From: Bacteroidota bacterium
GTDB taxonomy: Bacteria > Bacteroidota > Bacteroidia > Chitinophagales > Chitinophagaceae
NCBI GenBank assembly: GCA_030706685.1
Contig: JAUZOA010000049.1
Location: 1 to 38,494, forward strand
Direction of reading: 5' to 3'
Length of the DNA stretch: 38,494 bases
The notes below the pieces were generated by a model. It was not told the DNA's origin. It saw nothing but the letters and a program-made list of their open reading frames with translations, and did not search any database. The stretch's first letter is position 1; each line of letters starts with the position of its first letter. Positions 1-38,494 of the stretch are shown in pieces. A program made the translations under genes and the position numbers.

Positions 1-1
1 A

Positions 2-697
2 AAGGATCCATCGCAGTTTACAGAAGTGATCAGGATCCTTTCTCCTATTGCTCCAAGGTTATATTCTATTTCTTCATCGCCCGCAGCGCAGGGAAATAAT
101 GAGATTCATCTTACGGTAAGCCGCAACTCATTTCGCGTAAAAGAAGAACAGCGATTTGGACTATGCAGTGATTTTCTCGGTGATCTGCCTGTTGATTCCA
201 TCGTGACTTTCTATATTCATAAGAACAGGTCATTCCGGCTGCCTGCCCCGGACAAAGATGTGATCATGATAGGTCCCGGTACAGGGATTGCTCCTTTCCG
301 TGCTTTTCTTGCGGAGAGAGATGCAGCAGGCGCTGCAGGAAAAAATTGGTTCTTCTTTGGCGAACAACATTTCACTACAGATTTTTTATATCAAACCGAG
401 ATGCAGAATTACCTGCAGACCGGCGTATTAAATAAAATTGATCTTGCTTTCTCAAGGGATCAGCCCGAAAAGGTATATGTACAGCACCGCATGCTTGAAA
501 AAGCGAATGAATTGTATCAATGGATCAGTAATGGAGCTTTCCTGTATGTGAGCGGTACAAAGGATCCAATGAGTAAAGATGTGGAGAATACCTTGTTGCA
601 GGTAATCGAAGAACAGGGAAAGAAGACAAAGGAAGAGGCAAAAAAATACCTGGACCAGCTAAAGGAGGAGAACAGGTATCATAAAGATGTTTATTAA
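2..697 (+). CDS. cysJ: Sulfite reductase flavoprotein alpha subunit, C-terminal part (5' end outside window)
   Basis: The reading frame is already open at the window edge, so only the FAD/NADPH-binding half is present and the N-terminal flavodoxin-like half is missing. Visible motifs are RLYSISSS, which is the FAD-binding motif of the ferredoxin-NADP reductase family, then GPGTGIAPFRAFL for NADPH pyrophosphate binding, YVSGTKDPMSKDV, and the CysJ-type aromatic C-terminus RYHKDVY that stacks on the flavin. In the family this subunit passes electrons from NADPH through FAD and FMN to the CysI hemoprotein, in the cytoplasm. cysI follows after a short spacer, which supports CysJ over other diflavin reductases such as cytochrome P450 reductase or nitric oxide synthase reductase domains. 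Confidence 0.93.
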   Translation, partial: KDPSQFTEVIRILSPIAPRLYSISSSPAAQGNNEIHLTVSRNSFRVKEEQRFGLCSDFLGDLPVDSIVTFYIHKNRSFRLPAPDKDVIMIGPGTGIAPFRAFLAERDAAGAAGKNWFFFGEQHFTTDFLYQTEMQNYLQTGVLNKIDLAFSRDQPEKVYVQHRMLEKANELYQWISNGAFLYVSGTKDPMSKDVENTLLQVIEEQGKKTKEEAKKYLDQLKEENRYHKDVY

Positions 698-708
698 ACT
701 CCCTGTCA

Positions 709-718
709 CCCTGAAGGG
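709..718. repeat. Short palindrome CCCTGAAGGG in cysJ-cysI spacer
   Basis: A 10-nt palindrome lies between the cysJ stop and the chosen cysI start. It resembles in style the CCCCTTTAGGGG palindromes in other spacers of this window. It may act as a small hairpin between the two cistrons; no function is shown. Confidence 0.4.
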
Positions 719-745
719 ATGGCCTGGGCTGCAAATGAAATTACA

Positions 746-2422
746 ATGAGCAAAAAAGATAATTTATCAGCTGTTGAACGTATTAAAACTGCCAGCGAGG
801 GCCTTCGGGGTACTTTGAAAGAAAGTTTGAGGGATGCAGTCACCGGCGCTATTCGCGAAGATGATCAGTCGCTGGTGAAATTCCATGGGATGTACCAGCA
901 GGATGACCGCGACAGGCGTGAAGAAAGGAGTCAAAAAAAACTGGAATGGCTTTATTTTTTTATGATCCGCCTGCGAATACCCGGCGGTTTTCTAAAGCCT
1001 GAACAATGGATAGACCTTCATCATATTGCCGGTGAACATTCGACCGGGGTCATAAAAATTACAACAAGACAAACGGTTCAATTACACGGAATCCTAAAAT
1101 CTCATATCAAACCGACCATAAAGGCATTTAATATTTCACATCTTGATTCTATTGCCGCCTGCGGTGATGTGAACAGGAATGTATTGTGCAGCGCACACCC
1201 GGCCCAGTCGGCTATTCATGAAGAGATTTTCAGGTATGCGGATAAAATAAGCACACTGGCCTTACCGAAGTCGAGGGCTTATTACGAGGTATGGCTCGAT
1301 GAGGAGCCACTGGCCGATAAACAGGAAGATGATCCGCTATACCAGGATCGCTACTTGCCGCGTAAATTCAAAATCGCTATCGCCATTCCGCCTGATAACG
1401 ATATAGATGTTTTTACCAATGATATCGGGTTGATCGCCATTATTGAAAATAATGAATTGAAAGGGTTTAATATAGCTGCTGGCGGAGGATTGAGCACCAC
1501 GCATGGCAATGCTGCCACGTACGCCAGGCTGGGAACTGTGCTGGGATTTGTCAATAGTGAAGAAAAAGTCTTGAAAGCGGTGTATGAGATCATGACCATT
1601 CAAAGAGATCATGGTAACCGGAGTGACAGAAAACTAGCCCGGCTAAAATATACGATTGACAGAATGGGTGTAAATGTTTTTAAAGAAGAACTTGAAAAGA
1701 GGTGTGGTTTCGAATTAGAAAATACAAGACCTTATCGGTTCACGGAAAGAAAAGATTACTATGGCTGGCAACAAAATCATGAAGGCAAATGGTACTATAC
1801 CCTATTTGTAGAAAACGGAAGGGTGTTGGATGAAAAAGGATTGCCATTGAAAACTGCTTTACTGGAAGTAGCCAAAACCGGCAAAGCCAATTTCAGGTTT
1901 ACCGGCAATCAAAATGTTATCCTCAGTGATATTGCCGAAACCGATAAACCCGTCATTGAAGCTATCTTATCGAAATTTGGAATCAGTGATCACACTAATA
2001 ATACGGGAATACTTCGAAAGAATTCGATGGCTTGCGTGGCATTCAATACCTGCCCGCTGGCGTTGGCAGAAGGCCAACGTTATTTGCCATCGCTTATTTC
2101 TAAAATAGAACCGTTGTTGGAGAAATATACATTGCAGGATGAACCGATTACGCTTCGTATGACGGGTTGCCCGAACGGATGCGCGCGTCCTTACGCGGCA
2201 GAGATCGGTTTGGTAGGCACAGCTTACGGGCAATACAACCTGCATATTGGCGGAGACAGGTTAGGAGAGCGGTTGAATACAAAGTTCAAAGAGAACCTGG
2301 ACGAAGAACAGATATTGCAAACACTCGAAGAGTTGTTTGCCGTTTATTCCAGGGAAAGAAAGGGGGACGAGACTTTTGGCGATTTTTCCAACAAGAAATG
2401 GATCCATAACACCGTCATATAA
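746..2422 (+). CDS. cysI: Assimilatory sulfite reductase hemoprotein beta subunit
   Basis: Catalyses six-electron reduction of sulfite to sulfide at a coupled siroheme and [4Fe-4S] centre. Counting from the ATG at 746 the protein is 558 residues, close to E. coli CysI (570). The four cluster cysteines are Cys430 and Cys436 (CVAFNTC) and Cys475 and Cys479 (CPNGC), each four residues before the E. coli positions, so the numbering supports this start. An upstream in-frame ATG at 719 would add nine residues (MAWAANEIT) that do not look like family sequence. Arginine- and lysine-rich substrate-site segments such as ITTRQTVQLHG and the LGTVLG region are present. It sits between cysJ and the siroheme-synthase fusion, probably in one operon. 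Confidence 0.96.
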   Translation: MSKKDNLSAVERIKTASEGLRGTLKESLRDAVTGAIREDDQSLVKFHGMYQQDDRDRREERSQKKLEWLYFFMIRLRIPGGFLKPEQWIDLHHIAGEHSTGVIKITTRQTVQLHGILKSHIKPTIKAFNISHLDSIAACGDVNRNVLCSAHPAQSAIHEEIFRYADKISTLALPKSRAYYEVWLDEEPLADKQEDDPLYQDRYLPRKFKIAIAIPPDNDIDVFTNDIGLIAIIENNELKGFNIAAGGGLSTTHGNAATYARLGTVLGFVNSEEKVLKAVYEIMTIQRDHGNRSDRKLARLKYTIDRMGVNVFKEELEKRCGFELENTRPYRFTERKDYYGWQQNHEGKWYYTLFVENGRVLDEKGLPLKTALLEVAKTGKANFRFTGNQNVILSDIAETDKPVIEAILSKFGISDHTNNTGILRKNSMACVAFNTCPLALAEGQRYLPSLISKIEPLLEKYTLQDEPITLRMTGCPNGCARPYAAEIGLVGTAYGQYNLHIGGDRLGERLNTKFKENLDEEQILQTLEELFAVYSRERKGDETFGDFSNKKWIHNTVI

Positions 2423-2474
2423 AGCAACCAATTTGGTGGATAGTTATTCTGAAAATACAATGATACCTGCAGGG

Positions 2475-3980
2475 ATGGAAAAGGATTCCAAAAATCAACT
2501 ATATCCTGTTTTCCTCAAGCTGGAGCAATTACGGGTATTGCTGGTAGGCGCCGGCAACGTAGGTCTTGAAAAGTTAAATTCGCTTTTGTCCAATTCTCCC
2601 GGTGCAAAAATTACCATTATCGCGCCGGAAATAAAAGACGAAGTCAGGCAACTGGCAGAAAAATATCCCTACTGCATTATACAGCAAAGACCATTTGAAG
2701 AATCAGATCTTGATAATAAGGACATTGCCATTCTTGCTACCGATGATCATTTATTGCATAAACATATACATGATCTCGCTCAGCAAAAAGGAGTTTTATT
2801 AAATGTGGCTGATACCCCGGAACTCTGTGATTTTTATCTTGGCAGCATTGTACAAAAAGGGAATCTTAAAATTGCTATTTCAACAAACGGGAAATCTCCC
2901 ACGATTGCCAAAAGGCTTAAAGAAATAATTAACGACACTGTCCCCGCAGAAATTGATGATGTTCTGCTGAACATGCAATCTATCCGGAAAGATATGAACG
3001 GAAGCTTTGATGAAAAAGTAAGACAGTTGAATGAGCTTACTAAAATGCTCGTATCAAAGCAGCTTAAATTAGAAAACATCAATAAGGCCGAACAGAAGAA
3101 ATGGCCTAAAATTGTCAAGTTCTTCCTGCTGGCTTTTGTGTTTATGATCATCGGGCACACTGTATTGTCTTACATTCCTCTTGATAACCTGGTGGCCAGT
3201 TTTAAAAGGATACCCAATCTCGTCGATCCCAAAACGTTCTTACTGATGCTGATCACTGGTTTTTTGGCGCAGCTCACCGATGGCTCCCTCGGTATGGGTT
3301 ATGGCACTATCTCTACAACATTTCTCCTGGCTTATGGTGTGCCACCGGCTATTGTCAGCAGCAGGGTTCATTCGGCAAGAGTTTTTTCCAGCGGCGTATC
3401 GGGTTATAGCCATCATCGTTTTGGGAACATTAATAAAAAATTATTCAAAACATTAGTCATACCCGGTGTTATAGGAGCTATTATCGGAGCTGCGCTGGCC
3501 TATGTTGGCCAGGCTTCCTCTGACTACGTGAGGTTGCCGCTGTCATTCTATACACTATATCTCGGCTATTTTATCATCCGGAAAGCGTTTAAAAAAAGGA
3601 AGATAAAAGATAAAGTAAAAAAAGCAGGTTGGCTGGCTTCCGTTGGCGGATTTTTGGACGCCTTTGCAGGAGGAGGATGGGGCACACTTGTAACAAGTAC
3701 ATTAATGTCTAAACGAAAGAGCCCGCGTTACGTGATCGGGTCGGTATGCCTTGCTGAATTTTTTGTAGTATTTGCCAGTTCCATTACCTTTTTCATTCTC
3801 CTGAAAAATATTCCGATCTGGGAAGTGGCGGGTTTAATCATCGGCGGTGTTATAGCAGCTCCTATTGCTGCGAGGTTGGTCGGTAAGCTGCCCATAAAGA
3901 CAATGTTTATCGTTGTTGGAAGCTTTGTAATTCTTGCAAGCATCAATACACTCTGGCGGGCAATCACCCATTTATTATAA
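2475..3980 (+). CDS. Siroheme synthase (precorrin-2 dehydrogenase/ferrochelatase) fused to TSUP-family permease
   Basis: A 501-residue two-domain protein. Residues about 10-200 match the CysG N-terminal/Met8 type: Rossmann motif VGAGNVG (24-30), the segment NVADTPELCDFYLGSIV with the conserved Asp113, and AISTNGKSPTIAKRL. This domain oxidises precorrin-2 to sirohydrochlorin and inserts iron, giving siroheme for CysI. After a charged linker (about 180-212), residues 213-501 form a membrane domain with the two TSUP (TauE/SafE) pseudo-repeats, TDGSLGMGYGTIST (268-281) and LDAFAGGGWGTLVTSTL (394-410). TSUP members move sulfite, sulfonates and related anions. The CysG methyltransferase (uroporphyrinogen) domain is absent, so precorrin-2 must come from a separate enzyme. 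The start could be the ATG at 2460 or 2475; upstream codons overlap cysI and were rejected. Direction of transport is not known. Confidence 0.88.
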   Translation: MEKDSKNQLYPVFLKLEQLRVLLVGAGNVGLEKLNSLLSNSPGAKITIIAPEIKDEVRQLAEKYPYCIIQQRPFEESDLDNKDIAILATDDHLLHKHIHDLAQQKGVLLNVADTPELCDFYLGSIVQKGNLKIAISTNGKSPTIAKRLKEIINDTVPAEIDDVLLNMQSIRKDMNGSFDEKVRQLNELTKMLVSKQLKLENINKAEQKKWPKIVKFFLLAFVFMIIGHTVLSYIPLDNLVASFKRIPNLVDPKTFLLMLITGFLAQLTDGSLGMGYGTISTTFLLAYGVPPAIVSSRVHSARVFSSGVSGYSHHRFGNINKKLFKTLVIPGVIGAIIGAALAYVGQASSDYVRLPLSFYTLYLGYFIIRKAFKKRKIKDKVKKAGWLASVGGFLDAFAGGGWGTLVTSTLMSKRKSPRYVIGSVCLAEFFVVFASSITFFILLKNIPIWEVAGLIIGGVIAAPIAARLVGKLPIKTMFIVVGSFVILASINTLWRAITHLL

Positions 3981-4030
3981 CCGGAAAAAATAAAGGGGAA
4001 AAAATTGTTAGAAAATAATAGTCTATAAAA

Positions 4031-4061
4031 TTTGTAGGATAATATGTTTCTCTTATTTTTG
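4031..4061 (+). promoter_or_regulatory. Bacteroidota-type promoter for the TonB receptor
   Basis: TTTG at 4031-4034, a 19-nt spacer and TATTTTTG at 4054-4061 match the Bacteroidota consensus (-33 TTTG, -7 TAnnTTTG) in both sequence and spacing. Predicted transcription would start near 4068, leaving a 5' leader of about 175 nt before the receptor ATG at 4243. Confidence 0.6.
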
Positions 4062-4067
4062 ATTTAT

Positions 4068-4242
4068 CAATTGAATAGTTCAATTACGATTTATGAGAAA
4101 TCATTACTTCATTCAACCGCTTCATTGCATTAAGTATTCTAAGCAGCGATGTTGCTGATACCCTGATCAAGCTGGCCATATTTTTTAAAGCAGCACAAAC
4201 TGCTAAAGGACACCTTTTGCTATAACTTAACTAAGACCAACC
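4068..4242 (+). promoter_or_regulatory. Long structured 5' leader of unknown class upstream of TonB receptor
   Basis: Predicted leader RNA with three short hairpins near its 3' end: AGCAG/TTGCT at 4142-4156, AGCAG/CTGCT at 4189-4204 with a CACAAA loop, and AAAGG/CCTTT at 4205-4217, extendable with a GC pair to 4202-4220. The second and third compete for the same bases. The AGCAG at 4142 could also pair with CTGCT at 4200, so alternative folds are possible. A 42-codon stretch open in one frame (4097-4225) has no ATG or GTG. It does not match any riboswitch consensus I know with confidence. Confidence 0.35.
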
Positions 4243-7194
4243 ATGAAAAGAATATTTTTTACAGCAATCATTACGATCAGTTTTTTCAGCCCATCTCTTT
4301 TTGCGCAGGATAATATGATTATAGAAATATCGGGGCAGGTGACCGACCAGGAACATAAACAACCTTTGCCCGATGTGAGCGTGCAGGTGAAAGGAACCAT
4401 AGCAGGCGCTCTCACGAACTCAAACGGAAGCTTTGTAGTAAGGACAAAAGCAAAACTTCCGTTTACATTGGTTTTTTCTTCCGTTGGTTTTCAGCAACAG
4501 GAATTGGAGGTGAAAAGCCTGGGCTCCAACCTGCAGGTTGCATTGGCCACGCAAACCGTGTTAGGAAGTGAAGTAGTAGTAACAGCGAGCCGTGTTCCTG
4601 AAAATATTTTGAAATCACCGGTAGCGATAGAAAAATTAGATATCAGGGCCATTAAGGAAACTGCAGCCCCGGGTTTTTATGATGCGTTGGAAAATGTAAA
4701 AGGAGTGCAGATGACAACATCCAGCCTCACTTTTAAAGTTCCCAACACAAGAGGATTCAATATCCCCAATAATTTCCGGTTCATGCAACTGGTCGATGGC
4801 GTGGATATGCAGGCCGCCACATTAGGCGTTCCATTGGGCAATGCCATCGGGCCCACAGAACTCGATATACAAAGCGTAGAAATCACTCCCGGCGCCGCTT
4901 CTGCTCTATATGGCATGAATGCGATCAATGGGATGGCCAACCTTTTGACCAAAAGTCCCTTCACATACCAGGGTTTGAGCATTTATCAGAAAACAGGAGT
5001 CAACCATGTAGATGGCATTGATCATGACCCGGCCATCCTGACCGAATCGGCGATCAGGTATGCAAAAGCCTTCAATAATAAATTTGCCTTCAAGCTCAAT
5101 TTTGGATATATGCAGGGAATCGACTGGCGTTCCAACACAAGGCTTGACCAGAATCCTAACAACCTGAATAGCGCTAATCCCGGTTTCCCTTCTTTGAATG
5201 GAGCCAATAATACCGCATTCGATGGCTGGAATAAATATGGCGATGATGCATTAGCGGGAAGTAATTTGGTTTCCATAAGCGGCCTGACTATAGATGGCAA
5301 TACGAATAAGACTTTACGGGTAGCCCGTACGGGTTATTGGGAAACAGATCTTGTAAGCCCGCAGGTAAGCAATCTCAAATTCGATGCTGCCCTGCATTAT
5401 CGCCTGGATGAAAAGCTTGAGTTATCCTATACTTACCGGGTGGGTACAATGGACGGCGTATTCCAGCGGGGTAATAAAATCCGCCTGGATAATGTAGTTG
5501 TTCAAAATCATGCGCTTCAACTGAAAGGAAACAATTTTACAGTGCTCAGTTATGTTTCCATTGAAAATACCGGTGATTCTTATAATGTAAAGCCATTAGC
5601 CGATAACCTGGACCTGTACAGCGGCGGGGCTACTGATACAAAAACAGCAACAAGCTGGGGAACGAAGTTTAAGAATGCATTGAATGCTTATGGAACTGCC
5701 AATGGAGGATTAACATCCGCTAACCTGGCGGCCGCTACCCAATATGCCCGTGAACAGGCCGATGCCAGCCGTGTAAAATCCGGTACGCCTGAATTCGATG
5801 CATTGAAGAATACGATCATTCAAATCAATAACTGGGATATAAAATCAGGTTCTATTCCCGACGCCCCTGTCACAGGCGGGGCCGCCCTGATACAGAAAAG
5901 TCGTTTATATCATACTGAAGCGCAATGGGACTTGTCCGGTAAAGTAAAGATTTTTGATTTATTGATCGGTGGCGACGCCCGTATTTACCAGATCATTCCT
6001 GACGGAAACAATTTTGTCGATTTTTCCCGTCCCATTGCTGAGCGCAATCAGCCATTAAAAGACGGAAGTTTTGGCAGCAATGTTTATTATAAAAAAGTTG
6101 GCGCCTTTACACAGGTGACAAAGAAATTTTTTGATGATAAGCTGAAATTGTTCGGATCACTGCGTTTCGATTATAACCCGGAGTTCGATCCTAAATTCAC
6201 TCCGAGACTCGCGGCTGTTTATACATTTAAGCAAAAACATAATTTTCGCTTTACCTACCAGCAGGGATATCGTTTCCCCGCATTATTTGAAGCATTGTCG
6301 TATGTGAACAATGGGAGAGTAAGACGGGTAGGAAGCTTATCTTATATTGACGAGGGATTAGGCTATTTAGAAAACAGTTATACCCAGGCATCTGTCGTTA
6401 ATTTTAATGCGGCAGTAAGCGCCCAGGGAAATACAGATGCCGCAGCATTGGCCAACAGGAATTTATTACAATGGGCCAACCTGCCCAAAGCCCGCCCCGA
6501 ACGAATCAATTCATTGGAGATCGGCTATAAAAGTATTTTGTTTGATAACAAATTAATCGTCGACATCGATGCTTACAGCAATCAATACAGTGGCTTCCTC
6601 GGGCAAGTGCAGGTATATGTGCCCATTGGAGAAACAGTAGGATCCGATGCCGCCGTACTGGCCATGCTTGACAGGAACAGGGACGCCACTGCCGCAACAG
6701 CTACCACCGCCGCCAGCAAAGGACAAGATCGCTACCGTGTTTATACCAATGCAAAGAATACTTATCATAATTATGGATCTGCACTAGGCATTACTTACAA
6801 TTTTTATAAAAAATATACAATCGGGGGGAATGTCAATTTCAATAAGATGAAATCCAATCAAACAAATGATGTTTTTGTTACGGGTTTCAATACGCCGGAG
6901 TGGAGTACCAATCTTTCCTTCGGGAACCGTGAAGTAGTAAAGAATATTGGTTTTAATATTACCTGGAGATGGCAGGATGCTTTCCTGTGGGAAAGCCCGC
7001 TGGTTACAGGAAATATTTCTGCTTACAGTACGCTGGATGCACAGGTTACCTTCCGTTTTCCCCGGCAAAAATCACAGCTTAAAATTGGCGGGTCAGACAT
7101 TTTTGATCACCGGTATCTCCAATATGCAGGCGGACCGACGATCGGGGCTATCTATTATGCAGCTATAACAGTGGATGGTTTGCTGAATAAATAA
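4243..7194 (+). CDS. TonB-dependent outer-membrane receptor with carboxypeptidase-regulatory-like domain
   Basis: A 983-residue outer-membrane receptor. Residues 1-22 are a signal peptide ending FAQ. Residues about 26-105 are a carboxypeptidase-D regulatory-like beta-sandwich (ISGQVTDQEHKQPLPDVSV). Then come EVVVTASR (from 110), the plug domain to about 235 (ending ALYGMNAINGMANLL), and a beta-barrel to the C-terminus. Such receptors take up a ligand using TonB-ExbBD energy. No SusD-like partner follows, so this is not a typical glycan SusCD pair. It stands alone between the sulfite-reduction genes and metZ, behind its own promoter and long leader, so a sulfur-containing or otherwise scarce ligand is a reasonable guess; the substrate cannot be read from sequence. 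Confidence 0.9.
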   Translation: MKRIFFTAIITISFFSPSLFAQDNMIIEISGQVTDQEHKQPLPDVSVQVKGTIAGALTNSNGSFVVRTKAKLPFTLVFSSVGFQQQELEVKSLGSNLQVALATQTVLGSEVVVTASRVPENILKSPVAIEKLDIRAIKETAAPGFYDALENVKGVQMTTSSLTFKVPNTRGFNIPNNFRFMQLVDGVDMQAATLGVPLGNAIGPTELDIQSVEITPGAASALYGMNAINGMANLLTKSPFTYQGLSIYQKTGVNHVDGIDHDPAILTESAIRYAKAFNNKFAFKLNFGYMQGIDWRSNTRLDQNPNNLNSANPGFPSLNGANNTAFDGWNKYGDDALAGSNLVSISGLTIDGNTNKTLRVARTGYWETDLVSPQVSNLKFDAALHYRLDEKLELSYTYRVGTMDGVFQRGNKIRLDNVVVQNHALQLKGNNFTVLSYVSIENTGDSYNVKPLADNLDLYSGGATDTKTATSWGTKFKNALNAYGTANGGLTSANLAAATQYAREQADASRVKSGTPEFDALKNTIIQINNWDIKSGSIPDAPVTGGAALIQKSRLYHTEAQWDLSGKVKIFDLLIGGDARIYQIIPDGNNFVDFSRPIAERNQPLKDGSFGSNVYYKKVGAFTQVTKKFFDDKLKLFGSLRFDYNPEFDPKFTPRLAAVYTFKQKHNFRFTYQQGYRFPALFEALSYVNNGRVRRVGSLSYIDEGLGYLENSYTQASVVNFNAAVSAQGNTDAAALANRNLLQWANLPKARPERINSLEIGYKSILFDNKLIVDIDAYSNQYSGFLGQVQVYVPIGETVGSDAAVLAMLDRNRDATAATATTAASKGQDRYRVYTNAKNTYHNYGSALGITYNFYKKYTIGGNVNFNKMKSNQTNDVFVTGFNTPEWSTNLSFGNREVVKNIGFNITWRWQDAFLWESPLVTGNISAYSTLDAQVTFRFPRQKSQLKIGGSDIFDHRYLQYAGGPTIGAIYYAAITVDGLLNK

Positions 7195-7317
7195 TGGAAT
7201 TCATTTTTTTGTTGGTGGTTGTAAATAAGCACTCCTTCCGTACCCAATTTTTTTCATATGGCAAGCAATCGTTAGCGGGCGGTGTTTCTACACTGCCCTT
7301 ATTGTATCATCCGGCAG

Positions 7318-7343
7318 TTTTAGTTTTCCGCATTGTATCTTCG
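7318..7343 (+). promoter_or_regulatory. Possible promoter for metZ
   Basis: TATCTTCG at 7336-7343 is one base from the TAnnTTTG -7 consensus and is followed by GCAG as often seen in this phylum. The -33 element is poor: TTTTAG at 7318 is too close. The 180-nt spacer after the receptor gene otherwise shows only T-rich sequence and no clear terminator. Confidence 0.35.
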
Positions 7344-7374
7344 CAGTCCCATTCATAAAAAGATACAACGAAAT

Positions 7375-8547
7375 ATGTCAAAACACCCGGAAACCGATGC
7401 CATTCGTATACAGACCGCAAGAACGGAACAAAAAGAACATTCAACGCCTTTGTTTTTAACCAGCAGCTTCACCTATGATTCAGCCGGGGATATGGCAGCT
7501 GCATTTGCGGATGATAGCCTGGACGTAAATATCTATAGCCGCTTCTCTAACCCTACAGTGGATGAATTCATTAGCAAGATGGCAGCACTGGAAGGCGCGG
7601 AAGATGGCATTGCAACAAGTACCGGTATGGCAGCCATATTCTCCACCTTCATGACCTTTTTGGGGAAAGGCGATCATATAATTTCCGCTTCGGCCGTTTT
7701 CGGATCAACCCATACTATTCTTACCAAATATCTTCCCAAATGGGGCATTGAACATTCTTATTTTAATATGAACCAGCCGGAGACCATTGCAGCATTGATA
7801 AAACCCAATACTAAAATGCTGTATTTGGAAACACCGAGTAACCCCGGTTTGGATATTATCAATATTGAATTAGTGGCAACGCTTTGCAAGAAGAATAAAA
7901 TTTTATTTGTAGTGGATAATTGTTTTGCCACACCGGCAGTTCAGCAACCACTCAAATACGGTGCAGACCTTGTTTTACATTCTGCTACCAAATTTATTGA
8001 CGGGCAGGGAAGAGTATTGGGCGGGGTAGTGGTCGGCAAAAAGGAATTGATCCACCTGCTTTATCTTTTTGTCCGGAATACAGGCCCTTCCCTGAGTCCT
8101 TTTAACGCATGGATATTAAGTAAAAGTCTTGAAACATTATTTATCCGCATGGATAAACACGCGGATAATGCCCTGAAGATCGCTGAGCGTCTGCAACATC
8201 ATCCAAAAGTCAGCCAGGTAAAATATCCTTTCCTGGAAGATCATCCTCAATATGAAATCGCCAAAAAGCAAATGAGTAATGGCGGCGGTATTGTAACCTT
8301 TGAAGTAAAAGGCGGTATTGACAGCGGCCGCAAATTTTTGAATGCTTTGCAAATGATCTCCATGACCAATAATCTCGGCGATAGTCGCAGCATTGCCTCA
8401 CACCCTGCTTCTACCACCCATTCCAAACTTACGGAAGAGGAAAGAAAAGCCGTAGGGATTACGCCTGGCCTGATACGTATCTCCGTTGGTTTGGAACACG
8501 TAGAAGATATTTTGAACGATATTTTGCAGGCGCTGGAGAAGTGCTGA
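7375..8547 (+). CDS. metZ: O-succinylhomoserine sulfhydrylase (PLP-dependent, Cys/Met metabolism family)
   Basis: A 390-residue fold-type-I PLP enzyme. The N-terminal part EHSTPLFLTSSFTYDSA, NIYSRFSNPTVDEF and ALEGAEDGIATSTGMAAI are typical of MetZ/trans-sulfuration enzymes. The PLP-binding lysine is Lys206 in SATKFIDGQGRVLGG, and the C-terminal RISVGLEHVEDI is canonical. MetZ condenses activated homoserine with sulfide to give homocysteine, using the product of CysIJ, so it fits the upstream genes. O-acetylhomoserine sulfhydrylase or cystathionine gamma-synthase/methionine gamma-lyase are less likely alternatives. The start at 7375 is preferred because it gives the usual family N-terminus; an in-frame upstream extension to 7333 overlaps the putative promoter. 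The gene meets the next one tail to tail with a 3-nt gap. Confidence 0.88.
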   Translation: MSKHPETDAIRIQTARTEQKEHSTPLFLTSSFTYDSAGDMAAAFADDSLDVNIYSRFSNPTVDEFISKMAALEGAEDGIATSTGMAAIFSTFMTFLGKGDHIISASAVFGSTHTILTKYLPKWGIEHSYFNMNQPETIAALIKPNTKMLYLETPSNPGLDIINIELVATLCKKNKILFVVDNCFATPAVQQPLKYGADLVLHSATKFIDGQGRVLGGVVVGKKELIHLLYLFVRNTGPSLSPFNAWILSKSLETLFIRMDKHADNALKIAERLQHHPKVSQVKYPFLEDHPQYEIAKKQMSNGGGIVTFEVKGGIDSGRKFLNALQMISMTNNLGDSRSIASHPASTTHSKLTEEERKAVGITPGLIRISVGLEHVEDILNDILQALEKC

Positions 8548-8550
8548 ATG

Positions 8551-9273
8551 CTATTTCTTTTTTCTTTTACCTAGCTGTTGCAAAGTTGCCCTTATATCTT
8601 TAGGCAATGGCGCTTCCAGTTCAAAAAGCTTTCCATGGGTATCAGTAAACTTCAACTTGTATGCGTGCAGGGCCAGCCGGTTCAATATCGGTCTTTCCTC
8701 TTCTTCTTTTTTGGAAAGTTTGAATTTAGATTTGATGGAGGAAAGAAGCAGGGGTTTGCCATCCCCATACAATTCATCGCAAACAATGGGGTGACCAATA
8801 TCTTTCATGTGCACCCGGATTTGGTGGGTACGTCCCGTATGTATCCTGAATTGTAACCAGGAATAGATCCCAAAATCTTCCAGCACTTCATAATCTGTCA
8901 ACGATTCTTTTCCTCTTTGGTGAATGATCATCATTCCTCTTTTTACTGTATTCTCTGCAATTGGCTTATTGATCCTTCCTTTCTTATCCATGGGGGAACC
9001 AATAACCAATCCAACGTAAATCTTTTCTGTCTGTCGTTCTTCAAATTGCCTGGAAAGATATTTATGTGTTTCTTCATTCTTCGCAAAAACGATCAGGCCG
9101 CTGGTATCTTTATCCAGCCGGTGAACAGTAAATATCTGCCCGTATTTTTCCTGCAATAAAGTCTTTAATGAGATTTCTTTTCCTTCCCGGTCGGGAATGG
9201 AAAGCATCCCGGAAGGTTTATTCAAGGCTATTAACTCATCATTTTCGAAAACGAGGATATCTCCGATCTTCAT
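8551..9273 (-). CDS. RluA-family RNA pseudouridine synthase
   Basis: A 240-residue protein with no N-terminal S4 domain. The catalytic motif is HRLDKDTSGLIVFAKN, with catalytic Asp54. It also has the KPSGMLSIP segment, GRTHQIRVHMKDIGHPIVCDELYG (the RluA C-terminal hallmark), and a basic tail ending GKRKKK. Family members isomerise uridine in rRNA or tRNA; which site is modified cannot be told. The compact single-domain form resembles RluA/TruC-type enzymes. It is 30 nt downstream of another pseudouridine synthase gene on the same strand, so the two are probably co-transcribed. Confidence 0.9.
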   Translation of the reverse strand: MKIGDILVFENDELIALNKPSGMLSIPDREGKEISLKTLLQEKYGQIFTVHRLDKDTSGLIVFAKNEETHKYLSRQFEERQTEKIYVGLVIGSPMDKKGRINKPIAENTVKRGMMIIHQRGKESLTDYEVLEDFGIYSWLQFRIHTGRTHQIRVHMKDIGHPIVCDELYGDGKPLLLSSIKSKFKLSKKEEEERPILNRLALHAYKLKFTDTHGKLFELEAPLPKDIRATLQQLGKRKKK

Positions 9274-9303
9274 AGTGAATCATTCGATCAACGAAATCAG
9301 GGT

Positions 9304-10242
9304 TTATTTCCCTTTACTAAAATGTTTTAAATCCCGCACTTCTTTTTCTGACAAAAAACGCCATTTGCCTCTCTCAACATTTTTTTTGGTCAGCCCGGCA
9401 AAGATAACCCGGTCGAGATTTTTTACATCATAGCCTAAGTGTTCAAAGATGCGGCGGACAATCCGGTTGCGGCCACTGTGTATCTCAACGCCAATCTGTG
9501 TTCTGTCCTTTATATCTGCATAAGCCAATACATCCACGCCGGCGGGCCCGTCTTCCAGCGTCACTCCTTTTAGTATCTGGTCAAAATCTTTTTTCTCCAA
9601 TGGTTTGTTTAATGTGACATGGTACACTTTTTTTACTTCATTGCTTGGGTGAGTCAGTTTCTGCGCCAGTTCACCATCATTGGTAAATAATAAAACACCG
9701 GATGTATTCCGGTCGAGGCGGCCTACCGGGTATACCCTTTCGCGGGTGGCGCGGCCGATAATATCCAATACTGTTTTCCTGTTTTGCGGATCATCAGTGG
9801 TAGTAATATAATCTTTAGGCTTATTTAATAAAATATAAACGAGATTTTTTGCCAGGAACACTTTTTTGCCATTCACTCTTATTTCATCTTTCGAAGAGAC
9901 TTTATGGCCGGGTTCAGTGATTAATTCATTGTTCACTTTTACCAATCCTTTTTTTACCATTTCAGCAGCTTCACGGCGCGCGCATATACCGGTATGAGCA
10001 ATGAATTTGTTGAGGGGCATGAGACCTGAGGCCGGCGGTCGGAGGATGGAGGACGGAGATACCGGGCCCGCTTTAGAGTTTTCTTTCTGACCTCCGGCTT
10101 CTGATCGCTGACTTCGTTTCGCGTCAAAATATTCTTCCCGTTCTTTCTTGAATTTTCTTTTTTCCTGCTTGAATTGTTCTTTGATCGCAGCGTTGCTCTT
10201 CTTTTTGGTAAACTTGTCGAAATGAGATGACTTCTTTTTCAT
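9304..10242 (-). CDS. RsuA/RluB/RluF-family pseudouridine synthase with basic N-terminal extension
   Basis: A 312-residue protein from the ATG at 10242. Residues 1-50 are very lysine-rich (KKKSSHFDKFTKKK). About 50-74 is a low-complexity linker. An S4 RNA-binding domain starts at about residue 75 (MPLNKFIAHTGICARREAAE), and the catalytic domain has GRLDRNTSGVLLFTNDGEL with Asp near residue 176, plus GRNRIVRRIFEHLGYDV. The family makes pseudouridine in large- or small-subunit rRNA; the length and S4 domain fit the RluB type. An upstream in-frame ATG at 10281 was rejected because it sits only 9 nt from a terminator stem. The linker is encoded by two arrays of 7-nt repeats that look like intergenic DNA. 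Confidence 0.88.
   Translation of the reverse strand: MKKKSSHFDKFTKKKSNAAIKEQFKQEKRKFKKEREEYFDAKRSQRSEAGGQKENSKAGPVSPSSILRPPASGLMPLNKFIAHTGICARREAAEMVKKGLVKVNNELITEPGHKVSSKDEIRVNGKKVFLAKNLVYILLNKPKDYITTTDDPQNRKTVLDIIGRATRERVYPVGRLDRNTSGVLLFTNDGELAQKLTHPSNEVKKVYHVTLNKPLEKKDFDQILKGVTLEDGPAGVDVLAYADIKDRTQIGVEIHSGRNRIVRRIFEHLGYDVKNLDRVIFAGLTKKNVERGKWRFLSEKEVRDLKHFSKGK
10022..10056. repeat. Degenerate 7-nt tandem array inside coding sequence (copy A)
   Basis: Five consecutive 7-nt units on the + strand, for example AGACCTG, AGGCCGG, AGGATGG and AGGACGG. They are read in frame on the - strand as part of the linker before the S4 domain. Confidence 0.6.
10085..10112. repeat. Degenerate 7-nt tandem array inside coding sequence (copy B)
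   Basis: Four consecutive 7-nt units on the + strand: TTCTGAC, CTCCGGC, TTCTGAT and CGCTGAC. This is a different unit family from copy A, 28 nt away, and is also translated in the same linker. Confidence 0.55.
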
Positions 10243-10289
10243 GCTGGTAGTTTGCTGTTTTACAACAGTAGTGAGGGGCAAAGGTAACT

Positions 10290-10323
10290 AAAAAGCCCTG
10301 CCTCTTTGAAAAAGAGACAGAGC
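10290..10323 (-). terminator. Intrinsic terminator downstream of LTXXQ gene
   Basis: On the - strand a 13-bp stem (arms 10311-10323 and 10295-10307, with two G-U pairs) closes a 3-nt loop and is followed by five T residues. It ends transcription from the gene at 10450-11088 before the pseudouridine-synthase gene. On the + strand there is no T run. Confidence 0.8.
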
Positions 10324-10344
10324 CTTGTGTAGAGTATCTGTTTG

Positions 10345-10406
10345 CCGGGAAGACGATAAGAAAAACGACTTGTAAATTTAAACTTACCTTCTTCCCGTCT
10401 TTCCGG
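10345..10406. repeat. Inverted repeat in 3' UTR of LTXXQ gene
   Basis: Arms CCGGGAAGACG (10345-10355) and CGTCTTTCCGG (10396-10406) are inverted with one mismatch around a 40-nt AT-rich loop. It lies between the LTXXQ stop codon and the terminator and could fold the 3' UTR; role unknown. Confidence 0.5.
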
Positions 10407-10449
10407 TCATATTTAAGCTAAGACACTACTTTTTTTATGAAACCGTCCT

Positions 10450-11088
10450 TTAAATAATTTCTCTGTTTCTTTTATGATGCCTCCTGCTTTCTTTCATCTT
10501 CTTTAACTGTTCGTCTGTAAGGATGGACTTTGTTGTTTCTCTTTGTTTCTTCATTAATTCTTTTACCTGTTCTCTCTTTTCATCATCTTTCAATGAATTG
10601 TTTTCCCTGATAGCTTTTATTTTTTCGACGGTAGCTTTCCTGCTCTCAGCCATTTTTGCAGACTGTTCATCAGTAAGATTCAATTCCTGCTTCATTCTTG
10701 CCTGTCTTTTTTGGCCACGTTCTTTCACCCTTGCCCGGAGAGCCTCCTTATCTTTTTCCATTTGTGCCTTTTGTTCGGGTGTCAGGATGGATTGCAATTG
10801 AGCTAAATGATCCTTATGCAGGGCTTCCCATTTCTCCCGCGCCTCCTTTACGGTAATATTATCCTGTTTCCGGAGATCTTCCGCCTGTTTGCGAAGATCC
10901 TGGTTGATGGACCTGAGCTTTGTTTTTTGGTCTTCATTCAGGTTCAGGCTGACCAGCTCTTTTTTATTGAACATTCTTGTTCTTTCAATAGGCCTGAATT
11001 CTCCGCGTTTGCGATCAGGTATCTCCTGTGCCCGCAGGAAAATGGCTGCAAAGGCAGCGATCATTGTTAATACAAATGTTTTTTTCAT
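10450..11088 (-). CDS. LTXXQ (Spy/CpxP-like) exported protein
   Basis: A 212-residue protein with a signal peptide (MKKTFVLTMIAAFAAIFLRAQ). The rest is highly charged and helical, with four LTxxQ-like motifs: LNLNEDQ (48-54), ILTPEQ (101-106), LNLTDEQ (136-142) and ILTDEQ (189-194), spaced about 35-53 residues. In proteobacteria Spy and CpxP with this motif are periplasmic chaperone or envelope-stress proteins; in Bacteroidota the family is common but poorly studied. The mature protein is rich in Lys, Arg and Glu and probably forms an antiparallel helical cradle. It is a single-gene unit with its own terminator. No sigma or anti-sigma gene is adjacent. Confidence 0.8.
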   Translation of the reverse strand: MKKTFVLTMIAAFAAIFLRAQEIPDRKRGEFRPIERTRMFNKKELVSLNLNEDQKTKLRSINQDLRKQAEDLRKQDNITVKEAREKWEALHKDHLAQLQSILTPEQKAQMEKDKEALRARVKERGQKRQARMKQELNLTDEQSAKMAESRKATVEKIKAIRENNSLKDDEKREQVKELMKKQRETTKSILTDEQLKKMKESRRHHKRNREII

Positions 11089-11616
11089 GACTAATAGTTT
11101 AATTGGATGTCCTGTTTTCGAAAATCTTTCTGGAAAAGCATGACAATAATTGTTCGTTTTAAAGACCCGTTACAAAAGGCTAAGTTTAACGAGAAATAAG
11201 AAATTCTTCGTAGTTGTAAAAATCCGGGATGAATGGTACTTATATAATGTTTATCTCTAATGGGTGTCGATATTTACCAATCCGCAGGCAGGTTACCCGC
11301 CGAGGGCATTCTTCTAATGACTACCTGGTATACTTAGGGGAGGATTGAAACGGTAGCTTCTCCCATACCTCTGGTATACCTCTCTCATACGGAAACCATA
11401 TGGAGACCTTGTCTTTCTTTCTGTATGTCAATAGCTTAGATTTTTCCTGTTTTGCAAATACTTGTATATCAGTAATTAACAAATCAGAGAATGGCAGCAA
11501 ATAAGGACAATTCAACCGGATATACCGGGAACAGCTTGCCCGCGTGAATACTCATTTCGATTGTTGGTTGGGAGTGGATAACTAAAAAGATCGCTTGTAT
11601 TATGCGAATAGCTGGT
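11089..11616. other. Non-coding gap between LTXXQ gene and rlmN
   Basis: Upstream of the LTXXQ gene on the - strand there is TGTAACG (11168-11174), which resembles the -35 box of extracytoplasmic-function sigma promoters, but no -10 box sits at a good distance. Further along are two small adjacent hairpins: GGGAG/CTCCC (11338-11342, 11360-11364) and ATACC/GGTAT (11365-11377). A 64-codon open frame at 11321-11515 on the - strand has no recognisable features. I see no gene here. Confidence 0.5.
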
Positions 11617-12663
11617 TTAATCTTTATTTGCCAATTGACCGCAAGCAGCATCTATATCCTTGCCCCTGCTCCTGCGCAAACGGGCATTCACCCTGTTCTT
11701 TCCGAGATAATCAATAAAGGCTTCTACTTTCTCTTCATCGGGTTTTTCAAATTTGGCAAAATCGATCGGGTTGTATTCAATGATATTTATCAGGTCGGCA
11801 GGAACCTGCCGGTAAATTTTTATTAACTCGTCGGCATCGTTCAGCGAGTCATTAAAGTTTTTGAAAAGGATATATTCAAAAGTGATCTCGTTCTTTGTTT
11901 GTTTATAAAAATAATTCAGCGCATCTACCAGTGATTTGATATTGTTGCTGTCATTGATCGGCATGATCTCATGCCGTTTGATATCATTGGCAGCATGAAG
12001 GGATAAAGCCAGTTTGAATTTTACTCTATCATCTCCCAGTTGCTTTATTTGTTTAGAAACGCCGGCCGTGGAGACGGTGATCCGTTTTGGGCTCATCGCC
12101 AAACCATCGGGTGAAGTAATACGTTCGATGGCTCTCAATACATTTTTATAATTCAGCAGGGGTTCGCCCATACCCATAAAGACAATATTGCTGAGTTTTT
12201 TATTATAGGTCTTTTCACTTTGCTGGTTGATCAGCACCACTTCATCATAGATCTCATCAAAATCAAGGTTTCTTTTTCTTTCCATATAACCCGTGGCGCA
12301 AAACTTGCAACTCAGCGAACAACCTACCTGGGAAGAGATACAGGCAGTATGCCTGGATGCGGTGGGAATAAGCACACCTTCTACGAGGTGCCCGTCCCAT
12401 GTTTTAAAACGGTTCTTGACTGTTCCGTCAGCACTATATTGCGTAGTGTCAATATGCAGTGAAGGCAATGTAAACTCTTCCCCTAATTTCTGGCGAAGTT
12501 CTTTGCTGAGATTAGTCATATCGGCGAAACTCATGGCCTGTTTCTGCCATAGCCATTCATATACCTGTTTGGCCCTGAACCTTTTCTCGCCCATCGCTTC
12601 AAAATATTCCTCCAAATCTCTTAAATCCAGGTAACGGATATTCTTTTGCACTGTCTTTGTCAT
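11617..12663 (-). CDS. rlmN: Dual-specificity RNA methyltransferase RlmN (23S rRNA A2503 / tRNA A37 C2-methyltransferase)
   Basis: A 348-residue radical SAM enzyme. The cluster motif is C115-x3-C119-x2-C122 (CSLSCKFC), preceded by RHTACISSQVG. MGMGEPLLNY is the SAM-binding GEP motif. RITVSTAGV and LALSLHAAND are also canonical, and the C-terminal Cys341 in DAACGQL is the mechanistic cysteine that forms the methyl-relay intermediate. It methylates C2 of adenine 2503 in 23S rRNA and A37 in some tRNAs. The start ATG is only 5 nt downstream of a TATCTTTG -7 box, so the mRNA probably has almost no leader. It is divergent from the thiolase gene. Confidence 0.95.
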   Translation of the reverse strand: MTKTVQKNIRYLDLRDLEEYFEAMGEKRFRAKQVYEWLWQKQAMSFADMTNLSKELRQKLGEEFTLPSLHIDTTQYSADGTVKNRFKTWDGHLVEGVLIPTASRHTACISSQVGCSLSCKFCATGYMERKRNLDFDEIYDEVVLINQQSEKTYNKKLSNIVFMGMGEPLLNYKNVLRAIERITSPDGLAMSPKRITVSTAGVSKQIKQLGDDRVKFKLALSLHAANDIKRHEIMPINDSNNIKSLVDALNYFYKQTKNEITFEYILFKNFNDSLNDADELIKIYRQVPADLINIIEYNPIDFAKFEKPDEEKVEAFIDYLGKNRVNARLRRSRGKDIDAACGQLANKD

Positions 12664-12667
12664 CCTG

Positions 12668-12675
12668 CAAAGATA
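12668..12675 (-). promoter_or_regulatory. Promoter -7 box for rlmN
   Basis: TATCTTTG on the - strand is an exact match to TAnnTTTG, placed so that transcription would begin at or very near the rlmN ATG. No clear -33 TTTG was found. The 70-nt divergent region also carries the unidentified start signal for the thiolase on the + strand. Confidence 0.5.
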
Positions 12676-12733
12676 ACCACGATTAAGCGATTCATTGTTT
12701 TGACTGATATTTGCTGCTCCAAATGCGATTCTG

Positions 12734-13927
12734 ATGAAAACAGTTTATGTTATCGATGTTGTTCGTACCCCTGTTGGCAGATATGGCGGCACTCTTTCCA
12801 GCCTGCGCCCGGATGATCTGCTGGCGCATGTGATCAGGTCACTGATAGAAAGAAATCCCGGTATTGATATAAACGCAATTGAAGATGTGATAGCCGGCGC
12901 TGCTAACCAGGCGGGAGAAGATAACCGTAACGTAGCAAGGATGGCGGGCTTGCTGGCAGGTTTGCCTGTCTCTGTTGGTGGTAGTACGGTAAACCGTTTA
13001 TGCGCATCGGGGCTGCAGGCGATCATGGATGCTTCGAGGCAGGTACTATGTGGTGATGCGGAACTTATCATTGCCGGCGGTGTGGAAAGTATGACAAGAG
13101 CTCCCTTTGTGATGGCAAAAGCCACGGCTCCTTTTCAACGTAACACAGAAATTTTTGATACGACTCTCGGCTGGCGGTTCCTGAATAAAAAGCTCGCCGA
13201 TATGTATTATCCCTATAGTATGGGCGAAACAGCAGAGAATGTAGCCAAACAATGGAAGATATCCCGGATGGAACAGGACACATTCGCTCTTTCGTCGCAA
13301 CAAAAATATTTCGATGCCTATGCAGCCGGAAAATGGAAGGATGAAATAGCGCCGGTGGTTATCCCCGGAAAGGAAAAAGAAATTTTATTCGAGGCGGATG
13401 AGCATCCAAGACAAAGTTCTTTGGAGAAGCTGGCAACGCTGAAACCTGCTTTTGCAAAAGACGGAACAGTGACTGCCGGTAATTCTTCAGGTATCAATGA
13501 TGGCGCTGCGGCCATGTTGCTGGCCAGCGGGGATGCCGTTAAAAAATACTCTCTAAAGCCAATGGCCAAAGTCGTTTCGATGGCAGTAGCGGGTGTGGAT
13601 CCTTCCATTATGGGAATCGGGCCGGTGCCGGCAACTAAAAAAGCATTGGACAGAGCAGGGTTAAAAGTGGCGCAACTCGACCTGGTTGAGTTGAATGAGG
13701 CCTTTGCATCCCAATCCATTGCCTGTGTCCGGGATCTCAACCTCGATATAAATAAAGTAAATGTAAACGGAGGCGCCATTGCTATTGGTCATCCGCTTGG
13801 ATGCAGCGGTACCCGCATTTCCGCTACATTATTGCATGAAATGAAAAGACAGCATGCAAAATTCGGGCTCGCCACCATGTGTATTGGAGTAGGACAAGGC
13901 GCCGCCGTGATTTATGAAATAGTTTAA
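12734..13927 (+). CDS. Thiolase (acetyl-CoA acyltransferase, 3-oxoadipyl-CoA thiolase-like)
   Basis: A 397-residue thiolase. The acyl-accepting Cys90 lies in NRLCASGLQAI. The C-terminal catalytic pair is His353 (GHPLGCSG) and Cys383 (MCIGVGQG). ANQAGEDNRNVARMA and GGVESMTRAPFVMAK are typical of the PcaF/PaaJ/FadA branch. It cleaves 3-oxoacyl-CoA to acetyl-CoA plus a shorter acyl-CoA, or works in reverse. The QAGEDNRN segment favours 3-oxoadipyl-CoA thiolase or general beta-oxidation over biosynthetic acetoacetyl-CoA thiolase, but no pathway neighbour is present to decide. It is a single gene, convergent with and overlapping the permease gene by 4 nt. Confidence 0.9.
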   Translation: MKTVYVIDVVRTPVGRYGGTLSSLRPDDLLAHVIRSLIERNPGIDINAIEDVIAGAANQAGEDNRNVARMAGLLAGLPVSVGGSTVNRLCASGLQAIMDASRQVLCGDAELIIAGGVESMTRAPFVMAKATAPFQRNTEIFDTTLGWRFLNKKLADMYYPYSMGETAENVAKQWKISRMEQDTFALSSQQKYFDAYAAGKWKDEIAPVVIPGKEKEILFEADEHPRQSSLEKLATLKPAFAKDGTVTAGNSSGINDGAAAMLLASGDAVKKYSLKPMAKVVSMAVAGVDPSIMGIGPVPATKKALDRAGLKVAQLDLVELNEAFASQSIACVRDLNLDINKVNVNGGAIAIGHPLGCSGTRISATLLHEMKRQHAKFGLATMCIGVGQGAAVIYEIV

Positions 13928-15120
13928 TTCAACCGGTACAACATTTTTTTGACGAGGCGATAATTAGTGAATAAGGAAAGGCTGACCAGTAACAGGGCTG
14001 CAAAGAGTACACTCCAGTGAATAAAAGAAGAAAGTTCGGCTCTGTCGTACATGGCAAAATGATGAAATGCCCATTGCATAAGTTGTACAACTGTTAAAGC
14101 AACCAGTATTATAAGAATATAAACCGGTAAAAATCTTTTTGATACCTGCTTGCTCAACCAGGCAGGTGAATACCCAAGCGTGAGTAGTAACCGGAGATTG
14201 TCTTTACTTCTTGCCACAACAAGCTGCAGGTAAAAAGAAAAGAGCATCAGGGCAAGGAGCAATACAATCAGCCCGAGTATACCCAGGCCGCCTAAAATAC
14301 TTTGTATGATCATTTTGTTGCGGCCCAGCATTGTTTTGTCTTTATTAAGCTCATATTTTTCCTGGTCAAAGAATTTGACCAGGTCGGGATTATTGGCATC
14401 CCGGGTCTTGATAAAAAGCCTTGAAGCTTCCATCTTTGTTTTCTGGGCAAAAGTTTCATTGGCCCAGCTCAAAAATGTTTCAGGCACTAAAATAGAATTA
14501 ACCCTGTCGCTGAAAGCCACAATTTTTCCAATAAAGGCCTGCTCTTTCCCGTTGCCATAACAGGTGATCAGTACCGGGAGGCCAAGGGCTGTTTCTTTTG
14601 AAATCTGCGGCAGGTCTTGCCCCGGCGCAAATACTACATTATATATTTCATAAAAATCAGAAGAGAAAATAATAGGGATTATTTCCTGCCCTTCTTGCCA
14701 GGAGAAGGAGGGAGGCAGCGTATCAATAAACCCGTTGTTGAGGCTTTCCAGGAAAAATTCAGTCTTGAAAGGCAGGATGCGGCCGGCGCTGAGTTGTACA
14801 CGGAATTGATTAGCCAGCAGCGGCGCCACATCTTCAACAAACGGCTTTGCTTTGATCTTGTCAATATCCTGTTGCGTAAAAAGATTTTTTTCAGGATGTG
14901 TCATTGTTTCATTGCTTATGGTTTTAGTAATGGAAATGAAATCAAAGCCATTCCTGCGTATATTGCTTTCTTTCACCAGTCGCTGGATGTTGATGTACAT
15001 CTGTATTGAACCTAATAACAACATAACTCCTATGCCCAGGCCCATATAAGAAAACCATCTTGACCAGGGACTGGTACCGGTCTGTAATAATGGGCGTATA
15101 GGTTTGAATGATAAAGCCAC
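13924..15120 (-). CDS. FtsX-like ABC transporter permease
   Basis: A 398-residue membrane protein starting with GTG. One transmembrane helix is near residues 22-42. A large soluble periplasmic domain (about 45-275) is followed by three helices near 275-303, 333-357 and 367-390. This 1+3 layout is that of FtsX/LolC/MacB permeases, which do mechanical work from ATP hydrolysis rather than classical transport. The typical FtsX segment ARSKDNLRLLLTLGYSPAWL is the coupling-helix region. The ATPase gene lies 9 nt upstream, so the pair is one operon. The periplasmic domain is not recognisable as a known MacB core; substrate unknown. Confidence 0.78.
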   Translation of the reverse strand: MALSFKPIRPLLQTGTSPWSRWFSYMGLGIGVMLLLGSIQMYINIQRLVKESNIRRNGFDFISITKTISNETMTHPEKNLFTQQDIDKIKAKPFVEDVAPLLANQFRVQLSAGRILPFKTEFFLESLNNGFIDTLPPSFSWQEGQEIIPIIFSSDFYEIYNVVFAPGQDLPQISKETALGLPVLITCYGNGKEQAFIGKIVAFSDRVNSILVPETFLSWANETFAQKTKMEASRLFIKTRDANNPDLVKFFDQEKYELNKDKTMLGRNKMIIQSILGGLGILGLIVLLLALMLFSFYLQLVVARSKDNLRLLLTLGYSPAWLSKQVSKRFLPVYILIILVALTVVQLMQWAFHHFAMYDRAELSSFIHWSVLFAALLLVSLSLFTNYRLVKKMLYRLN

Positions 15121-15129
15121 CGGTAATTT

Positions 15130-15771
15130 TTATAAATGATATAATCGGCTGAAAGGAAAAAGATCCTTGCGTTCTACGTCCACGAAAATAATGGCCGCAT
15201 TCCTGGCACCTGCTTCTTCCAGCACCAGTTTCATTGCTTTTTCTGAATTGTTATTGTCCAGGTGGCTAAAAGGCTCATCGAGCAACAGGATATCAAAAGG
15301 CTGCAGCAATGAACGAATAATGGCGGTACGTTGCTGTTCGCCGTAAGAACAGGTACCGCATTTGATGGAAAGCCTGTCGCCGATACCCAGTCGTTCTGCC
15401 ATCTCCTTAATTTTCCCGGCGGGATGGTAAGGGTTCAATTGTCTTTTTATTTCCAGGTTATCCTGCACCGTCTGGTCAGCAAATAGTTTCATATCCTGGA
15501 ATACAATGCTGATATGATCCCTGCGGTACCTGGCAATATCTTCAATAGAGAATTCATTCATGTTCCTGGCTGCATAGGAAATGATGCCGTTATAATCACT
15601 TCTCATGCCGTAGAGAAAATGAATAAGCGAGGACTTGCCGTTCCCGGAAGGCGCCACTATTTTGATAAGTTCGCCTTTTTCAACTACCAGGTCCTTTCCC
15701 CATATTTCAGAAATTTGCGTGGCGCTTTCTGTAAAGTAAGTTGGTAAAAGATGCCGGATAGCTAATTGCAT
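15130..15771 (-). CDS. Small ABC transporter ATP-binding protein, divergent
   Basis: A 213-residue ATPase partner of the FtsX-like permease. Motifs are a Walker A variant APSGNGKS (40-47) with the first Gly replaced by Ala, the Q-loop FQD (91-93), a signature SYGEQQR in place of SGGQ (from 142), Walker B ILLLDEP with catalytic Glu166, and a D-loop SHLD. The switch histidine is not visible: where the family has xTHD, this protein has IIFVDVER. The fold and length match LolD/MacB-type subunits. A TTG at 15783 would add four residues; the ATG at 15771 is preferred. ATP hydrolysis may be slowed or may use a different switch residue. Confidence 0.82.
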   Translation of the reverse strand: MQLAIRHLLPTYFTESATQISEIWGKDLVVEKGELIKIVAPSGNGKSSLIHFLYGMRSDYNGIISYAARNMNEFSIEDIARYRRDHISIVFQDMKLFADQTVQDNLEIKRQLNPYHPAGKIKEMAERLGIGDRLSIKCGTCSYGEQQRTAIIRSLLQPFDILLLDEPFSHLDNNNSEKAMKLVLEEAGARNAAIIFVDVERKDLFPFSRLYHL

Positions 15772-15784
15772 AATAGTGATCAAT

Positions 15785-15830
15785 TTAAAAAAGCCACAGC
15801 CCGGGGATCGTTGAATGGCGGGCTATGGCT
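15785..15830 (-). terminator. Intrinsic terminator after DUF4836-like gene
   Basis: On the - strand a 12-bp stem (15819-15830 with 15792-15803, one G-U pair) encloses a 15-nt loop and is followed by six T residues. It separates the lipoprotein gene from the ABC operon. Confidence 0.8.
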
Positions 15831-15849
15831 TGTACCAGGTTCAATTATC

Positions 15850-17568
15850 TTATTTGTGATGGATCTTGCTCTTTGGCGGTGTTACTACAACCGGTTCATC
15901 CTTTATATCTTCGAGTGTTACCTCTTTTATTCCCGCCTGCATTTTCTCTTTTCTCAGGGTTGCCATTTTATCAACATACTGATTTAATTGTTTAAGGCTG
16001 TTGGTATTCTTATCCATTAAATTTATTTCAAATTCAAACTCCGATGCCTTATCCTTATAGTCGCCGCCTTTGCCCACTATATCCTGCCATATATTAAGCG
16101 AAGCATCCGCGGCCGCTGTCTTACCACTGCTACTATCTTTTTTATGCAATGATTGAGCGAACGGCAGTATTTTTTGAAGGTCAATATAAATGCCAATAGG
16201 ATGACCGGTGATCTTGTCAACAAAAGGAAGTTTACTGTTACCCCCGGCGAGAAATTTATCTGTATATTCCTGGGAGTTGCTGGCAGCAAACCAGTTGTTT
16301 TCAACCTTATAACTTATTTCAGGCTTGCCGGTCCCGTCATCATTTCTCCTGAATTGTTTCGAAAGATCCCAGCCCAGGGTGACCATCTTTTCAAAGGCGC
16401 CTTTGTCATTGACTGCGGTAGCAAAAAGCACTTTCATACCCGTTTTCATGCGGGGAACACTGCCGGGCGCTTCATTTTTATGATCAGTGTTGTCAGGTGC
16501 ATTCACGGTAGTGGGATCACTGAAAGACAGCAACACTTCACCTTTATTGGCCTTGACAAAATCATCAATGCTAAAATTAATTTTGGCAAGAAACATATCG
16601 GCCATTGCATCCATACCGGTCATCTTTAAAATCTCCTTTAATGAGTTAGGAGAATAATTAAATGCCAGCACGGCCACTACGTTGGAAGAAGGAATACGGT
16701 TGATGACAGCGGCGCTCACCGGTTCGGGTTTATTATCGGACAGGATCTTATTCATTTCATCGCTATGATAATGCTTTGATTTTGCTGTGATCCTGCCGTT
16801 ATCAAAATTCAGGGACACCGCCATAATATTATTTTCCAGCATTGTATTCACTTTCATCATCGATGACACAGCGTTGTTCATCCCGTTATAATATTGGCCG
16901 ATTTTCATCCATAGATGCACATCACTTCCATCTTTTACCAGGTCGGCAAAGCGGCTATCTACATCGAGGTTATCGCTGTTCTCCAGCGAGAGCGCCTGCT
17001 GGCCAAATAGTTGAAGACTGTCATTGTGGAACACATAATTCCCTGGTTGCATGTTTCCCATAACGCGGTTCGTCATATTGGGTATCTTCGCGTTGGCCAC
17101 TACCGCAAACATGGATTTGTTCCAGGTAACTACGCTGCTTTCATCCATCATTACATAGCTGTATTCGCCGTCTTTCCTGATTTCCCTTGCTTGCTTCCTG
17201 TCCATTTGCGTCAGCATTTTTTCATAGGCTGTCACGTTTGTCAATGAACCTTCAAATACCAGGTAAGCGCCCCGGCCATGTTTCTTAAGATAAAAAACAA
17301 AATCTTTCTTGTTGTCAATACCCGAGCTGGCAGGGTCTGCGAGCAATTGCCGGGAGAGGGTATCGGTTGCATCTTTCGACATTTCCCGGAACCAGTTAGT
17401 TTGTCTTATCTCATCCCAGCTCAGCTTGGAGGAAAGAGAAGCACTGTTGATATGCACCACAATGGCTGCATCTTTAGGCACCAGGAGACCGGAACTGCCT
17501 CCCTTTTTATGGCAGGAGGAAAACAAAAAGGCAAGGGCTGAAAGGATAAGGAGTAATTGGCGTGTCAT
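15850..17568 (-). CDS. DUF4836-family-like lipoprotein
   Basis: A 572-residue exported lipoprotein. A signal peptide ends in the lipobox LFSSC with Cys19, so the protein is probably anchored to a membrane. The start of the mature protein, LLVPKDAAIVVHINSASLSSKLSWDEI, and the long run of beta-rich repeats resemble the Bacteroidota DUF4836 family from memory; I could not check this. The architecture suggests two related halves, one near 30-250 and one near 270-540. The C-terminus is Pro/Lys-rich (VVVTPPKSKIHHK). No catalytic motif is visible and the function is unknown. It has its own terminator. Confidence 0.65.
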   Translation of the reverse strand: MTRQLLLILSALAFLFSSCHKKGGSSGLLVPKDAAIVVHINSASLSSKLSWDEIRQTNWFREMSKDATDTLSRQLLADPASSGIDNKKDFVFYLKKHGRGAYLVFEGSLTNVTAYEKMLTQMDRKQAREIRKDGEYSYVMMDESSVVTWNKSMFAVVANAKIPNMTNRVMGNMQPGNYVFHNDSLQLFGQQALSLENSDNLDVDSRFADLVKDGSDVHLWMKIGQYYNGMNNAVSSMMKVNTMLENNIMAVSLNFDNGRITAKSKHYHSDEMNKILSDNKPEPVSAAVINRIPSSNVVAVLAFNYSPNSLKEILKMTGMDAMADMFLAKINFSIDDFVKANKGEVLLSFSDPTTVNAPDNTDHKNEAPGSVPRMKTGMKVLFATAVNDKGAFEKMVTLGWDLSKQFRRNDDGTGKPEISYKVENNWFAASNSQEYTDKFLAGGNSKLPFVDKITGHPIGIYIDLQKILPFAQSLHKKDSSSGKTAAADASLNIWQDIVGKGGDYKDKASEFEFEINLMDKNTNSLKQLNQYVDKMATLRKEKMQAGIKEVTLEDIKDEPVVVTPPKSKIHHK

Positions 17569-17613
17569 GCTATTATTTTTACTCCTAAAATAGCGGAAAA
17601 ATATTTAACAAGG

Positions 17614-18378
17614 CTAGTTTCCGGGCTTTACATCATCATAGTTTGCATTCTCATCTCCAATCCTCACTTCATCATAATACAATACCCGTTCGGTAGTGGC
17701 AAATACCTGGGTTAGCCAGCCAAATTTATAGATGCCCAGTTTAAAATAAGTGCCTTCAGTGGGAGCGGTTTTAATATTGGCTTTGTCAATCATCAGCGAA
17801 CCATTTTTCCAGACCTGCAGGAGCCCTGTATTGTCATCGGCCCATTTTACATGTATCACCCATGATACCCATTGATTGCTGATAACAGGGCCGATATCAA
17901 TGTATTCACTGGCGGTATTGGACCCGCTGGGGTCTCTCTGGAAAACAAAACGGCCGCCGGATGCCCATAATGACGCGGTACCTACGCCTGTAGAATTATT
18001 GGGATGCCATTGAAATATGGATTCACCGGCATTATCATCGGCCCAGTTTTCGAGGAATATATTAAAGCCATACCAGCGTTCAGTTCCTGGTTTGTCCACG
18101 GGTTGTACCAGTTCTGAACGGATACCGCTGCTGGTAAGAGGGTCGGTTGATCTTACATCCACCCGCATTGAATGGGTGCCGTCCGTATATTTATCGGTGT
18201 TTTGCGTAAGGGAGTAGTCGCAGCAATGCTGGTTGTTGGTCCACTCGCTGAATGGGTTGCTGCCTTCAAAAGAAGATTCAACGAGAAGATGGTCTCTTTC
18301 GAAATTGCGTTTCTTACAAGTGGATGCTAATAATATGAAAGCCAGAAGGACGAGGATGGGTCTGCTCTTCATAAGCAT
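17614..18378 (-). CDS. Heparin-lyase-I-like (polysaccharide lyase) secreted protein
   Basis: A 254-residue exported protein. A hydrophobic signal is followed by Cys21 in LLASTC; the Thr at -1 is unusual for a lipobox, so lipidation is uncertain. The body has the jelly-roll pattern of the heparin lyase I-like family: DGTHSMRVDVR, GIRSELVQP, ERWYGFNIFLE, ESIFQWHP, QWVSWVIHVKW and LLQVWKNGSL. Such proteins cleave or bind acidic polysaccharides; alginate- or glucuronan-type ligands are as possible as heparin. No SusC/SusD genes are nearby. It lies 12 nt behind hisS, so it may be read through from it. A second ATG two codons in (18372) is an equally good start. Confidence 0.7.
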   Translation of the reverse strand: MLMKSRPILVLLAFILLASTCKKRNFERDHLLVESSFEGSNPFSEWTNNQHCCDYSLTQNTDKYTDGTHSMRVDVRSTDPLTSSGIRSELVQPVDKPGTERWYGFNIFLENWADDNAGESIFQWHPNNSTGVGTASLWASGGRFVFQRDPSGSNTASEYIDIGPVISNQWVSWVIHVKWADDNTGLLQVWKNGSLMIDKANIKTAPTEGTYFKLGIYKFGWLTQVFATTERVLYYDEVRIGDENANYDDVKPGN

Positions 18379-18390
18379 TATTTTAGGTTC

Positions 18391-19776
18391 TCATATAAAC
18401 GAAAAATCAGCCAATTTATTGGCCGGGAGGGTCTGTTGTTCGCCTTTTCGGAGGTCTTTTACCACGCAGGTCTTTTCCTCCAGTTCTTTGCTGCCGATAA
18501 TAACCGCATAGGGTATATTTTTATTTTCGGCGTATTTAAACTGTTTATCAAATTTTGCCTGTTCATGATACAACTCGCAGCGGGTATTTTTATTTCTTAA
18601 TTGCTGCATCAGCAAAAAGGCGGTTTTGCTTTCCTTTTCGCCAAGATTAAAAAAAAGAACCTGTGTGCCGGTATGTACTTCTTCCGGGAAGAGTTTCAAT
18701 TCTTCCATCACATCATAGATACGGTCTACTCCGAAAGAAATACCCACGCCGGGAATATTGGGCACACCGAACAGGCCGGTGAGATCATCATACCGGCCGC
18801 CGCCCCCGATACTGCACATTTTTACCTGTAAGGCTTTAATTTCAAATATGGCGCCTGTATAATAATTCAAACCCCTGGCCAGCGTGGGGTCAATTAAAAC
18901 TTTGCATTTTAATGCAACGTCATGAAGACGTTCAAGAATAGATTGTAATTCATCCAGCCCCTCTTTTCCATTTTTATTGTTTCCCAGTATTTTTTTTAAT
19001 TCTTCAATTACTGTTTTATTATCGCCTGAATATTCCGCAGTTGATAAATACTTACTAATTGTGTTAACCTGGTCTTTATTCAAATCGCGGTGACTTAATT
19101 CTTCTTTTACTTTTTCTAAACCTATTTTATCCAGCTTATCAATAGCAATGGTAATGTCCATCATTTTATTGATGTCTCCGCATACTTCAGCCAATGCTGT
19201 CAAAAGCTTTCTATTGTTAATCTTTATCTCAACAGGGATTTTTAATTGCTCAAATACTGTAGCATAAATAATGACCAGTTCAACCTCGTTTAATAATGAA
19301 AAACTTCCCACGACATCTGCATCGCATTGGTAGAATTCCCGGTATCTCCCTCTTGCAGGCCGGTCTGCTCTCCATACCGGCTGTATCTGGTAGCGTTTGA
19401 AAGGAAATGTCAGTTGGTTATGATTTAGTGCGACATACCTGGCGAAAGGAATAGTAAGGTCATATTTAAGCGCCCTTTCTGTGATTCCTTCGGTATTTTT
19501 TCCTTCGAGGATTTTTTCAAAATCCTCCCTTGCTTTTTCCCTTTTGGCGGGGTTATCCAGTCCGTTATTAAGGATCTTAAAAATTAGTTTATTCCCTTCT
19601 TCTCCATATTTTCCCATTAATGTATCTAAGTTTTCCATCGCCGGTGTTTCCAGCGGCTGAAAACCGTATAACTCAAAAACATTCCTGATTGTATTGAAAA
19701 TATAATTTCTCTTACGAACAACATCCGGCCCAAAATCTCTCGTTCCTTGCGGTATGCTTACGTTAACCTTTGCCAT
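18391..19776 (-). CDS. hisS: Histidyl-tRNA synthetase
   Basis: A 461-residue class II aminoacyl-tRNA synthetase that charges tRNA-His. Motif 1 region is IPQGTRDFGPDVVRKRNYIF. Motif 2 is RPARGRYREFYQCDADVVG. The histidine-specific segment is ARGLNYYTGAIFEI, and motif 3 is SFGVDRIYDVMEEL. The C-terminal anticodon-binding domain is near 365-461. An insert at about 205-285, rich in Lys and Asn, makes it longer than E. coli HisS (424), as is usual in Bacteroidota. The start ATG gives the standard N-terminus. The phosphatase gene is 59 nt upstream on the same strand. Confidence 0.96.
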   Translation of the reverse strand: MAKVNVSIPQGTRDFGPDVVRKRNYIFNTIRNVFELYGFQPLETPAMENLDTLMGKYGEEGNKLIFKILNNGLDNPAKREKAREDFEKILEGKNTEGITERALKYDLTIPFARYVALNHNQLTFPFKRYQIQPVWRADRPARGRYREFYQCDADVVGSFSLLNEVELVIIYATVFEQLKIPVEIKINNRKLLTALAEVCGDINKMMDITIAIDKLDKIGLEKVKEELSHRDLNKDQVNTISKYLSTAEYSGDNKTVIEELKKILGNNKNGKEGLDELQSILERLHDVALKCKVLIDPTLARGLNYYTGAIFEIKALQVKMCSIGGGGRYDDLTGLFGVPNIPGVGISFGVDRIYDVMEELKLFPEEVHTGTQVLFFNLGEKESKTAFLLMQQLRNKNTRCELYHEQAKFDKQFKYAENKNIPYAVIIGSKELEEKTCVVKDLRKGEQQTLPANKLADFSFI

Positions 19777-19801
19777 TTATACAATCATTTCCAGCCTTGG
19801 G

Positions 19802-19833
19802 AGGCATGTAAAGCCCCTTCAGGGGTTCGGGGT
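19802..19833. repeat. CCCCTTCAGGGG-type dispersed repeat, copy 1
   Basis: A 32-nt element with a CCCCTTCAGGGG core palindrome. It matches the copy at 19880-19911 at 28 of 32 positions, in direct orientation. It lies just 3' of the phosphatase stop codon. Confidence 0.7.
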
Positions 19834-19835
19834 TT

Positions 19836-20384
19836 TTATAAAGAAGCTCTTTTCGGGATTTGAGTTTTCAAATTTGATGAGGCTTGTAAAGCCCCTTTAG
19901 GGGTTTGGAGTATCCTCCCCGGCGTAGAAACAGTAGCCTTCCTGATAATCGCGTCACAGACTTCATCGAGCAGTTTATATACTTCATGATAAGCCGGCTC
20001 CTCATGGTACCAGGGATCGGGTACATCCTTATCACCGCCAGGATAGAGTTCATTCATCAGGAGATCGATTTTTGAAGAATTGAATTTGTTCCTCGCAATA
20101 TGGCGGATATCGCTCAATACATCACCCGCCAGGGCATAAATTTTATCGTAGACTTCGAAATCTTCGGGTACAAATCTCCGGGCTCTTTGCCGGCTGATAT
20201 CAATACCATTTAGCTGGGCTACTTTTTGTGACAAGTGATGGGGTGGATCTCCGATATGGTAGCTGTTGGTACCGGCGCTTTCCACGCTCCAGTTAAGGCC
20301 CGCTCTGAAAGCTTTTTCCTGTAAAATGCCTTCTGCCAGCGGACTTCGGCAGATATTTCCCAGGCAAACCATTAAAATTTTCAT
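19836..20384 (-). CDS. Low-molecular-weight protein tyrosine phosphatase
   Basis: A 182-residue cytoplasmic phosphatase. The P-loop is VCLGNICRSP with nucleophile Cys7 and Arg13, and the general-acid loop is VPDPWYH. Family members are about 150-160 residues; here the domain ends near DEVCDAIIRKA and is followed by about 27 extra residues (starting TVSTPGRILQ). That tail is encoded by sequence containing a CCCCTTTAGGGG-type dispersed repeat and is unlikely to belong to the fold. The ATG at 20384 is chosen because MKILMVCLGNICRSP is the normal start; the frame is open upstream to 20456 but does not look coding. The substrate is unknown. It is probably expressed with hisS. Confidence 0.92.
   Translation of the reverse strand: MKILMVCLGNICRSPLAEGILQEKAFRAGLNWSVESAGTNSYHIGDPPHHLSQKVAQLNGIDISRQRARRFVPEDFEVYDKIYALAGDVLSDIRHIARNKFNSSKIDLLMNELYPGGDKDVPDPWYHEEPAYHEVYKLLDEVCDAIIRKATVSTPGRILQTPKGALQASSNLKTQIPKRASL
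19880..19911. repeat. CCCCTTTAGGGG-type dispersed repeat, copy 2 (within phosphatase gene)
   Basis: Second copy of the 32-nt element, 78 nt from copy 1 and inside the 3' end of the phosphatase reading frame. Related shorter versions lie at 24113 and 26891. Confidence 0.7.
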
Positions 20385-20607
20385 GGAGGCAAAGGTAGAG
20401 TAAAACTGACAAGGCGCAAGATTCGGGGGAGCAGGGCATGAAGACCTGTAACCCATGCAATAAGCCCGATCCGGGTTAACAATTGTTTGTTATGGAATTT
20501 ATTTGCTAATAGCATCTTAGTCAAAACGATAGCGGTGTTACCCTCAATCAGGGTTGGCCCTGATATTTATCAGTTCAAACAGCAAAAAATTTAATAATTT
20601 GCCTGCA

Positions 20608-20865
20608 GTGAAAGACGGAAATATACTGGACGAATACGAAAAGAAAAGAAAGAAGCAGGTATCCTCCATGCGTTCAATACTGGATTATGCGATGGGCCTG
20701 GTCATTATATGTCTTGGTTTTTTCTTTTTTTTTCGCGGAAAATTCAAGCTGGCGTTTAATGAAACCCATCCTCCTGATTATATGGATAAAATTTTAGGGG
20801 GGATATTTGTTATCTACGGGGCCTGGCGTATTTACAGGGGATTCAAGAAAAATTATTTTCAATGA
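20608..20865 (+). CDS. Small two-helix membrane protein
   Basis: An 85-residue protein if the GTG at 20608 is used. A charged N-terminus (DEYEKKRKKQ) is followed by two transmembrane segments near residues 27-43 (an unusual run of six Phe) and 61-78, joined by a short polar loop. Its stop codon overlaps the next gene's start (ATGA), so translation is probably coupled to the PstS-like protein. An ATG at 20668 is an alternative start that would lose the basic N-terminus. I do not recognise the family. Position suggests a membrane partner of the phosphate-binding-like lipoprotein. Confidence 0.6.
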   Translation: MKDGNILDEYEKKRKKQVSSMRSILDYAMGLVIICLGFFFFFRGKFKLAFNETHPPDYMDKILGGIFVIYGAWRIYRGFKKNYFQ

Positions 20866-21797
20866 GACTAATCAGCGGCCGGGTGTTGGCCGGTTTATTT
20901 ATTTTACCCGCATTATTGTTCCTGGCAACGAGGTGTACATCCTACGAGGAAGAAAAAAAGAAATGGCCCGACACCTATGACCGGGGTACTATTCACATAA
21001 GCGCCGATGAATCCTTTAAACCGGTGATTGACGCGCAGACGCTTGTATATGATTCGAATTACCCGGATACAAAGATCATCGTTCATTACAAACCGGAAGC
21101 GGAATGCCTGAAAGATTTTGCCGTTGATAGTATCCGGATGATCATCGCTACGCGGGGATATACAGCGAATGAAGACAGGTTCCTGTACGATTCCATGAAG
21201 GTGGAACATTCGCAATTGGTTGTTGCCAATGATGCCATCGCGGTTATCGTCAATCCGAATTCACCTGATTCGCTTTTTACCATGCTGGAGCTGAAACAGA
21301 TACTCACGGGAAAATTTAAGAGAAAATTAATCCCGGTATTTGACGGCGTAAAGGCAACCAGTACCGTACGTTTTATCGTCGATTCTGTATTGCACAGCGA
21401 TTCCCTATCTCCCAATACGGTAGCGGCAAGAACCAGCCAGGGCGTTATTGATTATGTAGCCAAAACCCCTGATGCGATTGGCTTTATAGGGGTAAGCTGG
21501 GTGGGTAATAAAGAAGACTCAACGCAAATGAATTTTTTAAGAAAAGTTAAAATGGCTTCTTTGGAGAGCACGGACCGGCCGGGAGGATACGTACTGCCTT
21601 ACCAGGCAAACATTTATATGAAGCGTTACCCCATGGTACGTGATTTGGTATATATACTTAAGGAAAATCACAAAGGATTGGGAACTGGCTTTGCAGATTT
21701 CCTGCGTGGAAATATCGGGCAGTTGATATTTAAAAGGGCTTACCTGGTTCCGACGCAAATAAATTTTACGATGAGGCAGGCCCGGCTGAACGAATAA
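20862..21797 (+). CDS. PstS-like phosphate-binding lipoprotein
   Basis: A 311-residue lipoprotein with signal and lipobox FLATRC (Cys25). The body has features of PBP-like phosphate-binding (PstS) proteins: GTIHISADESFKPVIDAQT, NDAIAVIVNPNSPDSLFTM with the ELKQILTGKF segment, VAARTSQGVIDYVAKTPDAIGFIGVSWVG, and YVLPYQANIYM. No PstC, PstA or PstB is present, so it is not the receptor of a local ABC importer. In Bacteroidota such genes often lie next to TonB-ExbBD and TPR genes, and the TPR gene here fits that habit (family knowledge, not checked). It may sense or scavenge anions in the periplasm. Translation is probably coupled to the small membrane protein. Confidence 0.78.
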   Translation: MRLISGRVLAGLFILPALLFLATRCTSYEEEKKKWPDTYDRGTIHISADESFKPVIDAQTLVYDSNYPDTKIIVHYKPEAECLKDFAVDSIRMIIATRGYTANEDRFLYDSMKVEHSQLVVANDAIAVIVNPNSPDSLFTMLELKQILTGKFKRKLIPVFDGVKATSTVRFIVDSVLHSDSLSPNTVAARTSQGVIDYVAKTPDAIGFIGVSWVGNKEDSTQMNFLRKVKMASLESTDRPGGYVLPYQANIYMKRYPMVRDLVYILKENHKGLGTGFADFLRGNIGQLIFKRAYLVPTQINFTMRQARLNE

Positions 21798-21839
21798 ACA
21801 AAGTAGTTATATTTACAATTTATAAACGTGAAAAGTAAA

Positions 21840-23567
21840 ATGAAGAAAATATCAATGACTTTTTTGGCGGCCGGGTTATTTATGATAACAGGCATCCGTG
21901 CCCAGACTGTACAGGACGGGGTGAATGACCTGTATGCGGAAAGGTATAAAAGCGCCAAAGGAACTTTTGAAAAACTCTTAGCCGCCAACCCGAATAATAT
22001 CGAGGCAACTTACTGGCTGGGTCAAACATATATTGCACAAAAAGATATACCCGGGGCCAGGGATATTTATTCAAAAGCATTAATGGCAAGTGCCAATGCC
22101 CCTTTACTTATCGTAGGAATGGGCCAGGTAGAATTGAATGAAAAGAAACTCAGTGAATCTACCCAGCGATTTGAAGCAGCCATCACGATGACACGTACTA
22201 AAAAAGGAGATGACCCTGTCATTCTGAACGCTATTGGTCGCGCCATCACCAATACCTATACGGATAAAGAAAAGATCGGTGACATTAACTACGCCATTGA
22301 AAAATTAGAAGCTGCCGCGCTGAGAGATCCCAATAATGGCGATATATTCCTGAATCTTGGCAACGCTTATCTCAAAGCCAAACCGGGTGAAGGTGGTGGA
22401 AAAGCTTTCGAAAACTATACAAAGTCGGCCCAGGTCAGCCCCAATTTTGCTGCGCCTTGCTTTCGTTTAGCCATGCTCTTTTATTCACAGCGCAACTGGG
22501 AATTGTATGAGAGATACCTGAATGATGCTATTACCCGGGATCCAAGATTCGCGCCTGCCTATTATGAGCTTTCTTACTATAAAATGAGAAAAAAAGATTT
22601 GGAGTCTGCTGAGACGTATGCCCAGAAATTTAAAGAAAATTCCGATCCTGATCCGCAAAATGCCTACCTGGAGGCAAGTATCAAATGGGCGTCGAAAAAA
22701 TTCGATGAGGCGATTGCCATGTCAAAAGATATTATCAATCAATCCGGCGGCAAAGCCAAGGGCCGGGTATATAAACTGGTTGCCGACGCGATGGTGCAAA
22801 AGAAAGATAGCGCTACGGCAAGGTCTTATATTGATGAATACTTTAAAAGAGCGGAACCCGAAGAAATTACGGCGATTGATTTTAAATTGAAATCAGATAT
22901 TTATTCTGCTATTCCCGGCCAGGAAGCGGAAGTGTACAATACCTATTTGGAAGGCGTAAAAGCGGATACGGTGCTAAGCGATAAAATAGATTTGCTGACA
23001 CAGGGCGCGGCCTTTTTTAAAGCAAAAGGACAAAGAGAAAAAGAAGGTGACCTGACCATATTGTTATTACAAATAAAGCCAAAACCTTCTATCAACGATT
23101 ACTATAATGCAACCCGTGCTTATTACTTTGGACAGGCTTATGCCAAATCCAGGGACATGGCTTTGAAAATGATCGAAAAATATCCCGATGAGCAATATGG
23201 GTATGAATTCGCGGTTTATAATAGCCGGGTGCTTGATAGTACGAGGAAGGACAGTATTGCCGTGCCGGATGCCATCAGGCTGTTTACATTCAGTCAAAAG
23301 GATACCGTTAAATTCAAAAAAGATTATTTAGATGCTGCCGGGTATCTGGCCATCTATTATGCTAATGATGCGAAAGATGCTGCCAAAGCATTGGAGTATA
23401 TCAATAAAATGCTGGAGCTTGATCCTAATAATGAAACATTGAAAAAAAATAAGGCTCAATTGGAAAGAGCCGCCAAGCAGTCCAATCCACGCGGTTCGAA
23501 TGAATCAAAATCGGGTTCATCGGGACCGGCTTCGCGACCGGCGACCAAAGACAGTAAAGCCGGATAA
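21840..23567 (+). CDS. Exported tetratricopeptide-repeat protein
   Basis: A 575-residue protein with a signal peptide (MKKISMTFLAAG to IRAQ). Tandem TPR-type helical hairpins follow through most of its length, for example AKGTFEKLLAANPNNIEATYW, DPNNGDIFLNLGNAYLKAKP, DPRFAPAYYELSYYKMRKKD and ALEYINKMLELDPNNETLKK. The C-terminus is low-complexity (Ser, Pro, Arg, Lys). It probably acts as a periplasmic scaffold. A GTG at 21828 in the same frame was rejected in favour of this ATG, which gives a standard signal peptide. It follows the PstS-like gene by 42 nt and is the last gene of the operon. Confidence 0.85.
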   Translation: MKKISMTFLAAGLFMITGIRAQTVQDGVNDLYAERYKSAKGTFEKLLAANPNNIEATYWLGQTYIAQKDIPGARDIYSKALMASANAPLLIVGMGQVELNEKKLSESTQRFEAAITMTRTKKGDDPVILNAIGRAITNTYTDKEKIGDINYAIEKLEAAALRDPNNGDIFLNLGNAYLKAKPGEGGGKAFENYTKSAQVSPNFAAPCFRLAMLFYSQRNWELYERYLNDAITRDPRFAPAYYELSYYKMRKKDLESAETYAQKFKENSDPDPQNAYLEASIKWASKKFDEAIAMSKDIINQSGGKAKGRVYKLVADAMVQKKDSATARSYIDEYFKRAEPEEITAIDFKLKSDIYSAIPGQEAEVYNTYLEGVKADTVLSDKIDLLTQGAAFFKAKGQREKEGDLTILLLQIKPKPSINDYYNATRAYYFGQAYAKSRDMALKMIEKYPDEQYGYEFAVYNSRVLDSTRKDSIAVPDAIRLFTFSQKDTVKFKKDYLDAAGYLAIYYANDAKDAAKALEYINKMLELDPNNETLKKNKAQLERAAKQSNPRGSNESKSGSSGPASRPATKDSKAG

Positions 23568-23583
23568 GAAATATTTTTAATAA

Positions 23584-23621
23584 AATAAAGCCTGCAGATC
23601 TTTATGACTGCAGGCTTTATT
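23584..23621 (+). terminator. Intrinsic terminator after TPR gene
   Basis: A perfect 14-bp stem (23584-23597 with 23608-23621) with a 10-nt loop is followed by a T-rich run. It starts 17 nt after the TPR stop. It separates this operon from nuo. Confidence 0.85.
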
Positions 23622-23654
23622 ATTTATTGCTTCCGGGTAAAGACCCGCGTAGAA

Positions 23655-23690
23655 ATTGTAAGGTAATTTGCTGATGCTGCCTTATTTTTG
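23655..23690 (+). promoter_or_regulatory. Bacteroidota-type promoter for the nuo operon
   Basis: TATTTTTG (23683-23690) matches TAnnTTTG exactly. ATTG at 23655-23658 is a fair -33 element, though the 24-nt spacing is a few bases longer than usual. It would start transcription just before the nuoA ATG at 23708. Confidence 0.5.
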
Positions 23691-23707
23691 CCCATCGGGT
23701 AAAAATT

Positions 23708-24103
23708 ATGATCTATTTACTCCAGGGAAACCTCTCCACTACTGATTCCGGCTCTTATTTGCCGATACTCATCCAGGTAATTTTTGCTGTAGGGCTGATA
23801 GTTTTTTTGATTGTAGTCACGCATTGGCTCGGTCCTAAAAGAAAAACTGCCGATAAGCTGCAAAATTTTGCCAGCGGGATAGAATCGCATGGAGATGCCC
23901 GCCAGCCTATGGCGATCAAATATTTCCTGACGGCTATTTTATTTGTATTGTTTGATGTGGAAGTAATCTTTTTTTATCCTTATGCAGTAAATTTTAAAGG
24001 ACTGGGTTGGAGTGGTTTTTGGGCCGTACTGCTATTTGTTGGATTCTTCCTTTGCGGGTTTGTATATATTATAAAAAAAGGCGCATTGAAGTGGGAAGAC
24101 TAG
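23708..24103 (+). CDS. nuoA: NADH-quinone oxidoreductase subunit A
   Basis: A 131-residue membrane subunit with three transmembrane helices. The conserved family loop is KLQNFASGIESHGDARQPMA, followed by KYFLTAILFVLFDVEVIFFYPYAV with the conserved acidic residues of TM2. It is the first gene of the nuo operon, after a terminator and a promoter. It sits at the junction of the membrane and peripheral arms and helps shape the quinone cavity. Confidence 0.95.
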   Translation: MIYLLQGNLSTTDSGSYLPILIQVIFAVGLIVFLIVVTHWLGPKRKTADKLQNFASGIESHGDARQPMAIKYFLTAILFVLFDVEVIFFYPYAVNFKGLGWSGFWAVLLFVGFFLCGFVYIIKKGALKWED

Positions 24104-24131
24104 GCCTTGTTCCTAAAGGGGACCGGGGTTG

Positions 24132-24193
24132 AACAGTTCTTATACAACTGTTGTTTTAATTAAAGAAGAAAATAGTAAGTTCTTTCTTTAATT
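24132..24193. repeat. Two hairpins between nuoA and nuoB
   Basis: The first is AACAGTT/AACTGTT (24132-24138, 24146-24152) followed by TTTT after a G. The second has arms 24158-24170 and 24180-24193 (13 bp with one bulge) and is AT-rich. Either could attenuate transcription after nuoA. Confidence 0.55.
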
Positions 24194-24238
24194 ATTTTAA
24201 TCAATAAATAATTTTCGCTCTCCGGAGTGATTAAAACT

Positions 24239-24254
24239 CTCCGCCCGGTCGGAG
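24239..24254. repeat. Short hairpin before nuoB start
   Basis: CTCCG/CGGAG with a CCCGGT loop ends 11 nt before the nuoB ATG. It is one of several short palindromes placed just upstream of nuo starts. Confidence 0.45.
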
Positions 24255-24265
24255 TGGGAGGTACT

Positions 24266-24850
24266 ATGGCTCGTCCTGTATCATATAATGTCAATCTTAA
24301 GAAGCTGGAAAGTGACATCAGTATGGCTGAAATGCCGGAAGGTCACCAGGGAGAAGGTTTCTTTGCCACATCCTTGAATAAAGTGATCGGCCTGGCCAGG
24401 AAGAATTCCATTTGGCCACTGCCATTTGCTACTTCCTGTTGCGGTATCGAATTCATGGCGACAATGGGTTCACATTACGACCTGGCACGATTCGGATCAG
24501 AAAGAGTAGGTTTTTCTCCACGCCAGTGCGACCTGCTGATGGTGATGGGTACTATTGCTAAAAAAATGGGACCCGTTGTAAAACAAGTTTACCTGCAGAT
24601 GGCAGAACCGAGATGGGTGATCGCTGTCGGCGCTTGCGCATCAAGCGGTGGTATCTTCGATACATACAGTGTATTGCAGGGCATTGACCAGGTAGTTCCG
24701 GTGGATGTATATGTGCCGGGATGCCCGCCAAGACCTGAGGCAATCCTGGACGGCGTAATGCGTATACAGGACCTCGTAGGAAAAGAAAGCCTGAGAAGAA
24801 GAAATGGCCAGCAGTATAAGGGATTGCTGGAAAGTTATGGGATACAATAG
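24266..24850 (+). CDS. nuoB: NADH-quinone oxidoreductase subunit B
   Basis: A 194-residue subunit carrying the terminal [4Fe-4S] cluster N2. Its ligands are Cys58 and Cys59 (SCCGIEF), Cys124 (GACASSGG) and Cys153 (VPGCPPRPE). It passes electrons to quinone at the interface with NuoD and NuoH. The frame is open upstream to a GTG at 24227, but that would translate the spacer hairpin; the ATG at 24266 (MARPVSYNV) is preferred. It is separated from nuoA by a 162-nt structured spacer. Confidence 0.95.
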   Translation: MARPVSYNVNLKKLESDISMAEMPEGHQGEGFFATSLNKVIGLARKNSIWPLPFATSCCGIEFMATMGSHYDLARFGSERVGFSPRQCDLLMVMGTIAKKMGPVVKQVYLQMAEPRWVIAVGACASSGGIFDTYSVLQGIDQVVPVDVYVPGCPPRPEAILDGVMRIQDLVGKESLRRRNGQQYKGLLESYGIQ

Positions 24851-24854
24851 AGTT

Positions 24855-24943
24855 GTTAGCCGGTAGCTATTAGCGGTTAGCATGTTTTAAAAAATCGAAG
24901 CAGTCTTTGGCTAACAGCTAAAGGCTAAGAGCTAAAAGCTGAA
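24855..24943. repeat. Paired inverted arrays of 7-nt units between nuoB and nuoC
   Basis: Four units with a TTAGC-like core (24855-24882: GTTAGCC, GGTAGCT, ATTAGCG, GTTAGCA) face five units with a GCTAA-like core (24909-24943: GGCTAAC, AGCTAAA, GGCTAAG and others). The two arrays are reverse complements in style around a 26-nt centre, so they could fold into a long imperfect stem. The last unit overlaps the A of the nuoC start codon. Confidence 0.75.
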
Positions 24944-25533
24944 TGGAATTAACCAACGATATAATCAAACAGAAACTGATCGAAAAATTCGGTGACCAGG
25001 TAACCGATTTTACAGAGCCCTATGGCATGCTTACTTTTTCTGCCTCCCGGGATCTCAATCTTAAAGTGCTGAATTTTCTATATGATAACTCCGAATTGAA
25101 ATTTCGGTTCCTGACTGATCTGTGTGCCGTTCATTATCCTGGCCAAAAAGGAAAAGAACTCGCGGTTGTTTATCACCTTCATAATCTCGAAGACAATATC
25201 CGCGTTCGGTTTAAAATATTTACTGATATCACGCAACCGGATGTATATACCGCAACCGGTTTGTTTTCTGCAGCCAACTGGATGGAAAGGGAGACTTATG
25301 ATTTTTACGGAGTCAATTTCCTCGGGCATCCTAATTTAAAGAGAATACTGAATGTGGATGAGATGGATTATTTCCCGATGCGGAAAGAATACCCGCTGGA
25401 AGACCAGACGAGAATGGATAAGGATGATGAAATGTTCGGGAGAGGCGGAACCATTGGTTTTGGTAATGAAAGAACCAACCAGGGAACACTGACAGAAACC
25501 AAAAAAAGCAATGCAGGTGAAGATATAGTATGA
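24943..25533 (+). CDS. nuoC: NADH-quinone oxidoreductase subunit C (30 kDa)
   Basis: A 196-residue peripheral-arm subunit without cofactor. The family signature is ERETYDFYGVNFLGHPNLKRIL, ending with MRKEYPLEDQ. It supports NuoD and the quinone-site region. It is a separate gene here, not fused to nuoD as in E. coli. The C-terminus (about 165-196) is a polar, unconserved tail. It is followed by nuoD after 13 nt. Confidence 0.94.
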   Translation: MELTNDIIKQKLIEKFGDQVTDFTEPYGMLTFSASRDLNLKVLNFLYDNSELKFRFLTDLCAVHYPGQKGKELAVVYHLHNLEDNIRVRFKIFTDITQPDVYTATGLFSAANWMERETYDFYGVNFLGHPNLKRILNVDEMDYFPMRKEYPLEDQTRMDKDDEMFGRGGTIGFGNERTNQGTLTETKKSNAGEDIV

Positions 25534-25546
25534 ATCAAATTGTCTT

Positions 25547-26770
25547 ATGTCTGAGCAACATATAAAATTACCGGAAGGAAGTATTGAAAAGACGACCACG
25601 ACGCTGAATCTCGGGCCTACTCACCCGGCTACCCATGGTGTATTCCAGAATATTCTTGAGCTGGACGGGGAACGTATCGTATCCGCCGATCAGACCGTAG
25701 GTTATATTCATCGTGCTTTTGAAAAGATCGCTGAACGCCGTCCTTTATACCAGATTACCCCGCTGACCGACAGGTTGAACTATTGTTCCTCACCAATTAA
25801 TAATATGGGCTGGCACCTGACCTGCGAGAAGCTGCTGGGGGTGAAAACGCCGAAGCGGGTAGACTATCTCCGTGTTATTATCATGGAATTGGCAAGAATT
25901 TCAGATCACCTCATCTGTAATTCGATTGTGGGTGTTGACGCAGGAGCTTATACGGGTTTCCTGTATGTCATGCAATACCGGGAACTGATCTATGAAATAT
26001 ATGAAGAAGTTTGCGGGTCAAGATTGACAACAAATATTGGCCGTATCGGGGGCTTTGAAAGAAATTTTAATGATATCGCGTTTCAGAAGCTGGAAAAATT
26101 CCTGAAAGAATACCCGAGGGTGCTGAAAGAACTTGAAAATTTATTTGTTCGCAATCGCATATTCATGGATCGTACCATGGGTGTCGGTCCTATCAGCGCG
26201 GAACGGGCCCTGAATTATGGATTTACAGGTCCTAACCTGCGCGCGGCAGGCGTGGACTATGATATTAGAGTACATGCGCCTTACAGCAGCTACGAAGATT
26301 TTCAATTTGAAATACCTGTCGGTACAACGGGTGATTGTTATGACCGTTTTTTGGTACGCAGCCAGGAAATGTGGCAAAGCCTCAGTATTCTTGAACAGGC
26401 TTACCGGAAGGTGCAGGAATTTAAAGGAGCTGACGCAGAAGTATACCATGCGGATGTGCCTGAATATTATTTACCGCCTAAAGCAGATGTATATACGAAG
26501 ATGGAAGCCCTGATCTGGCATTTCAAAATAATCATGGGTGAAATTGATATGCCGGCGGGAGAAGTTTATCATTCCGTAGAGGGTGGCAATGGTGAACTGG
26601 GTTTTTATTTTATCAGTGATGGAGGAAGAACACCTTACCGGCTTCATTTTCGCAGACCTTGTTTTATTTATTACCAGGCATTTGAAGAACTGACGAAGGG
26701 AGCCATGCTGAGCGATGCGATCATCGTGATGAGCAGTTTGAATCTGATAGCGGGAGAGATGGACGCATAA
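25547..26770 (+). CDS. nuoD: NADH-quinone oxidoreductase subunit D (49 kDa)
   Basis: A 407-residue peripheral subunit that forms the quinone-binding site with NuoB. It shows LNLGPTHPATHGVF, where the histidine binds quinone, GYIHRAFEKIAERR, and the C-terminal SDGGRTPYRLHFRRPCF segment. Related to NiFe-hydrogenase large subunits but lacking their metal-binding cysteine pairs. The start overlaps no other gene. Confidence 0.95.
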   Translation: MSEQHIKLPEGSIEKTTTTLNLGPTHPATHGVFQNILELDGERIVSADQTVGYIHRAFEKIAERRPLYQITPLTDRLNYCSSPINNMGWHLTCEKLLGVKTPKRVDYLRVIIMELARISDHLICNSIVGVDAGAYTGFLYVMQYRELIYEIYEEVCGSRLTTNIGRIGGFERNFNDIAFQKLEKFLKEYPRVLKELENLFVRNRIFMDRTMGVGPISAERALNYGFTGPNLRAAGVDYDIRVHAPYSSYEDFQFEIPVGTTGDCYDRFLVRSQEMWQSLSILEQAYRKVQEFKGADAEVYHADVPEYYLPPKADVYTKMEALIWHFKIIMGEIDMPAGEVYHSVEGGNGELGFYFISDGGRTPYRLHFRRPCFIYYQAFEELTKGAMLSDAIIVMSSLNLIAGEMDA

Positions 26771-26864
26771 CCTCTGTCCCCTGGAGAGGAACTTAGGTTG
26801 TGTATTCATTCAGCAAGTTTACTGTGCAGAAAGAACTTGAAGGACGTAATTTGATTTATAAATA

Positions 26865-26910
26865 AACACTCGTGAAATAAAATGAGTGTTCTAAAACTCC
26901 CCTTTAGGGG
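26865..26910. repeat. Hairpin and CCCCTTTAGGGG palindrome before nuoE
   Basis: AACACTC/GAGTGTT (26865-26871, 26884-26890) is followed by the palindrome CCCCTTTAGGGG (26899-26910), which ends 9 nt before the nuoE ATG. The palindrome belongs to the same family as the copies near the phosphatase gene. The nuoD-nuoE spacer is 149 nt and has no gene. Confidence 0.6.
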
Positions 26911-26919
26911 CTGGGGCAT

Positions 26920-27420
26920 ATGATAAAGTTTTCGGATGAGAAATTAAAAGAGGTACAGCGGATTATTTCCTTTTACCCGGAAGGAAAGCAGAAAAGTGCT
27001 GTGCTTCCTCTATTGCACCTGGCTCAACGGGAGTTTGGCGGGTGGCTGGATGTACCTGTAATGGATTATGTAGCTTCCTTGCTTAATCTATTGCCGGTTG
27101 AAGTGTATGAAGTGGCTACGTTTTACAGCATGTACAACCTCAAGCCGGTAGGCAAATATATGTTCGAGGTTTGCCAGACAGGGCCCTGTATGCTGAATGG
27201 AAGCGATGATATCATCAAATATATTTATGAAAAGCTGGGAATAAAACCGGGCGAAACCACGAATGACGGGATGTTTTCATTGAAGACGGCGGAATGTCTT
27301 GGCGCCTGCGGCTATGCGCCGATGATGCAGATGGGAAAAAACTACCGGGAACATTTGACGAAAGAAAAAATAGATAAGATCATTGAAGAGTGCAGGAATA
27401 ATGCTGTAAGAGCTAATTGA
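26920..27420 (+). CDS. nuoE: NADH-quinone oxidoreductase subunit E (24 kDa)
   Basis: A 166-residue thioredoxin-like ferredoxin subunit. The [2Fe-2S] cluster N1a ligands are Cys85 and Cys90 (CQTGPC) and Cys126 and Cys130 (CLGACGYAP). Part of the NADH dehydrogenase module with NuoF and NuoG. The ATG follows the palindrome noted above. Confidence 0.95.
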   Translation: MIKFSDEKLKEVQRIISFYPEGKQKSAVLPLLHLAQREFGGWLDVPVMDYVASLLNLLPVEVYEVATFYSMYNLKPVGKYMFEVCQTGPCMLNGSDDIIKYIYEKLGIKPGETTNDGMFSLKTAECLGACGYAPMMQMGKNYREHLTKEKIDKIIEECRNNAVRAN

Positions 27421-27422
27421 TA

Positions 27423-27839
27423 ATGAAGAAATTATTTTTCATATTATTTGTATTTATTTCTATTGGTTCCAATGCTCAAACAGAAGAAGAGAAACTGGCA
27501 ACGGTCATAAAGGAATTTCACCAGGCGCTGGTAAATAAGAATATGGCTTCGGTCGGCCAGCAAACGGATAAGGCTTTGAGTTATGGACATAGTAATGGCT
27601 GGGTGGAAACAAAAGCGGATATGCTGAAGGACCTGCAAACAGGATATATTGTTTATAATATATATAAGGAAGACAGTTTGAAGATTACTATGAATGATTC
27701 AATGGCGAATGCAAGATTTGTGGCGGATATCAGCGCTACATTGAATGGGAATACGATAAATCTTCATTTAAAAGTGCTGGAAGTATGGGTGAAAAGAAAT
27801 AAGCAATGGTTGTTGTTTGCCAGGCAGGCGGTAAAATAA
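27423..27839 (+). CDS. Exported NTF2-like (DUF4440/SnoaL-type) protein inserted in nuo operon
   Basis: A 138-residue protein with a signal peptide (MKKLFFILFVFISIGSNAQ). It is followed by an NTF2-like alpha+beta domain: EEEKLATVIKEFHQALVNKNMASV, ALSYGHSNGWVETKADMLKDL, and a C-terminal WVKRNKQWLLFARQAVK strand. Proteins of this fold are small enzymes or binding domains; here the function is unknown. It starts 2 nt after the nuoE stop and precedes nuoF, so it is transcribed with complex I, yet it is exported and is not a complex I subunit. The upstream TTG at 27417 in the same frame was rejected. Confidence 0.75.
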   Translation: MKKLFFILFVFISIGSNAQTEEEKLATVIKEFHQALVNKNMASVGQQTDKALSYGHSNGWVETKADMLKDLQTGYIVYNIYKEDSLKITMNDSMANARFVADISATLNGNTINLHLKVLEVWVKRNKQWLLFARQAVK

Positions 27840-27869
27840 AAATTAAAATATCAGACGGGGTGGCTTCGG

Positions 27870-27884
27870 CCTTGCCCTGCAAGG
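27870..27884. repeat. Short hairpin before nuoF start
   Basis: CCTTGC/GCAAGG with a CCT loop ends 3 nt before the nuoF ATG, so it could cover the ribosome binding region. Confidence 0.5.
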
Positions 27885-27887
27885 ACT

Positions 27888-29240
27888 ATGGGAAGAAAAT
27901 TATTATTGGACAAAGCGCATATTGAAAACATCAGGCTCTATGATGTTTATCGCCAGCATGGCGGTTATCGTAGCGTGGAGAAGGCATTGAAATCAATGAG
28001 TCCTGACCAGGTAACTGAAGAAGTAAAGAAAAGCGGCCTTCGCGGTCGTGGCGGCGCAGGTTTTCCTACCGGTATGAAATGGAGTTTTTTGGCAAAGCCG
28101 GAAGGAGTGCCCCGTTATTTGGTAGTGAATGCTGATGAGTCCGAACCGGGAACTTTTAAAGACAGGTATTTAATGGAGTTCATCCCGCATTTGCTGATCG
28201 AAGGGATGATCACTTCTTCCTATGCATTGGGCTCTAGTCGTTCTTACATCTATATACGCGGCGAATACGCGTGGATCGTTGATATATTGCAACAGGCCAT
28301 TGCAGAGGCAAAGAATAATGGCTGGCTGGGAAAAAATATATTAGGCAGCGGTTTTGATTGTGAAATTTATATTCATCCCGGGGCAGGCGCCTATATCTGC
28401 GGAGAAGAGACTGCCTTGCTGGAATCATTGGAAGGGAAAAGAGGTAATCCAAGAATAAAACCGCCGTTCCCGGCTGTAAAAGGTTTATGGGATTGCCCGA
28501 CAGTTGTCAATAATGTAGAAACCATTGCTGCCGTCGTTCCCATCATCAATGAAGGGGGCGAGGAGTATGCAAAAATCGGGATAGGAAAATCAACAGGCAC
28601 CAAGCTGATTTCTTCCTGCGGGAATATTAATAAACCCGGAGTCTATGAAATAGACATGACCATCTCCGTGGAGGAATTTATCTATAGTGATGAATATTGC
28701 GGGGGGATCGCCAATGGAAAAAGGCTGAAAGCCTGTATCCCCGGCGGATCATCTGTTCCTATTTTGCCGGCTAATCTTTTGCTGAAGACAGCGAAAGGTG
28801 AGACCCGGTTAATGAATTATGAAAGTTTGGCCGATGGTGGATTCCAGACCGGAAGTATGATGGGATCGGGAGGATTTATTGTATTGGATGAAACGCAGTG
28901 TGTCGTAAAGCATACTTATACGCTGGCAAGATTTTATCGTCATGAGAGTTGCGGGCAATGTTCTCCCTGCCGGGAAGGAACAGGGTGGATGGAAAAAATA
29001 TTATTGAATATAGATAATGGTAAAGGAAAAATGAGTGATATCGGCTTGTTGTGGGATATACAGAGAAAAATAGAAGGGAACACGATATGCCCGCTCGGCG
29101 ATGCGGCGGCCTGGCCGGTAGCCGCGGCGATCAGGCATTTCAGGGATGAGTTTGAATGGCATATTACCAACCCGGATGACGCGGTAAGGAGAAATTATGG
29201 GTTGGCGAATTATGCGAAGCCGCTTGAAGTAGTTGCGTAG
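27888..29240 (+). CDS. nuoF: NADH-quinone oxidoreductase subunit F (51 kDa)
   Basis: A 450-residue flavoprotein that oxidises NADH. The NADH/FMN-binding glycine-rich segment is RGRGGAGFPTGMKW, with NADESEPGTFKDR and GAGAYICGEETALLESLEG. The [4Fe-4S] N3 cluster ligands are Cys355, Cys358, Cys361 (CGQCSPC) and Cys401 (TICPLGD). The N-terminal extension before the NADH domain is short, as usual. The stop codon is followed by the left repeat of the GxxExxY cassette. Confidence 0.96.
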   Translation: MGRKLLLDKAHIENIRLYDVYRQHGGYRSVEKALKSMSPDQVTEEVKKSGLRGRGGAGFPTGMKWSFLAKPEGVPRYLVVNADESEPGTFKDRYLMEFIPHLLIEGMITSSYALGSSRSYIYIRGEYAWIVDILQQAIAEAKNNGWLGKNILGSGFDCEIYIHPGAGAYICGEETALLESLEGKRGNPRIKPPFPAVKGLWDCPTVVNNVETIAAVVPIINEGGEEYAKIGIGKSTGTKLISSCGNINKPGVYEIDMTISVEEFIYSDEYCGGIANGKRLKACIPGGSSVPILPANLLLKTAKGETRLMNYESLADGGFQTGSMMGSGGFIVLDETQCVVKHTYTLARFYRHESCGQCSPCREGTGWMEKILLNIDNGKGKMSDIGLLWDIQRKIEGNTICPLGDAAAWPVAAAIRHFRDEFEWHITNPDDAVRRNYGLANYAKPLEVVA

Positions 29241-29248
29241 CATTTCAC

Positions 29249-29283
29249 GCGGCGCACGCAAAGGAGCAAAGAACGCAGCGAGT
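29249..29283. repeat. Left inverted repeat of GxxExxY cassette
   Basis: GC-rich element containing GCGGCGCACGCAAAG and CGCAGCG, 9 nt after the nuoF stop and directly abutting the ATG of the next gene. The reverse complement of 29664-29695 matches it at about two thirds of positions, with one gap. Related GCAAAG-type repeats are common in Bacteroidota intergenic DNA (general knowledge). Confidence 0.7.
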
Positions 29284-29661
29284 ATGAACGAAAATGAAAT
29301 AGCGACATCAGCGTTGGATATTTGTTTTAAGATTCATAAACAATATGGCCCCGGGTTATTTGAAAGTGTGTATGAAGAGATATTCTGCCATGAATTAGCG
29401 AAAACAGGAATACCTTTCAAACGACAACAGGGAATTCCGCTGATTCATGAAGAAATTAAAATGGATATTGGCTTTCGTGCAGATGTGATCATAGAAAATA
29501 AAGTGATTATAGAAATAAAAAGTATCGAGAGTTTGGCAGAGATACACGTTAAGCAAGTACTGACATATTTAAAATTAACGAACTTAAAATTGGGATTATT
29601 GATAAATTTTAATGTTGTGTTTCTTAAAGATGGAATAAAAAGAATCGCTAATAAATTATAA
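29284..29661 (+). CDS. GxxExxY protein (PD-(D/E)XK nuclease-like)
   Basis: A 125-residue protein with the family motif G24-x2-E27-x2-Y30 (GPGLFESVYEE) and a nuclease-like core: Asp67 in FRADVIIENKVIIEIKS, then Glu77-x-Lys79, matching D-x9-E-x-K of the PD-(D/E)XK fold. Family members are widespread, multi-copy and of unknown function. It lies between nuoF and nuoG and is flanked on both sides by GC-rich inverted repeats, as an inserted cassette would be. It looks visibly more AT-rich than its neighbours. A TTG start at 29233 would translate the left repeat and was rejected. Confidence 0.88.
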   Translation: MNENEIATSALDICFKIHKQYGPGLFESVYEEIFCHELAKTGIPFKRQQGIPLIHEEIKMDIGFRADVIIENKVIIEIKSIESLAEIHVKQVLTYLKLTNLKLGLLINFNVVFLKDGIKRIANKL

Positions 29662-29663
29662 AT

Positions 29664-29698
29664 CGCTGCGCCGCATTTTCTTTGCGTCCGCTGCGAGA
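29664..29698. repeat. Right inverted repeat of GxxExxY cassette
   Basis: Contains CGCTGCG near its left edge and TTTGCGTCCGCTGCG near its right edge. It is inverted relative to the left repeat and ends 8 nt before the nuoG ATG. It starts 2 nt after the GxxExxY stop. Confidence 0.7.
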
Positions 29699-29706
29699 AA
29701 CAAAAT

Positions 29707-30822
29707 ATGGCTGAAGAAAAAAAACTTTTCAAAGTAACCATTGACAACATCACTGTCGAAGTGGCGCCCGGCACTACTATTCTCAATGCGGCCCGCCAGA
29801 TTGGTAGCGATGTGACGCCTCCTGCTATGTGTTACTACAGCAAATTGCAGGGAAGCGGGGGTAAATGCCGTACCTGTTTAGTGGAAGTAGCAGCAGGTTC
29901 AACGGCTGATCCGAGACCGATGCCCAAATTAGTGGCCAGTTGCCGCACCAATGTCATGGATGGAATGATAGTAAAGAATATTACCAGTGAACGGGTTTTG
30001 GATGCAAGAGCCGGTGTAGTGGAATTTCTCCTGATCAATCACCCGCTTGATTGTCCCATTTGCGACCAGGCCGGTGAATGTCACTTGCAGGACCTTAGCT
30101 ACGAACATGGCAAGGAGGGAACCCGCTATGAATTTGCAAGAAGAACATTTGAAAAAGAAGATATCGGCCCCTATATACAATTGCACATGACAAGGTGCAT
30201 CCTGTGTTATCGCTGTACTTATGTAGCCGATCAATTAACGGATAAAAGAGTACATGGTATTTTAGACAGGGGCGATCATGCAGAAATATCTACTTATATT
30301 TCAAAAGCGATCGACAATGACTTCAGCGGTAATATGATCGACGTATGTCCTGTAGGCGCTTTGACCGACAAAACCTTTCGGTTCAAGAATCGCGTATGGT
30401 TTACAAAGCCGTTAGACGCGCACCGTGATTGCCCCACTTGTTGCGGTAAAGTGACGCTCTGGAACCGGGGCGACGAAGTATTGAGAGTAACGGCAAGAAA
30501 AGACCAGTGGGGAGAAGTGCAAAGTTATGATGGCAAACCCGGCTGGATCTGCAATACCTGCCGTTTTGATAAAAAGAAATTGAGTGACTGGGTGATCGAA
30601 GGGCCGATGAAAGTAAACAGGCATTCTGTTATTTCAGCTAACAAATATATAGACGCGAAAAGATCTCATGAAACCATAGCGGAGGTAATGGGCGGAAGAC
30701 AGCCGAGGTTAATGATGGATATTCATAATATCAGTGATGTGAATAAACCGGGAGTGCATTTAAGCGAATTGCCCGGCCCGGCAACAGGCGACACGTTTAC
30801 CCCTGATCACAACAAGGAGTAA
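29707..30822 (+). CDS. nuoG: NADH-quinone oxidoreductase subunit G, short form without molybdopterin domain
   Basis: A 371-residue iron-sulfur subunit, far shorter than E. coli NuoG (about 900). Clusters in order: [2Fe-2S] with Cys42, Cys54, Cys57 and Cys79; [4Fe-4S] with His111, Cys115, Cys118 and Cys124 (HPLDCPICDQAGEC); [4Fe-4S] with Cys163, Cys166, Cys169 and Cys213; then CPTCC (241-245) and WICNTC (Cys281, Cys284), which resemble the start of the Mo-bisMGD domain cluster. The molybdopterin-like domain itself is absent and the protein ends in a polar tail. Short NuoG forms are usual in this phylum as far as I know, so this is not a truncation. Confidence 0.9.
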   Translation: MAEEKKLFKVTIDNITVEVAPGTTILNAARQIGSDVTPPAMCYYSKLQGSGGKCRTCLVEVAAGSTADPRPMPKLVASCRTNVMDGMIVKNITSERVLDARAGVVEFLLINHPLDCPICDQAGECHLQDLSYEHGKEGTRYEFARRTFEKEDIGPYIQLHMTRCILCYRCTYVADQLTDKRVHGILDRGDHAEISTYISKAIDNDFSGNMIDVCPVGALTDKTFRFKNRVWFTKPLDAHRDCPTCCGKVTLWNRGDEVLRVTARKDQWGEVQSYDGKPGWICNTCRFDKKKLSDWVIEGPMKVNRHSVISANKYIDAKRSHETIAEVMGGRQPRLMMDIHNISDVNKPGVHLSELPGPATGDTFTPDHNKE

Positions 30823-30930
30823 TTGGGTGAAACCGGTTGGTTTGGGGATTCTAAATGCTAATGGATGATGTTGAAAAAAATTTAGATAAAGCAAGGCGAA
30901 GGAAAAATTGAATTTTGAAACAGTAAATTG

Positions 30931-30944
30931 TCCGCCGCGGCGGA
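30931..30944. repeat. Perfect GC palindrome before nuoH
   Basis: TCCGCCGCGGCGGA is a perfect 14-nt palindrome ending 8 nt before the nuoH ATG, in the otherwise gene-free 130-nt spacer. A near copy precedes nuoI at the same distance. Confidence 0.65.
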
Positions 30945-30952
30945 TATAGGAT

Positions 30953-32020
30953 ATGCACTTACTAATTATTGACTCGTTTTACATCTGGGAGAAGCTTATA
31001 CTGGTAGTGTTTATCGTTACATTATGCATGCTGGTAGCCATGTATGCAACCTATGGGGAACGTAAGGTAGCCGCTTTTCTCCAGGACAGGATTGGACCTA
31101 ATCGCGCCGGGCCCTTTGGTATTTTTCAGCCACTGGCCGACGGGGGAAAATTATTTTTCAAAGAAGAGATTATTCCGCTGGCTTCTTCCAGAACACTTTT
31201 TGTCATCGGCCCCATGCTGGCCATGACCACTGCCTTGCTTACGAGCGCTGTGATCCCCTGGGGACCCGCCTTGCATATTAAAAACCGGAATGTTCCTTTC
31301 CAGATAGCGGATATTAATATTGGCATCCTTTACATTTTTGGCGTGGTCAGTCTCGGCGTATACGGCATCATGATTGGCGGATGGGCATCCAATAATAAGT
31401 TTTCCTTGCTGGCAGCTATCCGGGGCGCTTCCCAGATGATATCTTACGAACTGGCGATGGGCCTGGCCCTGATCGCATTGCTGATGCTTACGGGCTCATT
31501 GCAAATGAGTGATATCGTCGATCACCAGGTACATGGAAGATGGGGAGGATTTTTAAGCTGGCATATTGTGCGCCAGCCACTTGGTTTTTTGATCTTTTTT
31601 ATCTGTGCCCTGGCAGAATGTAACCGGACTCCTTTTGATCTTGCTGAAGCGGAGAACGAACTGAATTTCGGTTATCACCAGGAATACTCATCCATGAAAC
31701 TGGGATTTTATTTGTTTGCCGAATATATCAATATGTTCATCAGCGGGGTGGTGATGTCTACTTTATTCCTGGGCGGTTATGATATTCCGTTTGTGAACGA
31801 AGCCAGTTGGCATATTGACCCCAATTGGCTGGCTGTAATCGGTTTTTGTGTATTATTAGCCAAGGCATTTTTCTTTGTATTTGTTTTTATGTGGATACGC
31901 TGGACAGTTCCGCGTTTCCGTTATGACCAGTTGATGAATCTTGGCTGGAAGAAACTGATACCATTAGCGCTGCTCAATATGATTGTTACGGCAGTGGTGG
32001 TATTGTGGATGAGAAAATGA
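30953..32020 (+). CDS. nuoH: NADH-quinone oxidoreductase subunit H
   Basis: A 355-residue membrane subunit with about eight transmembrane helices, forming the quinone entry chamber and first proton channel. Signatures are YGERKVAAFLQDRIGPNRAG with the conserved glutamate and arginine loop, RGASQMISYELAMG, and ECNRTPFDLAEAENELNFGY. The start ATG is directly after the GC palindrome. Confidence 0.95.
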   Translation: MHLLIIDSFYIWEKLILVVFIVTLCMLVAMYATYGERKVAAFLQDRIGPNRAGPFGIFQPLADGGKLFFKEEIIPLASSRTLFVIGPMLAMTTALLTSAVIPWGPALHIKNRNVPFQIADINIGILYIFGVVSLGVYGIMIGGWASNNKFSLLAAIRGASQMISYELAMGLALIALLMLTGSLQMSDIVDHQVHGRWGGFLSWHIVRQPLGFLIFFICALAECNRTPFDLAEAENELNFGYHQEYSSMKLGFYLFAEYINMFISGVVMSTLFLGGYDIPFVNEASWHIDPNWLAVIGFCVLLAKAFFFVFVFMWIRWTVPRFRYDQLMNLGWKKLIPLALLNMIVTAVVVLWMRK

Positions 32021-32032
32021 GACTATCCTGTC

Positions 32033-32048
32033 CTCCGCCGTGGCGGAG
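32033..32048. repeat. Hairpin after nuoH
   Basis: CTCCGCC/GGCGGAG with a 2-nt centre, nested inside an outer TCCTG/CAGGA pairing. It starts 12 nt after the nuoH stop and uses the same CCGCC/GGCGG core as the elements before nuoH and nuoI. Confidence 0.55.
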
Positions 32049-32070
32049 AGACCTGGCAGGAAGATTTCAT

Positions 32071-32096
32071 TGTATTAAACGATATGTATTAAACGA
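32071..32096. repeat. Two direct copies of a 12-nt sequence in nuoH-nuoI spacer
   Basis: TGTATTAAACGA occurs at 32071-32082 and 32085-32096, that is every 14 nt, which is twice the 7-nt spacing seen in other nuo spacers. The rest of this 176-nt spacer has no gene. Confidence 0.5.
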
Positions 32097-32173
32097 CAAA
32101 GAATATAACAAAGGATTTGGTTGTGAGGAAAAATGAAGTTGACAAGGTATATATTTGCGAAATTTTAAAATCC

Positions 32174-32188
32174 TCCGCCTGCGGCGGA
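32174..32188. repeat. GC hairpin before nuoI
   Basis: TCCGCC/GGCGGA around TGC, ending 8 nt before the nuoI ATG. Apart from the loop this is the same element, at the same distance, as before nuoH. Confidence 0.65.
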
Positions 32189-32196
32189 TTAGGGGT

Positions 32197-32736
32197 ATGC
32201 AATTAACTCAAAGAGCAAAACAGGTAGATCGCAGGCCCATGAATGGATGGGAGAAATCGTATTTACCTGCGATATTGAAGGGCATGGGCATTACGATCAG
32301 TCACTTCTTTAAAAAGAAGGCGACCATTCAATACCCGGAACAAAAAAGAACTTTCTCAAAAGTATTCAGGGGTGTGCAGATACTCAACCGCGATGAAGAA
32401 GGCCGTGAACGCTGTACAGCCTGCGGCTTATGCGCCGTAGCCTGCCCGGCAGAAGCCATTACAATGGAAGCAGCAGAGCGGCAGCCGGGTGAAGAGCATC
32501 TTTACCGGGAAGAAAAATATGCGGCTAAGTATGAGATCAATATGCTGCGCTGTATTTTTTGCGGGTATTGTGAAGAAGCCTGTCCCAAAGATGCGATCTA
32601 TCTTTCGCAGACATTCGCGCAGGCTAATTATGACAGGAAAGGGTTTATTTATAAAAAGGAAGACCTGTTGATCCCCAATCCAAAGGAAGACCCGGAAGCA
32701 TACCGGAGAGCCGTGGGGGAGAGACCGGTGAAGTAG
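32197..32736 (+). CDS. nuoI: NADH-quinone oxidoreductase subunit I
   Basis: A 179-residue ferredoxin-like subunit holding two [4Fe-4S] clusters, N6a and N6b. The eight ligands are Cys73, 76, 79 and 83 (CTACGLCAVACP) and Cys119, 122, 125 and 129 (CIFCGYCEEACP). It links the peripheral arm wire to NuoB. Upstream in-frame codons to a TTG at 32155 would translate the GC hairpin, so the ATG at 32197 is chosen. Confidence 0.95.
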   Translation: MQLTQRAKQVDRRPMNGWEKSYLPAILKGMGITISHFFKKKATIQYPEQKRTFSKVFRGVQILNRDEEGRERCTACGLCAVACPAEAITMEAAERQPGEEHLYREEKYAAKYEINMLRCIFCGYCEEACPKDAIYLSQTFAQANYDRKGFIYKKEDLLIPNPKEDPEAYRRAVGERPVK

Positions 32737-32769
32737 AGTTGTGAGTTAATTTTTCAATCAGTAAAGATA

Positions 32770-32790
32770 GGCTAATAGCTAACAGCTTAA
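32770..32790. repeat. 7-nt tandem array between nuoI and nuoJ
   Basis: Three units: GGCTAAT, AGCTAAC and AGCTTAA. They end 8 nt before the nuoJ ATG and belong to the GCTAA family seen between nuoB-nuoC and nuoJ-nuoK. Confidence 0.65.
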
Positions 32791-32798
32791 AAGAAGCA

Positions 32799-33299
32799 AT
32801 GAACGTCACACAAATATTATTTTGGTTTTTATCAGTGCTTGCCCTTTTCAGCGCATTAATGGTGGTAACCAGCAAAAACCCCGTCCACAGTGTGTTGTGG
32901 CTGATCGTTACCTTCTTTGCCATTTCGGGTCATTATATTTTACTGAATGCGCAATTCCTGGCTATCGTTAATGTGATCGTCTATGCAGGGGCTATCATGG
33001 TATTGTTCCTGTTTGTGATCATGCTGATGAACCTGAATAAAAGCACTGAGCCAAAAAAGAATAAATGGCTGACGCTGGCCGGGGGAGTAGCCGGCGGATG
33101 TTTGCTGCTGGTGCTGGTAGCGGCGTTAAAGAATTCAGAGATAAAACAGCAGGTGGCGCAGGTGAAAGAAGGGGATATCGGGCTGATAAAAAATCTTGGA
33201 AATGAATTGTTCAGCACCTACGTAGTGCCATTTGAAATAAGCAGCATTTTGTTTTTAAGCGCTATGGTAGGGGCCGTGGTGATTGGGAAGAAAGAATGA
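32799..33299 (+). CDS. nuoJ: NADH-quinone oxidoreductase subunit J
   Basis: A 166-residue membrane subunit with five transmembrane helices. It carries the conserved family segment NVIVYAGAIMVLFLFVIMLMN, whose pi-bulge helix takes part in coupling. The short C-terminus ends in GAVVIGKKE. Gene order I-J-K is as in other bacteria. Confidence 0.95.
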   Translation: MNVTQILFWFLSVLALFSALMVVTSKNPVHSVLWLIVTFFAISGHYILLNAQFLAIVNVIVYAGAIMVLFLFVIMLMNLNKSTEPKKNKWLTLAGGVAGGCLLLVLVAALKNSEIKQQVAQVKEGDIGLIKNLGNELFSTYVVPFEISSILFLSAMVGAVVIGKKE

Positions 33300-33303
33300 G
33301 AGA

Positions 33304-33338
33304 AGCTATTTGCTAATAGCTCAACGCTAACAGCTTTT
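33304..33338. repeat. 7-nt tandem array between nuoJ and nuoK
   Basis: Five units: AGCTATT, TGCTAAT, AGCTCAA, CGCTAAC and AGCTTTT. They fill nearly the whole 43-nt spacer and end 4 nt before the nuoK ATG. Confidence 0.75.
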
Positions 33339-33342
33339 AAAT

Positions 33343-33672
33343 ATGCCGGTAAACTATTACATATTTCTTTGCCTCGCGCTATTCTGTATTGGAATAGTCG
33401 GTGTACTGACGCGCCGCAACGCGATCATCATTTTTATGTGTATTGAATTAATGTTGAATGCCGTAAACCTGTTGCTGGTAGCATTTTCGAAAATGCATCA
33501 TGCAGCCAATGCGGCAGCCAACGCTACAGCAGGTACCGACGGGCAATTGTTTGTTTTCTTTATCATGGTGGTGGCGGCAGCGGAGGTAAGTGTAGGACTG
33601 GCTATCATTGTGATGATGTACAGGAATATTCATTCGGTGGATGTAAATTTTTTAAACCGTTTAAAACACTAA
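33343..33672 (+). CDS. nuoK: NADH-quinone oxidoreductase subunit K
   Basis: A 109-residue membrane subunit with three transmembrane helices. The glutamate in [20 protein letters not shown] and a second in [18 protein letters not shown] are the conserved proton-pathway residues. A short insert ([12 protein letters not shown]) between TM2 and TM3 is usual. Confidence 0.95.
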
Positions 33673-33682
33673 GCCCCTTACA

Positions 33683-33702
33683 TCTCTGCCGGTTGGCAGA
33701 GA
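33683..33702. repeat. Hairpin after nuoK
   Basis: TCTCTGCC/GGCAGAGA, an 8-bp perfect stem with a GGTT loop, starts 10 nt after the nuoK stop. No T run follows. Confidence 0.6.
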
Positions 33703-33726
33703 ACGTTGGGAGCCTTACTATAATTC

Positions 33727-33747
33727 GACTAACAGACTATTGACTAC
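33727..33747. repeat. 7-nt tandem array before nuoL
   Basis: Three units with a GACTA core: GACTAAC, AGACTAT and TGACTAC. They end 5 nt before the nuoL ATG. The core differs from the GCTAA arrays but period and placement are the same. Confidence 0.65.
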
Positions 33748-33752
33748 CTGAA

Positions 33753-35645
33753 ATGCAAAATGCTTTACATATAGCCTGGTTGATTCCTTTGTTTCCCCTG
33801 CTTGGCTTCCTGGTTAACGGCCTTGGCAGAAAATACCTGTCTAAACCTGTGATAGGAGTGATTGGCAGCGGGGTTATCCTGGCATCTTTTGTCATGAGCA
33901 TCTGGGTATTCATGCAGGTAAAAAACGGGAACACGCATATTGCGGAATATTTCAATTTTATCAACGCGGCAGGTTTGAAGATCCCTTTTGCTTTCCAGCT
34001 CGACCAGCTTTCTTCGTTGTTCCTGCTGATCATTACCGGTGTTGGTTTCCTGATCCATGTCTATTCCGTTTCTTACATGCACGAAGAAAAGGCGGAACAT
34101 TTCGGAAGATATTTTTCTTATCTCAATCTTTTTGTGTTCTCGATGCTGCTGCTGGTGATGGGCGCCAATTATGTTATTCTGTTTATTGGCTGGGAAGGGG
34201 TAGGCCTGTGTTCTTATTTGTTGATCGGGTATTGGTTCAAAAATGACGAGTACAATAAGGCGGCCAATAAGGCCTTTATCATGAACCGTATTGGCGATCT
34301 CGCCTTTCTTATAGCCATATTTTGGCTGATCGCTAAAACAGGCACGGTTTCATTTGATGTGCTGTTCAGCATGAATGGTATCACGAAACTGAGCCAGGCT
34401 GATATCACTATTATTACCCTTCTGTTGCTCGCAGGCGCCACAGGAAAAAGCGCCCAGATACCTTTATTTACCTGGTTGCCTGACGCGATGGCCGGCCCTA
34501 CACCTGTATCTGCATTGATCCATGCCGCTACCATGGTGACTGCCGGTATTTACATGATCGCCAGGAGCAATATACTGTATTCGCTTTCGCCTTTCACCAT
34601 GCATGTGGTGGCCATTATTGGCCTGGCTACCGCATTACTGGCAGCGACGATCGCGCTTAAACAAAATGATATTAAGAAAGTGCTGGCTTATTCAACGGTT
34701 AGCCAACTGGGTTTTATGTTCCTGGCTTTGGGAACAGGAGCTTATGTAGCCGCGGTATTTCATGTAATGACCCATGCTTTTTTCAAAGCCTTATTATTCC
34801 TTGGCAGCGGCAGCGTGATACATGCTATGGGAGGGGAGCAGGATATCCGTAACATGGGGGGATTAAGTAAAAAACTCAGGATTACTTATATCACTTTTTT
34901 GATCGGTTGTATCGCGATTGCCGGTATTCCTCCTTTCTCCGGCTTCTTTTCTAAAGACGCTATCCTTTTAAGCGCATTTGAGGATAATAAAATATTATAT
35001 GGGGTGGCATTGTTTACTGCTTTGCTGACCGCATTCTATATGTTCCGTCTTTTGTTTATCACTTTCTCCGGCAAGTTCAGGGGAACAGAAGAACAAGAGC
35101 ATCATTTGCATGAAAGCCCGCCTGCTATGACGATACCCCTGGTCATTTTGGCGCTGTTATCAATTATAGGAGGCTGGATTGGCATCCCGGAAGCCTTGAT
35201 GAATGGAGGGGATAAAATAACAGAATTCTTGTCGCCTGTTATCCCGGTAGCGACAGGTGAAGCCGTTTCTCATTCTACCGAATATGGCCTGATGGCTTTA
35301 TCAACGGGTCTTGTATTAGCGGCTGTTTTACTTGCCTGGTTGCAATTCCGGAACTATCAACGCAGGGAGGCAACCGGCCTTGGGAAGGTATTGGAGAATA
35401 AATGGTATGTCGATGAATTGTATGAAAAAGTTATTGTCAATCCGCTCAGGTGGATGGGTGGATTTTTAAATTCTATTATTGAGAGGAGATTGATAGATGC
35501 GATAGTGAATGGTGTCGGCAGGGCGGTTAATTACAGCAGCCGCCAGTTGAGATTATTGCAGAGTGGCCAGGTGGGCAGTTATATTTTATTAATGGTATTG
35601 AGTATACTGTTAGTTTTTGTATTTCAATTTTTCCTGAGAAAATAA
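33753..35645 (+). CDS. nuoL: NADH-quinone oxidoreductase subunit L
   Basis: A 630-residue antiporter-like proton-pumping subunit. Signatures include FIGWEGVGLCSYLLIGYWF with the conserved glutamate, KSAQIPLFTWLPDAMAGPTP with the conserved lysine, and HAATMVTAGIYMIARS. A C-terminal horizontal-helix region (about 540-600) and final transmembrane helix are present. Length is close to E. coli NuoL (613). nuoM follows after 18 nt. Confidence 0.95.
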   Translation: MQNALHIAWLIPLFPLLGFLVNGLGRKYLSKPVIGVIGSGVILASFVMSIWVFMQVKNGNTHIAEYFNFINAAGLKIPFAFQLDQLSSLFLLIITGVGFLIHVYSVSYMHEEKAEHFGRYFSYLNLFVFSMLLLVMGANYVILFIGWEGVGLCSYLLIGYWFKNDEYNKAANKAFIMNRIGDLAFLIAIFWLIAKTGTVSFDVLFSMNGITKLSQADITIITLLLLAGATGKSAQIPLFTWLPDAMAGPTPVSALIHAATMVTAGIYMIARSNILYSLSPFTMHVVAIIGLATALLAATIALKQNDIKKVLAYSTVSQLGFMFLALGTGAYVAAVFHVMTHAFFKALLFLGSGSVIHAMGGEQDIRNMGGLSKKLRITYITFLIGCIAIAGIPPFSGFFSKDAILLSAFEDNKILYGVALFTALLTAFYMFRLLFITFSGKFRGTEEQEHHLHESPPAMTIPLVILALLSIIGGWIGIPEALMNGGDKITEFLSPVIPVATGEAVSHSTEYGLMALSTGLVLAAVLLAWLQFRNYQRREATGLGKVLENKWYVDELYEKVIVNPLRWMGGFLNSIIERRLIDAIVNGVGRAVNYSSRQLRLLQSGQVGSYILLMVLSILLVFVFQFFLRK

Positions 35646-35663
35646 ACGAGCCGACAGATAATT

Positions 35664-37151
35664 ATGATCCCTGTTTTACTGATATTGGTTCCACTGCTGA
35701 CCGGGTTGGTTACTTTCTTTTTTAAGGATGAAAAGATGGCCAGGTCATGGGCTTTGCTTTCTGCCTTGCTTACGCTTATTGTTTCATTACTTGGATTGGC
35801 CGTTTTGAAAGATCCAAAATATCTCGCCCAGCAATATGAATGGATGGGATCTATCAACAGCAGTTTTTCTGTAAAGCTGGATGGACTGGGCCAGGTTCTT
35901 TGTTTGCTCAATGCGGTGGCGTTCCCGGTCATATTTATTGCGACATGGAGAACTCCTTATCAAAAGGCCAATAATTTCTTCGCATTAATGCTGCTGATGC
36001 AGGCGGGAATGATGGGAGTATTTCTCGCTATGGATGCCTTGCTGTTTTATTTCTTCTGGGAGCTGGCCCTGGTACCTGCGTATTTTTTGTGTTCGCAGTG
36101 GGGTGGGCCAAGAAGGATACAGGTTACGTTCAAGTTTTTCATTTATACATTCGTGGGTTCCTTATTAATGCTGGTAGGACTATTGTATATCTATTTTCAT
36201 ACAAAGGAAAATTCTTTCGATATCACGGCCTTTTATCATGCTTCTCTTACCGGCAAAGAACAGAACTGGCTTTTCTGGCTATTATTTATTGCCTTCGCGA
36301 TTAAAATGCCCATTTTCCCTTTTCATACCTGGCAGCCCGATACCTATGAGCAGTCGCCGACAGCCACAACCATGGCGCTCAGTGGTGTAATGGTCAAGAT
36401 GGGAATTTTTGGGATGTTGCGCTGGCTGTTTCCTGTTTTACCGGATGCATCCTTTCAATGGGGGGATACCGTTTCAACTATGGCGGTCACCGGGATGATC
36501 TATGCTTCCCTGATTGCTATCCGGCAGGATGACCTGAAAAGATTAGTGGCTTATTCATCGATTGCGCATATCGGCCTGATGTGTATCGCTATTTTTTCAG
36601 TGAATAATATCGGTATGCAGGGAGTGATGATACAACTATTCAATCATGGTATCAATATCATTGGCCTGTGGATAGCCATAGAGCTCATAGAAAGGCAATT
36701 TGGAACAAGAAAACTCTCTGAACTTGGAGGTCTCGCGCAAAAAGCTCCGGGACTGGCCATGCTATTCGTCATTATCGCGTTAGCGAATATTGCTTTGCCG
36801 CTGACCAATGCTTTTGTCGGGGAGTTCCTGATGTTCACCGGTATTTTCAGTTCAAAAGCTACTTACTATAATGTATGGCTCACGGTCATGGCAGGTCTTT
36901 GCATTATCCTGGCGGCGGTGTATACGCTCAACATGGTCCGTAAAGTATTTTATGGAAATACATCCGTAGCGGTAGCCAATGGCAGGGATATCAGGTTCAA
37001 TGAGAAGTTTGTTTTAGGGGTAATTGTAATCATCATCTTTTGGCTTGGCATCTATTCACAACCTTTTTTGAGGATCACCGAAAAGGTGTCAGCCGATATA
37101 ACGAACGGTATTTTACAGAAAAACGAAGTCATTCAATTCTTAAGGAAGTAA
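35664..37151 (+). CDS. nuoM: NADH-quinone oxidoreductase subunit M
   Basis: A 495-residue antiporter-like proton-pumping subunit. The conserved glutamate is in FYFFWELALVPAYFL. The lysine-containing segment is AFAIKMPIFPFHTWQPDTYE, followed by RQDDLKRLVAYSSIAHIGL. About fourteen transmembrane helices are expected. nuoN follows after 9 nt. Confidence 0.95.
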   Translation: MIPVLLILVPLLTGLVTFFFKDEKMARSWALLSALLTLIVSLLGLAVLKDPKYLAQQYEWMGSINSSFSVKLDGLGQVLCLLNAVAFPVIFIATWRTPYQKANNFFALMLLMQAGMMGVFLAMDALLFYFFWELALVPAYFLCSQWGGPRRIQVTFKFFIYTFVGSLLMLVGLLYIYFHTKENSFDITAFYHASLTGKEQNWLFWLLFIAFAIKMPIFPFHTWQPDTYEQSPTATTMALSGVMVKMGIFGMLRWLFPVLPDASFQWGDTVSTMAVTGMIYASLIAIRQDDLKRLVAYSSIAHIGLMCIAIFSVNNIGMQGVMIQLFNHGINIIGLWIAIELIERQFGTRKLSELGGLAQKAPGLAMLFVIIALANIALPLTNAFVGEFLMFTGIFSSKATYYNVWLTVMAGLCIILAAVYTLNMVRKVFYGNTSVAVANGRDIRFNEKFVLGVIVIIIFWLGIYSQPFLRITEKVSADITNGILQKNEVIQFLRK

Positions 37152-37160
37152 CAGGAAGGT

Positions 37161-38494
37161 ATGAACGCATTATTATTATCAGCGGTGTTGGGAGTTATCA
37201 TGATGTTCAGCGGAATAGTGCTGAAACAAAAAAGCGCTGTGCGAAATATTGCTATCGGCGGGATGTCTTTGTTACTTCTTTCCAATTTATTGGAAATGAA
37301 AGGCAAATTATTCTTTGCCATTCATGCGGAAGGAATGATGCATTTTGACAGGTTTTCCCTTCTTTTTACCAGCATCATATTCGCCGCGACGCTTATCTAT
37401 CTTGTTTTGTCAGCCAGGGATATGGAAAAAGTGGGATCATATTATGCTGAATACTTCGCATTGATATTTTTTATTCTTTGCGGCGTAGTGCTCGCTTCTT
37501 CCTTTAAATCATTGCTGATACTTTTCCTGGGAATCGAGATCATTTCCATACCGCTTTATATCCTGACGGGCAGCGATAAGAAGAATCTCAAGAGTAATGA
37601 AGCGTCCCTGAAATATTTTTTGCTCGGGGCATTTTCTACCGGTTTAATGCTGATGGGGATAGCCCTGATCTATGGGTCTACGGGCACTTTCAGCACCTGG
37701 AAAATGAATATAGGGGACAAGGCCGGGGTGCTGATGATCGCGGGAATGATTCTCCTGCTTTTTTCAATGGCGTTTAAAGTATCGGCTGCTCCTTTTCATT
37801 TCTGGACACCCGATGTGTATGATGGCGCGCCGACCGTTTTTACCTCTTTTATGGCTACTATCGTCAAAGCAGCCGTTTTCATTGCTTTTATCCGGTTATT
37901 TGATGAGGCGTTTGGAGCACTGAAACCACAGTGGCAGCTATGGATAGCCCTGATTACAGCAGCTACATTGTTTATTGGCAATATTACCGCTGTCTTTCAG
38001 CAAAGCGTAAAACGAATGCTGGCCTATTCCAGTATTTCGCAGGCGGGTTTCATGTTGTTGTCACTATATGCTATGAACGCGATGGCTAAAGAGGGGTTAC
38101 TGCTTTACTCGGCAGCGTATAGCCTGGCTACTATCGGCATTTTCGCTGTTCTGATCAAAATGAGTGATTATACATTCGATGGATTTAATGGCCTGGCCAA
38201 AAAAGAGCCGCTACTGGCGGCGACCACAGCGATCTTCTTATTATCACTTGCTGGTATTCCATTGACGGCGGGATTTATGGCTAAATTTTACCTGCTGAAC
38301 GCGGCTATCGCTACCGGGAAAAACCTGTGGCTGGTGATTTTTGCCGTATTGATGGCGGCGGTCAGTGTCTATTACTACTTCAGAGTCATACAGGCCATGT
38401 ATTTTAAAGAAGGACAACCCAAACCTATCTCAGTGAGCCCGGTCTTTAAATGGACGCTGGTATTGCTGGCGGGACTGATTATTATACTCGGTAT
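37161..38494 (+). CDS. nuoN: NADH-quinone oxidoreductase subunit N, 3' end outside window
   Basis: The last gene, open to the window edge (444 codons seen). It begins MNALLLSAVLGVIMM after an AGGAAGG ribosome binding site. It has the antiporter-like signatures: the glutamate in ILFLGIEIISIPLYIL, lysine segments in MAFKVSAAPFHFWTPDVYDG, and QQSVKRMLAYSSISQAGFMLL. It is one of the three pumping subunits together with NuoL and NuoM. The short length before the first motif is usual. Stop codon not seen. Confidence 0.93.
   Translation, partial: MNALLLSAVLGVIMMFSGIVLKQKSAVRNIAIGGMSLLLLSNLLEMKGKLFFAIHAEGMMHFDRFSLLFTSIIFAATLIYLVLSARDMEKVGSYYAEYFALIFFILCGVVLASSFKSLLILFLGIEIISIPLYILTGSDKKNLKSNEASLKYFLLGAFSTGLMLMGIALIYGSTGTFSTWKMNIGDKAGVLMIAGMILLLFSMAFKVSAAPFHFWTPDVYDGAPTVFTSFMATIVKAAVFIAFIRLFDEAFGALKPQWQLWIALITAATLFIGNITAVFQQSVKRMLAYSSISQAGFMLLSLYAMNAMAKEGLLLYSAAYSLATIGIFAVLIKMSDYTFDGFNGLAKKEPLLAATTAIFLLSLAGIPLTAGFMAKFYLLNAAIATGKNLWLVIFAVLMAAVSVYYYFRVIQAMYFKEGQPKPISVSPVFKWTLVLLAGLIIILG

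Follow-up and report, generated by a model that had tools for sequence, protein, structure and literature searches.

GxxExxY genes are commonly enclosed between inverted arms, in several phyla, and we consider it probable, with somewhat more than even confidence, that gene and arms form a small selfish element, whose nuclease would recognise its own arms and spread them with or without the gene; this would be a REPIN/RAYT-like arrangement, based on an unrelated enzyme. One such gene lies between nuoF and nuoG in the window, i.e., in the whole stretch of 38,494 nt that was analysed, which belongs to a Bacteroidota bacterium.

The GxxExxY gene of the window (29284-29661, + strand) codes for a protein of 125 aa and was assigned by family profiles, conserved residues, an AlphaFold2 (AF2) model and Foldseek. 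Its neighbours, both recognised from their domains, are nuoF (27888-29240, +), whose TAG stop codon (29238-29240, +) forms the left boundary, and nuoG (29707-30822, +), whose start forms the right one; the GxxExxY frame also has an in-frame upstream TTG at 29233. Another small ORF, with no NCBIfam match, is found at 27417-27839, between a nuoE-like frame and nuoF. The protein reaches 131.6 bits with TIGR04256 (GxxExxY, cut-off 35) and 129.5 bits with PF13366 (PDDEXK_3, cut-off 22), the latter being its sole Pfam match. Among 18 diverse members E27, D67, E77, K79 and Y95 are invariant, and Q91 is kept in at least 90% of them.

The AlphaFold2 model, obtained with 44 aligned relatives, has a pLDDT of 95 and a pTM of 0.88. 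The best match of the model in the PDB with Foldseek was SSO0001 (E 7.6e-3, probability 1.00, TM 0.54 by query), a Cas4 protein, followed by the alkaline exonuclease LHK-Exo; AddAB, lambda exonuclease, Hjc, the R2 protein and I-Bth0305I were placed lower, with weak E-values, and none of the matches reached E 0.001. At the sequence level, no relative of the protein was found in the PDB at E≤1. The order of the Foldseek matches, together with the conserved E...D...ExK...QxxxY residues, including the QxxxY motif, suggests a PD-(D/E)XK fold of the RecB/Cas4/lambda-exonuclease type, and the protein would be expected to act as a nuclease. Other identities were considered and rejected: a defence system, as PADLOC gave no match for four GxxExxY proteins; a plasmid-borne gene, as tblastn with the window protein alone retrieved 4 of 72,556 plasmid records; and a phage gene, as the single weak PHROG match, in one of the four proteins, was CRISPR-associated.

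The left arm of the window cassette (29243-29283, +) begins 3 nt past the nuoF stop and, as the sequence-only reading had noticed, abuts the start codon of the GxxExxY gene, with the ATG at 29284. The right arm (29662-29700, -), inverted with respect to the left one, ends 6 nt before the nuoG ATG, a distance previously given as 8 nt. The inverted repeats reported around the gene are borne out by a best core that pairs 29243-29263 with 29680-29700, over 21 nt and with 86% complementarity, the complete arms being more degenerate. The left arm, TTTCACGCGGCGCACGCAAAGGAGCAAAGAACGCAGCGAGT, contains, by eye, four units of the CGCAAAG kind, at 29248, 29257, approximately 29265 and 29274, that is with spacings of about 9, 8-9 and 9 nt, and the whole cassette is 458 nt long. 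The arm pair has a score of 27, which 4.4% of the mismatched left/right pairs from 30 loci of the genus also reach; taken alone, it is not clearly beyond chance, and its significance comes from the family.

To compare flanks across the family, the 250 nt upstream of each gene were aligned with the reverse complement of the 250 nt downstream. The comparison took 131 of 143 loci: 28 of 34 from the genus, 28 of 29 from elsewhere in the phylum (the best matches per genome) and 75 of 80 from a named set spanning several phyla (the best 80 of 569); L010 and L022, with no profile match, were dropped, and the remaining exclusions were incomplete or duplicate loci and loci close to the end of a contig. 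An inverted-flank score of at least 29 was found at 87 of the 131 loci, compared with 2 of 595 random windows of the same length and 4 of 177 other ORFs of 100-250 aa, taken from the same loci. Thus, such repeats do flank other GxxExxY genes, as had been anticipated; 44 of the 131 loci score below 29, including L002 and L008 of the window's own genome. Because loci sharing an orthologous site cannot be treated as independent, the main counts were repeated per site, by grouping loci with shared flanking DNA: the score was reached in at least one locus at 58 of 83 sites, and at 37 of the 60 sites represented by a single locus. The nuoF-nuoG junction contributes 8 of the 131 loci (L004, L064, L066, L067, L068, L070, L071 and L101). 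Among the loci from outside Bacteroidota, 12 of 15 pass (L082, L087 and L140 fail); the 15 come from Acidobacteriota, Cyanobacteriota, Planctomycetota, Ignavibacteriota, a Desulfuromonadaceae member, Methylobacter, Sumerlaeota, Cloacimonadota and Methanothrix.

The window's genome (G000, 5.74 Mb) contains nine full GxxExxY genes and one remnant, and 7 of these 10 loci have an inverted pair that is reached by fewer than 5% of mismatched pairs, the exceptions being L002, L008 and the remnant, L010. In L007 the arms are near-perfect, extending over 59 columns with a score of 103. The repeated unit varies among copies and includes ACACAAAG, ACACGGAT, GCGAAT/CGCTAAT, GATAAATGAGA and others. The frequency with which mismatched pairs equal the window pair could indicate GC-rich spacers that are inverted by accident; however, the family counts against both controls and the arms of L007 refute this for the family, also when sites are counted instead of loci, and such an origin by chance or composition has a negligible probability.

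The four control ORFs that have arms look themselves like members of a second family, the four-helix-bundle (S23/23S-IVS protein) genes; L076 and L079 were confirmed as PF05635 by Pfam, and L090 and L092 were recognised by eye. When PF05635 loci, chosen as each genome's best matches (among L187-L216), were compared in the same way, 28 of 30 being usable and two being cut by contig ends, a score of at least 29 was found in 14 of 28, versus 8 of 756 mismatched pairs. Their arms consist of short units such as TCAGTAA, and in 18 four-helix elements with a score of at least 27 a stop codon was located upstream within 12 nt of the arm in 13 and at 16 nt in one, while none was found in four. The window's genome has 13 PF05635 matches, and 45 of 61 sampled genomes of the phylum have one. 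Because four-helix-bundle genes have the same architecture, either the nuclease is not required for it or two systems converged; an architecture common to two unrelated proteins may reflect two self-serving genes that converged, or a machinery that both use.

As regards the anatomy of the arms, a search limited to C[GA]C-type units in both arms of the 131 loci (262 arms) identified a run of at least three units in 89 arms and four units in 32. The four units follow an x,y,x spacing, with y>x, in 29 of the 32 arms, a raw count in which some arms are orthologous; the gaps are 9,11,9 in eight arms, 9,12,9 in seven, 10,11,10 in four and 10,12,10 in four, and the remaining six have a longer middle gap. 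Four units are also visible, by eye, in ACACGGAT-type arms. The two arms of an element mostly point toward the gene; in some other elements, e.g. L101, L085 and L114, both are reversed (by eye).

Inverted arms might also operate at the RNA level, similarly to the 23S intervening sequences (IVS), with base pairing of the arms in the mRNA and cleavage of the operon message around the gene by RNase III or by the protein itself. Many cassettes are indeed sense-oriented between co-directional genes, and the four-helix-bundle proteins typical of the 23S IVS share the architecture in the present loci. An RNA stem under selection should favour mismatches that are compatible with G.U pairing on the sense strand; however, no such excess is observed between left and right arms, neither in the 87 GxxExxY elements (108 sense-compatible versus 114 opposite, p=0.74) nor in the four-helix-bundle ones (13 versus 18, p=0.47). 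Moreover, Rfam gave no match at E≤1 in positions 27000-31000 of the window, and arrays of direct units at a preferred spacing are unneeded for pairing. The wobble comparison and the absent Rfam match disfavour an RNA hairpin as the main reading, and we regard an RNA-level element as quite unlikely; since the mismatches lack a G.U signature, the symmetry of the arms seems to be kept as DNA.

The position of the arms relative to the neighbouring genes is also recurrent. In 46 of the 87 elements (25 of 58 per site) an arm starts no more than 8 nt from a stop codon that ends a co-directional frame of ≥100 codons, versus 13 of 1,355 random positions of the same loci; the other arm ends between -5 and 15 nt from the start of a co-directional frame in 40 of 87 (raw count), and in some elements the stop codon is supplied by the arm itself. 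For gene-less elements, nine of 23 compact inverted repeats are situated no more than 12 nt from a gene's 3′ terminus, in a set that combines too many kinds to carry weight. An aminotransferase-like gene (by eye) is preceded by a cassette in G000 and followed by one in G006 and G001 (L007, L015, L028), and in the latter two genomes the arm provides its stop codon; glpK, glpD, scpA, scpB, hemW and the aminotransferase were all named by eye from their translations.

Junctions were compared between species, and both occupied and empty states were found. Sixteen nuoF-nuoG junctions with both genes, window included, comprise five with a GxxExxY gene, seven with a spacer of 7-100 nt, three with a four-helix-bundle gene or its remnant and one with another insert; the place is also occupied in seven additional named loci, from Lacibacter, Niabella and others. 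Four-helix-bundle genes are present at nuoF-nuoG in the relatives L147 and L152, and a remnant, by eye, in L154. At one junction, identified by eye as scpA-scpB, eight genomes of one genus were compared: the anchors are 20-21 nt apart in three of them; four have a full-length match to GxxExxY, the end of the upstream gene bearing GGTTGAACCACAGAG and an arm directly preceding the following ATG; and in the eighth the GxxExxY gene is broken and lies between arm remnants. Two more junctions of the window's genus are occupied in some genomes and empty in others, with a decayed copy present as well at one of the two. At nuoF-nuoG, at two junctions of the window's genus and at one of another genus, the relatives are too diverged for a target-site duplication to be read.

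The sequence-only reading had proposed an insertion between nuoF and nuoG: the empty sites that it called for exist, as the seven spacers indicate, and the site is not occupied in all relatives, just as the flanks are not missing from other GxxExxY genes. A recent event at this junction is not established, the site being occupied in many relatives. More generally, many sites are common to relatives, which makes these cassettes more like residents than active transposons. GxxExxY genes with stop codons or internal deletions, and with arms that remain, were observed at L128, L015, L034, L295 and L303; broken genes with the arms left in place are as expected of a decaying selfish gene.

The relationship between arms and protein lineage was studied by scoring the left end of each locus against the right ends of the others and relating this similarity to the identity of the two proteins. 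The closer the proteins, the more alike the arms (rho 0.259 among protein pairs with less than 60% identity, with none of 999 permutations as high); the value is 0.260 when same-site pairs are left out and 0.269 with one locus per site, again with no permutation out of 999 as high. Arm sequence follows the lineage of the protein, even where the sites are unrelated, and the correlation is modest. At nuoF-nuoG itself the arms of 12 elements from different genomes differ: the mean score between an element's own left and right arms is 32.6, versus 21.0 for cross pairs, and for 6 of the 12 left arms the best-scoring right arm is the element's own.

The protein tree was built on 115 columns, and many of its forks are not resolvable according to its program's warning. 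The nuoF-nuoG genes do not form one clade, and the well-supported branches force at least three site changes, which may equal one gain and two losses. L020, located at another site in G002, groups with L071 (100/90) within a supported group of nuoF-nuoG genes. Conversely, L101 resides at nuoF-nuoG and is an outsider both in the tree, where it pairs with L005 (support 100/91), and in its arms, which are reversed with a 9,11,9 spacing; in this one judgeable case of disagreement between site and lineage, the arms side with the lineage. L020 in G002 and L032 in G001 have similar flanks, different arms and genes of different GxxExxY lineages. The match between arms and lineage could be explained also by co-inheritance of arms and gene as a unit, without recognition.

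Palindromes made of arms without the gene occur where the matching gene is found, in the one genus in which two patterns were searched, one drawn from the window's arms and the other, ACACGGATGACACGG, from one arm type. The window-arm pattern has 79 matches in the window's genome, two of which are the window cassette, and 0, 1, 6, 0, 1 and 0 in six congeners; the reversed pattern, used as a control, has none. The 14 loci inspected in G000 are palindromes with no GxxExxY gene between the arms, so that the solo copies of the repeats expected from the window do exist; several are in tandem at about 107 nt, with an arm, TTTCACGCAGAGAACGCAGAGGAGCAAAGRACGCAAAG, close to that of the window. The tandem palindromic units of about 107 nt with window-type arms at L246, L253, L255, L260 and L263 of G000 are BIME-like. 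The ACACGGATGACACGG pattern has 13, 3, 49, 4 and 20 matches in five genomes containing a gene of the matching clade, two each of the 3 in G001 and of the 4 in G004 being the cassette's own arms, and none in G002 and G005. The GxxExxY matches listed for these two genomes, L016 and L020 in G002 and L014 and L022 in G005, belong to other clades, by tree for L016, L020 and L014 and by eye for L022, which is a remnant. The smallest gene-less copies are 76-80 bp long and consist of 4+4 units, with almost nothing between the arms. A 390-kb survey, covering about 7% of the genome in contigs chosen for earlier matches, detected 13 inverted pairs with a score of at least 38. No gene-less palindrome was found at the cassette site of a relative.

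Some sets of gene-less copies carry extra outer inverted repeats, GGTAGTGTACCAGTTTG in G000 and CAGGGCAGACGCATTAAA in G003; part of the high copy number belongs to such elements with outer repeats, and another transposase may have multiplied them. MITE-like elements of about 120 bp were observed at L244, L252, L256, L265 and L240 of G000 and at L238 of G003, with an outer inverted repeat like GGTAGTGTACCAGTTTGG and CGCAGCG-type arms inside. A gene-less family of 165-183 bp in G003 (L268, L270-L273, L277) has ACACGGAT arms and further shared flanks, and several of its copies end in a CAGGGCAGACGCATTAAA-like repeat. In G000:C49:1925-2234 (L178) a decayed ACACGGAT element contains a nested palindrome of the CACAGATT type.

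The location of some gene-less copies within larger elements with outer inverted repeats raises the question of whether the arms are only passengers, spread by an unrelated transposase (IS/MITE) or by recombination, with GxxExxY as cargo. The four-helix-bundle genes in the same architecture, and an arm-lineage match that could be co-inherited, fit this explanation as well. However, the window cassette and the minimal copies of 76-80 bp have no outer repeats, a cargo gene would not obviously need the matching arm type wherever its lineage moves, and cargo would not obviously explain why ACACGGAT arms are missing from the two congeners that have no gene of this clade. The genome's two Y1-transposase matches, one of them over the cut-off, have no arms either (inverted-flank scores 18-19), and palindromes driven by a RAYT were rejected on the same evidence. 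Overall, we consider the passenger explanation improbable, though it deserves more weight than an RNA-level element.

The arms could also be operators, bound by the GxxExxY protein for the regulation of itself or of the host operon, in a domesticated unit. Short units at near-helical spacing, the arm-lineage matching and the shared residence at sites such as nuoF-nuoG would all suit a DNA-binding regulator. On the other hand, a second, mirror-image array downstream of the gene would be unusual for an operator, and the nuclease core residues are conserved; the tens of gene-less palindromes, the decayed copies and the patchy presence (a GxxExxY match in 74 of 148 sampled genomes of the phylum) look selfish. 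A role as operators is thus unlikely, about as much as one in RNA.

The selfish element that we favour would be composed of a left arm of about four short units, the GxxExxY gene and an inverted right arm. The GxxExxY protein would be an endonuclease recognising its own arms, and units placed about one helical turn apart suggest that a multimer may bind on one face of the DNA. The resulting DNA break would start the copying of the arm-flanked segment; this could occur by homing-like copy-in between the halves of a gene-less palindrome, which would represent an intact double site that the gene splits, or, alternatively, arm-flanked segments may move in a REPIN-like way. Insertion after one gene's stop codon and ahead of the next start would allow co-transcription with the host operon, leaving the operon unbroken. 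Both cutting and movement by GxxExxY are activities that we infer.

A broader proposal, to which we give slightly less than an even chance, is that the GxxExxY and four-helix cassettes form two branches of a so far unnamed class of bacterial mobile elements. These would be single-gene 'operon riders' bounded by inverted, protein-matched runs of short units (some four per arm in many GxxExxY cassettes), often flush between stop and start, and with REPIN-like gene-less forms that would account for a considerable part of the palindromes dispersed in their hosts; GxxExxY would be a RecB/Cas4-type endonuclease with a multi-unit site that changes by lineage. Both families are multi-copy small genes, to which the lineage-arm link gives a testable job, and the same link would explain a class of interspersed palindromes. 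The GxxExxY set would also offer nuclease-like proteins with paired candidate targets, for the study of how a PD-(D/E)XK protein acquires long DNA specificity in evolution.

Among known systems, REPINs are described, in passages of PMC3116915, as inverted repeat doublets of the extragenic space, with gene types tied to repeat groups. As far as those passages go, REPIN/RAYT and GxxExxY are alike, by analogy and not homology, in having a small gene beside its own short repeats and gene-less inverted doublets. Unlike RAYT, which is a Y1 HUH transposase, GxxExxY is of the PD-(D/E)XK, RecB/Cas4 type, and Pfam detected no Y1 domain in the window protein; moreover, its arms are arrays of about four units, while REP is one small hairpin, and its elements, unlike REPIN/RAYT, are often flush at a stop codon. 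The REP/RAYT resemblance that had been proposed holds for the cognate flanks and the gene-less doublets, and does not extend to membership, given the missing Y1 domain.

The 23S IVS, in the passages of PMC4990558 that describe them, contain a four-helix-bundle ORF and terminal inverted repeats cut by RNase III, and have a patchy distribution; the Coxiella IVS is reported there with a length of 428. The IVS of Coxiella and Leptospira resemble the window cassette in their size of about 400-500 nt, single small ORF, terminal inverted repeats and patchiness. Their PF05635 genes have, in the present dataset, the same architecture as GxxExxY; the window cassette differs from the IVS in lying between protein genes, in having no G.U signature and in its fold.

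Homing genes offer a further comparison, I-Ssp6803I being a PD-(D/E)XK homing endonuclease. Like them, GxxExxY is the sole nuclease-like gene of its element, with occupied and empty sites and gene-less palindromes that it would split; unlike them, it has no intron or intein and possesses its own repeat arms, and homing is proposed here by analogy. Terminal inverted repeats and gene-less derivatives are shared with IS and MITE elements, from which the cassette seems to be distinguished by the absence of a transposase domain from the Pfam matches of its protein and by arms of short direct units. Literature searches with the repeat strings listed matches that are unrelated by title and start of the abstract, and the passages naming GxxExxY include none on repeats; papers outside the search, or the notes of the curators of TIGR04256 and TIGR02436, may mention them, and a prior remark on the repeats may exist. 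Because REPIN/RAYT fails on the enzyme, the IVS on location and homing on the event, and the GxxExxY passages are silent on repeats, we rate the GxxExxY cassette as a new kind of element.
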